From positions 1 to 64,000 of the forward strand of contig NZ_CP011515.1 of the NCBI RefSeq assembly GCF_001653795.1: a stretch of 64,000 nt of DNA, written 5' to 3'. The position numbers were made by a program, and so were the translations under genes. Source of the stretch: Mitsuaria sp. 7. Lineage in GTDB: Bacteria > Pseudomonadota > Gammaproteobacteria > Burkholderiales > Burkholderiaceae_C. The notes beneath the pieces are model-generated. The model did not search any database and had not been told where the DNA came from. It worked only from the letters and a program-made list of their open reading frames with translations. This document shows, one piece after another, positions 1 to 64,000 of this stretch (positions are counted from its first letter, which is position 1; each line of letters begins with the position of its first letter).

Positions 1-20
1 CCGACCGGCTCACTTCTTAC

Positions 21-65
21 CCCCTCTCCCGCTTGCGGGAGAGGGCAGGGGTGAGGGCCAGCGGC
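21..65 (+). repeat. REP-like palindromic repeat, copy 1
   Basis: An 11-bp inverted repeat (CCCTCTCCCGC, TT, GCGGGAGAGGG at 22-45) is followed by a conserved tail reading GGGGTGAGGGCCAGCGGC. The same unit recurs at 5511, 16681, 59639 (inverted) and 59703. Here it lies upstream of the oxidase genes; what precedes it is outside the window. Confidence 0.85.
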
Positions 66-106
66 GGTGGAAGTGCAGATGGCTTCGTGATCGGGCCCAG
101 GGCAAT

Positions 107-158
107 TTGTCCTAGGGCAGCTTGTCCTAGGACGATCTGTCCCTTCCGCGAACTGTCC
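107..158. promoter_or_regulatory. Tandem TTGTCC repeats with GTCCTAGGAC palindromes upstream of cydA
   Basis: TTGTCCTAGG occurs at 107-116 and 122-131. Degenerate CTGTCC copies follow at 137-142 and 153-158, giving a 15-15-16 bp period. The second copy contains the perfect palindrome GTCCTAGGAC (124-133) and the first a near-palindrome (109-118). The array ends about 20 bp before the cydA start codon, so an operator is likely. The cognate regulator is unknown and no match to a named site was recognised. Confidence 0.45.
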
Positions 159-180
159 GGCTCCGGAACACTTCGCGGCC

Positions 181-1539
181 ATGGACACCCTGATCCTCGC
201 GCGCCTGCAGTTCGCGCTCAACATCACCTTCCACATCCTCTTCCCGACGATCACGATCGCGCTGGGCTGGGTCGTGCTCTTCATGCTCTGGCGCTGGCGG
301 CGCACCGGCGAGTCCCCGTGGCTCGCGGCCTACCAGTTCTGGACCAAGGTCTTCGCGCTCAGCTTCGCGCTGGGCGTCGTCAGCGGCGTGACGATGAGCT
401 TCCAGTTCGGCACCAACTGGCCGGGCTTCATGGAACGCGCCGGCAACATCGCCGGACCGCTGCTCGGCTACGAGGTGCTCACGGCCTTCTTCCTGGAGGC
501 CGGCTTCCTCGGGATCATGCTGTTCGGGCGGGAGCGCGTCAGCCCGCGCGTCCACGTCATCGCGACGGCCACGGTGGCCTTCGGCACGACGCTCAGCGCG
601 TTCTGGATCCTCAGCCTCAACTCGTGGATGCAGACGCCCACGGGCTACGACATCCGCGACGGCGTCATGCATGCCGTCGACTGGTGGGCGATCGTCTTCA
701 ACCCCTCGTTCCCTTACCGGCTCACCCACAAGCTGCTCGCGTCGGGACTCACGGCGGCCTTCCTGCTGGCCGGTGTCAGCGCATGGCAGATGCTCAAGGG
801 CAGCGAGAAGGCGGAGACGCGCCGCGTGCTCCGGCTCGGCCTCACCTTGGGCGCGGTGCTGATCCCGCTGCAGATCATCGCGGGCGACATGCACGGCCTC
901 AACACGCTGAAGCATCAGCCGGCCAAGATCGCCGCGATGGAAGGCGTGTGGACCACCGAGCGCGGCGCGCCGCTGCTGCTGTTCGCGCTGCCCGACGAGC
1001 ACGCGAAGGAGAACCGCTTCGCCATCGGGGTGCCGCGGCTCGCGAGCCTGATCCTCACCCACGACGCCGACGGCGAGATCCGCGGACTCGATGCATTCGA
1101 AGGCGCGCATCCGCCGGTCAAGCCGCTGTTCTTCGGCTTCCGCGTGATGGTGGGCGTGGGGATGCTGATGCTCGTCTTCGCGTGGGGCGGATGGTGGCTG
1201 TTCCGGCGCTCCGGCTGGCAGCGGCTGCCGCGCGCGTGGCTGTGGGGGCTCTCGTTCATGAGCTTCTCCGGCTGGGTCGCGACGGTGGCCGGCTGGTACG
1301 TCACCGAGATCGGCCGGCAACCCTTCATCGTCTACGGCGTGCTGCGCACCAGCGAGGTCGCGGCGAACAACCCGGGGACGATGGTCGCGGCTTCGCTGGC
1401 CGGTTATGCGACGGTCTACCTCGCGCTGCTCATCGCCTACATCGCTGCGATCAAGCGGATGGCCGAGAAGGGCGCGCCCGCCGCGCCCACCGCGACGCGC
1501 CCACTCGCCGCGCCGGTGATCTCCAGGAGCTTCACATGA
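181..1539 (+). CDS. cydA: Cytochrome bd-type quinol oxidase subunit I (short Q-loop, CIO-like)
   Basis: This is the haem-bearing subunit of a bd-type terminal oxidase, which oxidises quinol and reduces oxygen in the inner membrane. The 452 residues form multiple membrane segments. H18 in FHILFP matches the N-terminal haem ligand and H183 (LTHKLLA) the second. GDMHGLNTLKHQPAK and GWYVTEIGRQPF are family signatures. The protein is shorter than E. coli CydA (about 520), as expected for the cyanide-insensitive CioA class with a short quinol loop. The start is the ATG at 181. It overlaps cydB by ATGA, so the two are translationally coupled. Tandem repeats at 107-158 may control it. Confidence 0.95.
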   Translation: MDTLILARLQFALNITFHILFPTITIALGWVVLFMLWRWRRTGESPWLAAYQFWTKVFALSFALGVVSGVTMSFQFGTNWPGFMERAGNIAGPLLGYEVLTAFFLEAGFLGIMLFGRERVSPRVHVIATATVAFGTTLSAFWILSLNSWMQTPTGYDIRDGVMHAVDWWAIVFNPSFPYRLTHKLLASGLTAAFLLAGVSAWQMLKGSEKAETRRVLRLGLTLGAVLIPLQIIAGDMHGLNTLKHQPAKIAAMEGVWTTERGAPLLLFALPDEHAKENRFAIGVPRLASLILTHDADGEIRGLDAFEGAHPPVKPLFFGFRVMVGVGMLMLVFAWGGWWLFRRSGWQRLPRAWLWGLSFMSFSGWVATVAGWYVTEIGRQPFIVYGVLRTSEVAANNPGTMVAASLAGYATVYLALLIAYIAAIKRMAEKGAPAAPTATRPLAAPVISRSFT

Positions 1540-2519
1540 GCGCGCTGCCGGTGATCTTCATGGCCTTGATGGGTCTCTCGCTGCTGATCTACGTCGTGCT
1601 GGACGGCTACGACCTCGGCGTCGGGATGCTGTCCGCGACGGCGAAGGAGGCCGATCGCGACCGCATGGTCGCGTCGATCGGGCCGTTCTGGGATGCCAAC
1701 GAGACCTGGCTGGTGCTCGCCGTCGGCCTGCTGCTGATCGCCTTCCCGAAAGCGCAGGGCGTGGTGCTCACGGCGCTCTACGTGCCGGTCGTGCTGATGC
1801 TGCTCGGGCTCATCCTGCGCGGCGCGGCCTTCGACTTCCGCGCCAAGGGCGACCCGGCCCACAAGCGGTGGTGGGATGCGGCATTTGCGGGCGGCTCCGC
1901 GCTCGCGTCGCTGGCGCAGGGGTGGATGCTCGGTTGTTACGTGACCGGCTTCGAGGACGGTGCCGCGGCGCAGGTCTTCGCCGCAGGCATCGCGGTCGCG
2001 CTCACGGCTTGCTACCTGCTGCTGGGCGCCGGATGGCTGCTGATCAAAACGGAGGGCGACTTGCAGCGCCGCGCGGTCGGCTGGGCCAGGCGCGCATGGC
2101 CGGCCGTCGTGGCGGGATTGCTGATCGTCTCCATCGCATCGCCGTGGCTGAGCGCCACCGTGCGGACGCGCTGGTTCGACATGCCGGGGCTCATCGCGCT
2201 GGCGCCGCTGCCGCTGATCGCGCTGCTCGCACTCGCGGCGCTGCGCGGGCTCCTGAACTCGCACCGTGTGCTGGGCAAGCTCAGCTGGGCGCCGTTCGCG
2301 CTGATGGTGGTCGTGCTGACGCTGAGTTTCTTCGGCCTCTCCTACAGCCTCTATCCGTTCGTCGTCATTGACCGGATCACGATCTGGGACGCCGCAGCCG
2401 CAGACGAGTCGCTGCGCTTCCTGCTCGTTGGCGCGGCGCTGACGATGCCGGTGATCCTGGCGTACTCGCTGTTCTCGTATCGCGTGTTCCGGGGGAAGGT
2501 GCGCGCGCTCGCGTATTGA
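1536..2519 (+). CDS. cydB: Cytochrome bd-type quinol oxidase subunit II
   Basis: This 327-residue partner of CydA stabilises the haem-containing oxidase core in the inner membrane. The N-terminal pattern YVVLDGYDLGVGML and the later GPFWDANETWLV are classic CydB/CioB signatures, and several hydrophobic spans follow. Its ATG overlaps the cydA stop (ATGA at 1536-1539). The reading frame is open far upstream of this, but the coupled ATG and the family N-terminus fix the start. No cydX-like small gene or cydDC exporter is seen next to it. Confidence 0.95.
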   Translation: MSALPVIFMALMGLSLLIYVVLDGYDLGVGMLSATAKEADRDRMVASIGPFWDANETWLVLAVGLLLIAFPKAQGVVLTALYVPVVLMLLGLILRGAAFDFRAKGDPAHKRWWDAAFAGGSALASLAQGWMLGCYVTGFEDGAAAQVFAAGIAVALTACYLLLGAGWLLIKTEGDLQRRAVGWARRAWPAVVAGLLIVSIASPWLSATVRTRWFDMPGLIALAPLPLIALLALAALRGLLNSHRVLGKLSWAPFALMVVVLTLSFFGLSYSLYPFVVIDRITIWDAAAADESLRFLLVGAALTMPVILAYSLFSYRVFRGKVRALAY

Positions 2520-2705
2520 GCGAACGCCTGGCTCTCACTGGGGCCGGAGTGATCCTTGGGGTTCGCGGACGCGATGCCCCATGGGTCGCGGAGAGCCCGC
2601 GCTTGGCGATCGCAGTGGAGCCCGAGAGCCCGCGCTCGACGACGGAAGTCCAGGAGATGGCAACATGCCGCCTTCCGCTGAGAAGCGAGCCCTTCCAAGA
2701 ACTCC

Positions 2706-3368
2706 ATGGACTTCCACTCCCTGCTCTCCCTGGCCGAGCTAGCCTGGCCGGTGCTGCTGAAGGGCACCGGCTACACGCTGCTGTTCGCGGTGATGGCGAT
2801 GATTTTCGGCCTGCCTTTGGCGGCCGTGATCACGCTGGTGCGGGTGCTCAAGCTGCCGGTGCTGGACCGCGTGATGGCGGTGTATGTGAGCGCGATGCGC
2901 GGCACGCCGCTGCTGGTGCAGGTGTTCATCGTCTACTACGGGCTGCCGAGCATCGGCATCGAGTTCTCGCCGCTGGTGGCGGGCGTGCTGACCTTGACGC
3001 TCAACGTCGCGGCCTACATGAGCGAGACCCTGCGCGGCTCGATCGCCGCGGTGGCGCAGGGCCAGTGGCTGGCGGGCACCTCGCTGGGCCTGAGCCGTCC
3101 CCAGACGCTGCGTTTCGTGGTCGGCCCGCAGGCGCTGCGCGCCGCCGTGCCCAGCCTGTCCAACAGCCTGATCTCGTTGATCAAGGACACCTCGCTGGTG
3201 TCGGTGATCGCGGTGACCGAGCTGATGCTGGCCACCAAGGAGGTCATCTCCACGACCTTCCAGCCGTTCCCGCTCTACATGGCGGCGGCGCTGATCTACT
3301 GGATGCTGAGCTTCGCTTTCGAGCAGGTGCAGAAATGGATGGAAAAACGGCTGGCCTACCCGCACTGA
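2706..3368 (+). CDS. Polar amino-acid ABC transporter permease (HisM/GlnP type)
   Basis: A 220-residue inner-membrane permease of the polar amino-acid uptake family. RGTPLLVQ at residues 65-72 is diagnostic of HisM/GlnP proteins. The EAA loop that docks the ATPase runs from about 104 to 133 (AYMSETLRG through AGTSLGLS). About five membrane spans are visible. No substrate-binding protein, second permease or ATPase lies nearby (cydB on one side, an EamA transporter on the other), so it is an orphan that must share components encoded elsewhere. The substrate cannot be told from sequence. The 186 bp upstream hold no recognised site. Confidence 0.9.
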   Translation: MDFHSLLSLAELAWPVLLKGTGYTLLFAVMAMIFGLPLAAVITLVRVLKLPVLDRVMAVYVSAMRGTPLLVQVFIVYYGLPSIGIEFSPLVAGVLTLTLNVAAYMSETLRGSIAAVAQGQWLAGTSLGLSRPQTLRFVVGPQALRAAVPSLSNSLISLIKDTSLVSVIAVTELMLATKEVISTTFQPFPLYMAAALIYWMLSFAFEQVQKWMEKRLAYPH

Positions 3369-3451
3369 TCTCCGCGCACTGATCGCCCCGCACCGCCGTA
3401 AAAGCGGCGATGCTCGCGCACCGAAGTACCTGCCCTGAGTTCCCCGCACTG

Positions 3452-4375
3452 ATGACCACCGCCGCCGCCGTCTCCCCCTCGTTGTTGTCCGTCCATCTGC
3501 GCCTCGTCGGCATGGCCGTCCTCTGGGGCGCCTCCTGGCCCATGGGGCGGGTGCTCGCGCAGACCATGCCGCCGCTGGCCGCGGCGGCGTGCCGCTTCCT
3601 CTTCGCAGGCGCGATCCTGATGCTGTGGCTCGCGAAGACGGGCCGGCTGGCCGCCTTGCGCGACTGGGGCGCGAAGCGCTGGGCGGGCATGGTGCTGGCC
3701 GCGAGCTTCGGCGTCTTCGGCTACGCGACCTTCTTCATGAGCGGGCTGCAGCATGTGCCGGCCGGCAAGGGCGCGCTGGTGATCACGCTGAATCCGGTCA
3801 TCACCTTGCTGCTGGCCGCATGGATCTTCCACGAGCGCCTGAACAAGCGGATCGGCCTGGGCATGGCGATGGCCGCCGTCGGGGCCGCGATCGTGATCAC
3901 GAAGGGCGAGCCCTGGCACGTGCTCGACGGCCGGGTCGGCATCGGCGAGGTGCTGCTGCTGGGCTGCGTGGGGTGCTGGGTCGCCTACACGCTGATCGGG
4001 CGCAAGGTGATGGCCGGCGTCGATGCGCTGACGACCACCGCCGTCACGGCGGCGATCGGCGCGTTGATGCTGCTGGTGCTGACGCTGGTCGTCGACGGTA
4101 CCGCTGGCGTGGCCGGCGTGATGGCCGCGCCGCGCCACGCGTGGCTGTGCATGGCCGGGATCGTCGTCGGATCGACGGCGCTGGCCTATGCGTGGTACTT
4201 CGACGGCGTGAAGGCCCTGGGCGCCGGCGCGGCGGCCGGCTACATCACGCTGGTGCCGGTGTTCGGCGTCGTGTTCGCGGCGCTGGGGCTGGGCGAGGTC
4301 ATCGACGCGTCGCTGCTCGTCGGCGGCACCATGGCCATCGCGGGCACGGCGTTGATGAACCTCGGCCGCCGCTGA
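3452..4375 (+). CDS. EamA/DMT-family drug-metabolite transporter
   Basis: About 307 residues with ten hydrophobic spans arranged as two EamA repeats. The first begins LRLVGMAVLWGASWPMGR and the second begins near GEVLLLGCVGCWVAYTLIGR. It belongs to the inner-membrane DMT exporters; the substrate is unknown. I chose the ATG at 3452 because the protein then starts as family members do; an in-frame ATG at 3410 would add 14 unlikely residues. It ends before a strong hairpin and converges with the small minus-strand gene that follows. Confidence 0.88.
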   Translation: MTTAAAVSPSLLSVHLRLVGMAVLWGASWPMGRVLAQTMPPLAAAACRFLFAGAILMLWLAKTGRLAALRDWGAKRWAGMVLAASFGVFGYATFFMSGLQHVPAGKGALVITLNPVITLLLAAWIFHERLNKRIGLGMAMAAVGAAIVITKGEPWHVLDGRVGIGEVLLLGCVGCWVAYTLIGRKVMAGVDALTTTAVTAAIGALMLLVLTLVVDGTAGVAGVMAAPRHAWLCMAGIVVGSTALAYAWYFDGVKALGAGAAAGYITLVPVFGVVFAALGLGEVIDASLLVGGTMAIAGTALMNLGRR

Positions 4376-4379
4376 AGCA

Positions 4380-4397
4380 CCTCGGCCGGTGCCGAGG
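4380..4397. terminator. Bidirectional hairpin terminator
   Basis: CCTCGGC (4380-4386), loop CGGT, GCCGAGG (4391-4397), followed by CTTACTT. It sits between the convergent EamA transporter and DUF3185 genes, where a shared terminator is expected. Confidence 0.6.
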
Positions 4398-4398
4398 C

Positions 4399-4617
4399 TT
4401 ACTTCCGGCCCGCACCCACCAGGACGACGCCGCCCACGGCGATGGCGGCAATGCCCGCCCACAGCGGCACGTTGACGCGCTTGGTCTCCTCGACCTTCAG
4501 CTCGATCGGGCCGACCTTGGCGGCGGTGTTCTCCTTCGTGTACGAGAAACCTCCGTAGACCAGGCCGAGCACGCCCGCGGCGATCAGGATCACGGCGACA
4601 AGACGAATTCCACCCAT
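4399..4617 (-). CDS. Small DUF3185-type membrane protein
   Basis: A 72-residue protein with an N-terminal membrane span (LVAVILIAAGVLGLVYGG), a short polar stretch (YTKENTAAKVGPIELKV) and a second span (AGIAAIAVGGVVLVGAG). This layout matches the DUF3185 family of small bacterial inner-membrane proteins, whose function is not known. The start is the ATG at 4617, where the family N-terminus MGGIRLVAV begins; the frame is open much further upstream but without homologous content. It is transcribed divergently from the channel gene at 4816, with about 200 bp between that must hold both promoters. Confidence 0.8.
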   Translation of the reverse strand: MGGIRLVAVILIAAGVLGLVYGGFSYTKENTAAKVGPIELKVEETKRVNVPLWAGIAAIAVGGVVLVGAGRK

Positions 4618-4815
4618 GACGTCCTCCAGTATTTGCGATGTGATGTGGGGATGAGAGCGCCCGGCTGGCGCCTCGCATGTCGCACGGTGCCGGGGTGTCC
4701 CATTGGAGCGTCGGCGCGCTCTGGCGTACGTAGGACGGCACCGCGTTCGCACGTCGGGCGGCGTCGTGGCAGCGGGCGTCGCCGTCGGGGACGGCTGCGC
4801 GGTGAGAATGCGTCG

Positions 4816-5499
4816 ATGCGCGTCCTTCGAGTCCTCGCCGTCACGCGGCGTCATCCCTCCGCGATCCTGCTGATCGTGCAACTGCTTGGGCTGGTCCTGT
4901 ATCCGCTGCTGGAGGGCAGCCGATCGGCGCCGCTGGCGCTGGGCGCCTTCGGCATCGTGGTGCTGATCTTCACCACGCGCATGGTGCGCAGCACGCCGGG
5001 GCTCACCTGGCTGAGCGTGACGATCGCGCTGCCCGCGATCGCGCTCCTGCTGCTGCAGGCGTTCTGGCACATGGAGGGGCTGCTGCCGTGGTCCTCGGCG
5101 CTGGAGGCGCTGTTCTACTTCTACGCCGCCGGGAGCCTGATCTCCTACATGATGAGCGACTGGCACGCGACGACCGACGAGCTCTACGCCGCGGGCGCGA
5201 CCTTCACGCTGCTGGCGTGGGGCTTCGCGCATGTGTTCGTGGTCGTGCAGGCACTGCATCCGGGGAGCTTCTCGGCGGCGGTGGATCCGCAGTCGCCGCG
5301 GACGTGGACGGAGCTGATGTTCCTCAGCTTCGCGCTGCTGTCGAGCACCGGCATCGGGGATGTGATCCCGGTGAAGCCGCTGGCGCGGGCCGTCACGACG
5401 ATCGAGATGTTCGTCGGGGTGATGTACCTCGCGGCGGTCGTGTCGCGGTTGATCGGGCTCACGCTGATCCAGCATCGGAAGTTGTCCGACCTGGACTGA
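4816..5499 (+). CDS. Ion channel family protein (potassium-channel-like pore)
   Basis: A 227-residue integral membrane protein. After several hydrophobic spans, SSTGIGDVIPV (about 176-186) sits where the TVGYGD-type selectivity filter lies in two-pore-helix potassium channels, followed by a last helix (TTIEMFVGVMYLAAVVSRLIGL). The filter reads GIGD rather than GYGD, so ion selectivity is uncertain. No RCK/TrkA nucleotide-binding domain is attached. The start is the ATG at 4816, at the first family-like residues MRVLRVLAV; the frame is open upstream. A palindromic repeat begins 11 bp after the stop. Confidence 0.75.
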   Translation: MRVLRVLAVTRRHPSAILLIVQLLGLVLYPLLEGSRSAPLALGAFGIVVLIFTTRMVRSTPGLTWLSVTIALPAIALLLLQAFWHMEGLLPWSSALEALFYFYAAGSLISYMMSDWHATTDELYAAGATFTLLAWGFAHVFVVVQALHPGSFSAAVDPQSPRTWTELMFLSFALLSSTGIGDVIPVKPLARAVTTIEMFVGVMYLAAVVSRLIGLTLIQHRKLSDLD

Positions 5500-5510
5500 A
5501 GTCTCTTGCT

Positions 5511-5554
5511 CCCTCTCCCGCTTGCGGGAGAGGGTGGGGGTGAGGGCCAGCGGC
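5511..5554 (+). repeat. REP-like palindromic repeat, copy 2
   Basis: Same unit as copy 1 with one difference in the tail (TGGGGGTGAGGG). It begins 11 bp after the channel-gene stop and is preceded by TCTTGCT, the same flank seen at copy 3. Its position and stem suggest it could act as a terminator or mRNA-end stabiliser. Confidence 0.85.
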
Positions 5555-5698
5555 CGTGGCAGTGCTGAAGCCCGAAGACGCATTCTTGCGATCGGTCAAT
5601 CCGATCGCCGCGTTTGTGCACGCAGCGCGCGCGGCGTCGGACGCGCCCCCTATCGTCGCCGCCTTTCACAACGATCCACAGTGATCAGGGAGGCGGTC

Positions 5699-6451
5699 AT
5701 GCCGATGGAACTCTTCAACGGCGGCGGGCATCGCTGCCTGATGTTCAGCGACTTCGGGCACGGGGACGGCGTGCAGGCCAACCAGTTCCTGATCGTCGAC
5801 GGCAGCACCGGCGCGGTGATCGATCCCGGCGGCAACCTGGCCTACAACGACCTGTACCTCGGCATGACGGGCTGCTTCCCGCCGCACCGGCTGTCGGCGA
5901 TCCTGGCCTCGCACGCGGACCCGGACATCATCGCGTCGCTGGACCGGTGGATGACGGCCACCTCGGCGCCGGTCTACATCTCGACGATCTGGGAACGCTT
6001 CGTCCCGCACTTCTGCAAGCCGGGCAAGACGGCGGGCCGCGTGATCGGCATCCCGGACCGCGGCACGCGCATCGCCGTGGGCGCGAGCGAGCTGGTCGCG
6101 CTGCCCGCGCATTTCATGCACTCGGAGGGCAACTTCCAGTTCTGGGACGCGACGAGCGGGATCCTGTTCTCGGGCGACCTGGGCGTGTCGATCGGCGTCG
6201 ATCCCACGCAGCCGATCGCGGAACTCGGGCCGCATATCGCTTCGATGGACGCCTTCCACCGGCGCTACATGGTGAGCGGCAAGGTGCTGAAGCTGTGGGC
6301 GGAGATGGTCCGGCCGCTGCCGATCCGCATGATCGTGCCGCAGCACGGCGCGCCGCTGGTCGGCGACGCGGTGCGCCAGTTCATCGATTGGGTGGGGACG
6401 ATCAGCTGCGGGATCGACCGGGTCACGCAGCGGGATTACGCGATGCCGTGA
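5699..6451 (+). CDS. MBL-fold metallo-hydrolase, ODP/flavodiiron-like
   Basis: A 250-residue single-domain metallo-beta-lactamase fold protein. The probable metal ligands are H72, D74 and D76 (SHADPD), H141, D160 (FSGDLG) and H216 (PQHGAP). The set resembles the oxygen-binding diiron (ODP) domain of flavodiiron proteins rather than classic HxHxDH hydrolases, but the sixth position (normally H) is I77. No flavodoxin or rubredoxin domain is attached. It may be an oxygen/NO-handling or sensor protein; the substrate is unknown. The start is the ATG at 5699 where homology begins (MPMELFNGGGHR). Confidence 0.75.
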   Translation: MPMELFNGGGHRCLMFSDFGHGDGVQANQFLIVDGSTGAVIDPGGNLAYNDLYLGMTGCFPPHRLSAILASHADPDIIASLDRWMTATSAPVYISTIWERFVPHFCKPGKTAGRVIGIPDRGTRIAVGASELVALPAHFMHSEGNFQFWDATSGILFSGDLGVSIGVDPTQPIAELGPHIASMDAFHRRYMVSGKVLKLWAEMVRPLPIRMIVPQHGAPLVGDAVRQFIDWVGTISCGIDRVTQRDYAMP

Positions 6452-6461
6452 GCGCGACGTC

Positions 6462-7562
6462 TCAGTGCTTGGTCGGCGGTTCTTCCCGCTTCAGCAGCTT
6501 GTCGACGCCGGTCGTGTCGACCACGCGGATGGTCAGGTCCTTGGCCCAGTTGAGACCCTTCTTCGCGGCGTCCACCGCGTGATTGGCCGCATCCGCCGTG
6601 GTGTTGCGGACCCGCTCGGCGGAGGGCAGCTGCTGCTGCGTCCAGTCCGCCGTCTTGCGCGCGGCGTCCCAGGCCTGCGTGGCGGCCGTGGCCGTGGTGA
6701 CGCGGACCTGGTCGGCGCTGGGCAGCCGTTGCTGCGTCCAGTCGGCGGTATCGACCAGCACCGTGCGCACCTGTCCGGCCGCGGCGCCGGCGAGCGTCAC
6801 GGTCTGGGTCCAGCGCTTGGCGATCTCGCCCGGCGGCGCGGTCGCGAGCAGGCGCACGACGGTGGCCAGCGAGGCGGTCTCCTCGGGCGTCAGCGGGCCG
6901 CCGGCCTCGAGCATGCCGCGCATGAAGACGCCGAGGTCCTTGGCGATCGCGGCGTGGTTGCAGTCGGGGTTGAGGTGGAGGAAGCCCGCGCCTTCGACGG
7001 CCATCGCTTCCAGCTCGCTGCCGCCCAGCCGCGCTTCGACGGCGGCGACGGACTGCTCGACGAAGGCGCGGTTCAAGCCCCAGTCGGCGATCAGGTGATC
7101 GATGAGGTACTGGCGCTCGGCCGGCTCGATGGCGCCGTCGACGGCGGCCAGTCGCAGCGACAGCGGCGCGATCAGGTCGAACAGCGCCAGGCCCAGCGTG
7201 TCCAGCGGCGTGTTGAGGTATTTGGGGATCTCGATGACGCGCTCGCCCTTGGTCGAGCTGAGCAGCCGGTACATGCCGTAGCAGGCGCCGCCCGAAGCGA
7301 GCGCGGCGAAGGCGACCCAGCCGACCGGCGTGGCCGAGGCGCCGAGCAGCGACGCGACCATGCCGGTCTTCGCGACCGCCGCGCCCGCGCCCGCGGCGCC
7401 GAGCACGTCCCACACTTCGCGGCCGCGGCTGATCATGCGCAGCGACGCGTAGGCCGCCTCGCCGATGGCGAGCTTGGCCTTGAAGCGCAAGGGATCGGCG
7501 ACGACCTGGTCGACGCCTTTCAACTCGGGCGGGGGCAGCAGCAGGGGCGCGGGGGCAGGCAT
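6462..7562 (-). CDS. TerB-like protein with repeated C-terminal tail
   Basis: A 366-residue protein. Residues about 65-105 contain a hydrophobic alanine/glycine-rich stretch. A TerB/DjlA-like helical segment follows (LRLAAVDGAIEPAERQYL, about 135-175), the acidic patch typical of tellurite-resistance TerB proteins. The C-terminus carries two copies of a roughly 35-residue unit (TADWTQQ-LPSA-VR-TTA-AA-DAA-K) and ends in a basic helix. The function is unknown; membrane association is inferred. It converges with the metallo-hydrolase gene, leaving only 10 bp between the stops. Confidence 0.6.
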   Translation of the reverse strand: MPAPAPLLLPPPELKGVDQVVADPLRFKAKLAIGEAAYASLRMISRGREVWDVLGAAGAGAAVAKTGMVASLLGASATPVGWVAFAALASGGACYGMYRLLSSTKGERVIEIPKYLNTPLDTLGLALFDLIAPLSLRLAAVDGAIEPAERQYLIDHLIADWGLNRAFVEQSVAAVEARLGGSELEAMAVEGAGFLHLNPDCNHAAIAKDLGVFMRGMLEAGGPLTPEETASLATVVRLLATAPPGEIAKRWTQTVTLAGAAAGQVRTVLVDTADWTQQRLPSADQVRVTTATAATQAWDAARKTADWTQQQLPSAERVRNTTADAANHAVDAAKKGLNWAKDLTIRVVDTTGVDKLLKREEPPTKH

Positions 7563-7665
7563 GGGGAGGGACTCCAGTCGGATAGGGGGAGTCTAGCGAA
7601 GTGGCATGACCTCCTTCCGACGGCGCCCCTCCCGCCCCTCGAGTCCCTCGCTGTGCCTCAGTGCC

Positions 7666-8871
7666 TCACTTCTTCACGTAGGCGTCGATCGCCTTGCGCG
7701 CCAGGAAGGACTGGTCGCTGAACAGGCCGTCCATGCCGAGCTTGAGGAAGGCCTCGATCTGTCCGGCGAGGTTGCCGATCGCCGTGGGATCGGCGCTGCT
7801 GTCGAAGTCGTCGGGCAGGAAGACGTTCTCCGCGCGGAAGGTCCAGCCGTGCACGATGAGGCCGGCCGCGTGCGCGTCCTTCACCAGCGTGGTCGGCGTG
7901 CCCAGTCGGCCGGCGACCAGCGGGATCATCAGGCTGGTGTTCGCGCCTATGCCTTGCGCGTAGCTGGAGATCTCGGCCAGTCCGGCCGGCTTGACGAGGT
8001 CCGCGTAGGTGCGCGTGTCGCCGCTCGCCGTGAAGTCGTAGGGCTGGCCGGAGCCGTTGATCAGCTGCACCAGCGGCACGCGCGTCATGCGGTTCAGCTT
8101 GCGCAGGTTGCCGACCTCGAAGGACTGGATGAAGACCGCCGAGTCCGGGCTGCGGTAGCCGTACTTGTTGAGCGTGCGCACCAGCGGCTCCTCCAGCGGC
8201 TTGCCGATGCCGGCGAAGTAGGTCGGGTGCTTGGTCTCCGGGTACACGCCGATGGGTTTGATTTTGGCGCCGTGATGACCGTGGCCGCGACCGTCCTTGC
8301 CGTCCTTGCCGTCCTTCCCTGCCTTCTCGGCCTCTTCCTTGCGGCGCTCGTTGGCCTGAGCGACCAGCTGCAGCACCTCCTCGAAGGTCGGCACCTCGAA
8401 CATGTCGTTGAAGCGCGTGTTGCCCGGGCGGATCTGCGGGATGCGCTCGCGGGCGCGCAGCGTCTTGAGCTCCGCCAGCGTGAAGTCCTCGGTGAACCAG
8501 CCGGTGATGGCCACGCCGTCGATGGACTTCGTCGCCTTGCGGGACGCGAACTCGGGCCGGTCGGCGACGTCGGTCGTCGCTTCGCGCACCGAGCCGTCGG
8601 GGTTCAGGATCGCGATGGCGTTCTCGTGGCGCGCGACCAGCACGCCGTCCTTGGTCAGCACGAGGTCGGGCTCGACGTAGTCGGCGCCCTGCTCGATCGC
8701 CAGCCAGTAGGCGGCCAGCGTGTGCTCGGGCACGTAGCCGCTGGCGCCGCGGTGCGCGATCAGCAGCGGCTCCTTGGCGCGCGGCGGCTGTTGGCCGCCA
8801 TGGGCGCAGGCGGCGGTCACCAGCGAGGTGGCGGTGACGGTGGCGAGGACAGCAGTGCGTAGCAGCTTCAT
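7666..8871 (-). CDS. glpQ: Glycerophosphodiester phosphodiesterase, exported
   Basis: Hydrolyses glycerophosphodiesters to glycerol-3-phosphate and an alcohol, probably in the periplasm. The 401 residues start with a signal peptide ending TAACAHGG; C22 could be a lipidation site but the lipobox is weak. HRGASG (40-45), EH (49-50), EPD (67-69) and H82 are the GDPD catalytic and metal residues. A charged insert, KDGKDGKDGRGHGHHG, interrupts the barrel at about residues 185-205 and is encoded by a 9-bp tandem repeat. The start is the ATG at 8871, at the signal peptide. The symbol is by family, not orthology. Confidence 0.9.
   Translation of the reverse strand: MKLLRTAVLATVTATSLVTAACAHGGQQPPRAKEPLLIAHRGASGYVPEHTLAAYWLAIEQGADYVEPDLVLTKDGVLVARHENAIAILNPDGSVREATTDVADRPEFASRKATKSIDGVAITGWFTEDFTLAELKTLRARERIPQIRPGNTRFNDMFEVPTFEEVLQLVAQANERRKEEAEKAGKDGKDGKDGRGHGHHGAKIKPIGVYPETKHPTYFAGIGKPLEEPLVRTLNKYGYRSPDSAVFIQSFEVGNLRKLNRMTRVPLVQLINGSGQPYDFTASGDTRTYADLVKPAGLAEISSYAQGIGANTSLMIPLVAGRLGTPTTLVKDAHAAGLIVHGWTFRAENVFLPDDFDSSADPTAIGNLAGQIEAFLKLGMDGLFSDQSFLARKAIDAYVKK
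8291..8317. repeat. 9-bp tandem repeat inside the glycerophosphodiesterase gene
   Basis: Three units of CCGTCCTT(G/C) encode Lys-Asp-Gly repeats on the minus strand. Because the unit is a multiple of three, slippage would alter length without breaking the frame. Confidence 0.8.
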
Positions 8872-9043
8872 CGGAGGTCTCCTTCGGATGGAATCGACGT
8901 TCGGCGCATCGTCACGCCGCGTGTTCATGCGCGGTGACGATCGCGTGGTGAAAACGTGAGGCCAGATGGCGCCCGAAGGGTAGGGCCCGGTGGATGAAGT
9001 TTTGATGATGACCCTGTCGGGGGCAGGTCCCCTGAAACAGGTC

Positions 9044-10057
9044 TTACATCGCGCCGGCCAGCGGCAGTACCTCGTCGCCGTCGGCGGCGTGGCAGTCAGC
9101 GGAGAGCGGTTCCCAACCTCGGCGGACAACGATCTTCGATCCGGTGGCGCAGAACTCGACGCGCTGGGCGTCAGGCACGAGCCGGTGCGTGAAGGCTTCG
9201 AGCGACGTCGGTGTGGAGACCTTCAGCCGCATCGCGTAGAGGTCGTCGATCGGGTGGTCGTCGCTGTGGATCAGCGGCACGAACTGGGCCGCGAACATGA
9301 CCGCGTGCGACGGCACGACGACCGGCGCGGGGTCGTAGCCCAGGGTCTTCAGCCACTGCTGTGCCAGCGCGCGGGTCGGGGCGTCGGCGCTTCCCTTGGC
9401 ATCGACGTCGAGCGGGGCCCACGCGAAGCCCATCAGCTCCGCCACCCACTGGTTGCAGTTCTGATAACGCGTGCTGAAGGCGTAGGCGCTGGCGCTGTAG
9501 CGCGGCGACAGCAGTGCGAGCGAGCGCCGGTTGTCGAGCGCGCTGGCGGCCAGCCGGGCGCCTTCCCGCTCGGGCAGCGTCACGATGGAGAGCCGGATCG
9601 GCTCGGTGCGTCCGGCGCTCAGCAGGAAACCGGCCAGGCCCTGGTCGTAGAGCTTGGCCTGCGATTCGTCGCAGGCGTAGTAGAGCTGCCGCACCGACCA
9701 CGGGCTGTTGCGGCTGTCCTTCAGCGCGATGCCGCTGTGGGAGTAGCGCAGCCCGAATCGGCTCAGGTCGGTGCCGGAGCGCGAAACCAGCGCAGCGGAG
9801 GCGCCGCTCGCTTCCAGCGCCCGCCGCGCGATCGCGACGACCTGGAGCTGGCGGTCCTGCTCGGTGGCGCTGACTTCATTGCCGCGATCGCAGAAGGTGG
9901 CGGCGTGGGCAGCCGATGCGGCGGCGAGCACCGCCATCGCGACGACCGCTGGCGCGAGGCCGCGAAGCGCCGGGACGATGCCGCTGCCTGTACCGGTGCT
10001 GCTCAACGTGCGACGACTTGCCGCTCGGGCCCGCGTGCGGGGCCCGGCGGGAATCAC
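9044..10057 (-). CDS. DUF2145 exported protein with papain-like His/Cys motifs
   Basis: A 337-residue protein with an N-terminal extension and signal peptide ending ASAAHA (about residue 52). It matches the DUF2145 family. H107 in RYSHSGIAL and C201 in RYQNCNQWVAE occur in the His-then-Cys order of permuted NlpC/P60 (YaeF/LRAT-like) enzymes, so a periplasmic cysteine hydrolase or acyltransferase is possible; this is inference. The start is a GTG at 10057, overlapping the upstream gene's stop (GTGA), which implies coupling. It forms a two-gene unit with 10054-10554. Confidence 0.75.
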   Translation of the reverse strand: MIPAGPRTRARAASRRTLSSTGTGSGIVPALRGLAPAVVAMAVLAAASAAHAATFCDRGNEVSATEQDRQLQVVAIARRALEASGASAALVSRSGTDLSRFGLRYSHSGIALKDSRNSPWSVRQLYYACDESQAKLYDQGLAGFLLSAGRTEPIRLSIVTLPEREGARLAASALDNRRSLALLSPRYSASAYAFSTRYQNCNQWVAELMGFAWAPLDVDAKGSADAPTRALAQQWLKTLGYDPAPVVVPSHAVMFAAQFVPLIHSDDHPIDDLYAMRLKVSTPTSLEAFTHRLVPDAQRVEFCATGSKIVVRRGWEPLSADCHAADGDEVLPLAGAM

Positions 10058-10554
10058 AGCGTCACCGGATGCGATTCCAGTTCGCGGTGCCAGTCGTCGT
10101 GCAGCGCGAGCAGGAAGGCCTGCTTGTTCTCCGCGCGGGCGAACTCATAGCCGTAGTCGCGCTTCTGCGCCAGCACGTGGTCGCCGACGCGCAGCGGCTG
10201 GCCGGCGACGGCCTGCTTGGGCACGTAGAGGAAGAACTCGGTGCCGCCTTCGGCGCGGACCGGCTGCAGGCGCAGGCGCTGCGTGTCGGCGCGACCGGCG
10301 GCGTCCTCGACGGCGAGGACCTTGTACTCGCCCTCGGCGACCTTGCGGTCCTTGCTGGAGCTGTCGCTGGACTGGCCGATCGAGTCGGACAGCTGGCGCG
10401 AGGACACCGAGCCGGCGCTCGAGGCCGAGGTGGCGATGCTCTCGGCCTGCGCCGGCAGCGCAGCGAAGCCCATCAGCGCGGCGATCGCGGCGGCGGTGGC
10501 AACGAGGGAGAAGCGGGAAGAGAGGGAAGAACTGTGGCGCATAAAACCGTCCAT
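10054..10554 (-). CDS. Small exported protein paired with the DUF2145 gene
   Basis: A 166-residue protein not assigned to a named family. A signal peptide (SLVATAAAIAALMGFAALPAQA) is followed by a serine-rich linker (about residues 40-70) and a compact C-terminal domain of about 95 residues. It is probably secreted to the periplasm. The ATG at 10554 was taken; an ATG at 10542 is equally possible. The 4-bp overlap with the DUF2145 gene suggests the two products work together, perhaps as enzyme and partner. Confidence 0.7.
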   Translation of the reverse strand: MDGFMRHSSSLSSRFSLVATAAAIAALMGFAALPAQAESIATSASSAGSVSSRQLSDSIGQSSDSSSKDRKVAEGEYKVLAVEDAAGRADTQRLRLQPVRAEGGTEFFLYVPKQAVAGQPLRVGDHVLAQKRDYGYEFARAENKQAFLLALHDDWHRELESHPVTL

Positions 10555-10620
10555 GGGCTGGTCAGTCCGGCCGCGGAACAGCGGCCGGACGGCGCAAGCA
10601 TAGGGGATGCGAGGACTTGA

Positions 10621-11019
10621 TCAGGTGTCGGGGTGTGCGCAGGCTGCGAAGGTCCTGCGCACGCCCGCAATCTGCTCGCTCATCACTTTCTGATCGACAG
10701 GCTCTTTCAAATCGTAATCGGCGTGAACTCGCCGGTCGCGTTGCTCCAGCATCAACTGGCCGAGCGCCCGAGAGCGTTTCGCGACCCCTTCATCCCACAA
10801 GGGATCCGGATACCTGAGGTGATGGATCAGCCACGCATGAACGCTTCCACATGTCGGCGGTTGTGGACAGTTTGGAAGGAGACTGATCCATGCCAGGCAT
10901 CGGTGATAGGCGGCGTAGTACGCGCGGGACACAGCGGATCGGCGGCGAGCCTCCGATGTGAATCCGTTGGCAAGCGCCTCCGCATCCTTGAGAAGTTCAT
11001 TGGCAGAGATGGGCTTCAT
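10621..11019 (-). CDS. HEPN-domain protein
   Basis: A 132-residue protein whose N-terminal helix RRSAVSRAYYAAYHR (26-40) and later helix containing R94-x4-H99 followed by ADYDL are hallmarks of HEPN domains, many of which are RNases in toxin-antitoxin or defence systems. The R-x4-H spacing matches the catalytic motif. The start at 11019 has a good ribosome site (GAGGAGTGA) that overlaps the end of the upstream gene. Base composition is visibly lower in G+C than the flanks, suggesting acquisition. A toxin role is inferred. Confidence 0.7.
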   Translation of the reverse strand: MKPISANELLKDAEALANGFTSEARRRSAVSRAYYAAYHRCLAWISLLPNCPQPPTCGSVHAWLIHHLRYPDPLWDEGVAKRSRALGQLMLEQRDRRVHADYDLKEPVDQKVMSEQIAGVRRTFAACAHPDT

Positions 11020-11025
11020 GGTGAA

Positions 11026-11631
11026 TCACTCCTCTTGCCCATCGTCATCGTCCCCGTCGAGATCCGGTTGCGGACAAACGCTCCAGTCCTTGGGTTGACA
11101 GGGATGGATCGACCTGAAGCCCACCAGGAACCCACCGCTGCGGCCGTTGCAATGCAAAGAGGTCATCCGGAGTTCGTCTGCGAGCTCGTAGGTGCGATCG
11201 TCGTCCGTATCGACACTCAACGTCACGCGCAAGAAGTGGAAGCCGTCTTCGGCTCGGCAATGGTGGATGTCCACGGGCCCCCGGCACAAGCGCACCGAGT
11301 TGTTCGCCAGCACGCCGAGGGCGAGCCTGACATCCAGATAGGCATCGACGCACGTCTCCCTGTTCTCTTCAAACAGCCGGCAGAGCAGCTCACGGACCTC
11401 TTCCCAGTCGATGTGCCGGGAGGCAGGGGCGGGGATCTGACCAACCACATAGGGGTTGGTCTTCTCCGGGTACCGCAGCAGGTGGAGCAGCGCATCCACC
11501 CCTTCAGTCCATGTGGGCTCCGGCGTCTCCGGTTGCAACGCCGTCGTCACTTCGACGGGCGTCTCCCCCCACGTTTCCACTTCCTTCAACACTGCACTCA
11601 TCTCGCTCATCCTTTCGATCTGCGAAGTCAT
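11026..11631 (-). CDS. Unknown protein encoded upstream of the HEPN gene
   Basis: A 201-residue soluble protein not recognised. It has an acidic N-terminus, a central helical part (WEEVRELLCRLFEENRE) and a probable beta-rich C-terminal half (FHFLRVTLSVDTDDDRTYEL), and ends in an acidic tail (DGDDDDGQEE). The ATG at 11631 was chosen over a TTG at 11637; ATGs at 11610 and 11601 are also possible, and the last has an AAGGA site upstream. It is co-transcribed with the HEPN gene and may be its antitoxin or regulator; no DNA-binding motif is evident. Confidence 0.6.
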   Translation of the reverse strand: MTSQIERMSEMSAVLKEVETWGETPVEVTTALQPETPEPTWTEGVDALLHLLRYPEKTNPYVVGQIPAPASRHIDWEEVRELLCRLFEENRETCVDAYLDVRLALGVLANNSVRLCRGPVDIHHCRAEDGFHFLRVTLSVDTDDDRTYELADELRMTSLHCNGRSGGFLVGFRSIHPCQPKDWSVCPQPDLDGDDDDGQEE

Positions 11632-11815
11632 CGCCAATGACCAGCAGTTTCGGCAGGCGGCGCGATGAAATCACTCCCTCGGAAGAGCGCTTCGATGGGG
11701 GATACACCTCTGAGTAGGTCATTCCCCCGACGAATGCAGATTGTTGGGATTGGGGTTCGCGGGGTCAGGCCTTGCCCGCCCCGCCTGTCTCACGACAACC
11801 CGTCAAGCGCAGGGC

Positions 11816-13903
11816 TCAGTTGAGTTCCCCCGCCGGCACCACCGGCAGCACGATGCTCGACGGCCGCAGCGGGCCGGCGTGGATCGTCGTCACGTTGCCG
11901 TTGGCCTGCTGCTGCAGCGGCGTCGGCCAGATGCCCTGCGCCTGGTTGCTGGCGCTGACCGCGATGCGCAGCCGGTGTCCCGCCCGGACCAGCGCCGCGA
12001 CCGGGAAGACCTCCACCGGCACCAGCATCGGCTCGTTGGCCACCACCGGCAGCGCCGCACCCGCCGTGAACGGATGCCACGGCTGGATCATCGTGCCGTT
12101 GACGAAACGCGAGCGGCTCGTGTCCACCGCGCGATGCGCCGCCGACATCAATCCGTGCGTCAGCGGCTTGACCGCGCCGGTCGACGGATCGACGTCGTCG
12201 ACGCGCACCGACAGCGCCGCCTGCGGGCGCGAGGCCGAGATCCACAGGTCCGCCTGGATCGGTCCGTTGAGGTAGAGGTCCTGCGCCAGCGGTGCGGTCT
12301 CGTAGACGGCCGCGCCCTGCAGCGACTCGACGCGCGCGCTGTCCGAGTAGCACGGCTTGGGCAGCAGCCCCGCCAGCCCCAAGGTCCATTGCACCTGGCT
12401 CGCCGAGCAGTCGCTGTGGTCGCGGATCTGCACGCTCGCGGTGAAGATCGTGCCCAGCAGGTTGCCTCGCGACGCCGTCGGCGCCGGCGGCTCGGAGACG
12501 GTCCATCCGGCCGCGACCGCCGGGATGCGCGACGACAGGCTGCCGTCCGGCTGCAGGTACCAGCGCTGCGGCGCCATCTTCGGATGCGGCCAGTCGCTCG
12601 CCGTCGCGAAACGCGGCGTGCCGCCGCTGCCGTAGCCGTCGACGAACTGCGTCACCGTCGGCAAGGCGTCGGCCCCGGCCGGGCGTCCCTTCAGGTACTG
12701 GTCGAACCACTGCAGCAGCAGCGAGGTCGTGCTCGGCGGTCCGTACGACGGCGCGCCGTCGAAGCCGGTGATCCCGCCTTGCACCGACTGCAGATGCGAT
12801 CCCGGCAGGATCGCCAGCTTGGCCGTCGCGTTGCGCTTGATCTGCTCGTACAGCAGCGGCTGGTCGCGCTGGAAGATGTCCAGCGACGCGCCGACGATGA
12901 AGGTCGGCACGCGGATCCGCCCGGCGCTCTCCACCGGCGAGCGGCCCGCCCAGAACGTGCCGTCGTCGGTCGCGATGCCGCTCGCGTTGCCGACGAAGCC
13001 GTCGAAGGTCGGCGCATACCAGGTGTCGATCGCCGCGACGTGATCGCCGGTCGCGGCGTTGATCTGGCTCGCGTACCAGGGATTGAGCAGCAGCTCCGGC
13101 GCGTTGGCCACGCTCAGCGACTGCGTCAGCGGCAGCCAGGTGCTGAGGAACTGCGCGTTGAACAGCCCGCCCGTCGCCGCCACGCCGCGGTACGCGTCGC
13201 CCATCGGCACCGTCGCGAACGCGGCCTTGATCGCCGGATGCTGCTGTCCCGCCGTCAGCAGCGAGCTGATGCCGAGGTAGGAGGTGCCCGCCACGCCGAT
13301 GCTGCCGTTGAAGAAGGACTGCCGCGTCACCCACTCGACCGCCTCGCGGTAGGCCTGCTGCTCGTCCTGGCCGATCAGCTGCGTGACGCCGCCGCTCATG
13401 CCGGTGCCATGGGCGTCGATCGCGACGGTCACGTAGCCGCGCCGCACCATGTACTGGTCCAGTCCGCCGATCAGCAGCGTGTTGCCGCCCGCCGGCGTGA
13501 ACACGCCGAGGAACTGGCCCACGTCGATGCGGTAGGCCGTCTGCGTCAGCACGACGGGAAAACGCCCCGACTTCGGAAAGCCGAGGAAGTCCGCCGGCAT
13601 CGAGACCAGCACCGCCAGCTGCTTGCCCGACGAGAGCCGGATGAACTGCAGCGGCAGCGTGACCGCGCGGGGATGGTCGGGGCCCCGCGTGTAGCCCGCG
13701 GACGGCCAGGTGGCCCCCGCGTTGGCGACGACAGCGGGGTTGGTCGTCGCGAGCGTGCCGCGCGTGCCCAGCGTCGTGGTCTGCGCGAAGGCGCCGAGCG
13801 CGGTGCCGGCGGCCAGCGCCACGATCAGTTCACGGCAGCGCGCTCGGCTGCGTTCTCGCCACGGGCGGACGGTGCCGCGCTGCGTCGGGAAGGCCAGGGT
13901 CAT
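11816..13903 (-). CDS. CocE/NonD family exported hydrolase
   Basis: About 695 residues. A signal peptide (LIVALAAGTALGAFAQ) precedes an alpha/beta-hydrolase domain with the nucleophile in GVAGTSYLG (S208) and a C-terminal beta-sandwich like that of X-Pro dipeptidyl-peptidases (from about residue 430). The family cleaves esters or amides, such as cocaine esterase and acylaminoacid substrates; the substrate here is unknown. The ATG at 13903 gives the cleanest signal peptide; upstream in-frame starts to 13996 exist. It is transcribed away from the response-regulator gene. Confidence 0.85.
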   Translation of the reverse strand: MTLAFPTQRGTVRPWRERSRARCRELIVALAAGTALGAFAQTTTLGTRGTLATTNPAVVANAGATWPSAGYTRGPDHPRAVTLPLQFIRLSSGKQLAVLVSMPADFLGFPKSGRFPVVLTQTAYRIDVGQFLGVFTPAGGNTLLIGGLDQYMVRRGYVTVAIDAHGTGMSGGVTQLIGQDEQQAYREAVEWVTRQSFFNGSIGVAGTSYLGISSLLTAGQQHPAIKAAFATVPMGDAYRGVAATGGLFNAQFLSTWLPLTQSLSVANAPELLLNPWYASQINAATGDHVAAIDTWYAPTFDGFVGNASGIATDDGTFWAGRSPVESAGRIRVPTFIVGASLDIFQRDQPLLYEQIKRNATAKLAILPGSHLQSVQGGITGFDGAPSYGPPSTTSLLLQWFDQYLKGRPAGADALPTVTQFVDGYGSGGTPRFATASDWPHPKMAPQRWYLQPDGSLSSRIPAVAAGWTVSEPPAPTASRGNLLGTIFTASVQIRDHSDCSASQVQWTLGLAGLLPKPCYSDSARVESLQGAAVYETAPLAQDLYLNGPIQADLWISASRPQAALSVRVDDVDPSTGAVKPLTHGLMSAAHRAVDTSRSRFVNGTMIQPWHPFTAGAALPVVANEPMLVPVEVFPVAALVRAGHRLRIAVSASNQAQGIWPTPLQQQANGNVTTIHAGPLRPSSIVLPVVPAGELN

Positions 13904-14276
13904 GTCTTGTCTCCAGGTCCCGAGGGTCGGGTGGTCGCTGAGCGACTCTGTGGGGCATGAGGGGGCGACTATGCCGCGCCGCGCCGTCCGCGGCACGGGG
14001 GAAATCAGGAGGGCGATGGGTATGCGGCTTGCCGTCGCCGGCGCCGCCGCGGTCCGGACGCTGTCCGATTCCGGATCATGGAGAGCCCCCGCACGATGCG
14101 GACATCGCGCCGGGGAGCGCGCAGGATGTCACGCCAGCCCGGGCCGGCGATGTCGGGTTCCGCCGCCCGGACGCCGCTGTAGGTCAAGTCCCTACAGCAG
14201 CTGCGGCAGGCGGCGCTCAGCGCGAGTGGCAGCCGCTGGATGGCGCCGGCGACGCCCTGCGACGACGATGACATCC
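13904..14276. other. Intergenic region between divergent genes, with one inverted repeat
   Basis: About 370 bp separate the CocE-like gene (minus) from the receiver gene (plus), so both promoters should lie here. The only structure I see is the inverted repeat at 14177-14197. No convincing sigma-70 or sigma-54 boxes were found. Confidence 0.5.
14177..14197. promoter_or_regulatory. Inverted repeat CTGTAGG-N7-CCTACAG upstream of the receiver gene
   Basis: A perfect 7-bp inverted repeat with a 7-base spacer lies 80 bp before the response-regulator start. It could be an operator for a dimeric regulator or a small hairpin. Confidence 0.4.
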
Positions 14277-14690
14277 ATGAACATCGCCGTCATCGAAGAC
14301 AACGTTCCCGTCCGCCAGCTCCTGGTCCGTCGCGCCCAGAAACTCGGCGGCATCACCGTCGTGGCGCAGGCGTCCGGCGAGGACGAGGCCGTGGATGCCG
14401 TCATGGCCACCACGCCCGACGTCGTTCTGCTCGACCTGAACCTGTCGCAGGGCACCGGCCTGTCCGTGCTGTCCCGCCTGCGCGACCGCGACTACGCGGG
14501 CCGCGTCTTCGTGCTCAGCGCCGAGGACGCCCGCACCCACGCCGCGCCCTGCCGCCGCAGCGGCGCCGACGCCTTCTACGACAAGGCCTTCGATTTCGAG
14601 AAGCTGCTCGCCGACCTGCAGGACCTGTGCAGGCGGGGAGCCGCCAACGTCCCGTGGAGCGCCGGCCCCCGTGCCGTCGCCAACGGCTGA
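14277..14690 (+). CDS. Receiver-only response regulator
   Basis: A 137-residue CheY-like receiver with no output domain. The acidic pair E7-D8, phospho-acceptor D53 (VLLDLNL), S81 (VLSAED) and K103 (YDKAF) are in place, so it should be phosphorylatable. A hydrophilic tail of about 25 residues follows the domain. An ATG 9 bp upstream (14268) is an alternative start. Its partner kinase is not in the window; it is followed 68 bp later by a diguanylate cyclase, suggesting a shared signalling role. Confidence 0.85.
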   Translation: MNIAVIEDNVPVRQLLVRRAQKLGGITVVAQASGEDEAVDAVMATTPDVVLLDLNLSQGTGLSVLSRLRDRDYAGRVFVLSAEDARTHAAPCRRSGADAFYDKAFDFEKLLADLQDLCRRGAANVPWSAGPRAVANG

Positions 14691-14758
14691 GTTCCCGATC
14701 CACGAACCGGCACCCGCAGACCGGAACGACCGCATCCACCGACCTGGAGGACCCCGCC

Positions 14759-16669
14759 ATGAAGCTCACGATGACACTGCCCCGGCTGCCGTTCCCGCTG
14801 CCGACGCTGTCCTGGGCGTCGCGCGGTCCCATGGCCTCCTGGCTGCTGGTCGGCAACCTGCTGATGATCGTCGCGCTGGCCGCGATGACCGCGCTCAGCC
14901 TCTGGAAGCACCGCGAGACCGAGACCGATCGCGCCCGCGACGTGGTGGAGAACCTGGCGCAGAACATCGCCGTCGAGGTCGGCGCCGAACTGCGCAACAC
15001 CGACAACGCGCTGGCCACGATCGCGCTGCGCTACCGCAGCACGCGGCAGTCCCCGGACCAGGCGGCGATGGTCGAGCGGCTGCTCCACGAGCAGCGCGGC
15101 CTGCTGCCGCAGGTCGCCGCGCTGCGCGTGACCGACGTCCACGGCACCGTCACCACCGGCCTGATGCCCGGCGAGCGCCCCTTCAACGTCGGCGACCGCA
15201 GCTACTTCTCGCAGGCGCGGCTGACCGACACGATGGTCGTGTCGGAACCGCTGAACAGCCGCGCGCAGAACCACTGGTGCGTCATCCTGGCCCGCCGGCT
15301 GATCGACCACGACGGCAACTTCGACGGCATCGTGTACGCCGTGGTGACGGCCCAGCATTTCGTCGACCGCTTCAGCGGTGTGGCGCTCGGCCCCTCGGGC
15401 GCGGTCTCGCTGCGCTCGGAGGGCTTGAACCTCGTGGCGCGCTACTCCGCCAGCGAGCCCGCGTCGACCAAGGGCTTCGGCGCGAAGCTGCTGTCCGAGC
15501 AGGCGATGCGTTCGCTGGCGCAGAACCGCGAGCGCGGCGTCTACATCACGCCCACGGCGCTGGACCGCGTCGAGCGCGTGACCGCCTACCGCAAGGTGCC
15601 GGGGTATCCGATGACGCTGTTCACCGGCATGAGCACCAGCTACTTCCTGGCCGGCTGGCGGGGGCAGGTCGTGCAGCAGTCGCTGCTGGCGGCGCTGGTC
15701 GCGCTGGCGGTGGCCGCCGCCTCGGCGCTGATCCACCGGATCCACCGCCGCGAACGCCGCGCCAAGGACGCCGTGCAGCAGCTGGCGCGCGAGCAGGACG
15801 CGATGCTGCAGAACGACCTGATCGGCATGGTCCGCATCCGCGACAGCCACGCGCTCTGGACCAACCCGGCGATGGAGCGCATGTTCGGCTACCCGCCCGG
15901 GGGCATGGTCGGGCAGTCCGCGCAGACGCTCTTCCTCAGCCCGCTCGAACATGCCCGGATCCGCGACGCCAGCCTGGCGACGATGCGCCCGGGCGGCCGT
16001 TTCCATACGCAGCTGCGCATGCGCCGGCTGGACGGCGCCGAGTTCTGGGTGGACCTGCACGGCACGGTGCTGTCGGAGACCGAATCGATGTGGATGCTCG
16101 TCGACATCGACGGTCTCAAGCGCAGCGAGGAGCAGGCGCAGCACCTGGCGCTGCGCGACGTGCTGACCGGGCTGCCCAACCGCCGGCTGTTCGAGGAGAA
16201 GGTCGGCGACGCGATCAACGCCGCGCGCCGCACCGGACGCGGCTTCTCGGTCTGCTATCTGGACCTGGACGGTTTCAAGGCCATCAACGACCAGCACGGC
16301 CACGAGGCCGGCGACGAGGTCCTGGGCGAGATCTCGCAGCGCCTGCAGGAGCTGGTGCGCAGCAACGATGTCGTCGCGCGCCTGGGCGGCGACGAGTTCG
16401 CGATCCTGCTCTCCGGCGTCACCCGCCCGGAAGACGTCGAGCAGACGCTGCAGCGCTGCCTGTTCTCCATCCAGCGCCGCATCACGCTGGACAGCGGGGA
16501 GAAGGTCTCGGTCGGCGCCAGCATCGGCGCGGTGATCGGCGGCGGCGGCGACGCCTGCCGCGAGCTGCTGCACGCCGCCGACGAGGCGATGTACGCGGTC
16601 AAGCGCACCGGCAAGGGCCAGATCCAGATCGCCGGGCACGTGCACTCCGAATGGGCCGTGGCCGCCTGA
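14759..16669 (+). CDS. Membrane-bound PAS-GGDEF diguanylate cyclase
   Basis: A 636-residue inner-membrane enzyme predicted to make cyclic di-GMP. A membrane span near residues 22-45 and another near 285-310 enclose a periplasmic Cache-like sensor. A PAS domain follows (about 345-455; MFGYPPGGMVGQ), then a GGDEF domain with the intact signature GGDEF at 543-547. The inhibitory I-site RxxD (R534-D537) lies exactly five residues upstream, so product feedback is likely. The start is the ATG at 14759, with GGAGG upstream. It probably tunes biofilm or matrix output, which fits the exopolysaccharide locus in this window. Confidence 0.92.
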   Translation: MKLTMTLPRLPFPLPTLSWASRGPMASWLLVGNLLMIVALAAMTALSLWKHRETETDRARDVVENLAQNIAVEVGAELRNTDNALATIALRYRSTRQSPDQAAMVERLLHEQRGLLPQVAALRVTDVHGTVTTGLMPGERPFNVGDRSYFSQARLTDTMVVSEPLNSRAQNHWCVILARRLIDHDGNFDGIVYAVVTAQHFVDRFSGVALGPSGAVSLRSEGLNLVARYSASEPASTKGFGAKLLSEQAMRSLAQNRERGVYITPTALDRVERVTAYRKVPGYPMTLFTGMSTSYFLAGWRGQVVQQSLLAALVALAVAAASALIHRIHRRERRAKDAVQQLAREQDAMLQNDLIGMVRIRDSHALWTNPAMERMFGYPPGGMVGQSAQTLFLSPLEHARIRDASLATMRPGGRFHTQLRMRRLDGAEFWVDLHGTVLSETESMWMLVDIDGLKRSEEQAQHLALRDVLTGLPNRRLFEEKVGDAINAARRTGRGFSVCYLDLDGFKAINDQHGHEAGDEVLGEISQRLQELVRSNDVVARLGGDEFAILLSGVTRPEDVEQTLQRCLFSIQRRITLDSGEKVSVGASIGAVIGGGGDACRELLHAADEAMYAVKRTGKGQIQIAGHVHSEWAVAA

Positions 16670-16680
16670 GCCTTCTTGCT

Positions 16681-16724
16681 CCCTCTCCCGCTTGCGGGAG
16701 AGGGCAGGGGTGAGGGCCAGCGGC
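16681..16724 (+). repeat. REP-like palindromic repeat, copy 3
   Basis: Identical core and tail to copy 1. It begins 11 bp after the cyclase stop and is preceded by TCTTGCT, as at copy 2. Confidence 0.85.
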
Positions 16725-16818
16725 CTCGGCAGTCAGCGGGAAGAAGGGGCATGCCCCGCTGGAAAGCGCCGCCGCCAAGCCTCATCATGGCGACTCCTTT
16801 GGCAAAGGGGAGATTCAA

Positions 16819-18375
16819 ATGAACATCGGCACCTGGCGTCTATCCACGCAGTTGACCGTGTCCTTCGTGATGCTGGTGGCGCTGTGCGCGCTGGTCGGCG
16901 GCATGGGACTGCTGCAACTGAACCGCGTGCATGACAGCACGAACGAGATCGCCGAGGACTGGCTGCCCAGCATCCAGAGCATGGCGGCGATCCGGGTGAA
17001 GGCCAACCAGATCCGGCGCATGGAGCCGGATCACCTGCTGTCCGAGGACAGGCAGGAGATGGCGCAGATCGAGCGCAACATCGCGCACGCCCGGCAGGAA
17101 CTCGCCGCGGCGGAGAAGGCCTACCAGCCCTTCATCACCAACGACGAGGAACGCAAGCTCTACGCGGAGGTCATCGCCGCGCGCGACACCTACTTCGCGG
17201 CGCAGGAGCGGCTGCTGCACCTCTCGCGCAACGACGACATGGACGCCGAGGCGAAGGCCTTCTTCCGCGCCGATTCGCGCAACAGCTTCAACACCTGGGT
17301 CAAGGCGATCGAGCGCAGCGCCGACTACAACGCGGCCGGCAGCGAGCAGTCGCGCCTGGACGCGGCGCAGAGCTATGCGGCCGGACACGGCTGGAGCCTG
17401 TCGCTGACGCTGGTGTCGGTGGCCGTGGCCATCGGGCTGGCCTTGCTGCTGCTGGGGCACGTGCGGCGGCAGCTCGGCGGTGATCCTGCGGAGGCGGCCC
17501 GGCTGGTGCGGCAGGTCGCGGCGGGCGATCTCACCGGCGAGATCCGCGTGCGGCCCGGCGACGACCGCAGCCTGATCGCGGCGCTCAAGGCGATGCAGAC
17601 GGGCCTGCGGCAGGTGGTCGGCGGCGTGCGCGAGGGCAGCGAGTCGGTGGCCAGCGCCAGCGGCCAGATCGCGATGGGCAACCACGACCTGAGCCAGCGC
17701 ACCGAGGAACAGGCCAGCGCGCTGGAGGAGACCGCGGCGACGATGACCGAACTCGGCGAGACGGTGCTGCAGACCTCCGAGAACGCGCAGCAGGCGGACC
17801 GGCTGGCGCGCTCGGCGAGCGAGGTGGCGCATCGCGGCGGCGCGGTGGTGACGCAGTTCGTGGAAACGATGCGCGGCATCGACGAGAGCAGCCGTCGCAT
17901 CGCCGACATCATCGGCACCATCGACGGGATCGCGTTCCAGACCAACATCCTGGCGCTGAACGCCGCCGTCGAAGCGGCGCGGGCGGGCGAGCACGGCAAA
18001 GGGTTCGCGGTCGTGGCGTCCGAGGTCCGCGCGCTGGCAGGACGCAGCGCGGAGGCGGCCAAGGAGATCAAGTCGCTGATCGCAGCCAGCGTGGAGCGCG
18101 TCGAGCAAGGCACCGGACTGGTCGAGCAGGCGGGCGCGACGATGGCGGAGATCGTCGCAGCGATCGGTCGCGTGACCGATGTCGTCGGCGAGATCAGCAG
18201 CGCGACGCGCGAGCAGTCGCAGGGCGTGAACCAGGTCGGCGAGGCGGTCAACCAGATGGACCAGGTGACGCAGCAGAACGCCGCGCTGGTGGAGGAATCC
18301 GCGGCAGCCGCGGAAAGCCTGCGCCAGCAGGCGCAGGCGCTGGTGGCGTCGGTGGCGCAGTTCAGGTTGGGGTGA
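16819..18375 (+). CDS. Methyl-accepting chemotaxis protein
   Basis: A 518-residue chemoreceptor. An N-terminal membrane span (about 10-30), a periplasmic four-helix ligand domain with the MCP_1 pattern, a second span (about 190-212) and a HAMP segment lead to the long signalling coiled coil. The highly conserved hairpin tip ([20 protein letters not shown]) is intact at about 373-395. No NWETF-like tether for CheR/CheB is present at the C-terminus. RBS AGGGGAG precedes the ATG. The ligand is unknown; no other che genes are nearby. Confidence 0.95.
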
Positions 18376-18414
18376 GACCGCCTGACCACGCTTGGCCAAG
18401 CGCGGGCTCTCCAC

Positions 18415-18450
18415 GGGGCATGGGGCCTCCCTCCGGGAACCCCAAGCCCC
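18415..18450. terminator. Imperfect hairpin between convergent genes
   Basis: GGGGC-A-TGGGG (18415-18425) pairs with CCCCA-A-GCCCC (18440-18450) across a 14-base loop. It lies between the chemoreceptor and the minus-strand oxidoreductase and probably terminates both transcripts. Confidence 0.45.
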
Positions 18451-18493
18451 ATTCCGGCCCCACCCACAACTCAGCGTGCGGGCCTGACACCTG

Positions 18494-19555
18494 TCACGAC
18501 GCAGCGATCGCCACCACGGCCTTGCCGACATGGCGACCGTCGAGCAGATCGATCAATCCCCGCGGCGCGAGCTCAAGTCCCTCGACGACATGCTCCAGCG
18601 CCTTGATCTCGCCGGCGGCAATCGCCTCATTCATCTCGCGTTGGAATGCCTTGAAACGAGCCATGTCCTCGCCGTAGTGATCCAGCACGATGAAGCCCTC
18701 CATGCGGACGCGTTTCTGGAGCACCGTCGCCAGCAATCGCGTCAGACGCCCCGGTTCAGCGCCAGCGCCAACCTCTTCGCGCGGTGATGCGCCCGCTTCG
18801 TTGTAGTGCGCGATGAAGCCGCATACCGGCACGCGCGCGCCGATGTTCAGCAGCGGCAGCACGGCGTCGAGCACCTCACCCCCGACGCTCTCGAAATACA
18901 CGTCGATCCCGTCCGGCGCCGCGGCGCGGAGCTTCTCGGCGAACTGCGGATCGCGGCGGTCGACCGCCGCATCGAAGCCGAAGGTGGTCATCAGGTGCCG
19001 GGTCTTGTCCGCGCCGCCCGCGATGCCGACGACGCGTGCGCCGGCCCGCTTCGCAAGCTGTCCCACCATCGCACCGACCGCGCCGGTCGCGGCGCCGACC
19101 ACCACCGTCTCTCCCGGGCGCGGGCGGCCGATCTCGGCGAGACCGACATGCGCGGTGAACCCGGGCATGCCCGCCGCGCCCAGCGCCAGCGAGGGTCGCG
19201 TCATGTCGCCCAACGCGACCAGGTCCTTGCCGTCGCTCAGCGCGTAGTCCTGCCAGCCCGCGTTGGACAGCACGAGGTCGCCGGCGCGGAAGTCCGCGTG
19301 GCGCGACTCGACCACGCGGCTCACCGTGCCGCCGACGATGAGGCCGCCGATCGGAATCGGCGGCGCATAGCCCGGGCCGACTTCCTCCATCAGGTTGCGC
19401 ATGTACGGGTCGAGCGACAGGTAGACGGTGCGGAGCAACACCTGACCCTCGGCAGGCGAGGGGGCCGGCACCGATTCCAGCCGGAAATCCTCCGGCACCG
19501 GGCGCCCGGTGGGCCGGGCGGCGAGCACGATGCGACGGTTGACGAGCGAGGTCAT
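18494..19555 (-). CDS. NADP-dependent MDR oxidoreductase (CurA-like)
   Basis: A 353-residue zinc-free medium-chain reductase of the NADP-dependent double-bond reductase group, which includes curcumin reductase CurA. The N-terminal part has the group's YLSLDPYMRN motif. The nucleotide-binding fold carries GAATGAVGAMVGQLAK and IAGGADKTRHL. It likely reduces alpha,beta-unsaturated carbonyls in the cytoplasm. The ATG at 19555 is used; another at 19561 is in frame. The MFS pump gene lies just upstream with a 26-bp gap, so the pair is probably one operon. Confidence 0.9.
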   Translation of the reverse strand: MTSLVNRRIVLAARPTGRPVPEDFRLESVPAPSPAEGQVLLRTVYLSLDPYMRNLMEEVGPGYAPPIPIGGLIVGGTVSRVVESRHADFRAGDLVLSNAGWQDYALSDGKDLVALGDMTRPSLALGAAGMPGFTAHVGLAEIGRPRPGETVVVGAATGAVGAMVGQLAKRAGARVVGIAGGADKTRHLMTTFGFDAAVDRRDPQFAEKLRAAAPDGIDVYFESVGGEVLDAVLPLLNIGARVPVCGFIAHYNEAGASPREEVGAGAEPGRLTRLLATVLQKRVRMEGFIVLDHYGEDMARFKAFQREMNEAIAAGEIKALEHVVEGLELAPRGLIDLLDGRHVGKAVVAIAAS

Positions 19556-19581
19556 GGGCATCCTTCCCGGTTGGGGGCGTC

Positions 19582-20793
19582 TCAGGTCTTCGCGACGCGC
19601 GGTCCGTGGCGCAGCGTCAGCAGCGTGCCCAGCGTGATGGCCGCCGCCGCGAAGGTCGGGCCGCCGAGCGCGCCGATGTGGTCCACCAGCATCCCGCCGC
19701 CGATGGCGCCGCTGGCGATGGCGATCTGGAAGGCGGCGACGAGCAGCCCGCCCGCGCCTTCGGCCTGGTCCGGCGCCGCGCGCACGATCCAGGTCTGGAA
19801 GCCGACCGGGAAGGCGCCGAAGGCGAAGCCCCACAGCACGACCGCCACCGCGGTGACCCAGGTGGAGCTGCCCGCCATCAGCAGCGCCGCCGCGAGGACC
19901 ACGATCAGCGAGCCGCCGGCGACGATGGCGCGCCGCTCGCTGCGCTCGGCGAGGAAGCCGCCGACCAGGTTGCCGAAGAAGCCGCCGATGCCGTAGCCCA
20001 GCAGGATCGCCGAGATCATCGAGACCGGCAGGTGGGTGATGTTCTCCATCAGCGGCCGGATGTAGGTGAAGCCGGCGAAGTGACCGGAGATGACGAGCAG
20101 CACCGCCAGCAGCGCGACGCGCACGCCGGGGCGGGTGAGCAGCTCACCCAGCACGCGCAGGTCGGGGTTGTCCTTCGGGGGCAGCTTGGGCAGGGTCAGG
20201 AGTTGCGAGGCCAGCGTGATCAGGCTGAGCACGCCCGCGGCGACGAAGGCACTGCGCCAGCCCCACATGTCGCCCATCCAGGCGCCGATCGGCGCCGCGC
20301 AGACGGTCGCGACGGAGACGCCAGCCAGGATGACCGACATGGCCCGCGCGAACAGGTGCATGGGCACCAGCCGCATCGCCAGCGCCGCCGCCATCGACCA
20401 GAAGCCGCCCAGCGCGACGCCCAGGATCACGCGCGCCGCGAGCAGCACGCCCAGGCTGGAGGCGGTGACGGCCATGACGTTGGACAGCAGCAGCAGGAGC
20501 GTCAGCGCGATCAGCACGAGGCGCCGGTCGAAGCGCTTGGTCAGCAAGGGGATGGACGGCGCGGCGACGGCGCCGACCAGCGCGGTCGCCGTGACGGTCT
20601 GGCCGGCGGCCCCGGCGCTGATGTTCAGGTCGGCGGCCATCGCGGTGAGCAGGCTCGCGGGCAGGAACTCCGCCGTCACCAGACCGAAGACCCCCACCGT
20701 GAGCGAGGCGATCGCCGCCCAATGGGCGGGTTCCTCCGCGGCGGCGGGCGGGGCGAGGGGGACGTCGAGGCAGTCGGTGCAGGTGGAAGACAC
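19582..20793 (-). CDS. MFS efflux transporter (AraJ/Bcr-like)
   Basis: A 403-residue major facilitator with 12 predicted spans, of the sugar/drug-proton antiporter type (GVFGLVTAEFLPASLL at the first span; an RFDRR-type loop after span two). It is probably an exporter of drugs or sugars. The start is a GTG at 20793; no ATG gives a full first span. It is divergent from the AraC-type regulator at 20871, which is the usual arrangement for a regulator controlling its neighbour, and is followed by a CurA-like reductase. Confidence 0.88.
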   Translation of the reverse strand: MSSTCTDCLDVPLAPPAAAEEPAHWAAIASLTVGVFGLVTAEFLPASLLTAMAADLNISAGAAGQTVTATALVGAVAAPSIPLLTKRFDRRLVLIALTLLLLLSNVMAVTASSLGVLLAARVILGVALGGFWSMAAALAMRLVPMHLFARAMSVILAGVSVATVCAAPIGAWMGDMWGWRSAFVAAGVLSLITLASQLLTLPKLPPKDNPDLRVLGELLTRPGVRVALLAVLLVISGHFAGFTYIRPLMENITHLPVSMISAILLGYGIGGFFGNLVGGFLAERSERRAIVAGGSLIVVLAAALLMAGSSTWVTAVAVVLWGFAFGAFPVGFQTWIVRAAPDQAEGAGGLLVAAFQIAIASGAIGGGMLVDHIGALGGPTFAAAAITLGTLLTLRHGPRVAKT

Positions 20794-20870
20794 GGCGGGA
20801 TAGGGAGACAGTGGGTATGGCTATCAGCTTATGGGTAGCATCCAGGCGTTTCCATGCCGGAAGAGCCGAA

Positions 20871-21944
20871 ATGCATGACGATTCCTCCAGAGCTCCCGTC
20901 GAGCCGCTGCCGCCGACTCCGTTGAAGCCCGCCGACCTGCTGACGCAGATCCTGCTGGGGCTGCGGCTGGAGGGCGTCGAGTACGGCCGCTGCCTGCTGC
21001 GCGCGCCGTGGGCGGTGGCCTTCCCGGCGCGCAAGGAGGCGCGTTTCCACTTCGTCGCGCGCGGCGCCGCGTGGTTGAAGACGCCGGGCAGCGACTGGGT
21101 CCAGCTCAATGCCGGCGACGCGGTCCTGTTGCCGCGTGGCAGTGCGCATGTGCTGGCGAGCGCGCCGGACCTGCCGGCGGTGGAGATCGACTCGATCGCG
21201 CGGCGCGCGGTGGCGGAGGACATCTACCTCGTCGGCGCCGAGGCCGTGGCCCTGGCCGGCGCGGGCGCCGGTACAGCGACTGCTGCTGATATTGCTGCTG
21301 CTGGAGCGGGTGTCGCGGCCGGGTCCGCGGAGGACCCGCCCGACGTCATGTTCTGCGGCGCGATGCGCTTCAACCTGGACCCGCTGCATCCGCTGCTGGC
21401 GATGATGCCGGACGCGATGCGCGCCAACGACCTGGCGCGCCGCGACCCGACCGTGCCGACGCTGCTGGAGGCGATGGAGCGGGAGGTGGCGCTGGACCGC
21501 ATCGGCGCCTGCGGCATCCTGGCGCGTCTGGCCGACGTGCTGGCCGCCACCATCATCCGCGCCTGGGTGGAATGCGCCTGCAACGACGCCAGCGGCTGGA
21601 TCGCCGCCGTGCAGTGCCCCGGCATCGGCAAGGTGATCGCCGCGATCCACAACGAGCCGGAACGCGACTGGAGCGTGCCCGAGCTGGCCGGCCTGATGGG
21701 CGCCTCGCGCTCGCGCTTCGCCGAGGCCTTCACCCGGACGGTCGGGGAGAGCCCGGCGAAATACGTCGCCAAGGTCAAGATGTTCCAGGCCCGCCGCTGG
21801 ATCGCGCACGAGGGCATGCGCGTCGCCGTCGCGGCGGACCGGCTGGGCTACGACTCCGAGGCCTCGTTCAGCCGCGCGTTCAAGCGCATCGTGGGCCAGC
21901 CGCCCGGGGCGCTGCGGCGCTCGGCCGCGCAGCCCGCTGGCTGA
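20871..21944 (+). CDS. AraC-family transcriptional regulator with cupin domain
   Basis: A 357-residue regulator. Residues about 30-130 form a cupin-type ligand domain (ARFHFVARGAAWLK, VLLPRGSAH). An alanine/glycine-rich insert of about 25 residues follows (from VALAGAGAG), encoded by less GC-rich codons than the rest. The C-terminal 100 residues are a double helix-turn-helix of the AraC type (WSVPELAGLMGASRSRFAEAF, shortened here; LGYDSEASFSRAFKR). The ATG at 20871 is preferred to an in-frame one at 20811 that lies nearly on the divergent MFS start. It likely controls the MFS/reductase operon. Confidence 0.88.
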   Translation: MHDDSSRAPVEPLPPTPLKPADLLTQILLGLRLEGVEYGRCLLRAPWAVAFPARKEARFHFVARGAAWLKTPGSDWVQLNAGDAVLLPRGSAHVLASAPDLPAVEIDSIARRAVAEDIYLVGAEAVALAGAGAGTATAADIAAAGAGVAAGSAEDPPDVMFCGAMRFNLDPLHPLLAMMPDAMRANDLARRDPTVPTLLEAMEREVALDRIGACGILARLADVLAATIIRAWVECACNDASGWIAAVQCPGIGKVIAAIHNEPERDWSVPELAGLMGASRSRFAEAFTRTVGESPAKYVAKVKMFQARRWIAHEGMRVAVAADRLGYDSEASFSRAFKRIVGQPPGALRRSAAQPAG

Positions 21945-22264
21945 CGCGCTGTTGGGTGCGCCGCCGGGCGCGCTGCGGGGTGCGCTGCCGAGTGCGCTGT
22001 CTGACGCACCTGACCCCATGAGGTCGTACGACCCGGGCTAACCCGGAGTCGGCGGGCTTTACACCCCCGGGTCGCGGGGATCCCCCATGGATGGTGGTGT
22101 ACGGGGCACGGCGTCCGCAAGTGCCGATGCCATCGGGGTTTCCTGCGACGTACCTCGAAATATCGTGACACTTGGCACAGCTTGTGCATCGTTTCCTCTG
22201 TTCAGCACCGCACCGAGCGTGGTTGTGCCGCGCGGGGTGTCCACACCTTTCAGGGGAACGTCCG
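21945..22264. other. 320-bp intergenic region ahead of the PEP-CTERM gene
   Basis: Begins with a run of GTGCGC/GTGCGCTG-like short direct repeats (21953-22005). It contains the sigma-54 promoter at 22173-22188 and a less GC-rich stretch just before it. No gene is evident. Confidence 0.6.
22173..22188 (+). promoter_or_regulatory. Sigma-54 (RpoN) -24/-12 promoter
   Basis: TGGCAC-AGCTT-GTGCA matches the sigma-54 consensus TGGCACG-N4-TTGCW, with GG (22174-22175) and GC (22186-22187) exactly 10 bases apart. It lies about 77 bp upstream of the PEP-CTERM start codon. RpoN together with the PrsK/PrsR two-component system is known to control PEP-CTERM genes in related bacteria, which fits. Confidence 0.75.
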
Positions 22265-22966
22265 ATGTTCACGCGAATCAAGCGCTTCAAGAGCCTCAAG
22301 AACACCTGGCTGCCGATCGCAGCCCTGGCCCTGGGCGCGGCGACGTCCGCGCAGGCGGCCGCCGTCTTCATCGAGGGCGGCACCGATGCCGGCGAGACCC
22401 TCGTCACGGCGAAGACCTTCCTGGGCAGCGGCCCCATCGACACGATCCGCGGCACGACCGACGGCGATGCCGATCTGTTCGCGATCTACCTGACGGCGGG
22501 CACGGCGTTCTCCGCCACGACCACCGCGTCGGGCATCGACTACAACTTCTTCGACACGGTGCTGTACCTGTTCGATGCCGCGGGCAAGGGCCTGATCGGC
22601 AACGACGACGACGGCGACGTGGGCGGCTCGCAATCCACGCTGAGCAACTACATCCCGACCGTGAGCGGCCTGTACTACCTGGCCATCACCGGCGCGGGCT
22701 ACACGCCGGTGAGCGGCGGTTCGGCGATCTTCCCGTCGCTGCTGGGCCAGGGCGGCAACGTCGCCGCCAACCCCGGCGCCGGTGCGCTGACGGGCTGGAA
22801 CAGCCTGACCAACGAGTTCGGCGACTACGAGATCCAGCTGGTGGGCGCGAGCGCCTCCGCAGCCTCCGACGTGCCCGAACCCGGCAGCCTGCTGCTGGCC
22901 GGCGCCGCCCTCGGTGTGGCCGGCCTGATCCGCCGCCGCAAGCCCGTCACCACCGCTCAAGCCTGA
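22265..22966 (+). CDS. PEP-CTERM sorting-signal protein
   Basis: A 233-residue exported protein. The signal peptide ends near TSAQA (about residue 31). The body resembles the DVUA0089/pre-peptidase beta-sandwich type (GDADLFAIYL, DTVLYLFDAAG, GLYYLAITG). The C-terminus is a textbook PEP-CTERM: VPEPGS at 203-208, a hydrophobic helix and RRRK. Exosortase should cleave it and hand it to the envelope or matrix. An exosortase (xrtB) lies 13 kb downstream, though exosortase B specificity for this tail is not certain. A sigma-54 promoter precedes it; the S8 peptidase gene follows after 14 bp. Confidence 0.93.
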   Translation: MFTRIKRFKSLKNTWLPIAALALGAATSAQAAAVFIEGGTDAGETLVTAKTFLGSGPIDTIRGTTDGDADLFAIYLTAGTAFSATTTASGIDYNFFDTVLYLFDAAGKGLIGNDDDGDVGGSQSTLSNYIPTVSGLYYLAITGAGYTPVSGGSAIFPSLLGQGGNVAANPGAGALTGWNSLTNEFGDYEIQLVGASASAASDVPEPGSLLLAGAALGVAGLIRRRKPVTTAQA

Positions 22967-22980
22967 GGAGCCGCTCCATC

Positions 22981-24912
22981 ATGACGACTTCCAATCGCAC
23001 CCGATTCGGCACCACCTTCCGTACCGCCCCGCGCCTGCGCGTCCTGACCGCGCTGCTGGCCCTGACCGCCTGCGGCGGCGCCTTTGCGCAGCACGCCAAG
23101 CTCGACGGCGCGCTGTCCGACATCGTCGACCAGCAGTCGCGCCGCCAGCTGCGCTCGCTGTCCGTCGAGGCCGATGAATTCAAGCCCTACGTCAAGTCGC
23201 TGTCCGACTCGGAGGGCCGCGTGCTGGTCGACCTCTACCTCGAGGCCGGTACCTCGATCGACGCCTTCAAGGCCCAGCTCGAGGCGTCCGGCGCGAAGGT
23301 GACCGGCGTCAACCGCCTGTTCAACAACGGCGCGATCTCGGCCTACGTGCCGACGTCCGCGCTGGCCGCGCTGTCCGTCACCGACGGCCTGCACCTCGCC
23401 AAGCTGACGCGCCGCCCGCACAAGAACGTGGGCCTGACCACCTCGCAAGGCACGCCGGTGCTGCGCAGCAACGTCGCCAACGCCGCCGGCTGGACCGGCG
23501 CGGGCATCACGGTCGGCGTGCTCTCGGACTCCTACGACGGATCGCCGCTGAGCTTCACCACGGTGCGCGCCGCCAACGACATCGCTTCCGGCGATCTGCG
23601 TCCGCCGAAGTGGGTCCTCGACATCGATGCCGATCCGAGCAACACGGACGAAGGCCGCGCGATGATGCAGATCGTGCAGGACGTGGCCCCGGGCGCGGAC
23701 CAGTGCTTCGCCACGGCGTTCGCCGGCGAGGCCGCCTTCGCCGACAACATCCGCCGGCTGCGCACGGAACCCGCTTGCCGCGCCGACGTGATCGTCGACG
23801 ACGTCTTCTACTACGACGAGCCGTTCTTCTCCGACGGCCAGGTCGCGCAGGCGGTCAACGACGTCGTCAACAGCACGACGCTGGCGGGCCGGCCGGTCTC
23901 GTACTTCTCGTCGGCGGGCAACCAGGGCTCGGCGGGCGGCGGCGGCGCGATCGACGTGCCGGTCGCGACCTTCTCGACCTCGCCGTCCAACCTGGGCAAC
24001 GTCAACCTGGCGTCGCTGAGCACCTGCACCAGCTCGCCCGGGTCGGGCAGCACGAAGGCCAACGTGGGCGGCGGCTTCCTGGACTTCGGCGGCGGCACCT
24101 ACGCGCTGCCGGTGACCTACAGCGGCGCGGGCTCCACGCTGCTGCTGCAGTGGGACGACCTGTTCTATCAAGGCAAGGTCACGACCGACCTGAACTTCTA
24201 CCTGATCAACGCGGCCGGCAACTGCGTGTTCACCTTCGCGACCAACAACATCGCGGCGGACTTCGGTGAGGAGATCGTCGGCCTGTCGGGCGGCGCCAGC
24301 GGCACGTACCGGATCATGGTCGGCCGCACCAGCGCGGGCACCAAGCTGGCCTCGCGCGTGCGCCTGGTCAACCTCGACGGCTGGGGCGGCGCGCCCTTCC
24401 AGGTGCGCAACGGCCCGACGACCTTCGGCCACAGCGCGGCGTCCGGCGCCAACAGCGTCGCGGCCTACCGCTACACCTACCCGGCGACGCAGCAGACTCC
24501 GTTCATCCCCGCGTTCGAGAGCTTCAGCAGCCCCGGCCCGGTGACGATCGCGTTCGACGCCGCGGGCAACCGCCTGGCCGTGCCCGAGACCCGCAAGAAG
24601 CCCGACATCGCCGCGCCGGACGGCGGCAACACGACCTTCTTCTATCCGAACTCGGACTACGAAGGCGACGGCTTCAACAACTTCTTCGGCACGAGCGCGG
24701 CCGCGCCGCACGCGGCGGGTGTCGCGGCGCTGATGCTGCAGAAGGCCGGCGGCCCCGGCTCGCTGACGCCCAAGCAGATCAAGAGCATCCTGCAGACGAC
24801 GCCGGCGGCGCGGGTGATCCCGTTCTCCGGCGGCGCGGCGGTCAAGGGCTGGAGCCTGTATGACGGCTTCGGTCTGATCGACGCGGTGAATGCGTTGAAC
24901 AAGCTGCCCTGA
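22981..24912 (+). CDS. Secreted S8-type serine peptidase with Glu in place of catalytic His
   Basis: A 643-residue exported subtilisin-fold protein. A signal peptide (ends near GGAFAQ, residue 37) and a propeptide-like region (40-150) precede the peptidase domain. D183 (VLSDSYDG), oxyanion N314 (SSAGNQG) and S572 (FGTSAAAPH) are present. The usual HGTHVA block reads TDEGRAMMQIV, so E224 occupies the histidine's place, as in a known S8 subgroup. Residues about 320-480 form an inserted beta domain. There is no PEP-CTERM tail. It is co-transcribed with the PEP-CTERM gene and may process it or matrix proteins. Confidence 0.85.
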   Translation: MTTSNRTRFGTTFRTAPRLRVLTALLALTACGGAFAQHAKLDGALSDIVDQQSRRQLRSLSVEADEFKPYVKSLSDSEGRVLVDLYLEAGTSIDAFKAQLEASGAKVTGVNRLFNNGAISAYVPTSALAALSVTDGLHLAKLTRRPHKNVGLTTSQGTPVLRSNVANAAGWTGAGITVGVLSDSYDGSPLSFTTVRAANDIASGDLRPPKWVLDIDADPSNTDEGRAMMQIVQDVAPGADQCFATAFAGEAAFADNIRRLRTEPACRADVIVDDVFYYDEPFFSDGQVAQAVNDVVNSTTLAGRPVSYFSSAGNQGSAGGGGAIDVPVATFSTSPSNLGNVNLASLSTCTSSPGSGSTKANVGGGFLDFGGGTYALPVTYSGAGSTLLLQWDDLFYQGKVTTDLNFYLINAAGNCVFTFATNNIAADFGEEIVGLSGGASGTYRIMVGRTSAGTKLASRVRLVNLDGWGGAPFQVRNGPTTFGHSAASGANSVAAYRYTYPATQQTPFIPAFESFSSPGPVTIAFDAAGNRLAVPETRKKPDIAAPDGGNTTFFYPNSDYEGDGFNNFFGTSAAAPHAAGVAALMLQKAGGPGSLTPKQIKSILQTTPAARVIPFSGGAAVKGWSLYDGFGLIDAVNALNKLP

Positions 24913-24924
24913 GCGTCCGCTGTC

Positions 24925-24989
24925 GACGTCCCGGTTCGTCCGGGACGTCTGAGGGCCTTCCAGGCCGCCGTCCGCAAGGTCGGCGGCCT
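24925..24989 (+). terminator. Two successive hairpins after the peptidase gene
   Basis: GACGTCCCGG-TTCGT-CCGGGACGTC (24925-24949) is a perfect 10-bp stem. AGGCCGCCG-N10-CGGCGGCCT (24962-24989) is a perfect 9-bp stem followed by TGTCGTTTGT, which looks like a rho-independent terminator for the PEP-CTERM/peptidase operon. Confidence 0.7.
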
Positions 24990-25252
24990 TGTCGTTTGTG
25001 CGGGGCAGGGCGCCCCGCAAGTCCTGACCCCGTGACGGCGCGCTGACACCGTTACCCCCTCTTACGAGCGCCTTGGCCCCATGCCTGGGATCGCGGCAGA
25101 ATCCGCGCGTTCACTCACGGGGAGGACGTCGTCAACGCGCCAAGACGCGTGACGATGGCGAGGTCGGAGCGATGGACTCATCGCGCCGGTCGCCGCTGCA
25201 TGTTGTTTCCTCCCACCGGGTGTCATTGCCGGCCACGGGCCGGGAGGAAACC
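24990..25252. other. Upstream region of the RHS genes
   Basis: About 260 bp after the terminator contain no gene I can support. GGGAGGAAA at 25241-25249 is the ribosome site of the first RHS gene. No promoter boxes were convincing. Confidence 0.5.
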
Positions 25253-27751
25253 ATGAATCCATTGCGTCCCCGGGCCATCGTCCGGCGTTTTCGTGCCTGG
25301 CTGCTGCTGGCCCTGCTTGCGTTCGGAGCGCCTGCGGCGTGGGCCGCGGACTTCGACGGCAAAGACGTCTGGTGCGTGCGCAACATCTTCTTCATCGAAG
25401 CGTACGGCGGGCTCAATTGCGGCGGCGGTCCCGGCGAAGTGCAGTCCACCATCGTCAGCAAATCGAACGTGGAGCTGGCGAAGCCCGTTCAGTACACCGG
25501 TGGCATGACCCGCACGGGGAAGATGTCGGCGGGTGCTTGTACCTACCTCGACACGGACAGCGGCGGGCATTTGCGCTACCAGTGCGACCTGACGACCGTC
25601 TACACGGACGTCAATGAGAACGTCCCCATCGAGAACGGCACCTTCACGCACAACGGGTGGGCGGAGATCCTCCTCTCCTGCGGAGAAAGCATAGGCACTG
25701 GCACCACGGCCGACGGGTGCAAAGCGATCCGCGAATCCGAGAAGCCGGCTTGCAAGCAATGCACATTCGGCAACCCGGTGAGTCCGCTGGACGGGATGAA
25801 GCATCAGACGGAGACCTTGTTCCGCTGGGGACGGGGGCATGAGTTCACGCTGACTTACGACAGCACGCGTGCCAGCGGGGGCAGCGAGTTCCATCGGCGC
25901 GCGCAGCCTGGTTTCTCCCCGACCTGGTTCGGCAACTTCCACAAGGTCGCCTACTACACGGTCACGCCGGAGCAGAACTACGTGACGCAGTTCAGTCGAG
26001 GCAACGGACGGTTCTCCCAGTTCGCCACGCCGACGCCTCGCCGGGTCAGTCCGCTGGAGGTGGATTCGCCGCCCAGGATGACGAACGACGGCAGCTACCT
26101 CTATTTCGACATCGAAAACGAAGCGATCGAGGTCTTCTCGCCCTACCAGAGCATGTATCACCGCGTGACCTCGACCCGCTACATCGACGGGCGTCGGCTG
26201 GACTACACGTACACGATCACGGACAAGGAACTGAAGCCGCCGCTGCCGGCGGTGGCGTCCGTGAGCGACGAGTCGGGTCGGGGCGTGGGTTTCGAATACT
26301 GCAAGGACAAGCAGCTGGTCTGCAAGGTCAATGGCAGCGGTGGCGTGTTCGAGTTGGACATGTCGGAGGGCGGCCTGGACCGGATCACCTACCCGGACCT
26401 CACGACACGCCGCTACGCCTATGGCGTGCCGGGCAAGCCATGGCTGATCACCGCGCTGTTCGACGAGGACAACTCACAGTACGGCACCTACACCTACGAC
26501 GACGCGGGCCGAGCCATCGGGACGAAGACGGGAAGCACCGGTCCGAGCTGGACCTTCGAATGGATCAAGGCGCCGGTCTGGAACTACCAGTCGTACTACT
26601 CGCCGTACTACCAGGAGATCTACCGCTCCTATTCCTATCCGGAGAACTCGATCGTCAAGATCCACGGCCCCAACGGGTACGAGGAGACGATGGAGAGCGT
26701 GCAGATCGACGGCGCGACGCTGACGGCCGCGCGGCATCTGCCTGCGGGTGCGGGCTCGCCGACATCGGCCGTGTCCTTGACGCATGACGGTGAGGGCAAT
26801 GTCGTGCGCCGCGTGGATGCGAACGGCGGCGTGACCTGCGCGAGCTTCCTGCCGGGGCGGCATGCCCAGGCGAGCCGCGTCGAGGGCCTGGGCGGCGACG
26901 CCAACTGCGCCGGCGTGCTGACCGACGGCGCCGCGCTGCCGGCGGCCGCGCGCAAGGTGTCCACGCAATGGCATCCGGACTGGCGCCGGGCGGTGCTCGT
27001 CGCCGAGCCGCGCCGGATCACGACCTCGGTCTACAACGGCCAGCCCGACCCGTTCAACGGCGGCGCCGTCGCCAGCTGCGCGCCGGCCGATGCGCTGCTG
27101 CCCGACGGCAAGCCGATCGTCGTGCTGTGCAAGCGCGTGGAGCGCGCGACGACCGATGAGACCGGTGCGCAGGGCTTTGCCGCCGGACTGCAAGGCGGCG
27201 TGCCCGCCCGCGGCAACAGCTGGACCTACAACGCCACCGGCCAGGTGCTGACGGCGACGGACGCCAGCGGACGCACCACGGTGATCAACGAGTACTACGA
27301 CGACCGGACCACGGGCCACGCTCCGGGTGACCTCAAGAGCTCGAAGAACGCGCGTGGACACACGACGAATTATTCGAAGTACGACGGCGCCGGCAACCTG
27401 CTGGAGATGACCGACGCGAACAACGTCCTCACCACGTTCACCTACGACCTGCGCCAGCGTCTCACCTCGGTGACCACTGCGGGCGTGACGACGAGCTACG
27501 CGTACTGGCCTACGGGTTTGCTCAAGCGCGTGGACCAGCCGGACAGCAGCTTCGTGAGCTACGAGTACGACGACGCGCACCGGCTGAAGGCGGTGACCGA
27601 CAGCCTGGGCAACCGCGTGGACTACACGGTGGACGCCGCGGGCAACCGCACGCAGGAACAAGCGAAGGACCCGCAGGGCGCGTTGAAGCGGACCATGAGC
27701 CGCACATTCGACGTGCTGAATCGCGCGCAGCAGACGACGGGGAGGGAGTAA
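25253..27751 (+). CDS. RHS-repeat protein, N-terminal half of a split RHS system
   Basis: An 832-residue secreted protein with a Sec signal peptide (LLLALLAFGAPAAWA). A cysteine-rich region (about 35-180) is followed by a DUF6531-like start of the RHS shell (GNPVSPLDGMKHQTETLF) and many YD-repeats (GNVVRRVDANGGVT, TFTYDLRQRLTSV, YEYDDAHRLKAV). It stops without the RHS core or a toxin tail. The next gene starts 3 bp later with its own signal peptide, so the cocoon is apparently made from two chains. The ATG at 25253 has a strong ribosome site. No VgrG or PAAR gene is nearby. Confidence 0.85.
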   Translation: MNPLRPRAIVRRFRAWLLLALLAFGAPAAWAADFDGKDVWCVRNIFFIEAYGGLNCGGGPGEVQSTIVSKSNVELAKPVQYTGGMTRTGKMSAGACTYLDTDSGGHLRYQCDLTTVYTDVNENVPIENGTFTHNGWAEILLSCGESIGTGTTADGCKAIRESEKPACKQCTFGNPVSPLDGMKHQTETLFRWGRGHEFTLTYDSTRASGGSEFHRRAQPGFSPTWFGNFHKVAYYTVTPEQNYVTQFSRGNGRFSQFATPTPRRVSPLEVDSPPRMTNDGSYLYFDIENEAIEVFSPYQSMYHRVTSTRYIDGRRLDYTYTITDKELKPPLPAVASVSDESGRGVGFEYCKDKQLVCKVNGSGGVFELDMSEGGLDRITYPDLTTRRYAYGVPGKPWLITALFDEDNSQYGTYTYDDAGRAIGTKTGSTGPSWTFEWIKAPVWNYQSYYSPYYQEIYRSYSYPENSIVKIHGPNGYEETMESVQIDGATLTAARHLPAGAGSPTSAVSLTHDGEGNVVRRVDANGGVTCASFLPGRHAQASRVEGLGGDANCAGVLTDGAALPAAARKVSTQWHPDWRRAVLVAEPRRITTSVYNGQPDPFNGGAVASCAPADALLPDGKPIVVLCKRVERATTDETGAQGFAAGLQGGVPARGNSWTYNATGQVLTATDASGRTTVINEYYDDRTTGHAPGDLKSSKNARGHTTNYSKYDGAGNLLEMTDANNVLTTFTYDLRQRLTSVTTAGVTTSYAYWPTGLLKRVDQPDSSFVSYEYDDAHRLKAVTDSLGNRVDYTVDAAGNRTQEQAKDPQGALKRTMSRTFDVLNRAQQTTGRE

Positions 27752-27754
27752 GCC

Positions 27755-30037
27755 ATGAATCGCATCAACACAGGCGCGAAGCGCCGGAGTGCTCTCGTGT
27801 CCGCCATGGCCGCGTTCATCGGGTTGGTCGGCGTTGTCGGGCCGGGCGTCCATGCGGCGACGCTGCCACCGCCGCCGGTCTCGCCGGCACCGGTCACCGA
27901 CTACGAGTACGACGCCAACGGCAATCCAACCAAGGCCATCAAGGCCAAGGGCGTCTCGGGCTTCGGCTTCGCGACCACCAACGCGTACGACCCGCTGGAC
28001 CGCCTCAAGACCAACACGGATGCCCGCAATGGCGTGACGCAGCTGGGCTACGACGGCATCGATCAGCTCAAGCAAGTCACGGATCCACGGAACCTCGTGA
28101 CGGCGTACCAGCGCAACGGCCTGGGTGATCTCACGCAGCTGACCAGCCCGGACACGGGGCCGGCCAACATCACGTATGACGCGACCGGCAAGGTACTCAC
28201 GCGGACCGACAGCCGGGGCGTACTGGCGACCTTGGGGTACGACGACCTGGACCGGCTCACCTCGGCGGTGTACACGAAGAGCGGACAGGCGCCCGTCAGC
28301 TACGCCTGGACCTATGACGAAACCGGCACGGGCTTCAGCAACGGCATCGGCCGGCTGACGACGGCCACGTTCCCCGGTGGATCGACCAGGTACGCCTACG
28401 ACTCTTTGGGACGACTGACAACGGTGACGCAGACTGTCGGCACGTGGGTATCTGCCACGCGCTACGGGTATGACGCCGTGGGCCACGTTACGAGCCTCAC
28501 CTACCCGTCGGGCCGGGTGCTGACGATCCAGTACAACGGCGGCCTGCCAGTGAGCATGAGTCTGGCGCCGAACGCGTCGAGCCCGGCTCAGCCCTTGATC
28601 AGCGACATCCAATGGGAGCCATTCGGACCGGTGCGCAGCTGGCAGATGCAGATGACCAACGGGACAAAGTTGCAGGAGCGGGTGCGCGACCAGTTCGGCC
28701 GTCTGGTGCGGTATCCGTTGGGTGCGGTGGTGCGCGACATCACCTACGACGCAGCGGACCGCATCGTCAGCTACACGCACCTGGATGCGGTGACCGGCCA
28801 AGCCACGGCGGCGGCGCAGGCGATGAACCAGAGCTTCGGCTACGACGAACTGGGCCGCCTGACGAGCATCGTCACGCCGTCAAACACCTGGGCGATCGGA
28901 TACGACGCCAATGGCAACCGAACGAGCATGGCGATCAACGGCGCATCCCGCGGCTACACAACCGCGGCCACCAGCAACCGTCTCACGAGCGTCTCCAACC
29001 CCGCGCGGGGCTTCGGCTACGACGCGGCCGGCAACACACTGAGCGACACCGGGCTGGGATACACGGCGACGTATGGGCTGAACAACCGGCTGGAGACGCT
29101 CACGAAGGGCACACTGACCACGAGCTACCAGTACGACGCCAGTGGTCAGCGGCTGCGCAAGGAGCACAGCCTGGGGCTGCGGAACTTCGCCTATGACCAG
29201 GAAGGTCACCTGCTCGGCGAATACAACGCAACGGGCCCGGTGCAGGAGTTCGTGTGGCTGGGTGAAACACCGGTGGCGGTGCTCTTGGGATCGGTGGCGT
29301 CGACATTGCCGTTGCTCGTGTACCCCGACCACCTGAACGCGCCGCGTGTCCTCATCGACAAGAACGACGCCCTGCGCTGGCGCTGGATCAGCGAGCCGTT
29401 CGGCACAGGGCAGCCGGAGCAGGCGCCTTCAGGACTGTCGGTGGTCACGTTCAATCTGCGCTTCCCTGGACAGTTCTTCGACAGCGAGTCGGGTTTGAAC
29501 TACAACTACTTCCGGGACTATGACGGGACGACCGGGAGATATGTTCAAAGTGATCCGATTGGACTGGGCGGCGGAATCAACACTTACGCTTACGTCGGCG
29601 GGAATTCTGTTCAATATATCGACCCGAGCGGACTCGAGGTGTTGGTGTGCTCGAGAAAGGCAAGGGGGATGCCTGGCAATCACGCATATCTTTGGGACAC
29701 GACCACCTCAACCGCGGCGGGCCGGCGAGCAGTTTTCGGAATGTCCATCATTCCAGGAAGAGGGGATGACGAAGCGGGACCTTCAGGAGACGCTTGCCGT
29801 GTCGTGGAGGGGAGCGAAGGTAAAGAGGCAAAGGTCATGGCGGATATGAAAACCTGGGGTAATTGGGGGCTCTGGACTCCGTATGTAGACGACTGCCAGA
29901 ATGCTATCGATAGAGTCCTCTCCGCAAATGATCTGCATAGCCCTGGCGTGCCTGGGGGACGATTTGACGAAATCCTTCCAACACCCAGGCCGACAATTCT
30001 TCCTCCGAGTCCAGCGGCCAACGCACCACGTCGATGA
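27755..30037 (+). CDS. RHS-repeat protein with core domain and variable toxin-like tail
   Basis: A 760-residue protein with its own signal peptide (ends near GPGVHA, residue 35), about 20 YD-repeats, and the RHS core ending YVQSDPIGLGGGINTYAYVGG then DPSGLE (from D623), shortened here. The 137-residue tail after the core is unlike the rest: base composition drops and H643 (NHAYLWD) and C714 (VDDCQNAIDRVL) occur in His-then-Cys order, as in permuted papain-fold hydrolases. Polymorphic-toxin architecture is clear; the catalytic assignment is inference. A putative immunity gene follows. Confidence 0.82.
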   Translation: MNRINTGAKRRSALVSAMAAFIGLVGVVGPGVHAATLPPPPVSPAPVTDYEYDANGNPTKAIKAKGVSGFGFATTNAYDPLDRLKTNTDARNGVTQLGYDGIDQLKQVTDPRNLVTAYQRNGLGDLTQLTSPDTGPANITYDATGKVLTRTDSRGVLATLGYDDLDRLTSAVYTKSGQAPVSYAWTYDETGTGFSNGIGRLTTATFPGGSTRYAYDSLGRLTTVTQTVGTWVSATRYGYDAVGHVTSLTYPSGRVLTIQYNGGLPVSMSLAPNASSPAQPLISDIQWEPFGPVRSWQMQMTNGTKLQERVRDQFGRLVRYPLGAVVRDITYDAADRIVSYTHLDAVTGQATAAAQAMNQSFGYDELGRLTSIVTPSNTWAIGYDANGNRTSMAINGASRGYTTAATSNRLTSVSNPARGFGYDAAGNTLSDTGLGYTATYGLNNRLETLTKGTLTTSYQYDASGQRLRKEHSLGLRNFAYDQEGHLLGEYNATGPVQEFVWLGETPVAVLLGSVASTLPLLVYPDHLNAPRVLIDKNDALRWRWISEPFGTGQPEQAPSGLSVVTFNLRFPGQFFDSESGLNYNYFRDYDGTTGRYVQSDPIGLGGGINTYAYVGGNSVQYIDPSGLEVLVCSRKARGMPGNHAYLWDTTTSTAAGRRAVFGMSIIPGRGDDEAGPSGDACRVVEGSEGKEAKVMADMKTWGNWGLWTPYVDDCQNAIDRVLSANDLHSPGVPGGRFDEILPTPRPTILPPSPAANAPRR

Positions 30038-30059
30038 ACATTCAACATTTTCAGATTCC

Positions 30060-30626
30060 TTGATTCGAATCTTTGCCCTCATCCTTTGGTTGTCGATATG
30101 CCAGTTGGCGTACGGAAGCACGTCTCCGAGTTCGTGCGGACTTTCATCCGTTGAAAAAATCCTGCCAAGCGATTGGAAAATCTATTCGTTAGAGCGTGAG
30201 GTAATTCCCAAGGGACACTATTGGGGGCGCACGGAAGAATACACGGGGCCCAAAGGCGTCGCCGTTCTTGCAATCGGGCCCAACGCGGTGGATTTCGAGT
30301 GGCAAAGTAAGTCGGGCGTTTGGACTCGCGAAGCGCTTGCCAGGGAATCGTTGACGTTGTACTTCATGCCTGCTGCCTATTCGGAGGACCGCATTCGTTC
30401 CCCCAAGGGGCCTCAATCCGCCACCTTGGCCTTCGAAAACCATGGATGTCAGGTGTATGGCTACGTCTCGTTCCAGACCATCGACAGCAAGAGGTTTGAC
30501 ACTCTGCTGAAGGTGGCGAACGCCACACGTTGGGTTGGTGGCCCGACCACCGATCAAGAGCTTTCCTGGCCCACTTGGAAATTGCAGCTCCGTCAAGCCA
30601 TGGGGGCGGGGCTCCAAAACAAGTGA
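30060..30626 (+). CDS. Putative periplasmic immunity protein for the RHS tail
   Basis: A 188-residue product if translation starts at the TTG at 30060, which yields a good signal peptide (MIRIFALILWLSICQLAYG, cleavage before STSPSSC). No ATG in frame gives this. The mature part is not recognised. Base composition is clearly lower in G+C than most of the window, matching the RHS tail. A 9-codon mini-ORF (30034-30063) overlaps the RHS stop at one end and this TTG at the other, which could couple translation. The immunity role is inferred from position only. Confidence 0.6.
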   Translation: MIRIFALILWLSICQLAYGSTSPSSCGLSSVEKILPSDWKIYSLEREVIPKGHYWGRTEEYTGPKGVAVLAIGPNAVDFEWQSKSGVWTREALARESLTLYFMPAAYSEDRIRSPKGPQSATLAFENHGCQVYGYVSFQTIDSKRFDTLLKVANATRWVGGPTTDQELSWPTWKLQLRQAMGAGLQNK

Positions 30627-31155
30627 TTGCTTAGCCCGAGCGGGAACTCCCGCTCGCAACCTGCCGGAGTCTTGAGGTGGCGGCGACACAAGTCGGGATG
30701 ACTTGCTCGCCCTCCTCTTGTCCTTCTTTCGCTGCTTGGACGCACGAACATGGGCGGCCAGCACCATGTGCAGCAGTCTCGCGTCGTCTCTCCGTGAGCG
30801 TCGCGTTGGCGGAGCATCTCGCGGGCTGCCTTCGCGCCCACTTCCGCGTGCCCGGCGCCTCCATTCCGCCTCGTCTGCTGACGGCTTTTTCAAGCCGTTG
30901 CAATGACGTTCCGGCGCACGTTTTCCTCGCTGTCTTTACAGGCCAGATCCCCCTTGTTCACGGGGTCTGCGACCGCCTGAAAGGCAGGCCCGGGACCCAT
31001 TCTTGCTATGGACCCCTGCGAACCCGGGATAGGGGCTTTGAAGCCCTCCGGAACGGGTAAGTTCAGTCATGGTGCAGGGCTACACTCGCCGCTCGCGTAC
31101 GCGTAGAGCACCCCTCGAGGGGCCGCCGGACAGATACAACATCAAGGTCGACACC
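30627..31155. other. 529-bp intergenic region before the exopolysaccharide locus
   Basis: Starts with an inverted repeat CGAGCGGGA/TCCCGCTCG near 30638-30656 that may end the RHS transcript. A small hairpin ACGGCTT-TTTC-AAGCCGT lies near 30884-30901. Open frames on both strands (for example minus 30631-30903) show no recognisable protein and look like compositional artefacts or a remnant. The locus promoter should lie near its right end. Confidence 0.5.
30992..31007 (+). promoter_or_regulatory. Weak sigma-54-like promoter candidate upstream of epsD
   Basis: GGGACCCATTCTTGCT has GG and GC 10 bases apart and a good TTGCT -12 element, but a poor -24 element (GGGACC instead of TGGCAC). It lies about 150 bp before the epsD start. 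Confidence 0.25.
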
Positions 31156-32193
31156 ATGCATGCGATGAGGAATCGGGATCACGGACAACAAGCGCGACAG
31201 GCCAAACCGGCCTTCGCCTCTTTTGCTGCCATCTCCGCCGCCGTACTGGCTACGGCGGTGCTCGCCGCCTGCGGCGGCGGCAGCGGCGCCAAGGCCTCGC
31301 AGACCGCGGCCAAGGTGAACAAGGAAGAGATCACCGTCCACCAGATCAACTTCGTGCTGCAACGCCAGCCCAACGTGAAGCCCGAGCAGGTCGACGCCGC
31401 ATCGCGTCAGATCCTCGAGCGCCTCATCGACCAGGAACTGGCCGTGCAGAAGGCCCAGGACCTCAAGGTCGATCGCGATCCGCGGGTGGTGCAACAGATC
31501 GAAACCGCGAAGCGGGAGATCATCGCCAGGGCCTATGCTGACCGCATCGGCGAGACGGCCACCAAGCCCTCCGACCAGGAAATCAAGCAGTACTACAACG
31601 ACAAACCGGCACTTTTTGCCGAGCGTCGCATCTACAACTTGCAGGAAATCAACATCGAGGCCAAGCCGGATCAGTTCGAAGCGATCCGCGCCAAGCTCCA
31701 GGGGGCCAAGACCCTCCCCGAATTCCTCGAATCGCTCAAGAGCGACAACTTCAAGTTCGTCGGCTCGCAGATCGTGCGCTCGGCCGAGCAGATCCCGCTC
31801 AACAACCTCGACGCGATCTCTCGTCTGAAGGACGGCCAGTTCATCATGAACGGCCAGCCCAACGGCCTCACCGTGCTCTTCCTCGCCGGCTCGCAACGCC
31901 AGCCCGCCACCGAAGCCCAGGCGCGCCCCTCCATCGAGATGTTCCTGCTGAACCAGCGCAAGGCCGAACTGGTCGCCAAGGACATCAAGGCCATGCGCGA
32001 CAACGCCAAGATCGAATACGTCGGCAAGTTCGCCGACATGGCTGCCTCCGCGCCTGCCGGCACCCCGGCAGCGACGCCCGCGTCCACCCCCACTCCCGCG
32101 GCACCGGCCCTCGAGCCCGCCGCCTCCGACAGCCCCACCGGCGCCAGCGGCCCGGTGGACAACAACCTTGCCAAGGGCCTAGGCATCAAATGA
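31156..32193 (+). CDS. epsD: EpsD-family peptidyl-prolyl isomerase-like lipoprotein
   Basis: A 345-residue exported protein of the EpsD family, which accompanies exosortase-type exopolysaccharide loci. The signal peptide ends in a lipobox (AVLAACGGG), so it is probably a lipoprotein. A SurA-like N-terminal helical part (KVNKEEITVHQINFVLQRQP, 20 residues) leads to a parvulin-like region. The last 40 residues are Ala/Pro/Thr-rich. It probably assists folding or assembly of the export machinery in the periplasm. The ATG at 31156 or 31165 could be used. It overlaps epsE by ATGA and is the first gene of the locus. Confidence 0.85.
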   Translation: MHAMRNRDHGQQARQAKPAFASFAAISAAVLATAVLAACGGGSGAKASQTAAKVNKEEITVHQINFVLQRQPNVKPEQVDAASRQILERLIDQELAVQKAQDLKVDRDPRVVQQIETAKREIIARAYADRIGETATKPSDQEIKQYYNDKPALFAERRIYNLQEINIEAKPDQFEAIRAKLQGAKTLPEFLESLKSDNFKFVGSQIVRSAEQIPLNNLDAISRLKDGQFIMNGQPNGLTVLFLAGSQRQPATEAQARPSIEMFLLNQRKAELVAKDIKAMRDNAKIEYVGKFADMAASAPAGTPAATPASTPTPAAPALEPAASDSPTGASGPVDNNLAKGLGIK

Positions 32194-33089
32194 TGAATAC
32201 GCGTCGCTTCCCGATCCTCTCCTTCGCTTCGGCGGCCGCCACCGCCGTCACGGCCGTGCTCGCACTGTCGCTCTCCAGCGGCGCCGTCGCGCAGGCGCCG
32301 GCCCGTCCGGCCGCCGCTTCGACCGTGCCCGCCGCGCCGACCGGCCTGGCCTCCGGCGCCACCGCCGAGTACCGCCTGGGATCGGGCGACGCCATCCGCA
32401 TCAGCGTGTTCCAGAACCCGGACATGCTGCTCGAGACCCGCGTCTCCGAAGCCGGCACCATCACCTTCCCGCTGCTGGGCTCCATCCGCATCGGCGGCCT
32501 GTCCATCAGCGACGCTGAACAGCGCATCGCCGACGGCCTGAAGAAGGGCAACTTCGTCAAGCAGCCGCAGGTCACCATCGTGGTCCTGAAGGTCACCGGC
32601 AACCAGGCCAGCGTGCTGGGCCAGGTGAACCAGCCCGGTCGCTATCCGCTGGAAGTCGCCGACACGCGCCTGACCGACCTGCTGGCCAACGCCCGCGGCG
32701 TGGCCTCCACCGGCGGCGACACGGTCGTGCTGAGCGGCGTGCGCGGCGGCAAGCCCTTCCGCCTGGAAGTCGACCTGCCCACGCTGTTCGGCGCCAACGG
32801 CCGCGAGCAGGACGTGGTCGTGCTCAACGGCGACGTGCTGTGGGTCGACCGCTTCCCGATGGTCTACATCTACGGCGAAGTCCAGAAGCCCGGCCAGATC
32901 CGCCTGGAACGCGGCATGACGCTGCTGCAGGGCCTGGCCGCCGGCGGCGGTCTGACGCTGCGCGGCACCGACCGCGGCATCCGCGTGCACCGCAAGGACA
33001 CGACGGGCAAGGTGCAGGAGATCAAGCCCGCCATGGACGAGGCGCTGAAGGACGGCGACGTGATCTTCGTCCGAGAGAGCCTGTTCTGA
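32190..33089 (+). CDS. epsE: Polysaccharide export protein EpsE (Wza-like)
   Basis: A 299-residue periplasmic/outer-membrane export protein. After a signal peptide (SLSSGAVAQA) comes a Poly_export domain (YRLGSGDAIRISVFQNPDM) and two SLBB segments (VLGQVNQPGRYPLE; YIYGEVQKPGQIRLERGM). It lacks the lipobox cysteine of Wza and should form, or contribute to, the outer-membrane channel with an unseen partner. Two adjacent ATGs exist (32190, 32193). A hairpin directly abutting the next gene's ribosome site follows it. Confidence 0.92.
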   Translation: MMNTRRFPILSFASAAATAVTAVLALSLSSGAVAQAPARPAAASTVPAAPTGLASGATAEYRLGSGDAIRISVFQNPDMLLETRVSEAGTITFPLLGSIRIGGLSISDAEQRIADGLKKGNFVKQPQVTIVVLKVTGNQASVLGQVNQPGRYPLEVADTRLTDLLANARGVASTGGDTVVLSGVRGGKPFRLEVDLPTLFGANGREQDVVVLNGDVLWVDRFPMVYIYGEVQKPGQIRLERGMTLLQGLAAGGGLTLRGTDRGIRVHRKDTTGKVQEIKPAMDEALKDGDVIFVRESLF

Positions 33090-33099
33090 GTTGTGTGAT

Positions 33100-33120
33100 G
33101 CCGGACCGCCAAGGTCCGGC
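33100..33120 (+). promoter_or_regulatory. Hairpin abutting the epsF Shine-Dalgarno
   Basis: GCCGGACC-GCCAA-GGTCCGGC is a perfect 8-bp stem with a 5-base loop. It ends one base before GGAGGAG (33121-33127), the ribosome site of epsF. It could lower or tune translation or mRNA decay between epsE and epsF. Confidence 0.55.
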
Positions 33121-33132
33121 GGAGGAGTGCCC

Positions 33133-34545
33133 GTGACGCCAAGCAAACTGATTTCCATCCTGCGCGCGCGCTGGTCCCTGGTCCTGCTCGTCGTGCTGCT
33201 GACCACGCTGACCGCCTTCGGCGTCAGCCTGATGCTGTCGAAGAAGTACGTCGCCACGGCCTCGGTGGTGGTGGACGCCAAGCCCGATCCGATCTCCGCG
33301 CTGATCTATCCGGGCCTGGCCTCGCCGGCCTTCATGAACACGCAGGTCGACGTGATCAACAGCGACCGCGTCGCGCTGCGCGTCGTGCGCGACCTCCGCC
33401 TGGCGGAAGTCCCCGCGATCCGCGAGCAGTGGCAGACCGCCACCAGCGGCGAAGGCACGATCGAGCAGTGGCTCATCGCCTTCCTGCAGGCCAACATGGA
33501 CGTGAAGCCCTCCAAGGAGAGCAACGTGCTGACGGTGGCCTACCGCGCGCCGGATCCGCAGTTCGCGGCCGCGCTCGCCAACGCCTTCGTCAAGGCCTAC
33601 GTCGCCACGACGCTGGACCTGCGCGTGGACCCCGCGCGCCAGTACGCCGGCTACTTCGACCAGCAGGCCAAGGTCGCGCTGGAGAAGCTCGAAAGCACGC
33701 GCGCCAAGCTCTCCGCCTACGAGCGCGAGCACGGCATCATCGCCACCGACGAGCGCCTGGACGTCGAGAGCAACCGCCTCTCGGAACTGTCCTCGCAGCT
33801 GGTGGCGCTGCAGGCGCTGTCGGCCGAGTCCGGCAGCCGCCAGGGCCAGGCCGCGCGCGGCGCGGACCAGTTGCCCGACGTGCTGTCCAACCCGGTGGTG
33901 ATGCAGCTCAAGTCCGACCTGAGCCGCGCCGAAGGCAAGCTGCAGGAACTCAGCACGCGCTACGGCGACAACCATCCGCAGGTGATCGAGGCCAAGGCCT
34001 CGGTGGCGGACGTGCGCAGCAAGCTGCGCGCCGAGATCGGCCGCGTCAGCGGCGGCGTGACCGTCACCAACAACATCAACAAGCAGCGCGAAGGCGAGAT
34101 CCGCGCCGCGCTGGAAACGCAGCGCGAGAAGGTCGCCAAGCTCAAGGCCGCGCGCGACGACGCCAGCGGCCTGATGCGCGAGGCCGAGAGCGCCCAGCGC
34201 GCCTACGAGAACATCACGACGCGGCTGACGCAGACCAGCCTCGAGAGCCAGACCACGCAGAGCAACGTCAACATCCTGACCGAGGCGGTCGCGCCGTTGA
34301 AGCCCTCGTCGCCCAAGATCCTGCTGAACACGGCGCTGGCCTTCGTCGCCAGCGTGATCCTGGCGGTGGGCCTGGCGCTGCTGCTCGAGATGCGCGACCG
34401 CAAGGTGCGCGATGCCGACGACGTCATGGCCGTGCTGCCGATGCTGGGCGTGCTGCCCGCGCCGGGCCGGCGCGCCTCGGCGCTGCCGACGGCGGAACGT
34501 CGACTGCTCGGGAACTCCGCCCGACCCAGCCGAGGGACCGCCTGA
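33133..34545 (+). CDS. epsF: Chain-length determinant protein EpsF (Wzc N-terminal type)
   Basis: A 470-residue polysaccharide co-polymerase. The first membrane span (about 12-32, LVLLVVLLTTLTAFGVSL) and the last (about 395-415) bracket a long periplasmic coiled coil (about 180-400), with a Wzz-like start (KKYVATASVVVD). The GTG at 33133 is preferred because of the ideal ribosome site GGAGGAG and the family-like N-terminus TPSKLISILRARW. It sets chain length together with the EpsG ATPase, whose gene overlaps its stop (TGATG). Confidence 0.92.
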   Translation: MTPSKLISILRARWSLVLLVVLLTTLTAFGVSLMLSKKYVATASVVVDAKPDPISALIYPGLASPAFMNTQVDVINSDRVALRVVRDLRLAEVPAIREQWQTATSGEGTIEQWLIAFLQANMDVKPSKESNVLTVAYRAPDPQFAAALANAFVKAYVATTLDLRVDPARQYAGYFDQQAKVALEKLESTRAKLSAYEREHGIIATDERLDVESNRLSELSSQLVALQALSAESGSRQGQAARGADQLPDVLSNPVVMQLKSDLSRAEGKLQELSTRYGDNHPQVIEAKASVADVRSKLRAEIGRVSGGVTVTNNINKQREGEIRAALETQREKVAKLKAARDDASGLMREAESAQRAYENITTRLTQTSLESQTTQSNVNILTEAVAPLKPSSPKILLNTALAFVASVILAVGLALLLEMRDRKVRDADDVMAVLPMLGVLPAPGRRASALPTAERRLLGNSARPSRGTA

Positions 34546-35465
34546 TGTCCGATGTGAAGGAACCCATCCCGTTGGCCCAGAGGAAATCCGTGGACGCACC
34601 GATCAACAGCAAGTCTTCCGGCCCGGGCGTGCATGACCGCTCGATCGGCGCGATCATCGCCGAGACCCGCAACCTCAGCGCCGACCAGGTCGAGCGCGTG
34701 CTGCAGTACCAGCGCGAACGCGGCATCCGCTTCGGCGAAGCCGCCGTGGCGCTGGGCTATGCGAACGCCGAGGACGTGCTGGAGGCGCTGTCCAAGCAGT
34801 TCCACTACCCCTACGCCCCGAGCGAGCGCAAGGTCCGCAGCCCCGAGCTGGTGGCGCTGAACACGCCGTTCTCGTCGCAGGCCGAAGTCTTCCGCGGCAT
34901 CCGCAGCCAGATCACGATGCGGCTGTACCGCGAGAACGAAGCGCGCCGCGCGCTGGCCGTGATCAGCCCCGACTCGCTGGACGGCAAGAGTTACTTCACG
35001 GCCAACCTGGCCGTCACGCTGGCGCAACTCGGCGGACGCACGCTGCTGGTGGACGCGGACCTGCGCCGCCCGCGCCAGCACGAGATCTTCGACGTCAACA
35101 ACCAGGCCGGCCTGTCCTCGATCCTGTCGGGCCGCAGCGAGCCGCGCGTGATCCAGCAGGTGGAGGGCATGAACAGCCTGTTCATCCTGCCGGTCGGGGC
35201 GGTGCCGCCCAACCCGGTGGAGCTGCTGGAGCGTCCCGCCTTCGGGCTGCTGATGCGGGAGCTGGCCGGCAAGTTCGACCACGTGCTGGTGGACACCTCC
35301 GCGGGCCAGTACGGCGCGGACGCGGCCATCGTGGCCGCGCGCTGCGGCGCGGCGCTGGTGCTCGCGCGCCAGAACAAGTCGCGGGTCACCGCGCTGCAGG
35401 AACTCACCGACAGCCTCGACGGAGTCTCCACCACGCTGGTGGGAACCGTCATGAACGAATACTGA
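34545..35465 (+). CDS. epsG: Chain-length determinant ATPase/tyrosine kinase EpsG
   Basis: A 306-residue cytoplasmic BY-kinase-type ATPase partner of EpsF. Residues about 30-90 resemble the N-terminal domain of type II secretion ATPases (LSADQVERVLQYQRERGIRF). The ATPase domain follows: P-loop SPDSLDGKS, Walker A' LLVDADLRRPRQ and Walker B HVLVDTSAG. The P-loop has LDGKS rather than the usual GxGKS. The C-terminus ends MNEY without a tyrosine cluster, so autophosphorylation is doubtful. The start overlaps the epsF stop. A stem-loop and a 193-bp gap separate it from xrtB. Confidence 0.9.
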   Translation: MSDVKEPIPLAQRKSVDAPINSKSSGPGVHDRSIGAIIAETRNLSADQVERVLQYQRERGIRFGEAAVALGYANAEDVLEALSKQFHYPYAPSERKVRSPELVALNTPFSSQAEVFRGIRSQITMRLYRENEARRALAVISPDSLDGKSYFTANLAVTLAQLGGRTLLVDADLRRPRQHEIFDVNNQAGLSSILSGRSEPRVIQQVEGMNSLFILPVGAVPPNPVELLERPAFGLLMRELAGKFDHVLVDTSAGQYGADAAIVAARCGAALVLARQNKSRVTALQELTDSLDGVSTTLVGTVMNEY

Positions 35466-35508
35466 CCCCACGGTCGCCGCAGCCCCGCTTTGGGCGCCCC
35501 GCGTCGTT

Positions 35509-35547
35509 GCAAATCCTCGCCATAGCTGGGCTATGGCTCCGGTTTGC
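35509..35547. repeat. Extended symmetric stem-loop between epsG and xrtB
   Basis: GCAAA-N5-GCCATAGC-TGG-GCTATGGC-N5-TTTGC forms a symmetric imperfect hairpin of 18 bases per arm. It is the main structure in the 193-bp gap and could be a dispersed intergenic repeat, an attenuator or a transcript-processing site. No second copy was seen in the window. Confidence 0.6.
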
Positions 35548-35658
35548 GCCTAGCGGTGCATCCCAAATCGGCGCCGCGGCAACCGCGGGGTGTAGAGCGT
35601 CCTGGCCCGGACCGATCCGGGCTGCCGTCGCGTCGCCGACAGTTTTGTAGGGATCGCA

Positions 35659-36600
35659 GTGAAAGTCATGGCTAGCAATCTGTTCCTCCGCTCGGGTGAC
35701 CGCGCCGGCCCCGGGCCGGGCCGCGGTTTCTGGGCACTCAACCGGCTGGCGCTGCTGGCGCTGGCCGTGGGCCTGGCGCTGCTGTACGTGCCGACCTTCA
35801 TCGACTTCATCCACGGCCCCTGGCGCGGCGACCGCAACTCCCACGGTCCGATCGTGCTGGCGCTGTCGGCCTGGTACTTCTATTTCCAGACCCGCCGGCT
35901 GGCGTCGCAGGGCGAGACCTTCGCCGTGAAGCCCGCGCCGGTGGCCGGCTGGTCCGTGCTGGTGCTGGGTCTGGCGGGCTACGTGCTGGGACGCTCGCAG
36001 TCGATCGCGCTGCTGGAGCTGGGCTCGCTGCTGCCGGTCCTGCTCGGACTGGCGCTGATCCTGGCCGGTCCCGCGATCGCGCGCCGCTACTGGTTCGCCT
36101 TCTTCCTGCTGCTCTTCGCGGTGCCGCTGCCCGCGTCCATCGTCGACGTCATCACCCAGCCGATGAAGCTGGCCGCGTCCTGGGGCGCCGAGCACATGAT
36201 GTTCGCGCTGGGCTACCCGGTCGCGCGCGCCGGCGTGATCCTGCAGATCGGCCCGTACCAGCTGATGGTGGCGGACGCCTGCGCGGGCCTGAACTCGCTG
36301 TTCACGCTCGAGGCGCTGGGCCTGCTCTACATGAACGTGGTGCGCCATGAATCGGTGTTCCGCAACATCGCGCTGGCCATCCTGATCGTGCCGATCTCCT
36401 ACTGCTCCAACGTGATCCGCATCCTGATCCTCGCGCTGCTGACCTACCACTTCGGCGACGACGTGGGGCAGGGCTTCATGCACGAGTTCTCCGGCATGGC
36501 CCTGTTCCTGACGGCGCTGATGCTGATCGTCGTCGTCGATGGCCTGCTGCGCACGTTCTCGCTGCGCTGGGCCCGCCTGCGCGGCAAGGAGGTCGCATGA
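35659..36600 (+). CDS. xrtB: Exosortase B
   Basis: A 313-residue polytopic membrane transpeptidase of the exosortase family, which cleaves C-terminal sorting signals of exported proteins. The catalytic triad is visible: C208 (VADACAGLNSLF), R254 (SNVIRIL) and H275 (GFMHEFSG). About eight spans are predicted. Position directly before epsI and after epsG identifies it as type B. A GTG at 35659, with GTAGGGA upstream, or the ATG at 35668 may start it. The only PEP-CTERM protein in the window lies 13 kb upstream. It overlaps epsI by ATGA. Confidence 0.93.
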   Translation: MKVMASNLFLRSGDRAGPGPGRGFWALNRLALLALAVGLALLYVPTFIDFIHGPWRGDRNSHGPIVLALSAWYFYFQTRRLASQGETFAVKPAPVAGWSVLVLGLAGYVLGRSQSIALLELGSLLPVLLGLALILAGPAIARRYWFAFFLLLFAVPLPASIVDVITQPMKLAASWGAEHMMFALGYPVARAGVILQIGPYQLMVADACAGLNSLFTLEALGLLYMNVVRHESVFRNIALAILIVPISYCSNVIRILILALLTYHFGDDVGQGFMHEFSGMALFLTALMLIVVVDGLLRTFSLRWARLRGKEVA

Positions 36601-37388
36601 ACACGTCGATGAATCCCGGAACGCCTGACACCTCCGGCGCGCCGTCCACTCCGCCGTCATCGACGCCGCCCCCGTCGTCGATGCTGCGCCTGCCCAAGCT
36701 GTCGGTGGCCACCTGCCTGGCCGGCGTCGCACTGATGGTCGTCGCAGCCGGCGGCGCGTGGCTGGCCACGCCGCGCCTGCAGGCAGTGCAGGGCGCGCCC
36801 AGCCTGGACGCGACCGTGCCCAAGGTCTTCGGCGACTGGCGCGCGATCGCGGACTCGGCGCCGCAGATCGATGTCTCGCAGGGCGTGGAGACGGTGCAGG
36901 AGCAGCCCTACGACCAGACGGTGATGCGCACCTACGTCAACAGCCACGGCGAGCAGGTGATGGTGGCGCTGGCCTGGGGCGAGCGCCAGCGCCAGGACGT
37001 CAAGGTCCACCGGCCCGAGGTCTGCTATCCGGCGCAAGGCTATTTCGTGCGCTCGATCGGCGACGGCCGCGCGGTCGAGACGGCCGGTCGCGCCGCGCCG
37101 GTGCCCACGACGCAGCTGCTGACCGAGGCCCGCGGCGGCGGCGGTTACGAGGCGGTGCGCTACTGGATCCGCATCGGCACGCAATACGGCGGCGACGGTC
37201 TGGCCGCGCGCTGGTACATCCTCAACGAGGGCTTCCGCGGCCGCATCCCCGACGGGATGCTGGTGCGCGCGTCGCAGCGGCTGAACCGGCCCGAGGGCGC
37301 CGCGCAGTCGCAGGTGGTGATGGAAGGCTTCCTGCGCGAGCTGGTGGATGCGGTGCCTCCGGGCACGCGGCCGCTGCTGGTGCGCTGA
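36597..37388 (+). CDS. epsI: Exosortase B-associated protein EpsI
   Basis: A 263-residue protein of the EpsI (DUF3485) family, always linked to exosortase genes. A proline/serine-rich N-terminus and one membrane span (about 37-57) precede the periplasmic domain, with conserved LAWGERQRQDVKVHRPEVCYP around C143, shortened here. Its biochemical role is not settled; it is required for, or associated with, exopolysaccharide production. It is coupled to xrtB by ATGA, and the polymerase gene follows after 33 bp. Confidence 0.92.
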   Translation: MNTSMNPGTPDTSGAPSTPPSSTPPPSSMLRLPKLSVATCLAGVALMVVAAGGAWLATPRLQAVQGAPSLDATVPKVFGDWRAIADSAPQIDVSQGVETVQEQPYDQTVMRTYVNSHGEQVMVALAWGERQRQDVKVHRPEVCYPAQGYFVRSIGDGRAVETAGRAAPVPTTQLLTEARGGGGYEAVRYWIRIGTQYGGDGLAARWYILNEGFRGRIPDGMLVRASQRLNRPEGAAQSQVVMEGFLRELVDAVPPGTRPLLVR

Positions 37389-37421
37389 AGGCCCGGTGCA
37401 GAGCGACAGGATGACGGCGGC

Positions 37422-39047
37422 ATGAGGATCGGATTGCGGGCAGGGTCAGGCAACGCCACCAGCGAGGGGCGCGGAGATCGGGCGACAGGCGCGGTCGGAC
37501 GCATCACGGGCGCGTGGCACGTCTGGCGCGACGGCCTGGACGGGATGTCGCTGCTCGGCCTGGCCGGCCTGCTGGCCGGCGCGGTCGCGATCGGCGTGAT
37601 GACGGTGATGGTCGGGGGCCTGGCCTCGGACCGCCCGGCGCTGCTGGCGGTGCTGCCGCTGATGCTGGTCACGGCCTTCCTGTTCCTCTACAGCCGCGAG
37701 GCCTTCCTGCTCGCCGTGCTGCTGGTGCGCGCCGGCGCCAACCCGATCTTCGAGGAGACACGGCTCGCGGCCATCGGCGGCCTGGGCGGCCTGCTCAACG
37801 CGCTGATCATCGTGCTGGCGGGGATCATCATCGCCCGCGATCCCAAGCGCGTGCCGCGCGTCGCGTGGATGGTGTGGCTGCCCTTCGTGGCGGTGCAGGC
37901 GCTGGGGCTGGTCTATTCGCCGGACAAGGTGCAGGCGCTGCGGCTCTACCTGGGCCAGCTGTCGGTGATGGCGCTCTTCCTGGTCAGCTTCTACCTGGTC
38001 AGGGAAGAAGCGGATCTGAACAAGATGCTCAAGTTGGTCACCTGGTCGACAGTGCCTGTCGCAGTTGTCACGCTGATTTACATCGGCCTGGGCAAGACCG
38101 CTGGTAGCGTGGACGGCTTCGAAGTCTCGGCCGGCCGATACGGCGGTCCGTTCCCTCACGCCAACATCCTGGCGTTCTATCTCGTGTTGTCCGTGGGCGT
38201 CATCTTCTACCGCTGGAAGAGCGGTCTGGCCGGCCGCGGCCTCCTGGCGACCGCGACGGTCGTGCTCTACCTGCTGCTCCTCATCGGACTGCTGTTCGCG
38301 ACCAAGACCCGCAGCGCGTGGATCTCCGTGCTGTTCATCTTCGTCGTCTACGGCCTGTTCCGCGAGCGGCGCTATCTCATCTATCTGGTGATCGGGGGCA
38401 TGCTGGCCATGCTCATCCCCGAGGTGCGCGAGCGCGTGGTCGGCCTGGCCGAAGGCAACCAGGTGGTGCAGTTCGCCAAGCTGAATTCCTTCGCCTGGCG
38501 CAAGCTCCTGTGGTCGGACGCGCTGTCGTGGATGGCCACCTCGCGCATGGCCTTCGGCTACGGCGCAGAGTCCTTCGTCTTCCACTCGCAGACCTTCTTC
38601 TCGATGGCCGGCGGCCGCAGCTGGGGCGCGCACAGCGCCGTGGTGCAGGTGTTCTTCGAATACGGCGCGCTGGGCGTCGCGGCCTACGGCTGGGTCTTCT
38701 GGTCCACCGCGCGCATGCTGCGCGCGCTGCTGCCGGTGCGCAGCCTGCTGGCGCTGATCTCGCTGGCGCTGCTGCTGTCCAACTTCCTGGTCTCGCTCTC
38801 GGACAACATGCTGTCCTACCTCATCTACAACTGGTACTTCTGGTTGACGATGGGCGTGGTGTGCGCGCTGGCCTGCCGCATCGCCGGCGCGGCCGAGGCA
38901 CGCCAGCGCCGGCCATGGGGCATCCGGCCGAGCAAGTACCGGCCGCGCCAGCCGCATGACCGCGTCAGCGAATTCCCCGCCACGCTGCCGCGCGTCAGCG
39001 AGTTCTCGCCCACGCTGCCGTACAACAGCGCGGAGCAGGGGCGATGA
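37422..39047 (+). CDS. O-antigen ligase/polymerase family membrane protein (Wzy-like)
   Basis: A 541-residue protein with about 11-12 membrane spans and a large periplasmic loop (FAKLNSFAWRKLLWSDALSW and AHSAVVQVFFEYGALG are typical of the Wzy_C domain). It most likely polymerises the repeat unit on the periplasmic face; a ligase role cannot be excluded. The last 70 residues are polar and contain two imperfect copies of VSEF-TLP. It overlaps the acyltransferase gene by ATGA. No other polymerase candidate is in the locus. Confidence 0.88.
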   Translation: MRIGLRAGSGNATSEGRGDRATGAVGRITGAWHVWRDGLDGMSLLGLAGLLAGAVAIGVMTVMVGGLASDRPALLAVLPLMLVTAFLFLYSREAFLLAVLLVRAGANPIFEETRLAAIGGLGGLLNALIIVLAGIIIARDPKRVPRVAWMVWLPFVAVQALGLVYSPDKVQALRLYLGQLSVMALFLVSFYLVREEADLNKMLKLVTWSTVPVAVVTLIYIGLGKTAGSVDGFEVSAGRYGGPFPHANILAFYLVLSVGVIFYRWKSGLAGRGLLATATVVLYLLLLIGLLFATKTRSAWISVLFIFVVYGLFRERRYLIYLVIGGMLAMLIPEVRERVVGLAEGNQVVQFAKLNSFAWRKLLWSDALSWMATSRMAFGYGAESFVFHSQTFFSMAGGRSWGAHSAVVQVFFEYGALGVAAYGWVFWSTARMLRALLPVRSLLALISLALLLSNFLVSLSDNMLSYLIYNWYFWLTMGVVCALACRIAGAAEARQRRPWGIRPSKYRPRQPHDRVSEFPATLPRVSEFSPTLPYNSAEQGR

Positions 39048-40159
39048 GCGGGCCGTCGGACCGCGATGCCGGTCACGATCAAGGTCGCGATCAGGGCCAG
39101 ATCCCCGAGCTCGATCTGCACCGCGATCAGAGCGAGGCCCTGGCCCTCGCGGCCGGCCACCGGCCGAGCGAGCGCCAGCCCGCGCTCGACGGCGTGCGCG
39201 CGGTCAGCATCCTGGCCGTGCTGTGGACCCACCTGTTCCCGCTGCGCGTGGGCGGCACGCCGCTGAACGAGTCGCTGGGCATCTTTGGCATGGCGCTGTT
39301 CTTCATCCTGTCGGGCTACCTGATCACCGGACAGCTGCTGAAGCGGCCGACGGTGACGTCCTTCGTCGCGCGGCGGCTGCTGCGCGTGGTGCCGGCCGCG
39401 TGGATCTGCCTGGCGGTGGTCTGGGCCTTCCAGCCGGAGAGCCTGGAGACGGCGCTCAGCTACCTGTTCTTCTACGCCAACCTGCCGCCGCAGCGGCTGG
39501 TGCCGCCGGTGGACCACTTCTGGAGCCTGTGCCTGGAGGTGCAGTTCTACATGCTGTCCGCGCTGCTGCTGTGGCTGCGTCCGCGCGCGATCTGGTGGCT
39601 GTTCCCCGCGCTGCTGCTGGCGACCACCGCGCTGCGCGTCGGCAACCAGGTGACGGCGTCCAGCATCACCTGGTTCCGCTGCGACGACCTGCTCGCCGGG
39701 GCGTGTCTGGCGCTGCTGATGCACTCGCGCCACTGGGCCGTGGCACGCGACGTGCTTGCGCGTACGGGCATGGTTCCGCTGTTGCTCGTCGTGCTGCTGG
39801 CCTGCAGCTTCCTGCCGCATCCGGGTGTGAATCCGCTGGGCTTCCTGCGGCCGTACGTCGCGGCGGCCTTCGTCGGTTCGCTGCTGGCGCAGCCGTCGCA
39901 CCGCCTGTCGCGCATGCTGGGCGGGCGCGTGTTCATCTACATCGCGACGGTCTCCTACGCGCTCTACATCTGGCATCTGCCGCTGGCCGCCACGTGGCTG
40001 GGCAGCGGCGACGTGGTCACCAAATATCTGAAGCGGCCGCTGCTGCTGGTCGTGCTCTTCGCGATCGCGCATGTCTCGACCTTCCAGATCGAGCGCCGGT
40101 TCAACGACCTCGCCAAGCGCGTCGGCGCCGGGCGGGGAACCCGGTTGAAGGAGGTCTGA
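39044..40159 (+). CDS. Acyltransferase 3 family membrane O-acyltransferase
   Basis: A 371-residue polytopic enzyme of the OafA/YrhL type. Motifs: ALDGVRAVSILAVLWTHLFP (20 residues, first span; family residue pattern R-x10-H), FFILSGYLITGQLL, FVARRLLRVVPAAW and DHFWSLCLEVQFYML. It probably adds acetyl or other acyl groups to sugars in or crossing the membrane. It lies between the polymerase and a hexapeptide acyltransferase in the coupled gene string. Confidence 0.9.
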   Translation: MSGPSDRDAGHDQGRDQGQIPELDLHRDQSEALALAAGHRPSERQPALDGVRAVSILAVLWTHLFPLRVGGTPLNESLGIFGMALFFILSGYLITGQLLKRPTVTSFVARRLLRVVPAAWICLAVVWAFQPESLETALSYLFFYANLPPQRLVPPVDHFWSLCLEVQFYMLSALLLWLRPRAIWWLFPALLLATTALRVGNQVTASSITWFRCDDLLAGACLALLMHSRHWAVARDVLARTGMVPLLLVVLLACSFLPHPGVNPLGFLRPYVAAAFVGSLLAQPSHRLSRMLGGRVFIYIATVSYALYIWHLPLAATWLGSGDVVTKYLKRPLLLVVLFAIAHVSTFQIERRFNDLAKRVGAGRGTRLKEV

Positions 40160-40160
40160 G

Positions 40161-40832
40161 ATGACGTCCGGAAACCCCGTGCCGAATGTGCCGAACGTGC
40201 CGAATGCGGTCCCGCGCGCGCCCCGCAATGCGCGCGAGGACACCGAGTGGCAGGCCGATCTCGCCCGCTGCGGCGGCGCGTCCGCGCTGCGTCGCGAGCA
40301 GTCGCTGTGGGCGCTGCGCATCTATCGCTATGGCCGGCGCGTCGACGCGATGCGCGAGGGCAGCGCGCGGCGGTGGCACACCCGCTTCTACTGGCTGGCC
40401 TTCCGCGCGGTGGAAACCATCACCGGCATCAGCCTGCCCAAGGAATGCCGCATCGGGCCTGGCCTGCGCATCTGGCATTTCGGCGGCGTGTTCGTGAACC
40501 CGGGCACCGTCATCGGCGCGAACTGCACCTTGCGCCAGGGCGTGACGCTGGGCAACCGCGTCGAGAACGGGCCTTGCCCGGTGCTCGAGGACGGCGTCGA
40601 GCTCGGCGCGTATGCGCAGGTCCTCGGAGGTGTGCGCCTGGGCGCGGGCTGCAAGGTCGGTGCGATGTCGGTCGTGCTGCGTGACGTGCCTGCGGGCGCG
40701 ACCGCGGTCGGCAATCCGGCGCGGGTCGTCGCGCGTGAGACGACGTCGTCGTCCGATGAGACCGCCGCGGCTGCAGCATCTGCATCGCGCGCGTCGTCGG
40801 ACCTCGCGTCCCCGATGACCATGGAGGAATGA
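40161..40832 (+). CDS. Serine acetyltransferase-like hexapeptide-repeat acyltransferase
   Basis: A 223-residue protein with left-handed beta-helix hexapeptides (IGPGLRIWHFGGVFVNPGTVIGANCTLRQGVTLGN in several turns, cited in part: HFGGVFVNP, GVTLGN, VGAMSVVLRDVPAGATAVGNPARVV). It resembles CysE-type enzymes but lacks the long CysE N-terminal domain and lies in a sugar locus, so sugar O-acetylation from acetyl-CoA is more likely than cysteine synthesis. The N-terminus carries a PNV-PNV-PNA repeat from a 9-bp tandem. The start is the ATG at 40161 with GGAGG upstream, one base after the preceding stop. Confidence 0.85.
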   Translation: MTSGNPVPNVPNVPNAVPRAPRNAREDTEWQADLARCGGASALRREQSLWALRIYRYGRRVDAMREGSARRWHTRFYWLAFRAVETITGISLPKECRIGPGLRIWHFGGVFVNPGTVIGANCTLRQGVTLGNRVENGPCPVLEDGVELGAYAQVLGGVRLGAGCKVGAMSVVLRDVPAGATAVGNPARVVARETTSSSDETAAAAASASRASSDLASPMTMEE

Positions 40833-40836
40833 CACG

Positions 40837-42333
40837 ATGACCTGGGATCGACGACGCTGGTGCACGGCCGCGGGCTTGAGCCTGACGGCCGGTGCCTTGC
40901 CTTCGGCGCTGTGGGCCGCGGGGGAGGGCAGCGATGCCTCCGCCGGCAAGGAGGCCAAGGACGCCAAGGGCAGGCGCGCGCCGGACGCCGCCAAGGGTGA
41001 TCGTTTCGGCACGGTGCTGCGGCCGTTCTCGGCGCAGTCGCCGTGGAACAGCCGCCCGGTCGAGCCCACGCTCGACGACTGGGAGATCCCCAAGGCGTCC
41101 TACGCGCCCGCGCTGGAATCGGGCAAGTGGTCCACCGGTGTCTTCGTCTGCCAGCCGGACGATCCGCCGATGCGCGTGGTCGGCCTGCCGGGCCAGAAGG
41201 GCGTGTGGGATCCGGATGCCGAGACGACACAACCCGAGGTCGTGCTGCCGCACTGGCCCGCGAGCGTGAATCCGGCCGAGGGCCTGGACGGCCACGCCGA
41301 CATCGTCGATGCCGAGGCCGGGATCATCCATTCCTTCTACAAGCTCACCCGCGTCGACGACCAGTGGTGCGCCAAGCAGTACGCGTGGACGCGGCTGGAC
41401 GGCCGCGGCTGGGGCGATCCGGCCCATTACTTCCAGGGCGCGCGCGCGGCCGCGGTGCCGACCATGGGCGGGCTGGTGCGCCGTCATGAACTCGAAGAAG
41501 GCGCCGGCCCGATCCGGCACGCGCTGGCGATCTCGCTGACCTTCAACGCGTTGAGCGCGGATCCGGGCTATGTCTTCCCCGCGACCTCGGCGGACTCCGG
41601 GCTCAACAACAACAACGGCCGCATCCCGGAGGGCGCGCTGCTGATGCTGCCGCCGGACTTCGACGTCTCCAAGGTGGACGACGCGCGCCTGCGCCGCATC
41701 GCCGAGGCGCTGAAGGTCTACGGCGGCTACGTCGTCGACCGCAACGTGGGCACGCCCTTCGTCGTCTATTGCGAGATCGGCAGCAACGCCAAGCTGCACA
41801 CCGCCAAGCTCTGGAACAGCCGCGCCGCCAGCGACCTGGAACGCATGCGCCTGGCGCTGCGCCGCGTCAGCTCGGCCAAGGGCTGGCTGGACGGCAACGG
41901 CAAGCCGGTCGAGCTGCGCCAGCCGATGAACCTGCTGTCGATGCGCGGCGCATGGCGCTCCGAGCGCGACGACGCGCAGGCGCGCTTCGAGACCTGGCCG
42001 CAGGCCGTCGTGCTGAAGGACGCCAAGCCGGGCGTCACCGTCATCAACAACTCGGGCCGCCACATCACCGCGGTGACCTGGGCCAAGCCGCAGCCGGGGC
42101 AGAAGCTCACGCTGACCGCGCGCACCGGCAACGGCGCGACGCTGCGCCTGCAGGTGCGCGGCGGCGAACAGGGCGCCAAGGGCGGCGTCGCCTTCGACAG
42201 CGGCGACCTGGCGGACGGCAAGTCGGTCACCTTCGAGTGGCCTGAGAAATTCGCGGGCTCGCGCCTGGTGGTGCGTGCCACGGCGTCGGGCGATTGCTGG
42301 GCCCGCGGCGACCTGCTGCCGGCCTCGACCTGA
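40837..42333 (+). CDS. Exported protein of unknown function, paralogue of 55037-56653
   Basis: A 498-residue protein with a Tat-like or Sec signal (DRRRWCTAAG, then ALPSALWA). The body shares its whole layout with the lipoprotein at 55037-56653: SPWNSRPV, DGHA-IVD, HSF, QYAW, HYFQGARAA, GGLVR, FPATSAD, YGGYVVDRNVGTPFV, LNLLSMRG-W (here MNLLSMRG). I recall similar exported proteins in other bacteria but no named function; a carbohydrate-binding or polysaccharide-modifying role is a guess from context. It lies among acyltransferase and glycosyltransferase genes. The ATG at 40837 has GGAGGA upstream. Confidence 0.75.
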   Translation: MTWDRRRWCTAAGLSLTAGALPSALWAAGEGSDASAGKEAKDAKGRRAPDAAKGDRFGTVLRPFSAQSPWNSRPVEPTLDDWEIPKASYAPALESGKWSTGVFVCQPDDPPMRVVGLPGQKGVWDPDAETTQPEVVLPHWPASVNPAEGLDGHADIVDAEAGIIHSFYKLTRVDDQWCAKQYAWTRLDGRGWGDPAHYFQGARAAAVPTMGGLVRRHELEEGAGPIRHALAISLTFNALSADPGYVFPATSADSGLNNNNGRIPEGALLMLPPDFDVSKVDDARLRRIAEALKVYGGYVVDRNVGTPFVVYCEIGSNAKLHTAKLWNSRAASDLERMRLALRRVSSAKGWLDGNGKPVELRQPMNLLSMRGAWRSERDDAQARFETWPQAVVLKDAKPGVTVINNSGRHITAVTWAKPQPGQKLTLTARTGNGATLRLQVRGGEQGAKGGVAFDSGDLADGKSVTFEWPEKFAGSRLVVRATASGDCWARGDLLPAST

Positions 42334-42362
42334 CACATCCGCGCTGAATCCGGGAGGAACGA

Positions 42363-43685
42363 TTGATCACGAAGCAGTTGGATGACCAAGCCCCTCAAGG
42401 CCAGCCCACGGCCGGCGCGCGTCCGCGCGTCGCCTACCTGGTGAACCATTACCCCAAGGTCAGCCATACCTTCATCCGCCGCGAGATCCTCGCGGTCGAG
42501 CAGCAGGGCCTGGACGTGCTGCGCCTGGCCATCCGCGGCTGGGACGACGACGCGCCCGATCCCGTCGACCAGGCCGAGAAGGCCCGCACCCACTACCTGC
42601 TGAAGGACGGCACGGCCGGCCTGCTGAAGGCGACGCTCGCGCAGGCGACGCGCGCGCCGGGACGCTTCTTCTCCGCGCTCAAGCTGGCCTTGCGCATGAG
42701 CCGCCGCGCCGACCGGCCCTGGCCCTTCCACCTCGTCTACCTGATGGAAGCCTGCGCCGCGATGCCGGTGCTGCGCGCCGGCCGCATCGAGCACCTGCAC
42801 ATCCACTTCGGCACCAACCCGGCGGAAGTCGGCATGCTGATCGAGGCGCTCGGCGGCCCCGGCTACAGCATGACGGTGCACGGTCCGGAGGAGTTCGACC
42901 GGCCGGACTTCCTGCACCTGGGCGCGAAGATCCGCGGCGCGCGTTTCGTCGCCGCGATCACCTCGTTCTGCCGCAGCCAGCTGTCGCGCTGGGTCGCATA
43001 CACCGAGTGGCCCAAGCTGCGCATCGTCCACTGCGGGCTGGATCCGGAGTTCCATTCGGTCGAGGCGCCGCCGCCGCAAGGCAAGCGCCTGATCTGCATC
43101 GGCCGCATGACCGAGCAGAAGGGCCACCTGCTGCTGATCGAGGCCGCCGCGCTGGTCGCGCGCGAGGTGCCGGACTTCGAGCTGGTGCTGGCCGGCGACG
43201 GCGAGTTGCGCAAGACCATCGAAGACCGTATCAAGCAGCTCGGCCTGCAGCGCAACGTGCGCATCACCGGCTGGATCTCCAGCGACACGGTGCGCAGCGA
43301 GCTGCTCGCGGCGCGCGCGCTGGTGCTGGCGAGCTTCGCCGAAGGACTGCCCGTCGTGATCATGGAAGCGATGGCGCTGGGACGTCCGTGCGTCAGCACC
43401 TGCATCGCGGGCATCCCGGAACTGATCCGCGACGGCGAGAACGGCTGGCTGCTGCCGGCCGGCGATCCCGAGGCGCTGGCGCGGGCCATGCTCGCCTGCC
43501 TGCGGCTGGACGACGCCGAACTGGCGCGCGTCGGCCAACGCGCGCGCGCCTCGGCGCTGGAGCGCCACGACGTCGACCGCGAGGCGGCCAAGCTGGTCGC
43601 GCTGTTCGAGGAGTACGCTTCTCCGGCGAAGACCTATTCGCCTCATCGTGCCGCGTCGGGCGCGAAGGAGAGCGCGCATGCATGA
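42363..43685 (+). CDS. GT4-family glycosyltransferase
   Basis: A 440-residue GT-B glycosyltransferase. The N-terminal fold begins RVAYLVNHYPKVSHTFIRREI. The C-terminal GT4 domain has ICIGRMTEQKGHLLLIEAA, LVLAGDGELR and the E-x7-E region in FAEGLPVVIMEAMALGRP. It is a cytoplasmic enzyme adding a sugar with retention to the lipid-linked repeat unit. The start is a TTG at 42363, seven bases after GGAGGA; no ATG fits. It overlaps the next gene by 8 bp. Confidence 0.9.
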   Translation: MITKQLDDQAPQGQPTAGARPRVAYLVNHYPKVSHTFIRREILAVEQQGLDVLRLAIRGWDDDAPDPVDQAEKARTHYLLKDGTAGLLKATLAQATRAPGRFFSALKLALRMSRRADRPWPFHLVYLMEACAAMPVLRAGRIEHLHIHFGTNPAEVGMLIEALGGPGYSMTVHGPEEFDRPDFLHLGAKIRGARFVAAITSFCRSQLSRWVAYTEWPKLRIVHCGLDPEFHSVEAPPPQGKRLICIGRMTEQKGHLLLIEAAALVAREVPDFELVLAGDGELRKTIEDRIKQLGLQRNVRITGWISSDTVRSELLAARALVLASFAEGLPVVIMEAMALGRPCVSTCIAGIPELIRDGENGWLLPAGDPEALARAMLACLRLDDAELARVGQRARASALERHDVDREAAKLVALFEEYASPAKTYSPHRAASGAKESAHA

Positions 43686-44898
43686 GCTGTTGTCGACCGT
43701 GTCCGCCGTGGGCTGGACGCTGATGCTCGTCATCAGCCTGCTGGTGCTCACGCCGGCGGCGCTGGTGCTGTGGCAGGTGGTGCTGGCGCTGCAGCCGGAC
43801 CGCCGCAAGCTGCCCGCGTTCGAGCGGCCGCCGCGCATCGCCGTCATCATGCCGGCCCACAACGAGGGCCGCGGCCTGCGTCCGACGCTGATGCAGGCGC
43901 TGGCGCAGCTCGGGACCCTGGACCGCATCGTCGTCGTGGCCGACAACTGCAGCGACGACACCGCCGCGCAGGCGCGCGAGTTCGACATCACCGTGGTCGA
44001 GCGCACCCATGCGACCGAACGCGGCAAGGGCTACGCGCTGGACTTCGGCGTGCGCGCGCTGGAGCGGATCGCGCTGGAGACCGGTCATGCGCCGGACGTC
44101 GTGATCGTGCTCGATGCCGATTGCACGCTGGGTCCGCAACTGCTTCCCCGCATCGCCGGCGTGGCGCATGCGACCGGCCGGCCGGTGCAGGCGACCTACC
44201 TGATGTCGGCCGCCAACGACGGCTTGAAGGCGCGCGTGGCGGAGTTCGCGATGCGCGTGAAGAACCTGGTGCGCCCGCGCGGCATGCACCAGGTCGGACT
44301 GCCTTGCGGCCTGTACGGCACCGGCATGGCCTTCCCGTGGGACGTGGCGGTGCAGGCGCCGCTGGCCAGCGGCCATCTGGCGGAAGACATGCAGCTGGGC
44401 GTCCGACTGGCGCAACTCGGCGCGCCGCCGCTGCTGTGCGAAGACGCGCTGGTGACCAGCGTCTTCGCCAACAGCAGCGAAGGTGAAGCGAGCCAGCGCA
44501 CGCGGTGGGAGCACGGCCATCTGGCGATGCTGGTCGGCGAAGGACCGAAGCTGCTGTGGCAGTCCCTACGTCCGGGACGCGGCGCGCAGCTGCTGCAGGT
44601 GATGGACATGCTGGTGCCGCCGCTGGCGCTGCTGGGCATGCTGCTGGTCGGCTGGACGGCCGTGCAGCTGCTGCTGGCGCTGGTGCTGGGCTGGACGGCG
44701 CCGTTCGTGCTGTCGCTGCTGGGCCTGGGCGCGCTGCTGACGGCCATCGTGCTGGCGCAGCAGCGCTGGGCCGGCGACATCCTGACCTTGAGCGAGCTGG
44801 CCCGCGCGCCCTTCATCCTGCTGGCCAAGATTCCGCTGTACCTGCGCTTCATCGTCAAGCGTCAGGTGGACTGGGTGAGAACCAAACGAGATGTCTGA
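43678..44898 (+). CDS. Membrane GT2-family glycosyltransferase
   Basis: A 406-residue integral GT2 enzyme. One N-terminal span (about 10-32) precedes the GT-A domain (IAVIMPAHNEG; DADCTLG as the metal-binding D-x-D; ATERGKGYAL; the acceptor motif QRTRW). Three or four C-terminal spans follow (about 310-370). The layout is that of processive-synthase-like GT2 enzymes acting on lipid-linked sugars. The ATG at 43678 lies inside the preceding gene. It overlaps the WecG-type gene by 8 bp. Confidence 0.9.
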   Translation: MHELLSTVSAVGWTLMLVISLLVLTPAALVLWQVVLALQPDRRKLPAFERPPRIAVIMPAHNEGRGLRPTLMQALAQLGTLDRIVVVADNCSDDTAAQAREFDITVVERTHATERGKGYALDFGVRALERIALETGHAPDVVIVLDADCTLGPQLLPRIAGVAHATGRPVQATYLMSAANDGLKARVAEFAMRVKNLVRPRGMHQVGLPCGLYGTGMAFPWDVAVQAPLASGHLAEDMQLGVRLAQLGAPPLLCEDALVTSVFANSSEGEASQRTRWEHGHLAMLVGEGPKLLWQSLRPGRGAQLLQVMDMLVPPLALLGMLLVGWTAVQLLLALVLGWTAPFVLSLLGLGALLTAIVLAQQRWAGDILTLSELARAPFILLAKIPLYLRFIVKRQVDWVRTKRDV

Positions 44899-45694
44899 TC
44901 CCATGAGCCTCACACCCGATCACGCGGCCGTGCTGCCGACCATCCAGGTCGACGGACTGCCGTTCGCCGCCACCACGGTGCCGGTGCTGACCGGTCACAT
45001 CGTCGACGAAGCCGCCGCCGGCCGCGGCGGCTGGGTGGTGACGCCCAACATCGACATCCTGCGCCGCTGGCGCCTGGAACCGGCCTTCCGCGCGCTGGTG
45101 GCCGATGCCACCGTGTTCACCGCGGACGGCCGTCCCATCGTCTGGGCCAGCCAGCTGCAGGGAACGCCGCTGCCGACGCGCCTGACGGGCTCCGATCTCT
45201 TCGTCTCGCTGATGGCCGCGGCCGCGGCGGCCGGCCTGCGCATCGCGCTGATCGGCGGCAACGAAGGCACGGCCGAAGCCGCCGCCGCGAAGTTGATCCC
45301 CGAGGCGGTCGCCGCCGGCCGCGTGCGTTGCCTGTGTCCGCCGTTCGGCTTCGAGCAGCAGCCGCAGGAGATGGCGCGGCTGGAGACGCTGCTGACCGGT
45401 TGGCAGCCGCAGATCGTCTTCATCGGGCTGGGCTCGCCCAAGCAGGAGAAGCTGATCGCGAAGCTGCGCCCGCTGGCGCCGCGCGCCTGGTACCTCGGCG
45501 TGGGCGTGAGCTTCAGCTTCGTGGCCGGCGACGTGAAGCGCGCGCCCGGCTGGATGCAGCGCAGCGGCCTGGAATGGGTGCACCGCCTGACGCAGGAACC
45601 GGGCCGTCTGGCGCGGCGCTACCTCGTCGACGGCATCCCCTTCGCGGCCGGACTGCTGTGGCGGTCGGCCACGCGGCGCGGACGCGCGGCCTGA
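44891..45694 (+). CDS. WecG/TagA/CpsF-family (GT26) glycosyltransferase
   Basis: A 267-residue GT26 enzyme. Signature segments are VVTPNIDILRRW, FTADGRPIVWAS, RLTGSDLF, IALIGGNEGTAE and VFIGLGSPKQEKLI. The family transfers ManNAc(A), glucosyl or similar residues to a lipid-linked acceptor, often as the second sugar. That fits the UDP-GlcNAc 2-epimerase gene at 59550, which supplies UDP-ManNAc. It is a cytoplasmic peripheral membrane enzyme. Confidence 0.92.
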   Translation: MSDPMSLTPDHAAVLPTIQVDGLPFAATTVPVLTGHIVDEAAAGRGGWVVTPNIDILRRWRLEPAFRALVADATVFTADGRPIVWASQLQGTPLPTRLTGSDLFVSLMAAAAAAGLRIALIGGNEGTAEAAAAKLIPEAVAAGRVRCLCPPFGFEQQPQEMARLETLLTGWQPQIVFIGLGSPKQEKLIAKLRPLAPRAWYLGVGVSFSFVAGDVKRAPGWMQRSGLEWVHRLTQEPGRLARRYLVDGIPFAAGLLWRSATRRGRAA

Positions 45695-45759
45695 GTTCAT
45701 TTCCCCTCGTCCCGCCCCCCCACGGCCCTCGACCTGGTCCTACCTTTTCCGGATTCCGC

Positions 45760-46896
45760 ATGACCGACTTCCTGTTCAACGGCTACTACGGCTACCGCAA
45801 CACCGGCGACGACGTGTTCTGCGTCGTCGCCGACTGGGGCAGCCGCAAGTACTGGGGCGCCCGCGACCTGGCCTTCGTCGCCACCGAGCTGCCGGTGCTG
45901 AGCCAGCCCGCGCAGGCCATCATCCCGACCGAGCGTCGATACCCCGGCCAGCAGACGCTGTCGCGCACGCTGTCGGGCCTGGGCGCGCGGCACATGGTGT
46001 ATTTCGGCGGCTCGACGCTGCATTCGCCGCAGGAGCTGTGGGTCAATCTGCTGCGCCAGTCGCTGGTGCAGAAGGTGGGCCGCAAGTCCATCGCCGCCGC
46101 GGGCGTGTCGGTCGGTCCGTTCAAGTCCACGGACGGCGAGCGCGAGATCCGCAAGCTCATCGGCGAGATGAGCTACATCGCCGTGCGCGACCGCGCCTCG
46201 TTCGAGATCGTGAAGGCGATGAACGTCGACACGCCGGTGATCCAGGCCTTCGATCCGGCGCTGCTGATGCTGGACGTGATGAAGGATTCGGCGGCGCCGG
46301 TGCTGCCGGAGCGCGCGACGGGACGGCCGGTGATCGGCGTCAGCGTGTGCAACGTCGAGCGCTACTACGGCAAGGGCAACCTGGAGAACGAGCAGCGCCG
46401 CGTGGCCTCGGTGAAGGCGACGGTGAAGGCGCTGGCGGAAGAGGGCTTCGCGCTGCGCTTCTTCGTGTTCAACGGGCATGCGGGCTCCGGCGACGATGCG
46501 GTGACCGACGAGGTGATCGCGTCGCTGGACGGCTATCCGCATGTGGAGCGGCTGCCGTACGACGACGATCCCAAGCGGGTCTACGCCGAGCTGCAGCGCT
46601 GCGACGCGATCTTCGGCGTGCGGCTGCATGCGTGCATCCTGGCCTACACGGCGGGCGTGCCCTTCATCCTGGTCGAGTACCACCGCAAGTGCGGCGACTT
46701 CCTCGATGAGATCGGCTACCGGCCCGAAGGCCGCGTGGGCGATGCGACCGCCGATCCGGTCGAGGCCGCGCGCCGCATCGCGAAGCTGGCCGTCGGCGGC
46801 CGCGCCGCGCCGCCGTGGACGCGCTCGATCCAGGACTCGTGCGAGATGGCTCGCCTGAACTTCACGGCCGCGCCGTACAGCGAGGGTCGTCGTTGA
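45760..46896 (+). CDS. Polysaccharide pyruvyl transferase family protein
   Basis: A 378-residue enzyme predicted to add pyruvate ketals from phosphoenolpyruvate to a sugar of the polymer. Family features are NGYYGYRNTGDDVF at the N-terminus, VYFGGSTLHSP, SYIAVRDRASFEIV and FGVRLHACILAYTAGVPFILVEY in the C-terminal half (cited as GVRLHA and GVPFILVEY). The start is the ATG at 45760. Its stop overlaps the GT2 gene (TGATG). It implies an acidic polymer. Confidence 0.88.
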   Translation: MTDFLFNGYYGYRNTGDDVFCVVADWGSRKYWGARDLAFVATELPVLSQPAQAIIPTERRYPGQQTLSRTLSGLGARHMVYFGGSTLHSPQELWVNLLRQSLVQKVGRKSIAAAGVSVGPFKSTDGEREIRKLIGEMSYIAVRDRASFEIVKAMNVDTPVIQAFDPALLMLDVMKDSAAPVLPERATGRPVIGVSVCNVERYYGKGNLENEQRRVASVKATVKALAEEGFALRFFVFNGHAGSGDDAVTDEVIASLDGYPHVERLPYDDDPKRVYAELQRCDAIFGVRLHACILAYTAGVPFILVEYHRKCGDFLDEIGYRPEGRVGDATADPVEAARRIAKLAVGGRAAPPWTRSIQDSCEMARLNFTAAPYSEGRR

Positions 46897-47900
46897 TGTC
46901 CGTGCCGCGCATTTCCGTCGTCATCCCGCTCTACAACAAGGAAGGCCAGATCGCCCGCGCGCTGGACTCCGTGTTCGCGCAGGGCTTCCAGGACTTCGAG
47001 GTCGTCGTCATCGACGACGGCTCCAAGGACCGCGGCCCCGAGATCGTCGCGGCCATCGCCGATCCGCGCGTGCGGCTGCACCGGCAGGCCAACGCCGGCG
47101 TGTCGGTGGCGCGCAACCGCGCCGTCGAACTCGCGCGGGCGGACGTGATCGCCTTCCTCGACGGCGACGACGCCTGGTACCCCGATCACCTCGAACGCCT
47201 GTGGCAGCTGCGCGCGGCCTATCCGGGCACCGTCGCGTGGGCGATGAACTATCACGTGGTCGATCTGGCCGGCGGGCTCACGCCCGGCGTGTCGGCCGTG
47301 ACCGAGCCCCGGCTGGTGCTGACGCCGGAGAACTACTTCCGCATCGCGCGGCATGGCACGCCGGTGTTCTCGTCCGCGGTGGCGGTGGACAAGGCGGCGC
47401 TTCAACGCGTCGGCGGATTCCCCGCCGGCGTGCGGCTGGGCGAGGACCTGGACACCTGGATCCGGCTGCTGTTCTCGGGCCCGATCGCCTTCGACGCGCG
47501 GCCCGGCGCGTACTACCACGCCGACGGCGACGACCGCGCGCTGGTGCGCAACCCGCCGCCGGCGCGCTACGTGTTCTTCGACACCGACGAGGCCTGGATG
47601 CACGCGCATCCCGAGGCGACGCAGGTGGCGCAGGACATCGAGGCCTTCCACGATTTCTTCCGGCTGGCGCATGCGCATCACCAGATCAAGTGGGGCGACA
47701 AGGCCGCGGGCCGCAAGGTGCTGAAGGACTGCCGCTCGCCGGCCTTCGCGGCGGAGCGCGACCGGCTGCTGCGCATGAGCCTGCTGCCGCAGCCGCTGTA
47801 CCGCGCGCTCGGGCGGGTGCAGGCGACGCTGCGGCGGCGTGCCGACGCGCCGGCGCCGGCCGCGTCGAACTCGTCCAGCGCGCAAGCGTCGCGGGGCTGA
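46896..47900 (+). CDS. GT2-family glycosyltransferase, paralogue A
   Basis: A 334-residue soluble GT-A glycosyltransferase (VVIPLYNKEGQI; VVIDDGSKD; D-x-D as DGDDAWYPDHL). It is a close paralogue of the GT2 gene at 51367: both share VVIPLYNKEGQI, DAWYPDHLERLW, VRLGEDLDTWIRL, YHADGDDRAL, FFDTDEAW and HAHHQIK. The last 30 residues are Ala/Ser-rich. The ATG at 46896 overlaps the pyruvyltransferase stop. Confidence 0.9.
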   Translation: MSVPRISVVIPLYNKEGQIARALDSVFAQGFQDFEVVVIDDGSKDRGPEIVAAIADPRVRLHRQANAGVSVARNRAVELARADVIAFLDGDDAWYPDHLERLWQLRAAYPGTVAWAMNYHVVDLAGGLTPGVSAVTEPRLVLTPENYFRIARHGTPVFSSAVAVDKAALQRVGGFPAGVRLGEDLDTWIRLLFSGPIAFDARPGAYYHADGDDRALVRNPPPARYVFFDTDEAWMHAHPEATQVAQDIEAFHDFFRLAHAHHQIKWGDKAAGRKVLKDCRSPAFAAERDRLLRMSLLPQPLYRALGRVQATLRRRADAPAPAASNSSSAQASRG

Positions 47901-47901
47901 C

Positions 47902-49419
47902 GTGGGGCAGGGAAAACTCGGCGCGAACCTGATCAGCAACGTCGCGTTCTTCGCGCTGAACATCGTCGTCTCGCTGTGGCTGGTGTCCTACCTGGTGCGC
48001 CAGCTGGGCGTCGCCGCGTATGGCCTGGTGCCGCTGGCGGTGACCGTGGCGGGCTACTTCAACGTCATCACCGCGGGCCTGAACGCCGCGGTGGGGCGGC
48101 ACCTGACGGTGGCGATGAGCAGCGGCGACCAGGTGCGCGCCAACGGCATCTTCAACTCCTCGCTGTGGGCCTCCGCGCTGGTCGGGCTGCTGATGTGCGT
48201 GCTGGGTCTGCCGCTGCTGACCCAGATCGCGCACTGGATCGATGTGCCCGCCGGCTGGGAACGCGATGCGGGCTGGCTGTTCTTCCTCACGGTGGGCGGG
48301 CTGGCGGTGACGACCCTGGGCACGCCGTTCCAGTCGGTGGTCTACAGCCGCAACCGCTTCGACCTGCAGAACCTGGGCAACATCCTCGGCCTGGTGGCGC
48401 GTGTGGTCGTCGTGCTGGTGCTGTTCCAGCTCACGATGCCCAAGCTGTGGCACGTCGGCGCGAGCGTGCTGTGCGCCGCGCTGGCCACGATCGGCGTGGT
48501 GATCGTGGCGTCGCGCCGGCTCGCGCCCACGCTGCGTCCTCGCCTGGACGGCTTCTCGTGGCCGGTGGTGAAGGAACTTGGCGGCACCGGCGGCTGGGTT
48601 TTCATCAGCCAGATCGGCACGCTGCTGCTGATCAACATCGACCTGCTGGTGGCCAACAAGGTCGTCGGCGCCGCGGCGGGCGGGCAGTATGCGCTGGTGC
48701 TGCAGTGGTCCATGCTGCTGCGCAACTTCGCGCTGGTGGTGTCGGGCGTGTTCGGTCCGACCATCCTCACGCTGCACGCGCAGGGCAAGCTCGACGAGAT
48801 GATCGACTACGCGCGCGCCTCGGTCCGCAACCTCGGGCTGGTGATGGCGATCCCGATCGGCATCGTCTGCGGCTTCTCGGAATCCATCCTGCATGTCTGG
48901 CTAGGCCCGACCTTCGCGCCGCTGTGGCTGGTGATGGTCATCGCGACCGGGCATCTGGCGCTCAACCTCGCCTACCTGCCGCTTCACAACGTCAGCCTGG
49001 CCACCAACCACGTGAAGGTGCCCGGCATCCTGCAGGTCGTGGCCGGCGTGGTGAACCTGATCCTGGCGATCGCGATGGCCAAGGCCTGGGGCCTGTACGG
49101 CATCGCCATCGCGGGCGGGCTGGTGCTGCTGCTGCGCAACCTCGTCTTCACGCCGCTGTACGCCGCGCACATCCTGCAGCGACCCTGGTGGACCTTTGCC
49201 CGCGAGGCGCTGCCCATCCTGGGCATGGCGACGCTGGTGTTCCTGGCGTCGCTCGCGGTATCGCGGCTGGCGGTGCCGGCGTCCTGGCCCGCGCTCGCGC
49301 TGACCACCTGCAGCGTCGGCGCCGGCGCGGCGCTGCTGCTGTGGACGGCCTTCCTGCGGCGCGAGGATCGCGAGGCGGTGCTTGGCAAGCTGCGGCGCAA
49401 GCTGAACCGGGCGGGATGA
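47902..49419 (+). CDS. Oligosaccharide flippase (Wzx/MATE-like)
   Basis: A 505-residue membrane protein with about 14 spans of the polysaccharide-biosynthesis flippase superfamily (LGANLISNVAFFALNIVVSL at the first span; VFISQIGTLLLINIDLLVAN in the middle). It should move lipid-linked repeat units across the inner membrane for the polymerase at 37422. The start is a GTG at 47902, one base after the preceding stop; upstream in-frame starts lie inside the GT2 gene. Confidence 0.88.
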   Translation: MGQGKLGANLISNVAFFALNIVVSLWLVSYLVRQLGVAAYGLVPLAVTVAGYFNVITAGLNAAVGRHLTVAMSSGDQVRANGIFNSSLWASALVGLLMCVLGLPLLTQIAHWIDVPAGWERDAGWLFFLTVGGLAVTTLGTPFQSVVYSRNRFDLQNLGNILGLVARVVVVLVLFQLTMPKLWHVGASVLCAALATIGVVIVASRRLAPTLRPRLDGFSWPVVKELGGTGGWVFISQIGTLLLINIDLLVANKVVGAAAGGQYALVLQWSMLLRNFALVVSGVFGPTILTLHAQGKLDEMIDYARASVRNLGLVMAIPIGIVCGFSESILHVWLGPTFAPLWLVMVIATGHLALNLAYLPLHNVSLATNHVKVPGILQVVAGVVNLILAIAMAKAWGLYGIAIAGGLVLLLRNLVFTPLYAAHILQRPWWTFAREALPILGMATLVFLASLAVSRLAVPASWPALALTTCSVGAGAALLLWTAFLRREDREAVLGKLRRKLNRAG

Positions 49420-49471
49420 ACTGGCGGGCGGGCGTCGCGGCTTGACGCCTCGCCATCACGGAGAACAAGGC

Positions 49472-50032
49472 ATGGGAAAAATCTCGAGCGTCCTGCGGCG
49501 CCTGCTGGGCCGATCGGCACCGGAGGTGACCTTCAAGTCGCGCGGCGAGGGCTGCGGCATCGCCGGTCGCAACGACTTCGTGTTCCCGGAACGGATCACG
49601 CTCGGCCACCATGTGCACATCGAGGGCGGCGGCTACTTCAACGGCCAGGGCGGCCTGACGATCGGCGATCACGTGATCTTCGCGCCGGGCGTCGCGGTGA
49701 TGACCTCGATGCATCGCTACAAGGGCGCGACCATGATCCCGTACGACGAGGTCGATCTGTTGCGACCGGTCACCATCGAGCGCTTCGTGTGGGTCGGCAT
49801 GCGCGCGATGATCCTTCCCGGCGTGACGCTGCGTGAAGGCACCATCGTGGGCGCCGGCGCGGTGGTCACCAAGTCCCATCCGCCCGGGGCCATTCTCGGC
49901 GGCAATCCGGCGGTGCAGATCGGCACGCGCGACATGGCGGCCTTCCAGGCGATGGTCGACAGCGGCCGCTTCTACCTGAAGCTCAAGCAGGAGCAGGGCC
50001 TGCGCAAGCGCGAAGTCCTGGATCCGCGTTGA
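49472..50032 (+). CDS. Hexapeptide-repeat acyltransferase (maltose O-acetyltransferase-like)
   Basis: A 186-residue left-handed beta-helix acetyltransferase. IGDHVIFAPGVAVMTSMHRY contains the usual catalytic histidine (H after TSM), and FVWVGMRAMILPGVTLREGTIVG (cited as WVGMRAMILPGV) and GAVVTKSHPPGAILGGNPA complete the pattern of WbbJ/Maa-type sugar O-acetyltransferases. It is cytoplasmic and uses acetyl-CoA. The start is the ATG at 49472. Confidence 0.88.
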   Translation: MGKISSVLRRLLGRSAPEVTFKSRGEGCGIAGRNDFVFPERITLGHHVHIEGGGYFNGQGGLTIGDHVIFAPGVAVMTSMHRYKGATMIPYDEVDLLRPVTIERFVWVGMRAMILPGVTLREGTIVGAGAVVTKSHPPGAILGGNPAVQIGTRDMAAFQAMVDSGRFYLKLKQEQGLRKREVLDPR

Positions 50033-50063
50033 GCAGCACAAGGACGTTCAAGGCAGTACGACG

Positions 50064-51128
50064 ATGACGACGGCGCGGCTCCCCTCTCCCGACGCGGCGC
50101 GATCCGACTGGGTCGACATCGCCAAGGGCTTCGGCATCCTGCTGGTGGTCTACGGCCACGTCGCGCGCGGGCTGGTCAACGGCGGCGTCGCGATGGACCC
50201 GTGGTGGTTCACGACGCTGGACTCGGCGATCTACAGCTTCCACATGCCGCTGTTCTTCCTGCTGTCGGGCTGGTTCTTCGTCGGCTCGCTGACACGGCGC
50301 GGTCCGCGCGACTACCTCGCCGGCCGCGTGGCCACCGTCCTCTATCCCTACGTGCTGTGGTCGCTGCTGCAAGGCGGCATCGAGCTGCTGATGTCGCGCT
50401 GGACCAGCAAGCCCGTGACGCTGGCTGAGGTGCTCGCGCTGGGCTGGACGCCGCGGGCGCAGTTCTGGTTCCTCTATGCGCTGTTCCTGATGAGCGTGCT
50501 CGCCGTCGTCATGTGCTGGCGTCGTCCGAAGGCCGGCGTCGCCGCGCTGACGCTCACCGGCGCGGTCCTGATGGCACTGCAGCAGCGCGACTGGCCGATG
50601 CCCGCCGCGCTCGTCTCCAGCCATCTGCTGTATTTCGCCGCGGGGGCCTGGCTGGGCGCGCGGGGGTTCGGTGTCGCGACGGCGTGGCGGCTGGCGCTGA
50701 CGGGCGTGTTCGTCGGCGGCGTGGCGTTCGCCGCGCTGCAGGCCGGCAGCATCGGCGAAGCCAAGCTGCTCAGACTCGCCGCGGCGACGCTGGGCCTCTC
50801 GGCCGTGTGCGTGCTGTCCATCGCTCTGGCCACCGGCGGCCACGGTCAACGGATGGCCGCGCTGGGCCGGGCGTCGATGGCGATCTTCCTCGCCCACATC
50901 CTCGTGGCCAGCGGCGCCCGCATCGTGCTCACCAAGGGCTTCGGCATCACCACGCCCTGGCCGCACCTGATCGTCGGCGTCGCCGCCGGCACGCTGCTGC
51001 CGTGGTGGTTCTGGCGCGCCGCCCAAGGGCGCGCCGCGATGGCGCTGTTCGAGCTGCCCGCCGTCTGGCGTCGTCGGCTCGCCGGGACGGGGGCCCCTCG
51101 TCGCGATGCCGCCGTGATCCCGTCGTGA
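50064..51128 (+). CDS. Acyltransferase 3-type membrane protein
   Basis: A 354-residue polytopic acyltransferase (about ten spans) of the Fuc4NAc/exopolysaccharide acyltransferase kind. It opens SDWVDIAKGFGILLVVYGHVARG with the catalytic-type histidine, then FHMPLFFLLSGWFFVGS. It probably acylates the polysaccharide or its lipid-linked unit. It is the second such gene in the locus; a third lies at 58130 on the other strand. Confidence 0.87.
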   Translation: MTTARLPSPDAARSDWVDIAKGFGILLVVYGHVARGLVNGGVAMDPWWFTTLDSAIYSFHMPLFFLLSGWFFVGSLTRRGPRDYLAGRVATVLYPYVLWSLLQGGIELLMSRWTSKPVTLAEVLALGWTPRAQFWFLYALFLMSVLAVVMCWRRPKAGVAALTLTGAVLMALQQRDWPMPAALVSSHLLYFAAGAWLGARGFGVATAWRLALTGVFVGGVAFAALQAGSIGEAKLLRLAAATLGLSAVCVLSIALATGGHGQRMAALGRASMAIFLAHILVASGARIVLTKGFGITTPWPHLIVGVAAGTLLPWWFWRAAQGRAAMALFELPAVWRRRLAGTGAPRRDAAVIPS

Positions 51129-51246
51129 CGCCCTCGTGACCGCCGCCCGCCGCGGCGCCCCCTGAGCGGGCGTCCCCCGAGCCGTCCTTCGGGGACAGCC
51201 GCGGCATGACGCCGTGTTGGTGCGGCGTTAACCTCATTGGTGCGTA

Positions 51247-51262
51247 TGGCGCGCAACCGGCA
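51247..51262 (+). promoter_or_regulatory. Possible sigma-54 promoter inside the locus
   Basis: TGGCGCGCAACCGGCA has GG and GC 10 bases apart and a good -24 box, but CGGCA instead of TTGCA at -12. It lies 105 bp before the GT2 gene at 51367. Two GGTGCG motifs (51221 and 51238 region) lie just upstream and could bind an activator. Confidence 0.3.
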
Positions 51263-51366
51263 CCAGGCCGGGGCGAATCCAAGCACCCGCGACAACAACG
51301 TGGAGCGCCGACGTCCTTGCCGGGCTCGCGGGCTCCCGGTTGCGATCGATCGCCACCGGGACTGTC

Positions 51367-52464
51367 ATGCCCTCCACGACCCGCATTGCTGCGTCCGACG
51401 ACCCGCGCCTGTCCGTCGTCATCCCCCTGTACAACAAGGAAGGCCAGATCGTCCGCGCGCTCGACTCGGTCTGCGCGCAGACGGTGCGCGACATCGAGGT
51501 GATCGTCGTCGACGACGGCTCCACCGACGGCGGCGCGGCGCTCGTCCAGCGTTACGGCGATCCGCGCGTGCGCCTGATCCAGCAGCCCAACGGCGGGGTG
51601 TCCTCGGCCCGCAACCTCGGCGTCGAATCGGCGCGGGGGCCAGTCGTTGCCTTCCTGGACGCGGACGACGCCTGGTATCCGGATCACCTGGAGCGGCTCT
51701 GGCGCATGCGCCTGGAGTACCCGCAGGCGGTCGGCTGGGCCACCAACTACGAGGTCGTCACCCCCGACGGTCGCCGCACGCTCGGCGTGAGCTCCGAGAC
51801 CGCGCCGCGCGTCGTGCTGACGCCGGAGAACTACTACCGCATCGCCCTGCAGGGCTCGCCGGTGTGCTCGTCGGCGGTGATGGTCGACAAGGCCGCTCTG
51901 GCGAACGTCGGCGGCTTCCCGGTCGGCGTGCGTCTGGGCGAGGACCTGGACACCTGGATCCGCCTGATGTTCACCGGCCCCATCGTCTTCGACCCCAAGC
52001 CGGGCGCCTGCTACCACGCCGACGGCGACGACCGGGCGCTGAACCGCCACGCGCCGCCGGCCCGCTACCGCTTCTTCGACACCGACGAGGCCTGGCGCCG
52101 CGCGCATCCCGAGGCGGTCCAGGTCGGCGCGGACATGGAGGAGTTCCACAACTTCTTCCGGATCTCCCACGCGCACCACCAGATCAAGTACGGCGACAAG
52201 TTCGCCGGACGCCAGGTGCTGAAGGGCTTCCAGACCCAGGTCTTCGCCGACGAGCGCCGCCGCCTGCTGCGCATGAGCCTGATGCCGCAGGCGCTCTACC
52301 AGGGCCTGACGCGCCTCAAGCGGGCGTTGCGTCCGCCGCCCGGCGCGACGGCCCCGGATTCCACCCTCGACTCGACGCTCGATTCGACCCTGGGCGCAAG
52401 CCCGACCGCTCCGCAGGGCGCCAGCGCCGCCTCCGGCAACGCTTCCACCCGCGTTTACCCCTGA
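51367..52464 (+). CDS. GT2-family glycosyltransferase, paralogue B
   Basis: A 365-residue GT-A glycosyltransferase closely related to the one at 46896 along its whole length (VVIPLYNKEGQI, DADDAWYPDHLERLW, VRLGEDLDTWIRL). It differs by a longer tail containing DSTL-DSTL-DSTL, encoded by a 12-bp tandem repeat at 52358-52393. It follows a 238-bp gap, the largest within the locus, so it may start a sub-operon with the epimerase and dehydrogenase genes. The ATG at 51367 is preferred to a TTG at 51340. Confidence 0.9.
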   Translation: MPSTTRIAASDDPRLSVVIPLYNKEGQIVRALDSVCAQTVRDIEVIVVDDGSTDGGAALVQRYGDPRVRLIQQPNGGVSSARNLGVESARGPVVAFLDADDAWYPDHLERLWRMRLEYPQAVGWATNYEVVTPDGRRTLGVSSETAPRVVLTPENYYRIALQGSPVCSSAVMVDKAALANVGGFPVGVRLGEDLDTWIRLMFTGPIVFDPKPGACYHADGDDRALNRHAPPARYRFFDTDEAWRRAHPEAVQVGADMEEFHNFFRISHAHHQIKYGDKFAGRQVLKGFQTQVFADERRRLLRMSLMPQALYQGLTRLKRALRPPPGATAPDSTLDSTLDSTLGASPTAPQGASAASGNASTRVYP

Positions 52465-52549
52465 CTGAGCGGGGCCCGGGACGCGGCGGCGTCATCCGGC
52501 TGGGTGAGAATCGGCGCCTTCGCGTTCGTCTCATCCCCGGGGAGCAGGT

Positions 52550-53557
52550 TTGAAAGTTCTCGTCACCGGCGCTGCCGGCTTCATCGGCATGCACGTGAGC
52601 CAGATCCTGCTGGCCCGCGGCGACCAGGTCGTCGGCCTGGACAACCTCAACGACTACTACGACCCGACGCTCAAGCACGCCCGCCTGGCGCGCCTGAGCG
52701 GGAAACCCGGGTTCGAGTTCGTGCAGATGGACGTCGCCGACCGCAGCGGCATCGCCGACCTGTTCGCCAAGCACCAGTTCGACCGCGTCGTGCACCTGGC
52801 CGCGCAGGCCGGCGTGCGCTACTCGCTGGTGAACCCGCATGCGTACATCGAATCCAACATCGTCGGCTTCACCAACATCCTCGAGGGCTGCCGCCACTCG
52901 GGCGTGAAGCACCTGGCCTACGCCTCCAGCTCCAGCGTCTACGGCGGCAACACGCACATGCCCTTCAGCGAGCATCACGGCGTGGACCACCCGGTCAGCC
53001 TGTACGCCGCGACCAAGAAGGCCAACGAGCTGATGGCCCACACCTACAGCCACCTGTTCAACCTGCCGACGACGGGGCTGCGCTTCTTCACCGTGTACGG
53101 GCCTTGGGGCCGGCCGGACATGGCGCTGTTCCTGTTCACGAAGGCAATCCTCGCGGGCGAGCCGATCAAGGTCTTCAACCACGGGAAGATGATCCGCGAC
53201 TTCACCTACATCGACGACATCGCCGAAGGCGTGGTGCGCGTGCTCGACCGCACCGCCACGGCCGACCCGGCCTACGACCCGGTGCAGGCGGATCCGGCGC
53301 GGTCCAACGCGCCGTACCGCGTGTTCAACATCGGCAACCACGACCCGATCCCGCTGATGGACTTCATCGGTGCGATCGAGCAGGCCGTGGGCCGCGAGGC
53401 GGTCAAGGAGTTCCTCCCGCTGCAGGACGGCGACGTGCCGGCCACGCATGCGGACGTCGAGGAACTGGCTGAGTGGACGGGCTTCCGTCCCGCGATGCCG
53501 GTGCCCGAGGGCATCCGCCGCTTCGTCGCGTGGTACCGCGACTACTACAAGGTCTGA
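52550..53557 (+). CDS. UDP-glucuronate 4-epimerase-type SDR enzyme
   Basis: A 335-residue extended SDR. The NAD site is [12 protein letters not shown] (5-16) and the catalytic residues are Y152 and K156 (SLYAATK). [16 protein letters not shown] and [15 protein letters not shown] are typical of UDP-glucuronate 4-epimerases (GalE-like, LspL/WbnF), which make UDP-galacturonate. It starts at a TTG (52550) closely preceded by GGAG. The neighbouring ugd gene makes its substrate, so the pair supplies uronic acids for the polymer. Confidence 0.92.
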
Positions 53558-53613
53558 CCGGCCGCCACCACCGACCGCCGCCGACCGCCACTGTTTCCAG
53601 CTGGAGAGAACGA

Positions 53614-54954
53614 ATGAAAGTGACCACCATCGGCACCGGCTACGTGGGTCTCGTGACCGGCGCGTGCCTGGCCGAAATGGGCAACCACGTGGTGTGCCTC
53701 GATGTGAACCCCGACAAGATCCAGGTGCTCAACGACGGGGGCATCCCCATCCATGAGCCGGGCCTGGACGCCGTCGTGGCGCGCAACCGCGCCGCGGGCC
53801 GCCTGCAGTTCACCACCGACGTCGACGCCGCCGTCGCGCACGGCACGCTGCTGTTCATCGCCGTGGGCACGCCCCCGGGCGAGGACGGTTCGGCCGACCT
53901 GCAGTACGTCCTGGCCGCCGCGCGCTCCATCGGCGAGCGCATGACCGACTACAAGGTCATCGTCGACAAGAGCACCGTGCCGGTGGGCACCGCGGAGAAG
54001 GTCCGCGCCGCCGTCGCCGAGTCGCTGGCCAAACGCGGCGTGGACGTGAACTTCTCGGTCGTCTCCAACCCGGAGTTCCTCAAGGAGGGCGCGGCGCTGG
54101 AGGACTTCATGAAGCCGGACCGCATCGTCGTCGGCTCCGACGACGAGCAGGCCACGCTGATGATGCGCGCGCTGTACGCGCCCTTCACCCGCAGCCACGA
54201 CCGGCTGATGGTGATGGACGTGAAGAGCGCCGAGTTCACCAAGTACGCCGCCAACGCGATGCTGGCCACGCGCATCAGCTTCATGAACGAACTGGCGCTG
54301 CTGGCCGAGAAGGTCGGCGCCGACATCGAGCTGGTGCGTCGCGGCATCGGTTCCGATCCGCGCATCGGCTACCAGTTCCTGTACGCGGGCGCCGGCTACG
54401 GCGGCTCGTGCTTCCCGAAGGACGTGAAGGCGCTGGTGCGTACCGGCCGCGAATACGGTCAGGACCTGAAGGTGCTGAACGCCGTCGAGGAAGCCAACGA
54501 CCGCCAGAAGCTGGTGCTCGTGGACAAGGTGGTGGAGCGCTTCGGCCCGGACCTGAGCGGCAAGCGTTTCGCGCTGTGGGGCCTGGCCTTCAAGCCCAAC
54601 ACCGACGACATGCGCGAGGCGCCGTCGCTGGTGGTGGTGGAGGAACTGGCGCGCCGCGGCGCGGCGGTCGCGGCCTACGACCCGGTCGCGATGGGCGAGG
54701 CGGCGAAACTGCTGAGCCAGGTGCCCGGCGTGAGCTTCTGCGAGCGCGCGGAGCATGCCTTGAGCGACTCCGACGCGCTGATCGTGATCACCGAGTGGAA
54801 GGAGTTCCGCACGCCGGACTTCGACCGCATCAAGACGGCGCTGAAGCAGCCGGTGGTCTTCGACGGCCGCAACCTGTACGAGCCGGCGACGATGGCGATG
54901 CTCGGGATCGAGCATCACGCGATCGGCCGCGGCTCCAGGCCGAAGCCGGTCTGA
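53614..54954 (+). CDS. ugd: UDP-glucose 6-dehydrogenase
   Basis: A 446-residue enzyme oxidising UDP-glucose to UDP-glucuronate with two NAD. The Rossmann motif is [23 protein letters not shown], the catalytic C266 in [10 protein letters not shown] and [17 protein letters not shown] are all intact. The ATG at 53614 follows TGGAGAGAACGA. It is the last plus-strand gene of the locus and ends at a strong 12-bp hairpin. Confidence 0.96.
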
Positions 54955-54996
54955 TCAGGGCGGCGTCTTCCTCAGACACCGCGCCTGACCACCGCG

Positions 54997-55027
54997 CCGC
55001 GGCGGGCTGTGGATCAGCCCGCCGCGG
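54997..55027. terminator. Strong bidirectional hairpin
   Basis: CCGCGGCGGGCT (54997-55008), loop of 7, AGCCCGCCGCGG (55016-55027): a perfect 12-bp stem between convergent ugd and the lipoprotein gene. Confidence 0.7.
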
Positions 55028-55036
55028 CCGGTCCGC

Positions 55037-56653
55037 TCAACCGGCGCAGACGCTGGCGGCCGGACCGCCGGTCTTGGTCAGCGTGGGACGCAGCGTCGAT
55101 TCGACGTTGTCCACGCCGCTGCGGGCCCAGGTGGTGACCTTGAAGCCGGCCACGTTCGGCCAGACCAGCGTGGTCGAGTCCCCGTCGTTCAGGTAGCCGC
55201 TGTCGTAGACGACGGCGCCGGTGACCTTGTCCGCGATGGTCAGCCGGAACGAGGCGCCGCCCGTCGCGTCGACGTCCAGGCGGAAGGTTTCGCCGGTGGC
55301 CGGGATGGCCCAGGTGACCGGGTTCATCGCGCGGCCCGTGGCGTTGGCCTGCTCGATCTGCGTGGTCGTGGCGGGGAACACCAGCGCCTGGCGCCAGGTG
55401 TCGAACTCGCCGCTGACCGTGCCCTTGGTGCGCCACCAGCCGCCGCGCATCGACAGCAGGTTCAGCGCGGTGCTGGTCACCGTCGAGCTCGTGTTGCCGT
55501 TGCCGTCCTTCCACGCCGAGGCGCTCTCCACCGGGCGCATCGCCGCGCGCATCAGCTCCAGGTCGTTCGCCGTGGCGTTGCTCCAGCCGTTGCGGTGCAG
55601 CTTGAGGTCGGCGCCGATCTCGACGTAGATGACGAAGGGCGTGCCGGTGTTGCGGTCCACCACGTAGGCGCCGTAGGTCTTCAGCGTCTCGGCCACCTTG
55701 CGCAGCTCGGGCGTCGCCAGGGCCTGCGCGTTGAAGCTGGCGGGCAGCATCATCAGCGAGCCCATCGGGATCTGGCCGCTGTTGGTCGTCGCGGCGTTGC
55801 TGTCCGCGGAGGTCGCCGGGAAGCGGTAGGTCGGGGCGGCGCTCAGGCCGGTGGCGTCCAGCGACATGGCCAGCGCATGACGGTACATCGTGTCGCCGTC
55901 GACCGCTTCGGCGGTGCGGATCAGGCCGCCCAGCGTCGAGACGCCGGCCGCGCGCGCGCCCTGGTAGTAGTGGGAGGGATCGCCCATGCCGCGACCGGCC
56001 AGCGGGGTCCAGGCGTACTGCTTGGCAACCCAGGCGCCGTTGACCTGCTTCAGGCCCCAGAACGAATGGACGACGCCGGTCGCCGGGTCGACGATCTCGG
56101 CATGGCCGTCGGTGCCGGTGGCCGGCGTGGTGGCCGCCGGCCAGTTGGCGATGGTGATGCTGGGGCGGTAGACCTCGCTGTCCGGGTCCCACACGCCTTG
56201 CGCGGTGGCGCCGGTCACGACCATGGGCGCGTCGCTGGCGGAGGCCTGGAAGGCGGCGCTCGACCAGGCGCCGGCGGCGACGGTCGGGGTGTACAGCGCG
56301 GTGGGGATCGTGGCCGAGCCCAGCACCGGGGCGACCGGGCGGCTGTTCCACGGCGAGTCCGGGCTGAACGGGCGGTCGAAGCTGCCGAAGTTGCCGGCCG
56401 TGCAGGCGGCGGCCGCGGCGGGGCGGGCGTTGGTGGCCAGCACGGAGACGCCGGCGACGGCCTGGCTGGCCGCGGGGCTGGCCAGCGTGGCGGCGGGGGC
56501 CGAAGCGACGATGGGCGGGGTCTCGAGCGACTGGATGGCGGCCGTGCCGCCATTGCCGCCGCCACCGCCGCCGCAGGCGGTGACCATGAGGGCCGTCGCC
56601 AGCGCGCAGGCGCTCAGGCCGGAAACTCGCAGGGAAGAAGAGATATTCGTCAT
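55037..56653 (-). CDS. Lipoprotein of unknown function, paralogue of 40837-42333
   Basis: A 538-residue exported protein. The signal peptide ends in a lipobox (LMVTACGGGG) followed by a Gly/Ala-rich linker, so it is anchored as a lipoprotein. From about residue 90 it aligns with the protein at 40837-42333 through the same motifs (SPWNSRPV, DGHAEIVD, HYYQGARAAG, GGLIR, FPATSAD, YGAYVVDRNTGTPFV, LNLLSMRGGW). The last 100 residues may form a beta domain. The function is unknown. The ATG at 56653 is the only start giving the signal peptide. It faces the end of the exopolysaccharide locus. Confidence 0.78.
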   Translation of the reverse strand: MTNISSSLRVSGLSACALATALMVTACGGGGGGNGGTAAIQSLETPPIVASAPAATLASPAASQAVAGVSVLATNARPAAAAACTAGNFGSFDRPFSPDSPWNSRPVAPVLGSATIPTALYTPTVAAGAWSSAAFQASASDAPMVVTGATAQGVWDPDSEVYRPSITIANWPAATTPATGTDGHAEIVDPATGVVHSFWGLKQVNGAWVAKQYAWTPLAGRGMGDPSHYYQGARAAGVSTLGGLIRTAEAVDGDTMYRHALAMSLDATGLSAAPTYRFPATSADSNAATTNSGQIPMGSLMMLPASFNAQALATPELRKVAETLKTYGAYVVDRNTGTPFVIYVEIGADLKLHRNGWSNATANDLELMRAAMRPVESASAWKDGNGNTSSTVTSTALNLLSMRGGWWRTKGTVSGEFDTWRQALVFPATTTQIEQANATGRAMNPVTWAIPATGETFRLDVDATGGASFRLTIADKVTGAVVYDSGYLNDGDSTTLVWPNVAGFKVTTWARSGVDNVESTLRPTLTKTGGPAASVCAG

Positions 56654-58057
<1,404 letters not shown>

Positions 58058-58080
58058 GGCGCGCCACAACGCGAGGCGCG

Positions 58081-58123
58081 GAGGCACCTCGTGGTGCCTC
58101 GGGCGCCTCAAGCGCCTGAGGCG
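58081..58123. terminator. Two hairpins between convergent kdsA and acyltransferase genes
   Basis: GAGGCACC-TCGT-GGTGCCTC (58081-58100) and CGCCTCA-N6-TGAGGCG (58104-58123) are perfect stems of 8 and 7 bp. They likely stop transcription from both sides. Confidence 0.65.
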
Positions 58124-58129
58124 TGGCCG

Positions 58130-59416
58130 TCAGGCTCGTCCAGCAGTGGCGGTGACGGGTTGGTCGTGCGGGGCCGCCGGGAGGCGGCCGTTGAACAGCA
58201 GCCGCGTCACGGCGAAGGGGCGCACCACCCAGCGATGGAAGGCCAGGCTGAGCGCCAAGGCGCCTGAAGCGATGAGCGCGAACTTCAGCGCCGCGGGCCA
58301 GTCCAGCGGCAGCAGGAGCAGCGCCAGCGCCACCACCATCAGGTGGTGGACCAGGAAGATCGTGTAGCTCGCGTCGGCGAGCGCGCGGCCCAGATGGTGG
58401 CCAAGACGGTCGCCCATACCGCTGCCGTGCGGGCGGCTCCGCCAGCGGGCGAGCAGCCCGACGGCCGCGCCGGTGGCCAGCCAGATGCCGAGCAGTTCCA
58501 CGGCCAGCGCCACCTCTCGCGCCAGCGCGTGCGGCAGCGTGTCGCTGGCCGCGTCGCCCCAATTGGCCGCGAAGGCCGCCACCGGCAGCAGCCACCACGG
58601 CGTGCGCAGCCAACCGGCCAGCCACGTCGGGTGGTGTCGCATCGTCAGTCCGGCCAGGAACATCGGTGCGTAGAACGCCAGGTTGAACAAGGTCAGGCCG
58701 CCGGGTCCCGGCGCATAGGCCAGGCCGCTCAGCCGGACGACGACGAGCAGGAGGTGACTCAGCAGGGCGCCGATCAGCGCCACGGTCATCCAGTGGATCG
58801 GGTGGGACGCGGGCAGGGACGCGAAGGCGATCTTCCGCCGGGTCCCAAGCGGCAGAGCGCCGCGGATCGCCACCCAGACCAGCACGAGCAGGTTCATCAC
58901 CAGCAGGTCGCGCACGAACCAGAGATGGCCCATGGGCGTCGAGATCGATGCCAGCGCCTCCCATGGGTCACCGCCGCGATGCCAGGCCAGCAGGGCGGTC
59001 TGCGCGGCGTTGAGAACGGCCCAGCAGCTCAGCAGCGGCACGCCCAGGCGTACCAGTTGGCGCAGCGCGAGGCCAGGTGCGGCATGACGCGTCAGGCTGC
59101 CCGCGAAGAGCAGGCCCGATAGCAGGAAGAAGCCTGGGACGCGGAAGCTGTGGATCACAGCGACCAACGCGTCGAAGGCGATGCCGCGGTGGGAATCGGA
59201 GACCAGCCAGTCGCCGGCGCTGACGAAGACGTCCGCGGCATGCAGGGCGATGCCCAGCACCATCAGCGTGGCGCGGATCCTGTCGAAGTCGATGGCGACA
59301 GCCATGCCGGTGGGACCGGATGTCGCTGTCGCGGGCGTCGTGATTGTTTCTGCGGTGGGCGGCCCGCCGACGGCGGAACCGGCCACCTCCCCGTGCGGGG
59401 CGATGGAAACGTGCAT
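58130..59416 (-). CDS. Acyltransferase 3-type membrane protein
   Basis: A 428-residue polytopic protein of the acyltransferase 3 (MdoC/OafA-like) superfamily with about ten spans. Motifs: ATLMVLGIALHAADVFVS (first span with the histidine), HSFRVPGFFLLSGLLFAGSL and DASYTIFLVHHLMVV. It may acylate glucans or surface polysaccharide. The ATG at 59416 has a strong GAGGAGG ribosome site six bases upstream. It is the last gene of the minus-strand sugar block, 133 bp after the epimerase gene. Confidence 0.85.
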   Translation of the reverse strand: MHVSIAPHGEVAGSAVGGPPTAETITTPATATSGPTGMAVAIDFDRIRATLMVLGIALHAADVFVSAGDWLVSDSHRGIAFDALVAVIHSFRVPGFFLLSGLLFAGSLTRHAAPGLALRQLVRLGVPLLSCWAVLNAAQTALLAWHRGGDPWEALASISTPMGHLWFVRDLLVMNLLVLVWVAIRGALPLGTRRKIAFASLPASHPIHWMTVALIGALLSHLLLVVVRLSGLAYAPGPGGLTLFNLAFYAPMFLAGLTMRHHPTWLAGWLRTPWWLLPVAAFAANWGDAASDTLPHALAREVALAVELLGIWLATGAAVGLLARWRSRPHGSGMGDRLGHHLGRALADASYTIFLVHHLMVVALALLLLPLDWPAALKFALIASGALALSLAFHRWVVRPFAVTRLLFNGRLPAAPHDQPVTATAGRA

Positions 59417-59549
59417 GGCATACCTCCTCAGCACTTGCCGGGCGCCTCTCCGTGCGCCTGAGCGAATGACTGTACGAGTGGCGCACCTGCGAAATGCATC
59501 CACCTGTAAGCAGTTCTTTCAGAGCCCCCCGGAACGCGGGGGTGGCCGG

Positions 59550-60803
59550 TCAGCGGAGGAGATCGCCCGCGAGCCGGGCGACGATGCGCGCGGCCGCCTG
59601 GCCGTCCCAGAGAGGGGGGCGGCGTACTTCAACGTTGGGCTGGCCCTCACCCCCACCCTCTCCCGCAAGCGGGAGAGGGAGTCCGCCACTGCTCCTGCCA
59701 CCCCCTCTCCCGCTTGCGGGAGAGGGCAGGGGTGAGGGCCAGCGGCCGTCGATGTCATCGACCCGTTGCATCGCCAGTGCCAGGATCCGCGCCGGGTCGG
59801 TGCCAGCGATCTGGTTGGTGCCGAGGTCCACCGTGACCGGCCGCTCGGTGTTGTCGCGCAGCGTGAGGCAGGGAATGCCCAGCGCGGTGGTCTCTTCCTG
59901 CAGACCGCCACTATCCGTGAGGACCAGCGCGGCGCGGCGCCACAGCGCCAGGAACGGGCGGTAGGGCAGGGGGGGCAGCAGGTGCAATCCCGGTGCGGGC
60001 GTCAGGCCCAGCGCTTCGAGGCGGGCACGCGTGCGCGGATGCACCGGGAACAGCAGCGGCAGTCGCGCTGCCAGCGTGCCGAGCGATTGCATGAGTGCGG
60101 CGAGCTGCGCCGGATCATCCACGTTGGCCGGCCGATGCAGCGTGACGACACCGAAGCGGCCCGTGGTCGCGTCGCCGGCGCCAGCGGCATCGAGCGCCGC
60201 CTGCGCCGCCGCTTCCGCGGCTTGCGCCTCGGCATCGCCGGCGGCCAGCCGCTGCAACTGGAAGAGCAGGTTGTCGACCATGACATGACCGACCTCGACG
60301 ATGCGCGTGTCCGGATGCCCTTCGCGACGCAGGTGCGCGGCCGCGCTGGGTTCGGTCGTGAAGAGCCAGTCCGTGATCGCGTCGGTCGCGCGGCGGTTGA
60401 TCTCTTCGGGCATCGTCATGTCGCCGCTGCGCAGGCCGGCCTCGACGTGCGCCACCGGCACGCCGAGCTTGCGCGCCGTGAGCGCGCAGGCCAGCGTGGA
60501 GTCGACATCGCCGACGACGACGCAGGCGGCAGGACGGTCCGCGATCACATGCGGCTCATAGGCCTGCATGATCCGCGCGGTCAGCTGCGCATGACCGCCG
60601 CCGTGGCAGTCCAGCGAGACGTCGGGCGGCGGCAGGCCGAGCTCGTCGAAGAACACGCCGCTCATCGCGGCGTCGTGATGCTGTCCGGTGTGGATCAGCT
60701 TCCATGCGAGCCGGCCATCGGCGCGCAGCGCCCGCACCAGCGGCGCGAGTTTCATGAAGTTGGGCCGCGCGCCCGCGATGAGATGCAGCAGCGGCGCGGC
60801 CAT
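59550..60803 (-). CDS. wecB: UDP-N-acetylglucosamine 2-epimerase with in-frame repeat insertion
   Basis: A 417-residue non-hydrolysing epimerase that converts UDP-GlcNAc to UDP-ManNAc in the cytoplasm. AGARPNFMKLAPL, AGLRSGDMTMPEEINR, TLHRPANVDD, DSGGLQEE and NTERPVTV are the family's conserved segments. Near the C-terminus, residues about 353-388 are encoded by an inverted pair of palindromic repeats (59639-59746, exactly 108 bp). This splits the conserved end, which resumes as PPLWDGQAAARIVARL. Without it the length would be a normal 381. Activity is plausible because the insert lies after the catalytic residues. It is next to rfbC in the same operon. Confidence 0.9.
   Translation of the reverse strand: MAAPLLHLIAGARPNFMKLAPLVRALRADGRLAWKLIHTGQHHDAAMSGVFFDELGLPPPDVSLDCHGGGHAQLTARIMQAYEPHVIADRPAACVVVGDVDSTLACALTARKLGVPVAHVEAGLRSGDMTMPEEINRRATDAITDWLFTTEPSAAAHLRREGHPDTRIVEVGHVMVDNLLFQLQRLAAGDAEAQAAEAAAQAALDAAGAGDATTGRFGVVTLHRPANVDDPAQLAALMQSLGTLAARLPLLFPVHPRTRARLEALGLTPAPGLHLLPPLPYRPFLALWRRAALVLTDSGGLQEETTALGIPCLTLRDNTERPVTVDLGTNQIAGTDPARILALAMQRVDDIDGRWPSPLPSPASGRGGGRSSGGLPLPLAGEGGGEGQPNVEVRRPPLWDGQAAARIVARLAGDLLR
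59639..59746. repeat. Inverted pair of REP-like repeats, copies 4 and 5, inside wecB
   Basis: Copy 4 (59639-59679) is in inverted orientation to copy 5 (59703-59746); 23 bp separate them. The outer ends GCTGGCCCTCACCCC and GGGGTGAGGGCCAGC mirror each other. The pair is 108 bp long and has no stop in the wecB frame. Confidence 0.9.
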
Positions 60804-60810
60804 CGGCGGC

Positions 60811-61362
60811 TCAGTCGAAGAACTTGGCGTCCGCGAGCAGCGGCGCCTTGGCGTCCTTCTCCGCGAGCTTGAATTCGACCGGCAGCGTCGGCCACTCGAT
60901 GCCCACCGCCGGATCGTCCCAGCGCACCGCGCCTTCGGCCTGCGGCGCGTAGAGATCGGTGGTCTTGTAGAGGAAGTCGGCCGTCTCGCTCAGCACCAGG
61001 AAGCCGTGCGCGAAGCCCGGCGGGATCCACAGCTGGCGGTGGTTCTCGCCGGTCAGCTCGACGCCGACCCACTTGCCGAAGTTGGCGCTGGACTTGCGCA
61101 TGTCGACGGCGACGTCGAACACTGCCCCCGCCGTGCAACGCACCAGCTTGCCCTGCGCGTGCGGCGGCAGCTGGAAGTGCAGGCCGCGCAGCACGCCCTG
61201 GCTGGAGCGTGAATGGTTGTCCTGCACGAAGCGCACGTCGTAGCCGCAGGCGGCGTTGAACTTGGGCTCGGTCCAGCTTTCCATGAAGAAGCCGCGCGCA
61301 TCGCCGAAGACCTTCGGCTCGATGATCAGCACCTCGGGCAGCGCGGTGGGAATCACATTCAT
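60811..61362 (-). CDS. rfbC: dTDP-4-dehydrorhamnose 3,5-epimerase
   Basis: A 183-residue cupin-fold epimerase, third step of dTDP-L-rhamnose synthesis. GDARGFFMESW, FVQDNHSRS, LRGLHFQLPPHAQGKLVRC (with the catalytic histidine), IPPGFAHGFLVLSE and FLYKTTDLY are all typical of RmlC. The ATG at 61362 overlaps the stop of rfbA (TGATG), implying coupling. The gene order rfbB-rfbD-rfbA-rfbC is standard. Confidence 0.96.
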   Translation of the reverse strand: MNVIPTALPEVLIIEPKVFGDARGFFMESWTEPKFNAACGYDVRFVQDNHSRSSQGVLRGLHFQLPPHAQGKLVRCTAGAVFDVAVDMRKSSANFGKWVGVELTGENHRQLWIPPGFAHGFLVLSETADFLYKTTDLYAPQAEGAVRWDDPAVGIEWPTLPVEFKLAEKDAKAPLLADAKFFD

Positions 61363-62252
61363 CAGAACACCTTCTCGTTGAGCACCTGCTTCAGGTATTG
61401 CCCGTAGCCGTTCTTGAGCATCGGCTGCGCCAGTCGCTCCAGCTGCTCGGCGCTGATCCAGCCCTTGCGGAAGGCGATCTCTTCAGGGCACGCGACCTTC
61501 AGGCCCTGGCGCTTCTCCAGCGTCGCGATGAACTGGCCGGCTTCCATCAGGCTGTCGTGCGTGCCGGTGTCCAGCCACGCGTAGCCTCGGCCCATGATCT
61601 CCACGCGCAGCTGCTGCTGCGCGAGGTAGCGCGCGTTGACATCGGTGATCTCGAGCTCGCCGCGCGGGCTGGGCTGGATGTCGGCGGCGATGTCGCAGAC
61701 CTGGCGGTCGTAGAAGTACAGGCCGGTGACGGCGTAGTTGCTCTTGGGCGTCCTGGGCTTTTCCTCGATGCTGACGGCGCGCTTGTCGCCGTCGAACTCG
61801 ACCACGCCGTAGCGCTCCGGATCGTGCACGTGGTACGCGAAGACGGTGGCGCCGTCGGTCTGCACGTCGGCGCTGCCCAGCAGGCCGGCGAAGTCGTGGC
61901 CGTAGAAGATGTTGTCGCCCAGCACCAGCGCGCTGGGCGCGCCGCCGATGAAGTCCTTGCCCAGGATGAAGGCCTGCGCCAGCCCGTCCGGGCTGGGCTG
62001 CACGCAGTACTGGAGGTTGATGCCCCAGCGCGCGCCGTCGCCCAGCAGCGCCTCGAAGCGGGGCAGGTCCTGCGGCGTGCTGATCAGCAGGATGTCGCGC
62101 ATGCCCGCCAGCATCAGCGTGCTGAGCGGGTAGTAGACCATCGGCTTGTCGTAGACCGGCAGCAGCTGCTTGCTGATCGCCAGCGTCGCCGGATGCAGCC
62201 GGGTGCCGGAGCCGCCGGCCAGGATGATGCCCTTGCGGGTGTCGTTGCCCAT
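61362..62252 (-). CDS. rfbA: Glucose-1-phosphate thymidylyltransferase
   Basis: A 296-residue nucleotidyltransferase, first step of dTDP-rhamnose synthesis, making dTDP-glucose from dTTP and glucose-1-phosphate. [43 protein letters not shown] and [16 protein letters not shown] are diagnostic. The ATG at 62252 has AGGGGA upstream; a GTG at 62270 would add six residues. It is coupled to rfbC. Confidence 0.96.
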
Positions 62253-62266
62253 CGTGCTGTCCCCTC

Positions 62267-63148
62267 TCACAGGATCTCGTCGAGCAGCCGGTCCACGCCG
62301 GTCTGCCAGTGCGGCAGCACCAGGCCGAAACGGTCCTGCAGCTTGTGGTTGTCCAGGCGCGAATTCAGCGGGCGCGGGGCCGGCGTCGGGTAGGCGCTGC
62401 TGGCCAGCGCCTCGACCTGCTCGGGCTGGACCTTCAGCGTCACGCCCTTGTCCCGCGCGCGCGTCAGCACGTGCTTCGCATACTGGTGCCAGCTGGTCTC
62501 GCCGCTGGCGACCGCGTGATAAGTGCCGCTCAGCGCGCGATCCTTCAGCGTCGCGCGGATGAGGTGCGCGGTGATGTCGGCCAGCAGGTCCGCACCGGTC
62601 GGCGCGCCGATCTGGTCGGCGACGACCTTCAACTGCTCGCGCTCGGTGGCCAGGCGCAGCATGGTCTTGGCGAAGTTGCCGCCGCGCGCCGCGTAGACCC
62701 AGCTCGTGCGCAGCACCAGCGCATCCGCGCCGGCGGTGGCGATCAACTGCTCGCCCTCCAGCTTGGTCTTGCCGTAGACGCTCAGCGGACCGGTCGGCGC
62801 ATCCTCGAAGCGCCAGTCGTTGCCAGCGCCGTCGAAGACGTAGTCGGTCGAATAATGGACCAGCAGCGCGCCTAGGGTCTTGGCTTCCTCGGCCAGCACG
62901 CCGGTCGCGAGCGCATTGATCTGGCGGGCGGCCTCGGGCTCGCTCTCCGCCTTGTCGACGGCGGTGTAGGCCGCGGCATTGACGATGACGTCCGGCGCGA
63001 CGCGGCGCACCGTGGCGCGAAGCGCGTCGCTGTCGCCGAGATCGCCGCCGTCGCTGCGATCCAGCGCCACCAGATCACCCAGCGGGGCGAGGGCGCGTTG
63101 CAGCTCCCAGCCCAGTTGGCCGTTTTTTCCGAGCAGCAGAACTTTCAT
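62267..63148 (-). CDS. rfbD: dTDP-4-dehydrorhamnose reductase
   Basis: A 293-residue SDR that performs the last, NAD(P)H-dependent step to dTDP-L-rhamnose. [17 protein letters not shown] is the nucleotide site; YSTDYVFDG, the YxxxK in [11 protein letters not shown] and VLRTSWVYA are family motifs. The ATG at 63148 begins the family N-terminus; the frame is open further upstream over rfbB. It follows rfbB after 14 bp. Confidence 0.95.
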
Positions 63149-63162
63149 CGTGTCCTCGGACC

Positions 63163-64000
63163 TCAAGCGCCGTACTGCTTCGTGACCCACTCGCGGTACG
63201 CGCCCGAGAGCACGCGCGCGGACCATTCCTCATTCGCAAGGTACCACTGCACCGTCTTGCGGATGCCGGTCTCGAAGGTCTCGGCCGGACGCCAGCCCAG
63301 GTCGCGCTCGATCTTGCGGGCGTCGATCGCGTAGCGGCGGTCGTGGCCGGGGCGGTCCTTGACGTAGGTGATCAGGCGGGCATACGGGCCGGCGGGATCG
63401 GGGCGCAGCTCGTCGAGCAACGCGCACACCGTCTTCACGATGTCGATGTTGGCCTGCTCGTTCCAGCCGCCGATGTTGTAGGTCTCGCCCAGCGTGCCGC
63501 CGGCCAGCACCGCGCGGATGCCCGAGCAGTGGTCGGTGACGTAGAGCCAGTCGCGGATCTGCTGGCCGTCGCCGTACACGGGCAGCGGCTTGCCGGCCAG
63601 CGCGTTGACGATCATCAGCGGGATCAGCTTCTCGGGGAAGTGGTACGGGCCGTAGTTGTTGCTGCAGTTGGTCGTGACCACCGGCAGGCCGTAGGTGTGG
63701 TGCCAGGCGCGGACCAGGTGGTCGCTGGCCGCCTTCGAGGCCGAGTAGGGGCTGTTGGGCTCGTACGCGTTCGTCTCGGCGAAGGGCGGATCCTCTGCCT
63801 TCAGCGAGCCGTAGACCTCGTCGGTCGAGACGTGGTGGAAGCGGAAGCCCGCCTTCGCGTCGCCTTCGAGCGCGGACCAGAACGCACGCGCGGCCTCGAG
63901 CAGCGTGAAAGTGCCCTCGACGTTGGTGCGCATGAAGGCGCCGGGCCCGTGGATGGAGCGGTCGACATGCGACTCGGCCGCGAAGTGCACGATCGCGCGC
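63163..64000 (-). CDS. rfbB: dTDP-glucose 4,6-dehydratase, 5' part outside the window
   Basis: The C-terminal 278 or so residues of an SDR dehydratase, the second step of dTDP-rhamnose synthesis. [23 protein letters not shown], the YxxxK of [31 protein letters not shown] and [12 protein letters not shown] are unmistakable. The frame continues past the window edge (codons for R-A-I-V precede HFAAES), so the NAD-binding N-terminus is missing here. It is upstream of rfbD in the same operon. Confidence 0.95.

Follow-up and report, generated by a model that had tools for sequence, protein, structure and literature searches.

A REP-type palindromic repeat in frame in wecB of Mitsuaria sp. 7, probably tolerated as a translated loop

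Introduction

How does the gene of a conserved enzyme come to hold two inverted palindromic units within its reading frame, and what becomes of them there? The question is raised by wecB, the gene for a non-hydrolysing UDP-GlcNAc 2-epimerase, in the stretch of DNA from Mitsuaria sp. 7 analysed here (“the window,” 64,000 nucleotides of contig 2 of a 6.09-Mb genome, hereafter G000). The reading that we prefer, with a probability of roughly 0.83, is that a REP-type mobile element sits in wecB and is tolerated as a translated loop, while insertions that broke genes were purged.

The insert in wecB

The wecB product (Table 1) scores 260 bits against TIGR00236 in an NCBIfam profile search, the cut-off being 210, and it also matches Epimerase_2 of Pfam. 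The insert is built from two inverted arms, 59639–59682 and 59700–59743, each of 44 nt, which are 93% complementary and separated by a gap of 17 nt; each contains an exact repeat core of which the genome holds 146 copies, so that the two inverted palindromic units of the preliminary description are borne out. The insert is flanked by ...RVDDID and RRPPLWDGQAAARIV..., and the reading frame is open all through, resuming without a stop as RRPPLWDGQAAARIV, again as first described.

The placement and the extent of the insert need revision. In a 42-row alignment of WecB (from which L106 was left out because of a stop), the final block shows no variation at P, W, D, G, and R, while the stretch before it, measured between two fixed columns, is 28–48 residues long in the 39 repeat-free rows and 68, 74, and 44 residues long in the three repeat-bearing ones. 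Because the block residues are invariant and the stretch before them is variable, the insert precedes the conserved C-terminal block and does not split it, as had been thought; it lies in a length-variable linker immediately upstream of the RRPPLWDG block. The figure of exactly 108 bp holds as the length of the stretch as first cut, but, compared with four relatives in which the anchors stand 87 nt apart, wecB has gained 96 nt net (183 vs. 87 nt), and at the right edge the similarity to the outer arm of the repeat extends to about 59625, beyond the stretch that was cut.

Table 1. Features of the wecB locus and of the other repeat cores in the window
Feature	Position	Strand	Basis or remark
wecB, non-hydrolysing UDP-GlcNAc 2-epimerase	59550..60803	-	ORF, 417 aa with insert; TIGR00236, Epimerase_2
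Outer arm of unit 1, GGCCGCTGGCCCTCACCCC side, left edge approximate	59727..59748	-	arms and consensus
Repeat core 1 in gene direction, exact	59703..59726	-	
Spacer separating the two wecB cores	59680..59702	-	
Repeat core 2, exact, inverted relative to core 1	59656..59679	-	
Outer arm of unit 2, ends near GTAC, right edge approximate	59625..59655	-	consensus and alignment
Conserved C-terminal block RRPPLWDGQAAARIV..., in-frame resumption after the insert	59553..59624	-	
Single core near the start of contig 2, not in a called gene	22..45	.	
Single core, outside called genes	5511..5534	.	
Single core, outside called genes, flanked on both sides by coding sequence in different frames	16681..16704	.	

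Downstream of wecB lies an ORF (58130–59503) that we take to resemble a membrane acyltransferase, and the DNA following wecB differs in the relatives G005 and G009. G000 has another wecB-like gene (C1:4027230–4028186, 35% identical), which could mask a loss of wecB function.

The repeat family

G000 contains 146 exact copies of the core, CCCTCTCCCGCNNGCGGGAGAGGG, and none of its reversed control. Inside the window, CTCCCGCNNGCGGGAG is found exactly at 26, 5515, 16685, 59660, and 59707; with up to two mismatches there are six matches against 2.4 expected, which within the window is just modestly over chance. The copies outside genes that had been noted near 21, 5511, and 16681 are confirmed as single cores, none of them in a called gene (Table 1).

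We retrieved 145 of the 146 exact cores with their context and took units at up to four mismatches, which gave 161 units. These fall into 110 clusters, of which 68 have one unit, 35 two, five three, and two four, so that 42 of the 110 have at least two units. Of the 152 units that have no more than one mismatch, 150 carry an outer arm, GGCCCTCACCCC (up to three mismatches), on one side, one carries it on both, and one on neither. In a consensus built from 149 of the 150 one-armed units, conservation reaches from about −31 to +30 around the start of the 24-nt core. Each oriented unit, about 60–70 bp long, consists of a perfect hairpin core of 24 nt and a conserved outer arm. Two-unit clusters are inverted in 34 of 35 cases, 30 of them with the arms pointing outward; a unit of one cluster is undecided. 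The most frequent start-to-start spacings are 64 nt (15 cases) and 48 nt (seven). Several inverted pairs spaced by 64 nt in G000 (e.g., L160, L161, and L164) have similar spacer sequence, and for this reason the inverted pair may itself be the mobile unit.

Among 16 genomes of the genus, exact cores are present in seven, in 146, 90, 48, 35, 22, five, and four copies, and absent from nine. Of 299 sampled genomes of the phylum, 48, G000 included, have the pattern of arm plus half core, from which we conclude that relatives of the repeat are widespread. A search of the open-access literature for the letters or peptides of this repeat returned no paper on a bacterial repeat by title or abstract, and a search for Roseateles or Mitsuaria together with repeats, likewise in the open-access literature, gave no paper on such repeats by title among the matches listed.

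Other genes with the repeat in frame

Placement was examined over 1.65 Mb of contiguous sequence, made up of all of contig 2, with the window, and the end of contig 1. The codon-based gene caller used for this had four known genes as its training set and was checked on five regions. Only one of 36 repeat clusters lies inside a called gene, although 86.9% of this sequence is called coding, and that one is wecB, the case that prompted the search and is contained in the count; the contig 1 part holds 27 of the 36 clusters and none of these is within a called gene.

Over the whole of G000, five of the 110 clusters are in frame within conserved genes, and the preliminary description had proposed a search for such further genes. 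Besides wecB, these are selB; a helicase of the ligase-associated DEXH type (TIGR04121, over cut-off); a PfkB-family, kdgK-like kinase, for which NCBIfam gives 2-dehydro-3-deoxygluconokinase as the best match (325 bits, where the cut-off is 400); and a double ABC ATPase of the dipeptide/GsiA kind. For the last gene, the site in the nearest relative (L356, 60% identical) was unmatched by the script, and the comparison of filled and empty sites covers wecB, selB, the helicase, and the kinase. Among the matches listed for two further genomes of the genus (20 stretches in G004 and 19 in G005), one of 23 clusters examined in G004 is internal to a gene, hrpA (TIGR01967), and in frame, and four of 20 examined in G005 are in frame, in wecB, selB, the helicase, and the kinase.

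Several other clusters were set aside as in-gene cases: C1:2743118 because of a weak frame, C1:3587566 because it is at the edge of a called gene, and L374 in G004 because it is close to a C-terminus. A further copy at the 5′ end of the helicase gene (C1:858114; L170:3001–3024), whose translation is possible and depends on the start codon, was excluded as well.

Filled and empty sites across relatives

The wecB tail was read in all 16 genomes of the genus. The repeat is present in three (G000, G005, and G009), at one site and in frame, and the other 13 are empty, which supplies the empty site that the preliminary description had proposed looking for in relatives. These three species form the clade (G000,(G005,G009)) with support of 100/100 (four proteins, 2205 columns). 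The selB site is filled in the same three genomes, and the other 12 that were readable (G011 was unread) are empty. The helicase, compared in 15 genomes, has the repeat in G000, G005, and G009, and the loop of G013 has a different repeat-like peptide. Since the three carriers are one clade, the insertions in wecB, selB, and the helicase come most simply from their common ancestor. The kinase site is filled in G000 and G005, and in the remaining 12 of the 14 genomes read the loop is 57–60 nt long; the insert is missing from G009, the sister of G005, which implies that G009 lost it or underwent recombination, or that the insertions were independent.

The site in wecB has not stayed as it was. 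Read from the letters, G000 has a pair of units, G005 one unit and a collapsed long palindrome, and G009 a single unit. The distance between anchors, which were matched in 10 of the 16 genomes, is 183, 201, and 111 nt in the filled genes of G000, G005, and G009, respectively, and 87 nt in four and 69, 105, and 123 nt in three of the empty ones. The linker of the host appears replaced more than interrupted. No target duplication is seen between filled and empty sites of wecB and the kinase, the edges being approximate and not base-exact. The restriction of exact cores to seven of 16 genomes of the genus is consistent with the earlier suggestion that the repeat is mobile.

Three of the four insertion sites compared are loops whose length differs also where the repeat is absent (wecB in G013 and G014, selB in G013, and the helicase in G002, G014, and G015), the kinase loop being otherwise 57–60 nt. 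For wecB, this variation is the one point in favor of regarding the insert as a normal extension of the WecB family, with no repeat insertion at all. Such a reading is hardly credible, however: the DNA of the insert is the dispersed repeat itself, down to exact cores, the repeat is missing in 13 of 16 members of the genus, and the 39 remaining rows of the 42-row alignment contain none of its peptide motifs. The 13 empty sites lead us to reject it.

Two further observations concern the loops themselves. In selB of G009 (L310), DVP and HEV micro-repeats are expanded in the loop beside the repeat-derived peptide. The helicase loops of G002, G015, and G014 (L340, L346, and L348) have long low-complexity sequence with no visible trace of the repeat.

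Translation and selection

Whether the inserts are read can be approached through the codons downstream of them. Between the aligned genes of G000 and G005, these show 20 synonymous and three nonsynonymous changes in the kinase (54 codons), 140 and 44 in the helicase (690 codons), and 80 and 47 in selB (334 codons). The changes in all three genes are mostly synonymous, so that translation appears to run in frame across the insert, and, judging by these downstream codon changes, the inserts are probably translated. Upstream of the insert in wecB, the same pair of genomes gives 99 synonymous and 31 nonsynonymous changes in 336 codons. The wecB tail has 20 aligned codons, with 3/6 synonymous/nonsynonymous changes for G000–G005 and 7/5 and 5/3 for the other pairs; these codons are too few, and the tail alone therefore gives no support for translation. 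For wecB, translation is argued from the other genes and from the conserved RRPPLWDG block.

In the insert-bearing loops, the synonymous/nonsynonymous changes between G000 and G005 are 9/18 in wecB, 11/15 in selB, 8/5 in the kinase, and 4/3 in the helicase. These counts are no proof of neutrality because they are small and include host residues, and neutrality is not clean either, since synonymous changes slightly exceed nonsynonymous ones in the kinase and helicase loops. The translated loops might also have been co-opted, for binding a partner or tuning the enzyme, for instance, and three of the four inserts compared are indeed found in all three species of the clade. Their unit content and length differ among those species, though, the surplus of synonymous changes is less marked in the loops than in their flanks (on small counts), and the kinase insert is missing in G009 even though its sister G005 has it, all of which makes co-option very improbable in our view.

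Alternatively, the repeat may act in the gene as RNA, with a stable hairpin in the wecB transcript that is processed or slows ribosomes and so sets expression or mRNA stability. A 136-nt piece of the transcript does fold at −116.8 kcal/mol (z = −12.7), and none of 200 shuffles is equally good; any long inverted repeat would be expected to fold strongly, however, and no Rfam family matches at gathering score. Matches below that score, mostly to animal and plant microRNA families, were discarded as hairpin artefacts. The pair is also not kept, with one unit in G009 and rearranged units at this site in G005, and because of this lack of conservation we disfavor a role as RNA and hold it to be unlikely.

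There seems to be nothing special in the repeat that would keep a frame open. The consensus of arm and core is open in five of six frames, a TGA standing in one reverse frame, and a TAA past the core shuts one forward frame too. Clusters with their flanks have a mean of 3.9 open frames, compared with 4.1 in random stretches of the genome of equal length; since clusters are no more stop-free than random sequence, frame keeping needs only the loss of failures.

Taken together with the tree, the history of wecB under the preferred reading of a tolerated mobile element would be as follows. A REP-type repeat, often found as an inverted pair, would have entered the stretch coding for the wecB linker before G000, G005, and G009 diverged from their common ancestor, presumably by transposition. 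Some insertions would yield an unbroken frame, given the five open frames of arm and core, and those breaking needed genes would have been lost. The insert in wecB would be read as a Pro/Gly/Arg-rich loop ahead of the final conserved block, one that is tolerated without being useful. Later, the units would have been reshuffled, to the pair of G000, the extra unit and collapsed palindrome of G005, and the one unit of G009, always with the frame kept.

What moves the repeat

In REPIN/RAYT systems, REP units are scattered genome-wide as inverted pairs. The repeat described here resembles them in its dispersed inverted pairs, with 34 of 35 two-unit clusters inverted; 68 of the 110 clusters are single units, and, unlike in those systems, no linked RAYT was found. 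A RAYT (Y1) transposase could still move the repeats in trans, which would make them REPINs in the strict sense. The multi-unit clusters (42 of 110) and the inversion of nearly all pairs fit such a mover, and a Y1_Tnp gene is indeed present, once in G000 and once or twice in each of the 13 genomes of the genus that were searched. On the other hand, genomes without the repeat among these 13 also have the Y1 gene, no core with up to four mismatches lies in the flanks (≈1.5 kb) of 20 of the 24 Y1 loci of the genus that were scanned, there is no inverted repeat around the Y1 gene of G000 (L063:1000–2400), and the unit consensus, read on both strands, has neither the GTAG nor the CGTC tag. A link was thus sought in Y1 flanks, in co-occurrence over 13 genomes, and at the Y1 locus of G000, and was not found; we regard a RAYT as a possible but doubtful mover.

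With similar reserve, we put forward as a tentative proposal that the repeat belongs to a widespread, apparently unnamed family with a mover other than a RAYT, which in this clade has repeatedly given conserved enzymes loops of ≈15–50 residues whose arrays reshuffle in steps that hold the frame. The finding in any case points to a common repeat family. Sites in several genes, filled and empty on a tree of free-living bacteria, make tolerance, frame keeping, and loss measurable. For annotators there is also a warning: peptides like GPHPNPLPQAGEG or SLSRLRERAG within proteins can derive from repeat DNA.

Comparison with known systems

The preliminary description supposed that a case with this repeat family might be undescribed in a betaproteobacterium, a group to which Thauera also belongs. 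Novelty for the betaproteobacteria in general is not supported, as REPs of the GTAG/CGTC super-families have already been reported inside ORFs of Thauera, O. terrae, Xanthomonas, R. conorii, and others (PMC3733652, in the part of the text available). According to the same part of that paper, in-ORF REPs are single or paired, many of them lying in genes for DNA repair and some in those for RNA helicases. In-frame repeats in genes are therefore a known phenomenon, as far as the available parts of PMC3733652, PMC2229807, and PMC10969869 describe such cases, and it is the repeat family and the genus that look like additions to it.

REPs are defined as palindromic sequences with many similar copies, mostly in non-coding DNA, the unit being 14–40 nt in E. 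coli (PMC12306157, available portion). Here, the palindrome is 24 nt long and occurs in 146 exact copies against none of the control, and 35 of the 36 clusters in 1.65 Mb are not within a called gene. Like the REPs of PMC3733652, these are short palindromes that are mostly intergenic and sometimes in conserved genes, with helicases among the targets; unlike the families covered in the available part of that paper, the repeat here is without the super-family tag, as read from the consensus, and without a tie to a tyrosine transposase.

Small mobile elements with ORFs, such as ERIC and Correia, are described in the accessible text of PMC2229807 as forming in-frame fusions to host genes. The repeat in wecB is likewise a small element fused in frame, and differs from them in its sequence and in that no target duplication is seen here.

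There is also a likeness to the Rickettsia palindromic element (RPE), an in-frame palindromic element of 105 to about 150 bp in unrelated conserved genes whose proteins are presumed functional; almost half of the RPEs are reported in genes, and one RPE-bearing enzyme (gmk) is experimentally active (PMC2229807 and PMC10969869, in the parts available). Unlike RPEs as described there, the repeat here is in conserved genes in just five of 110 clusters. As with RPEs, a palindrome is found in frame in unrelated conserved genes, in wecB, selB, the kinase, and the helicase, with empty sites in relatives.
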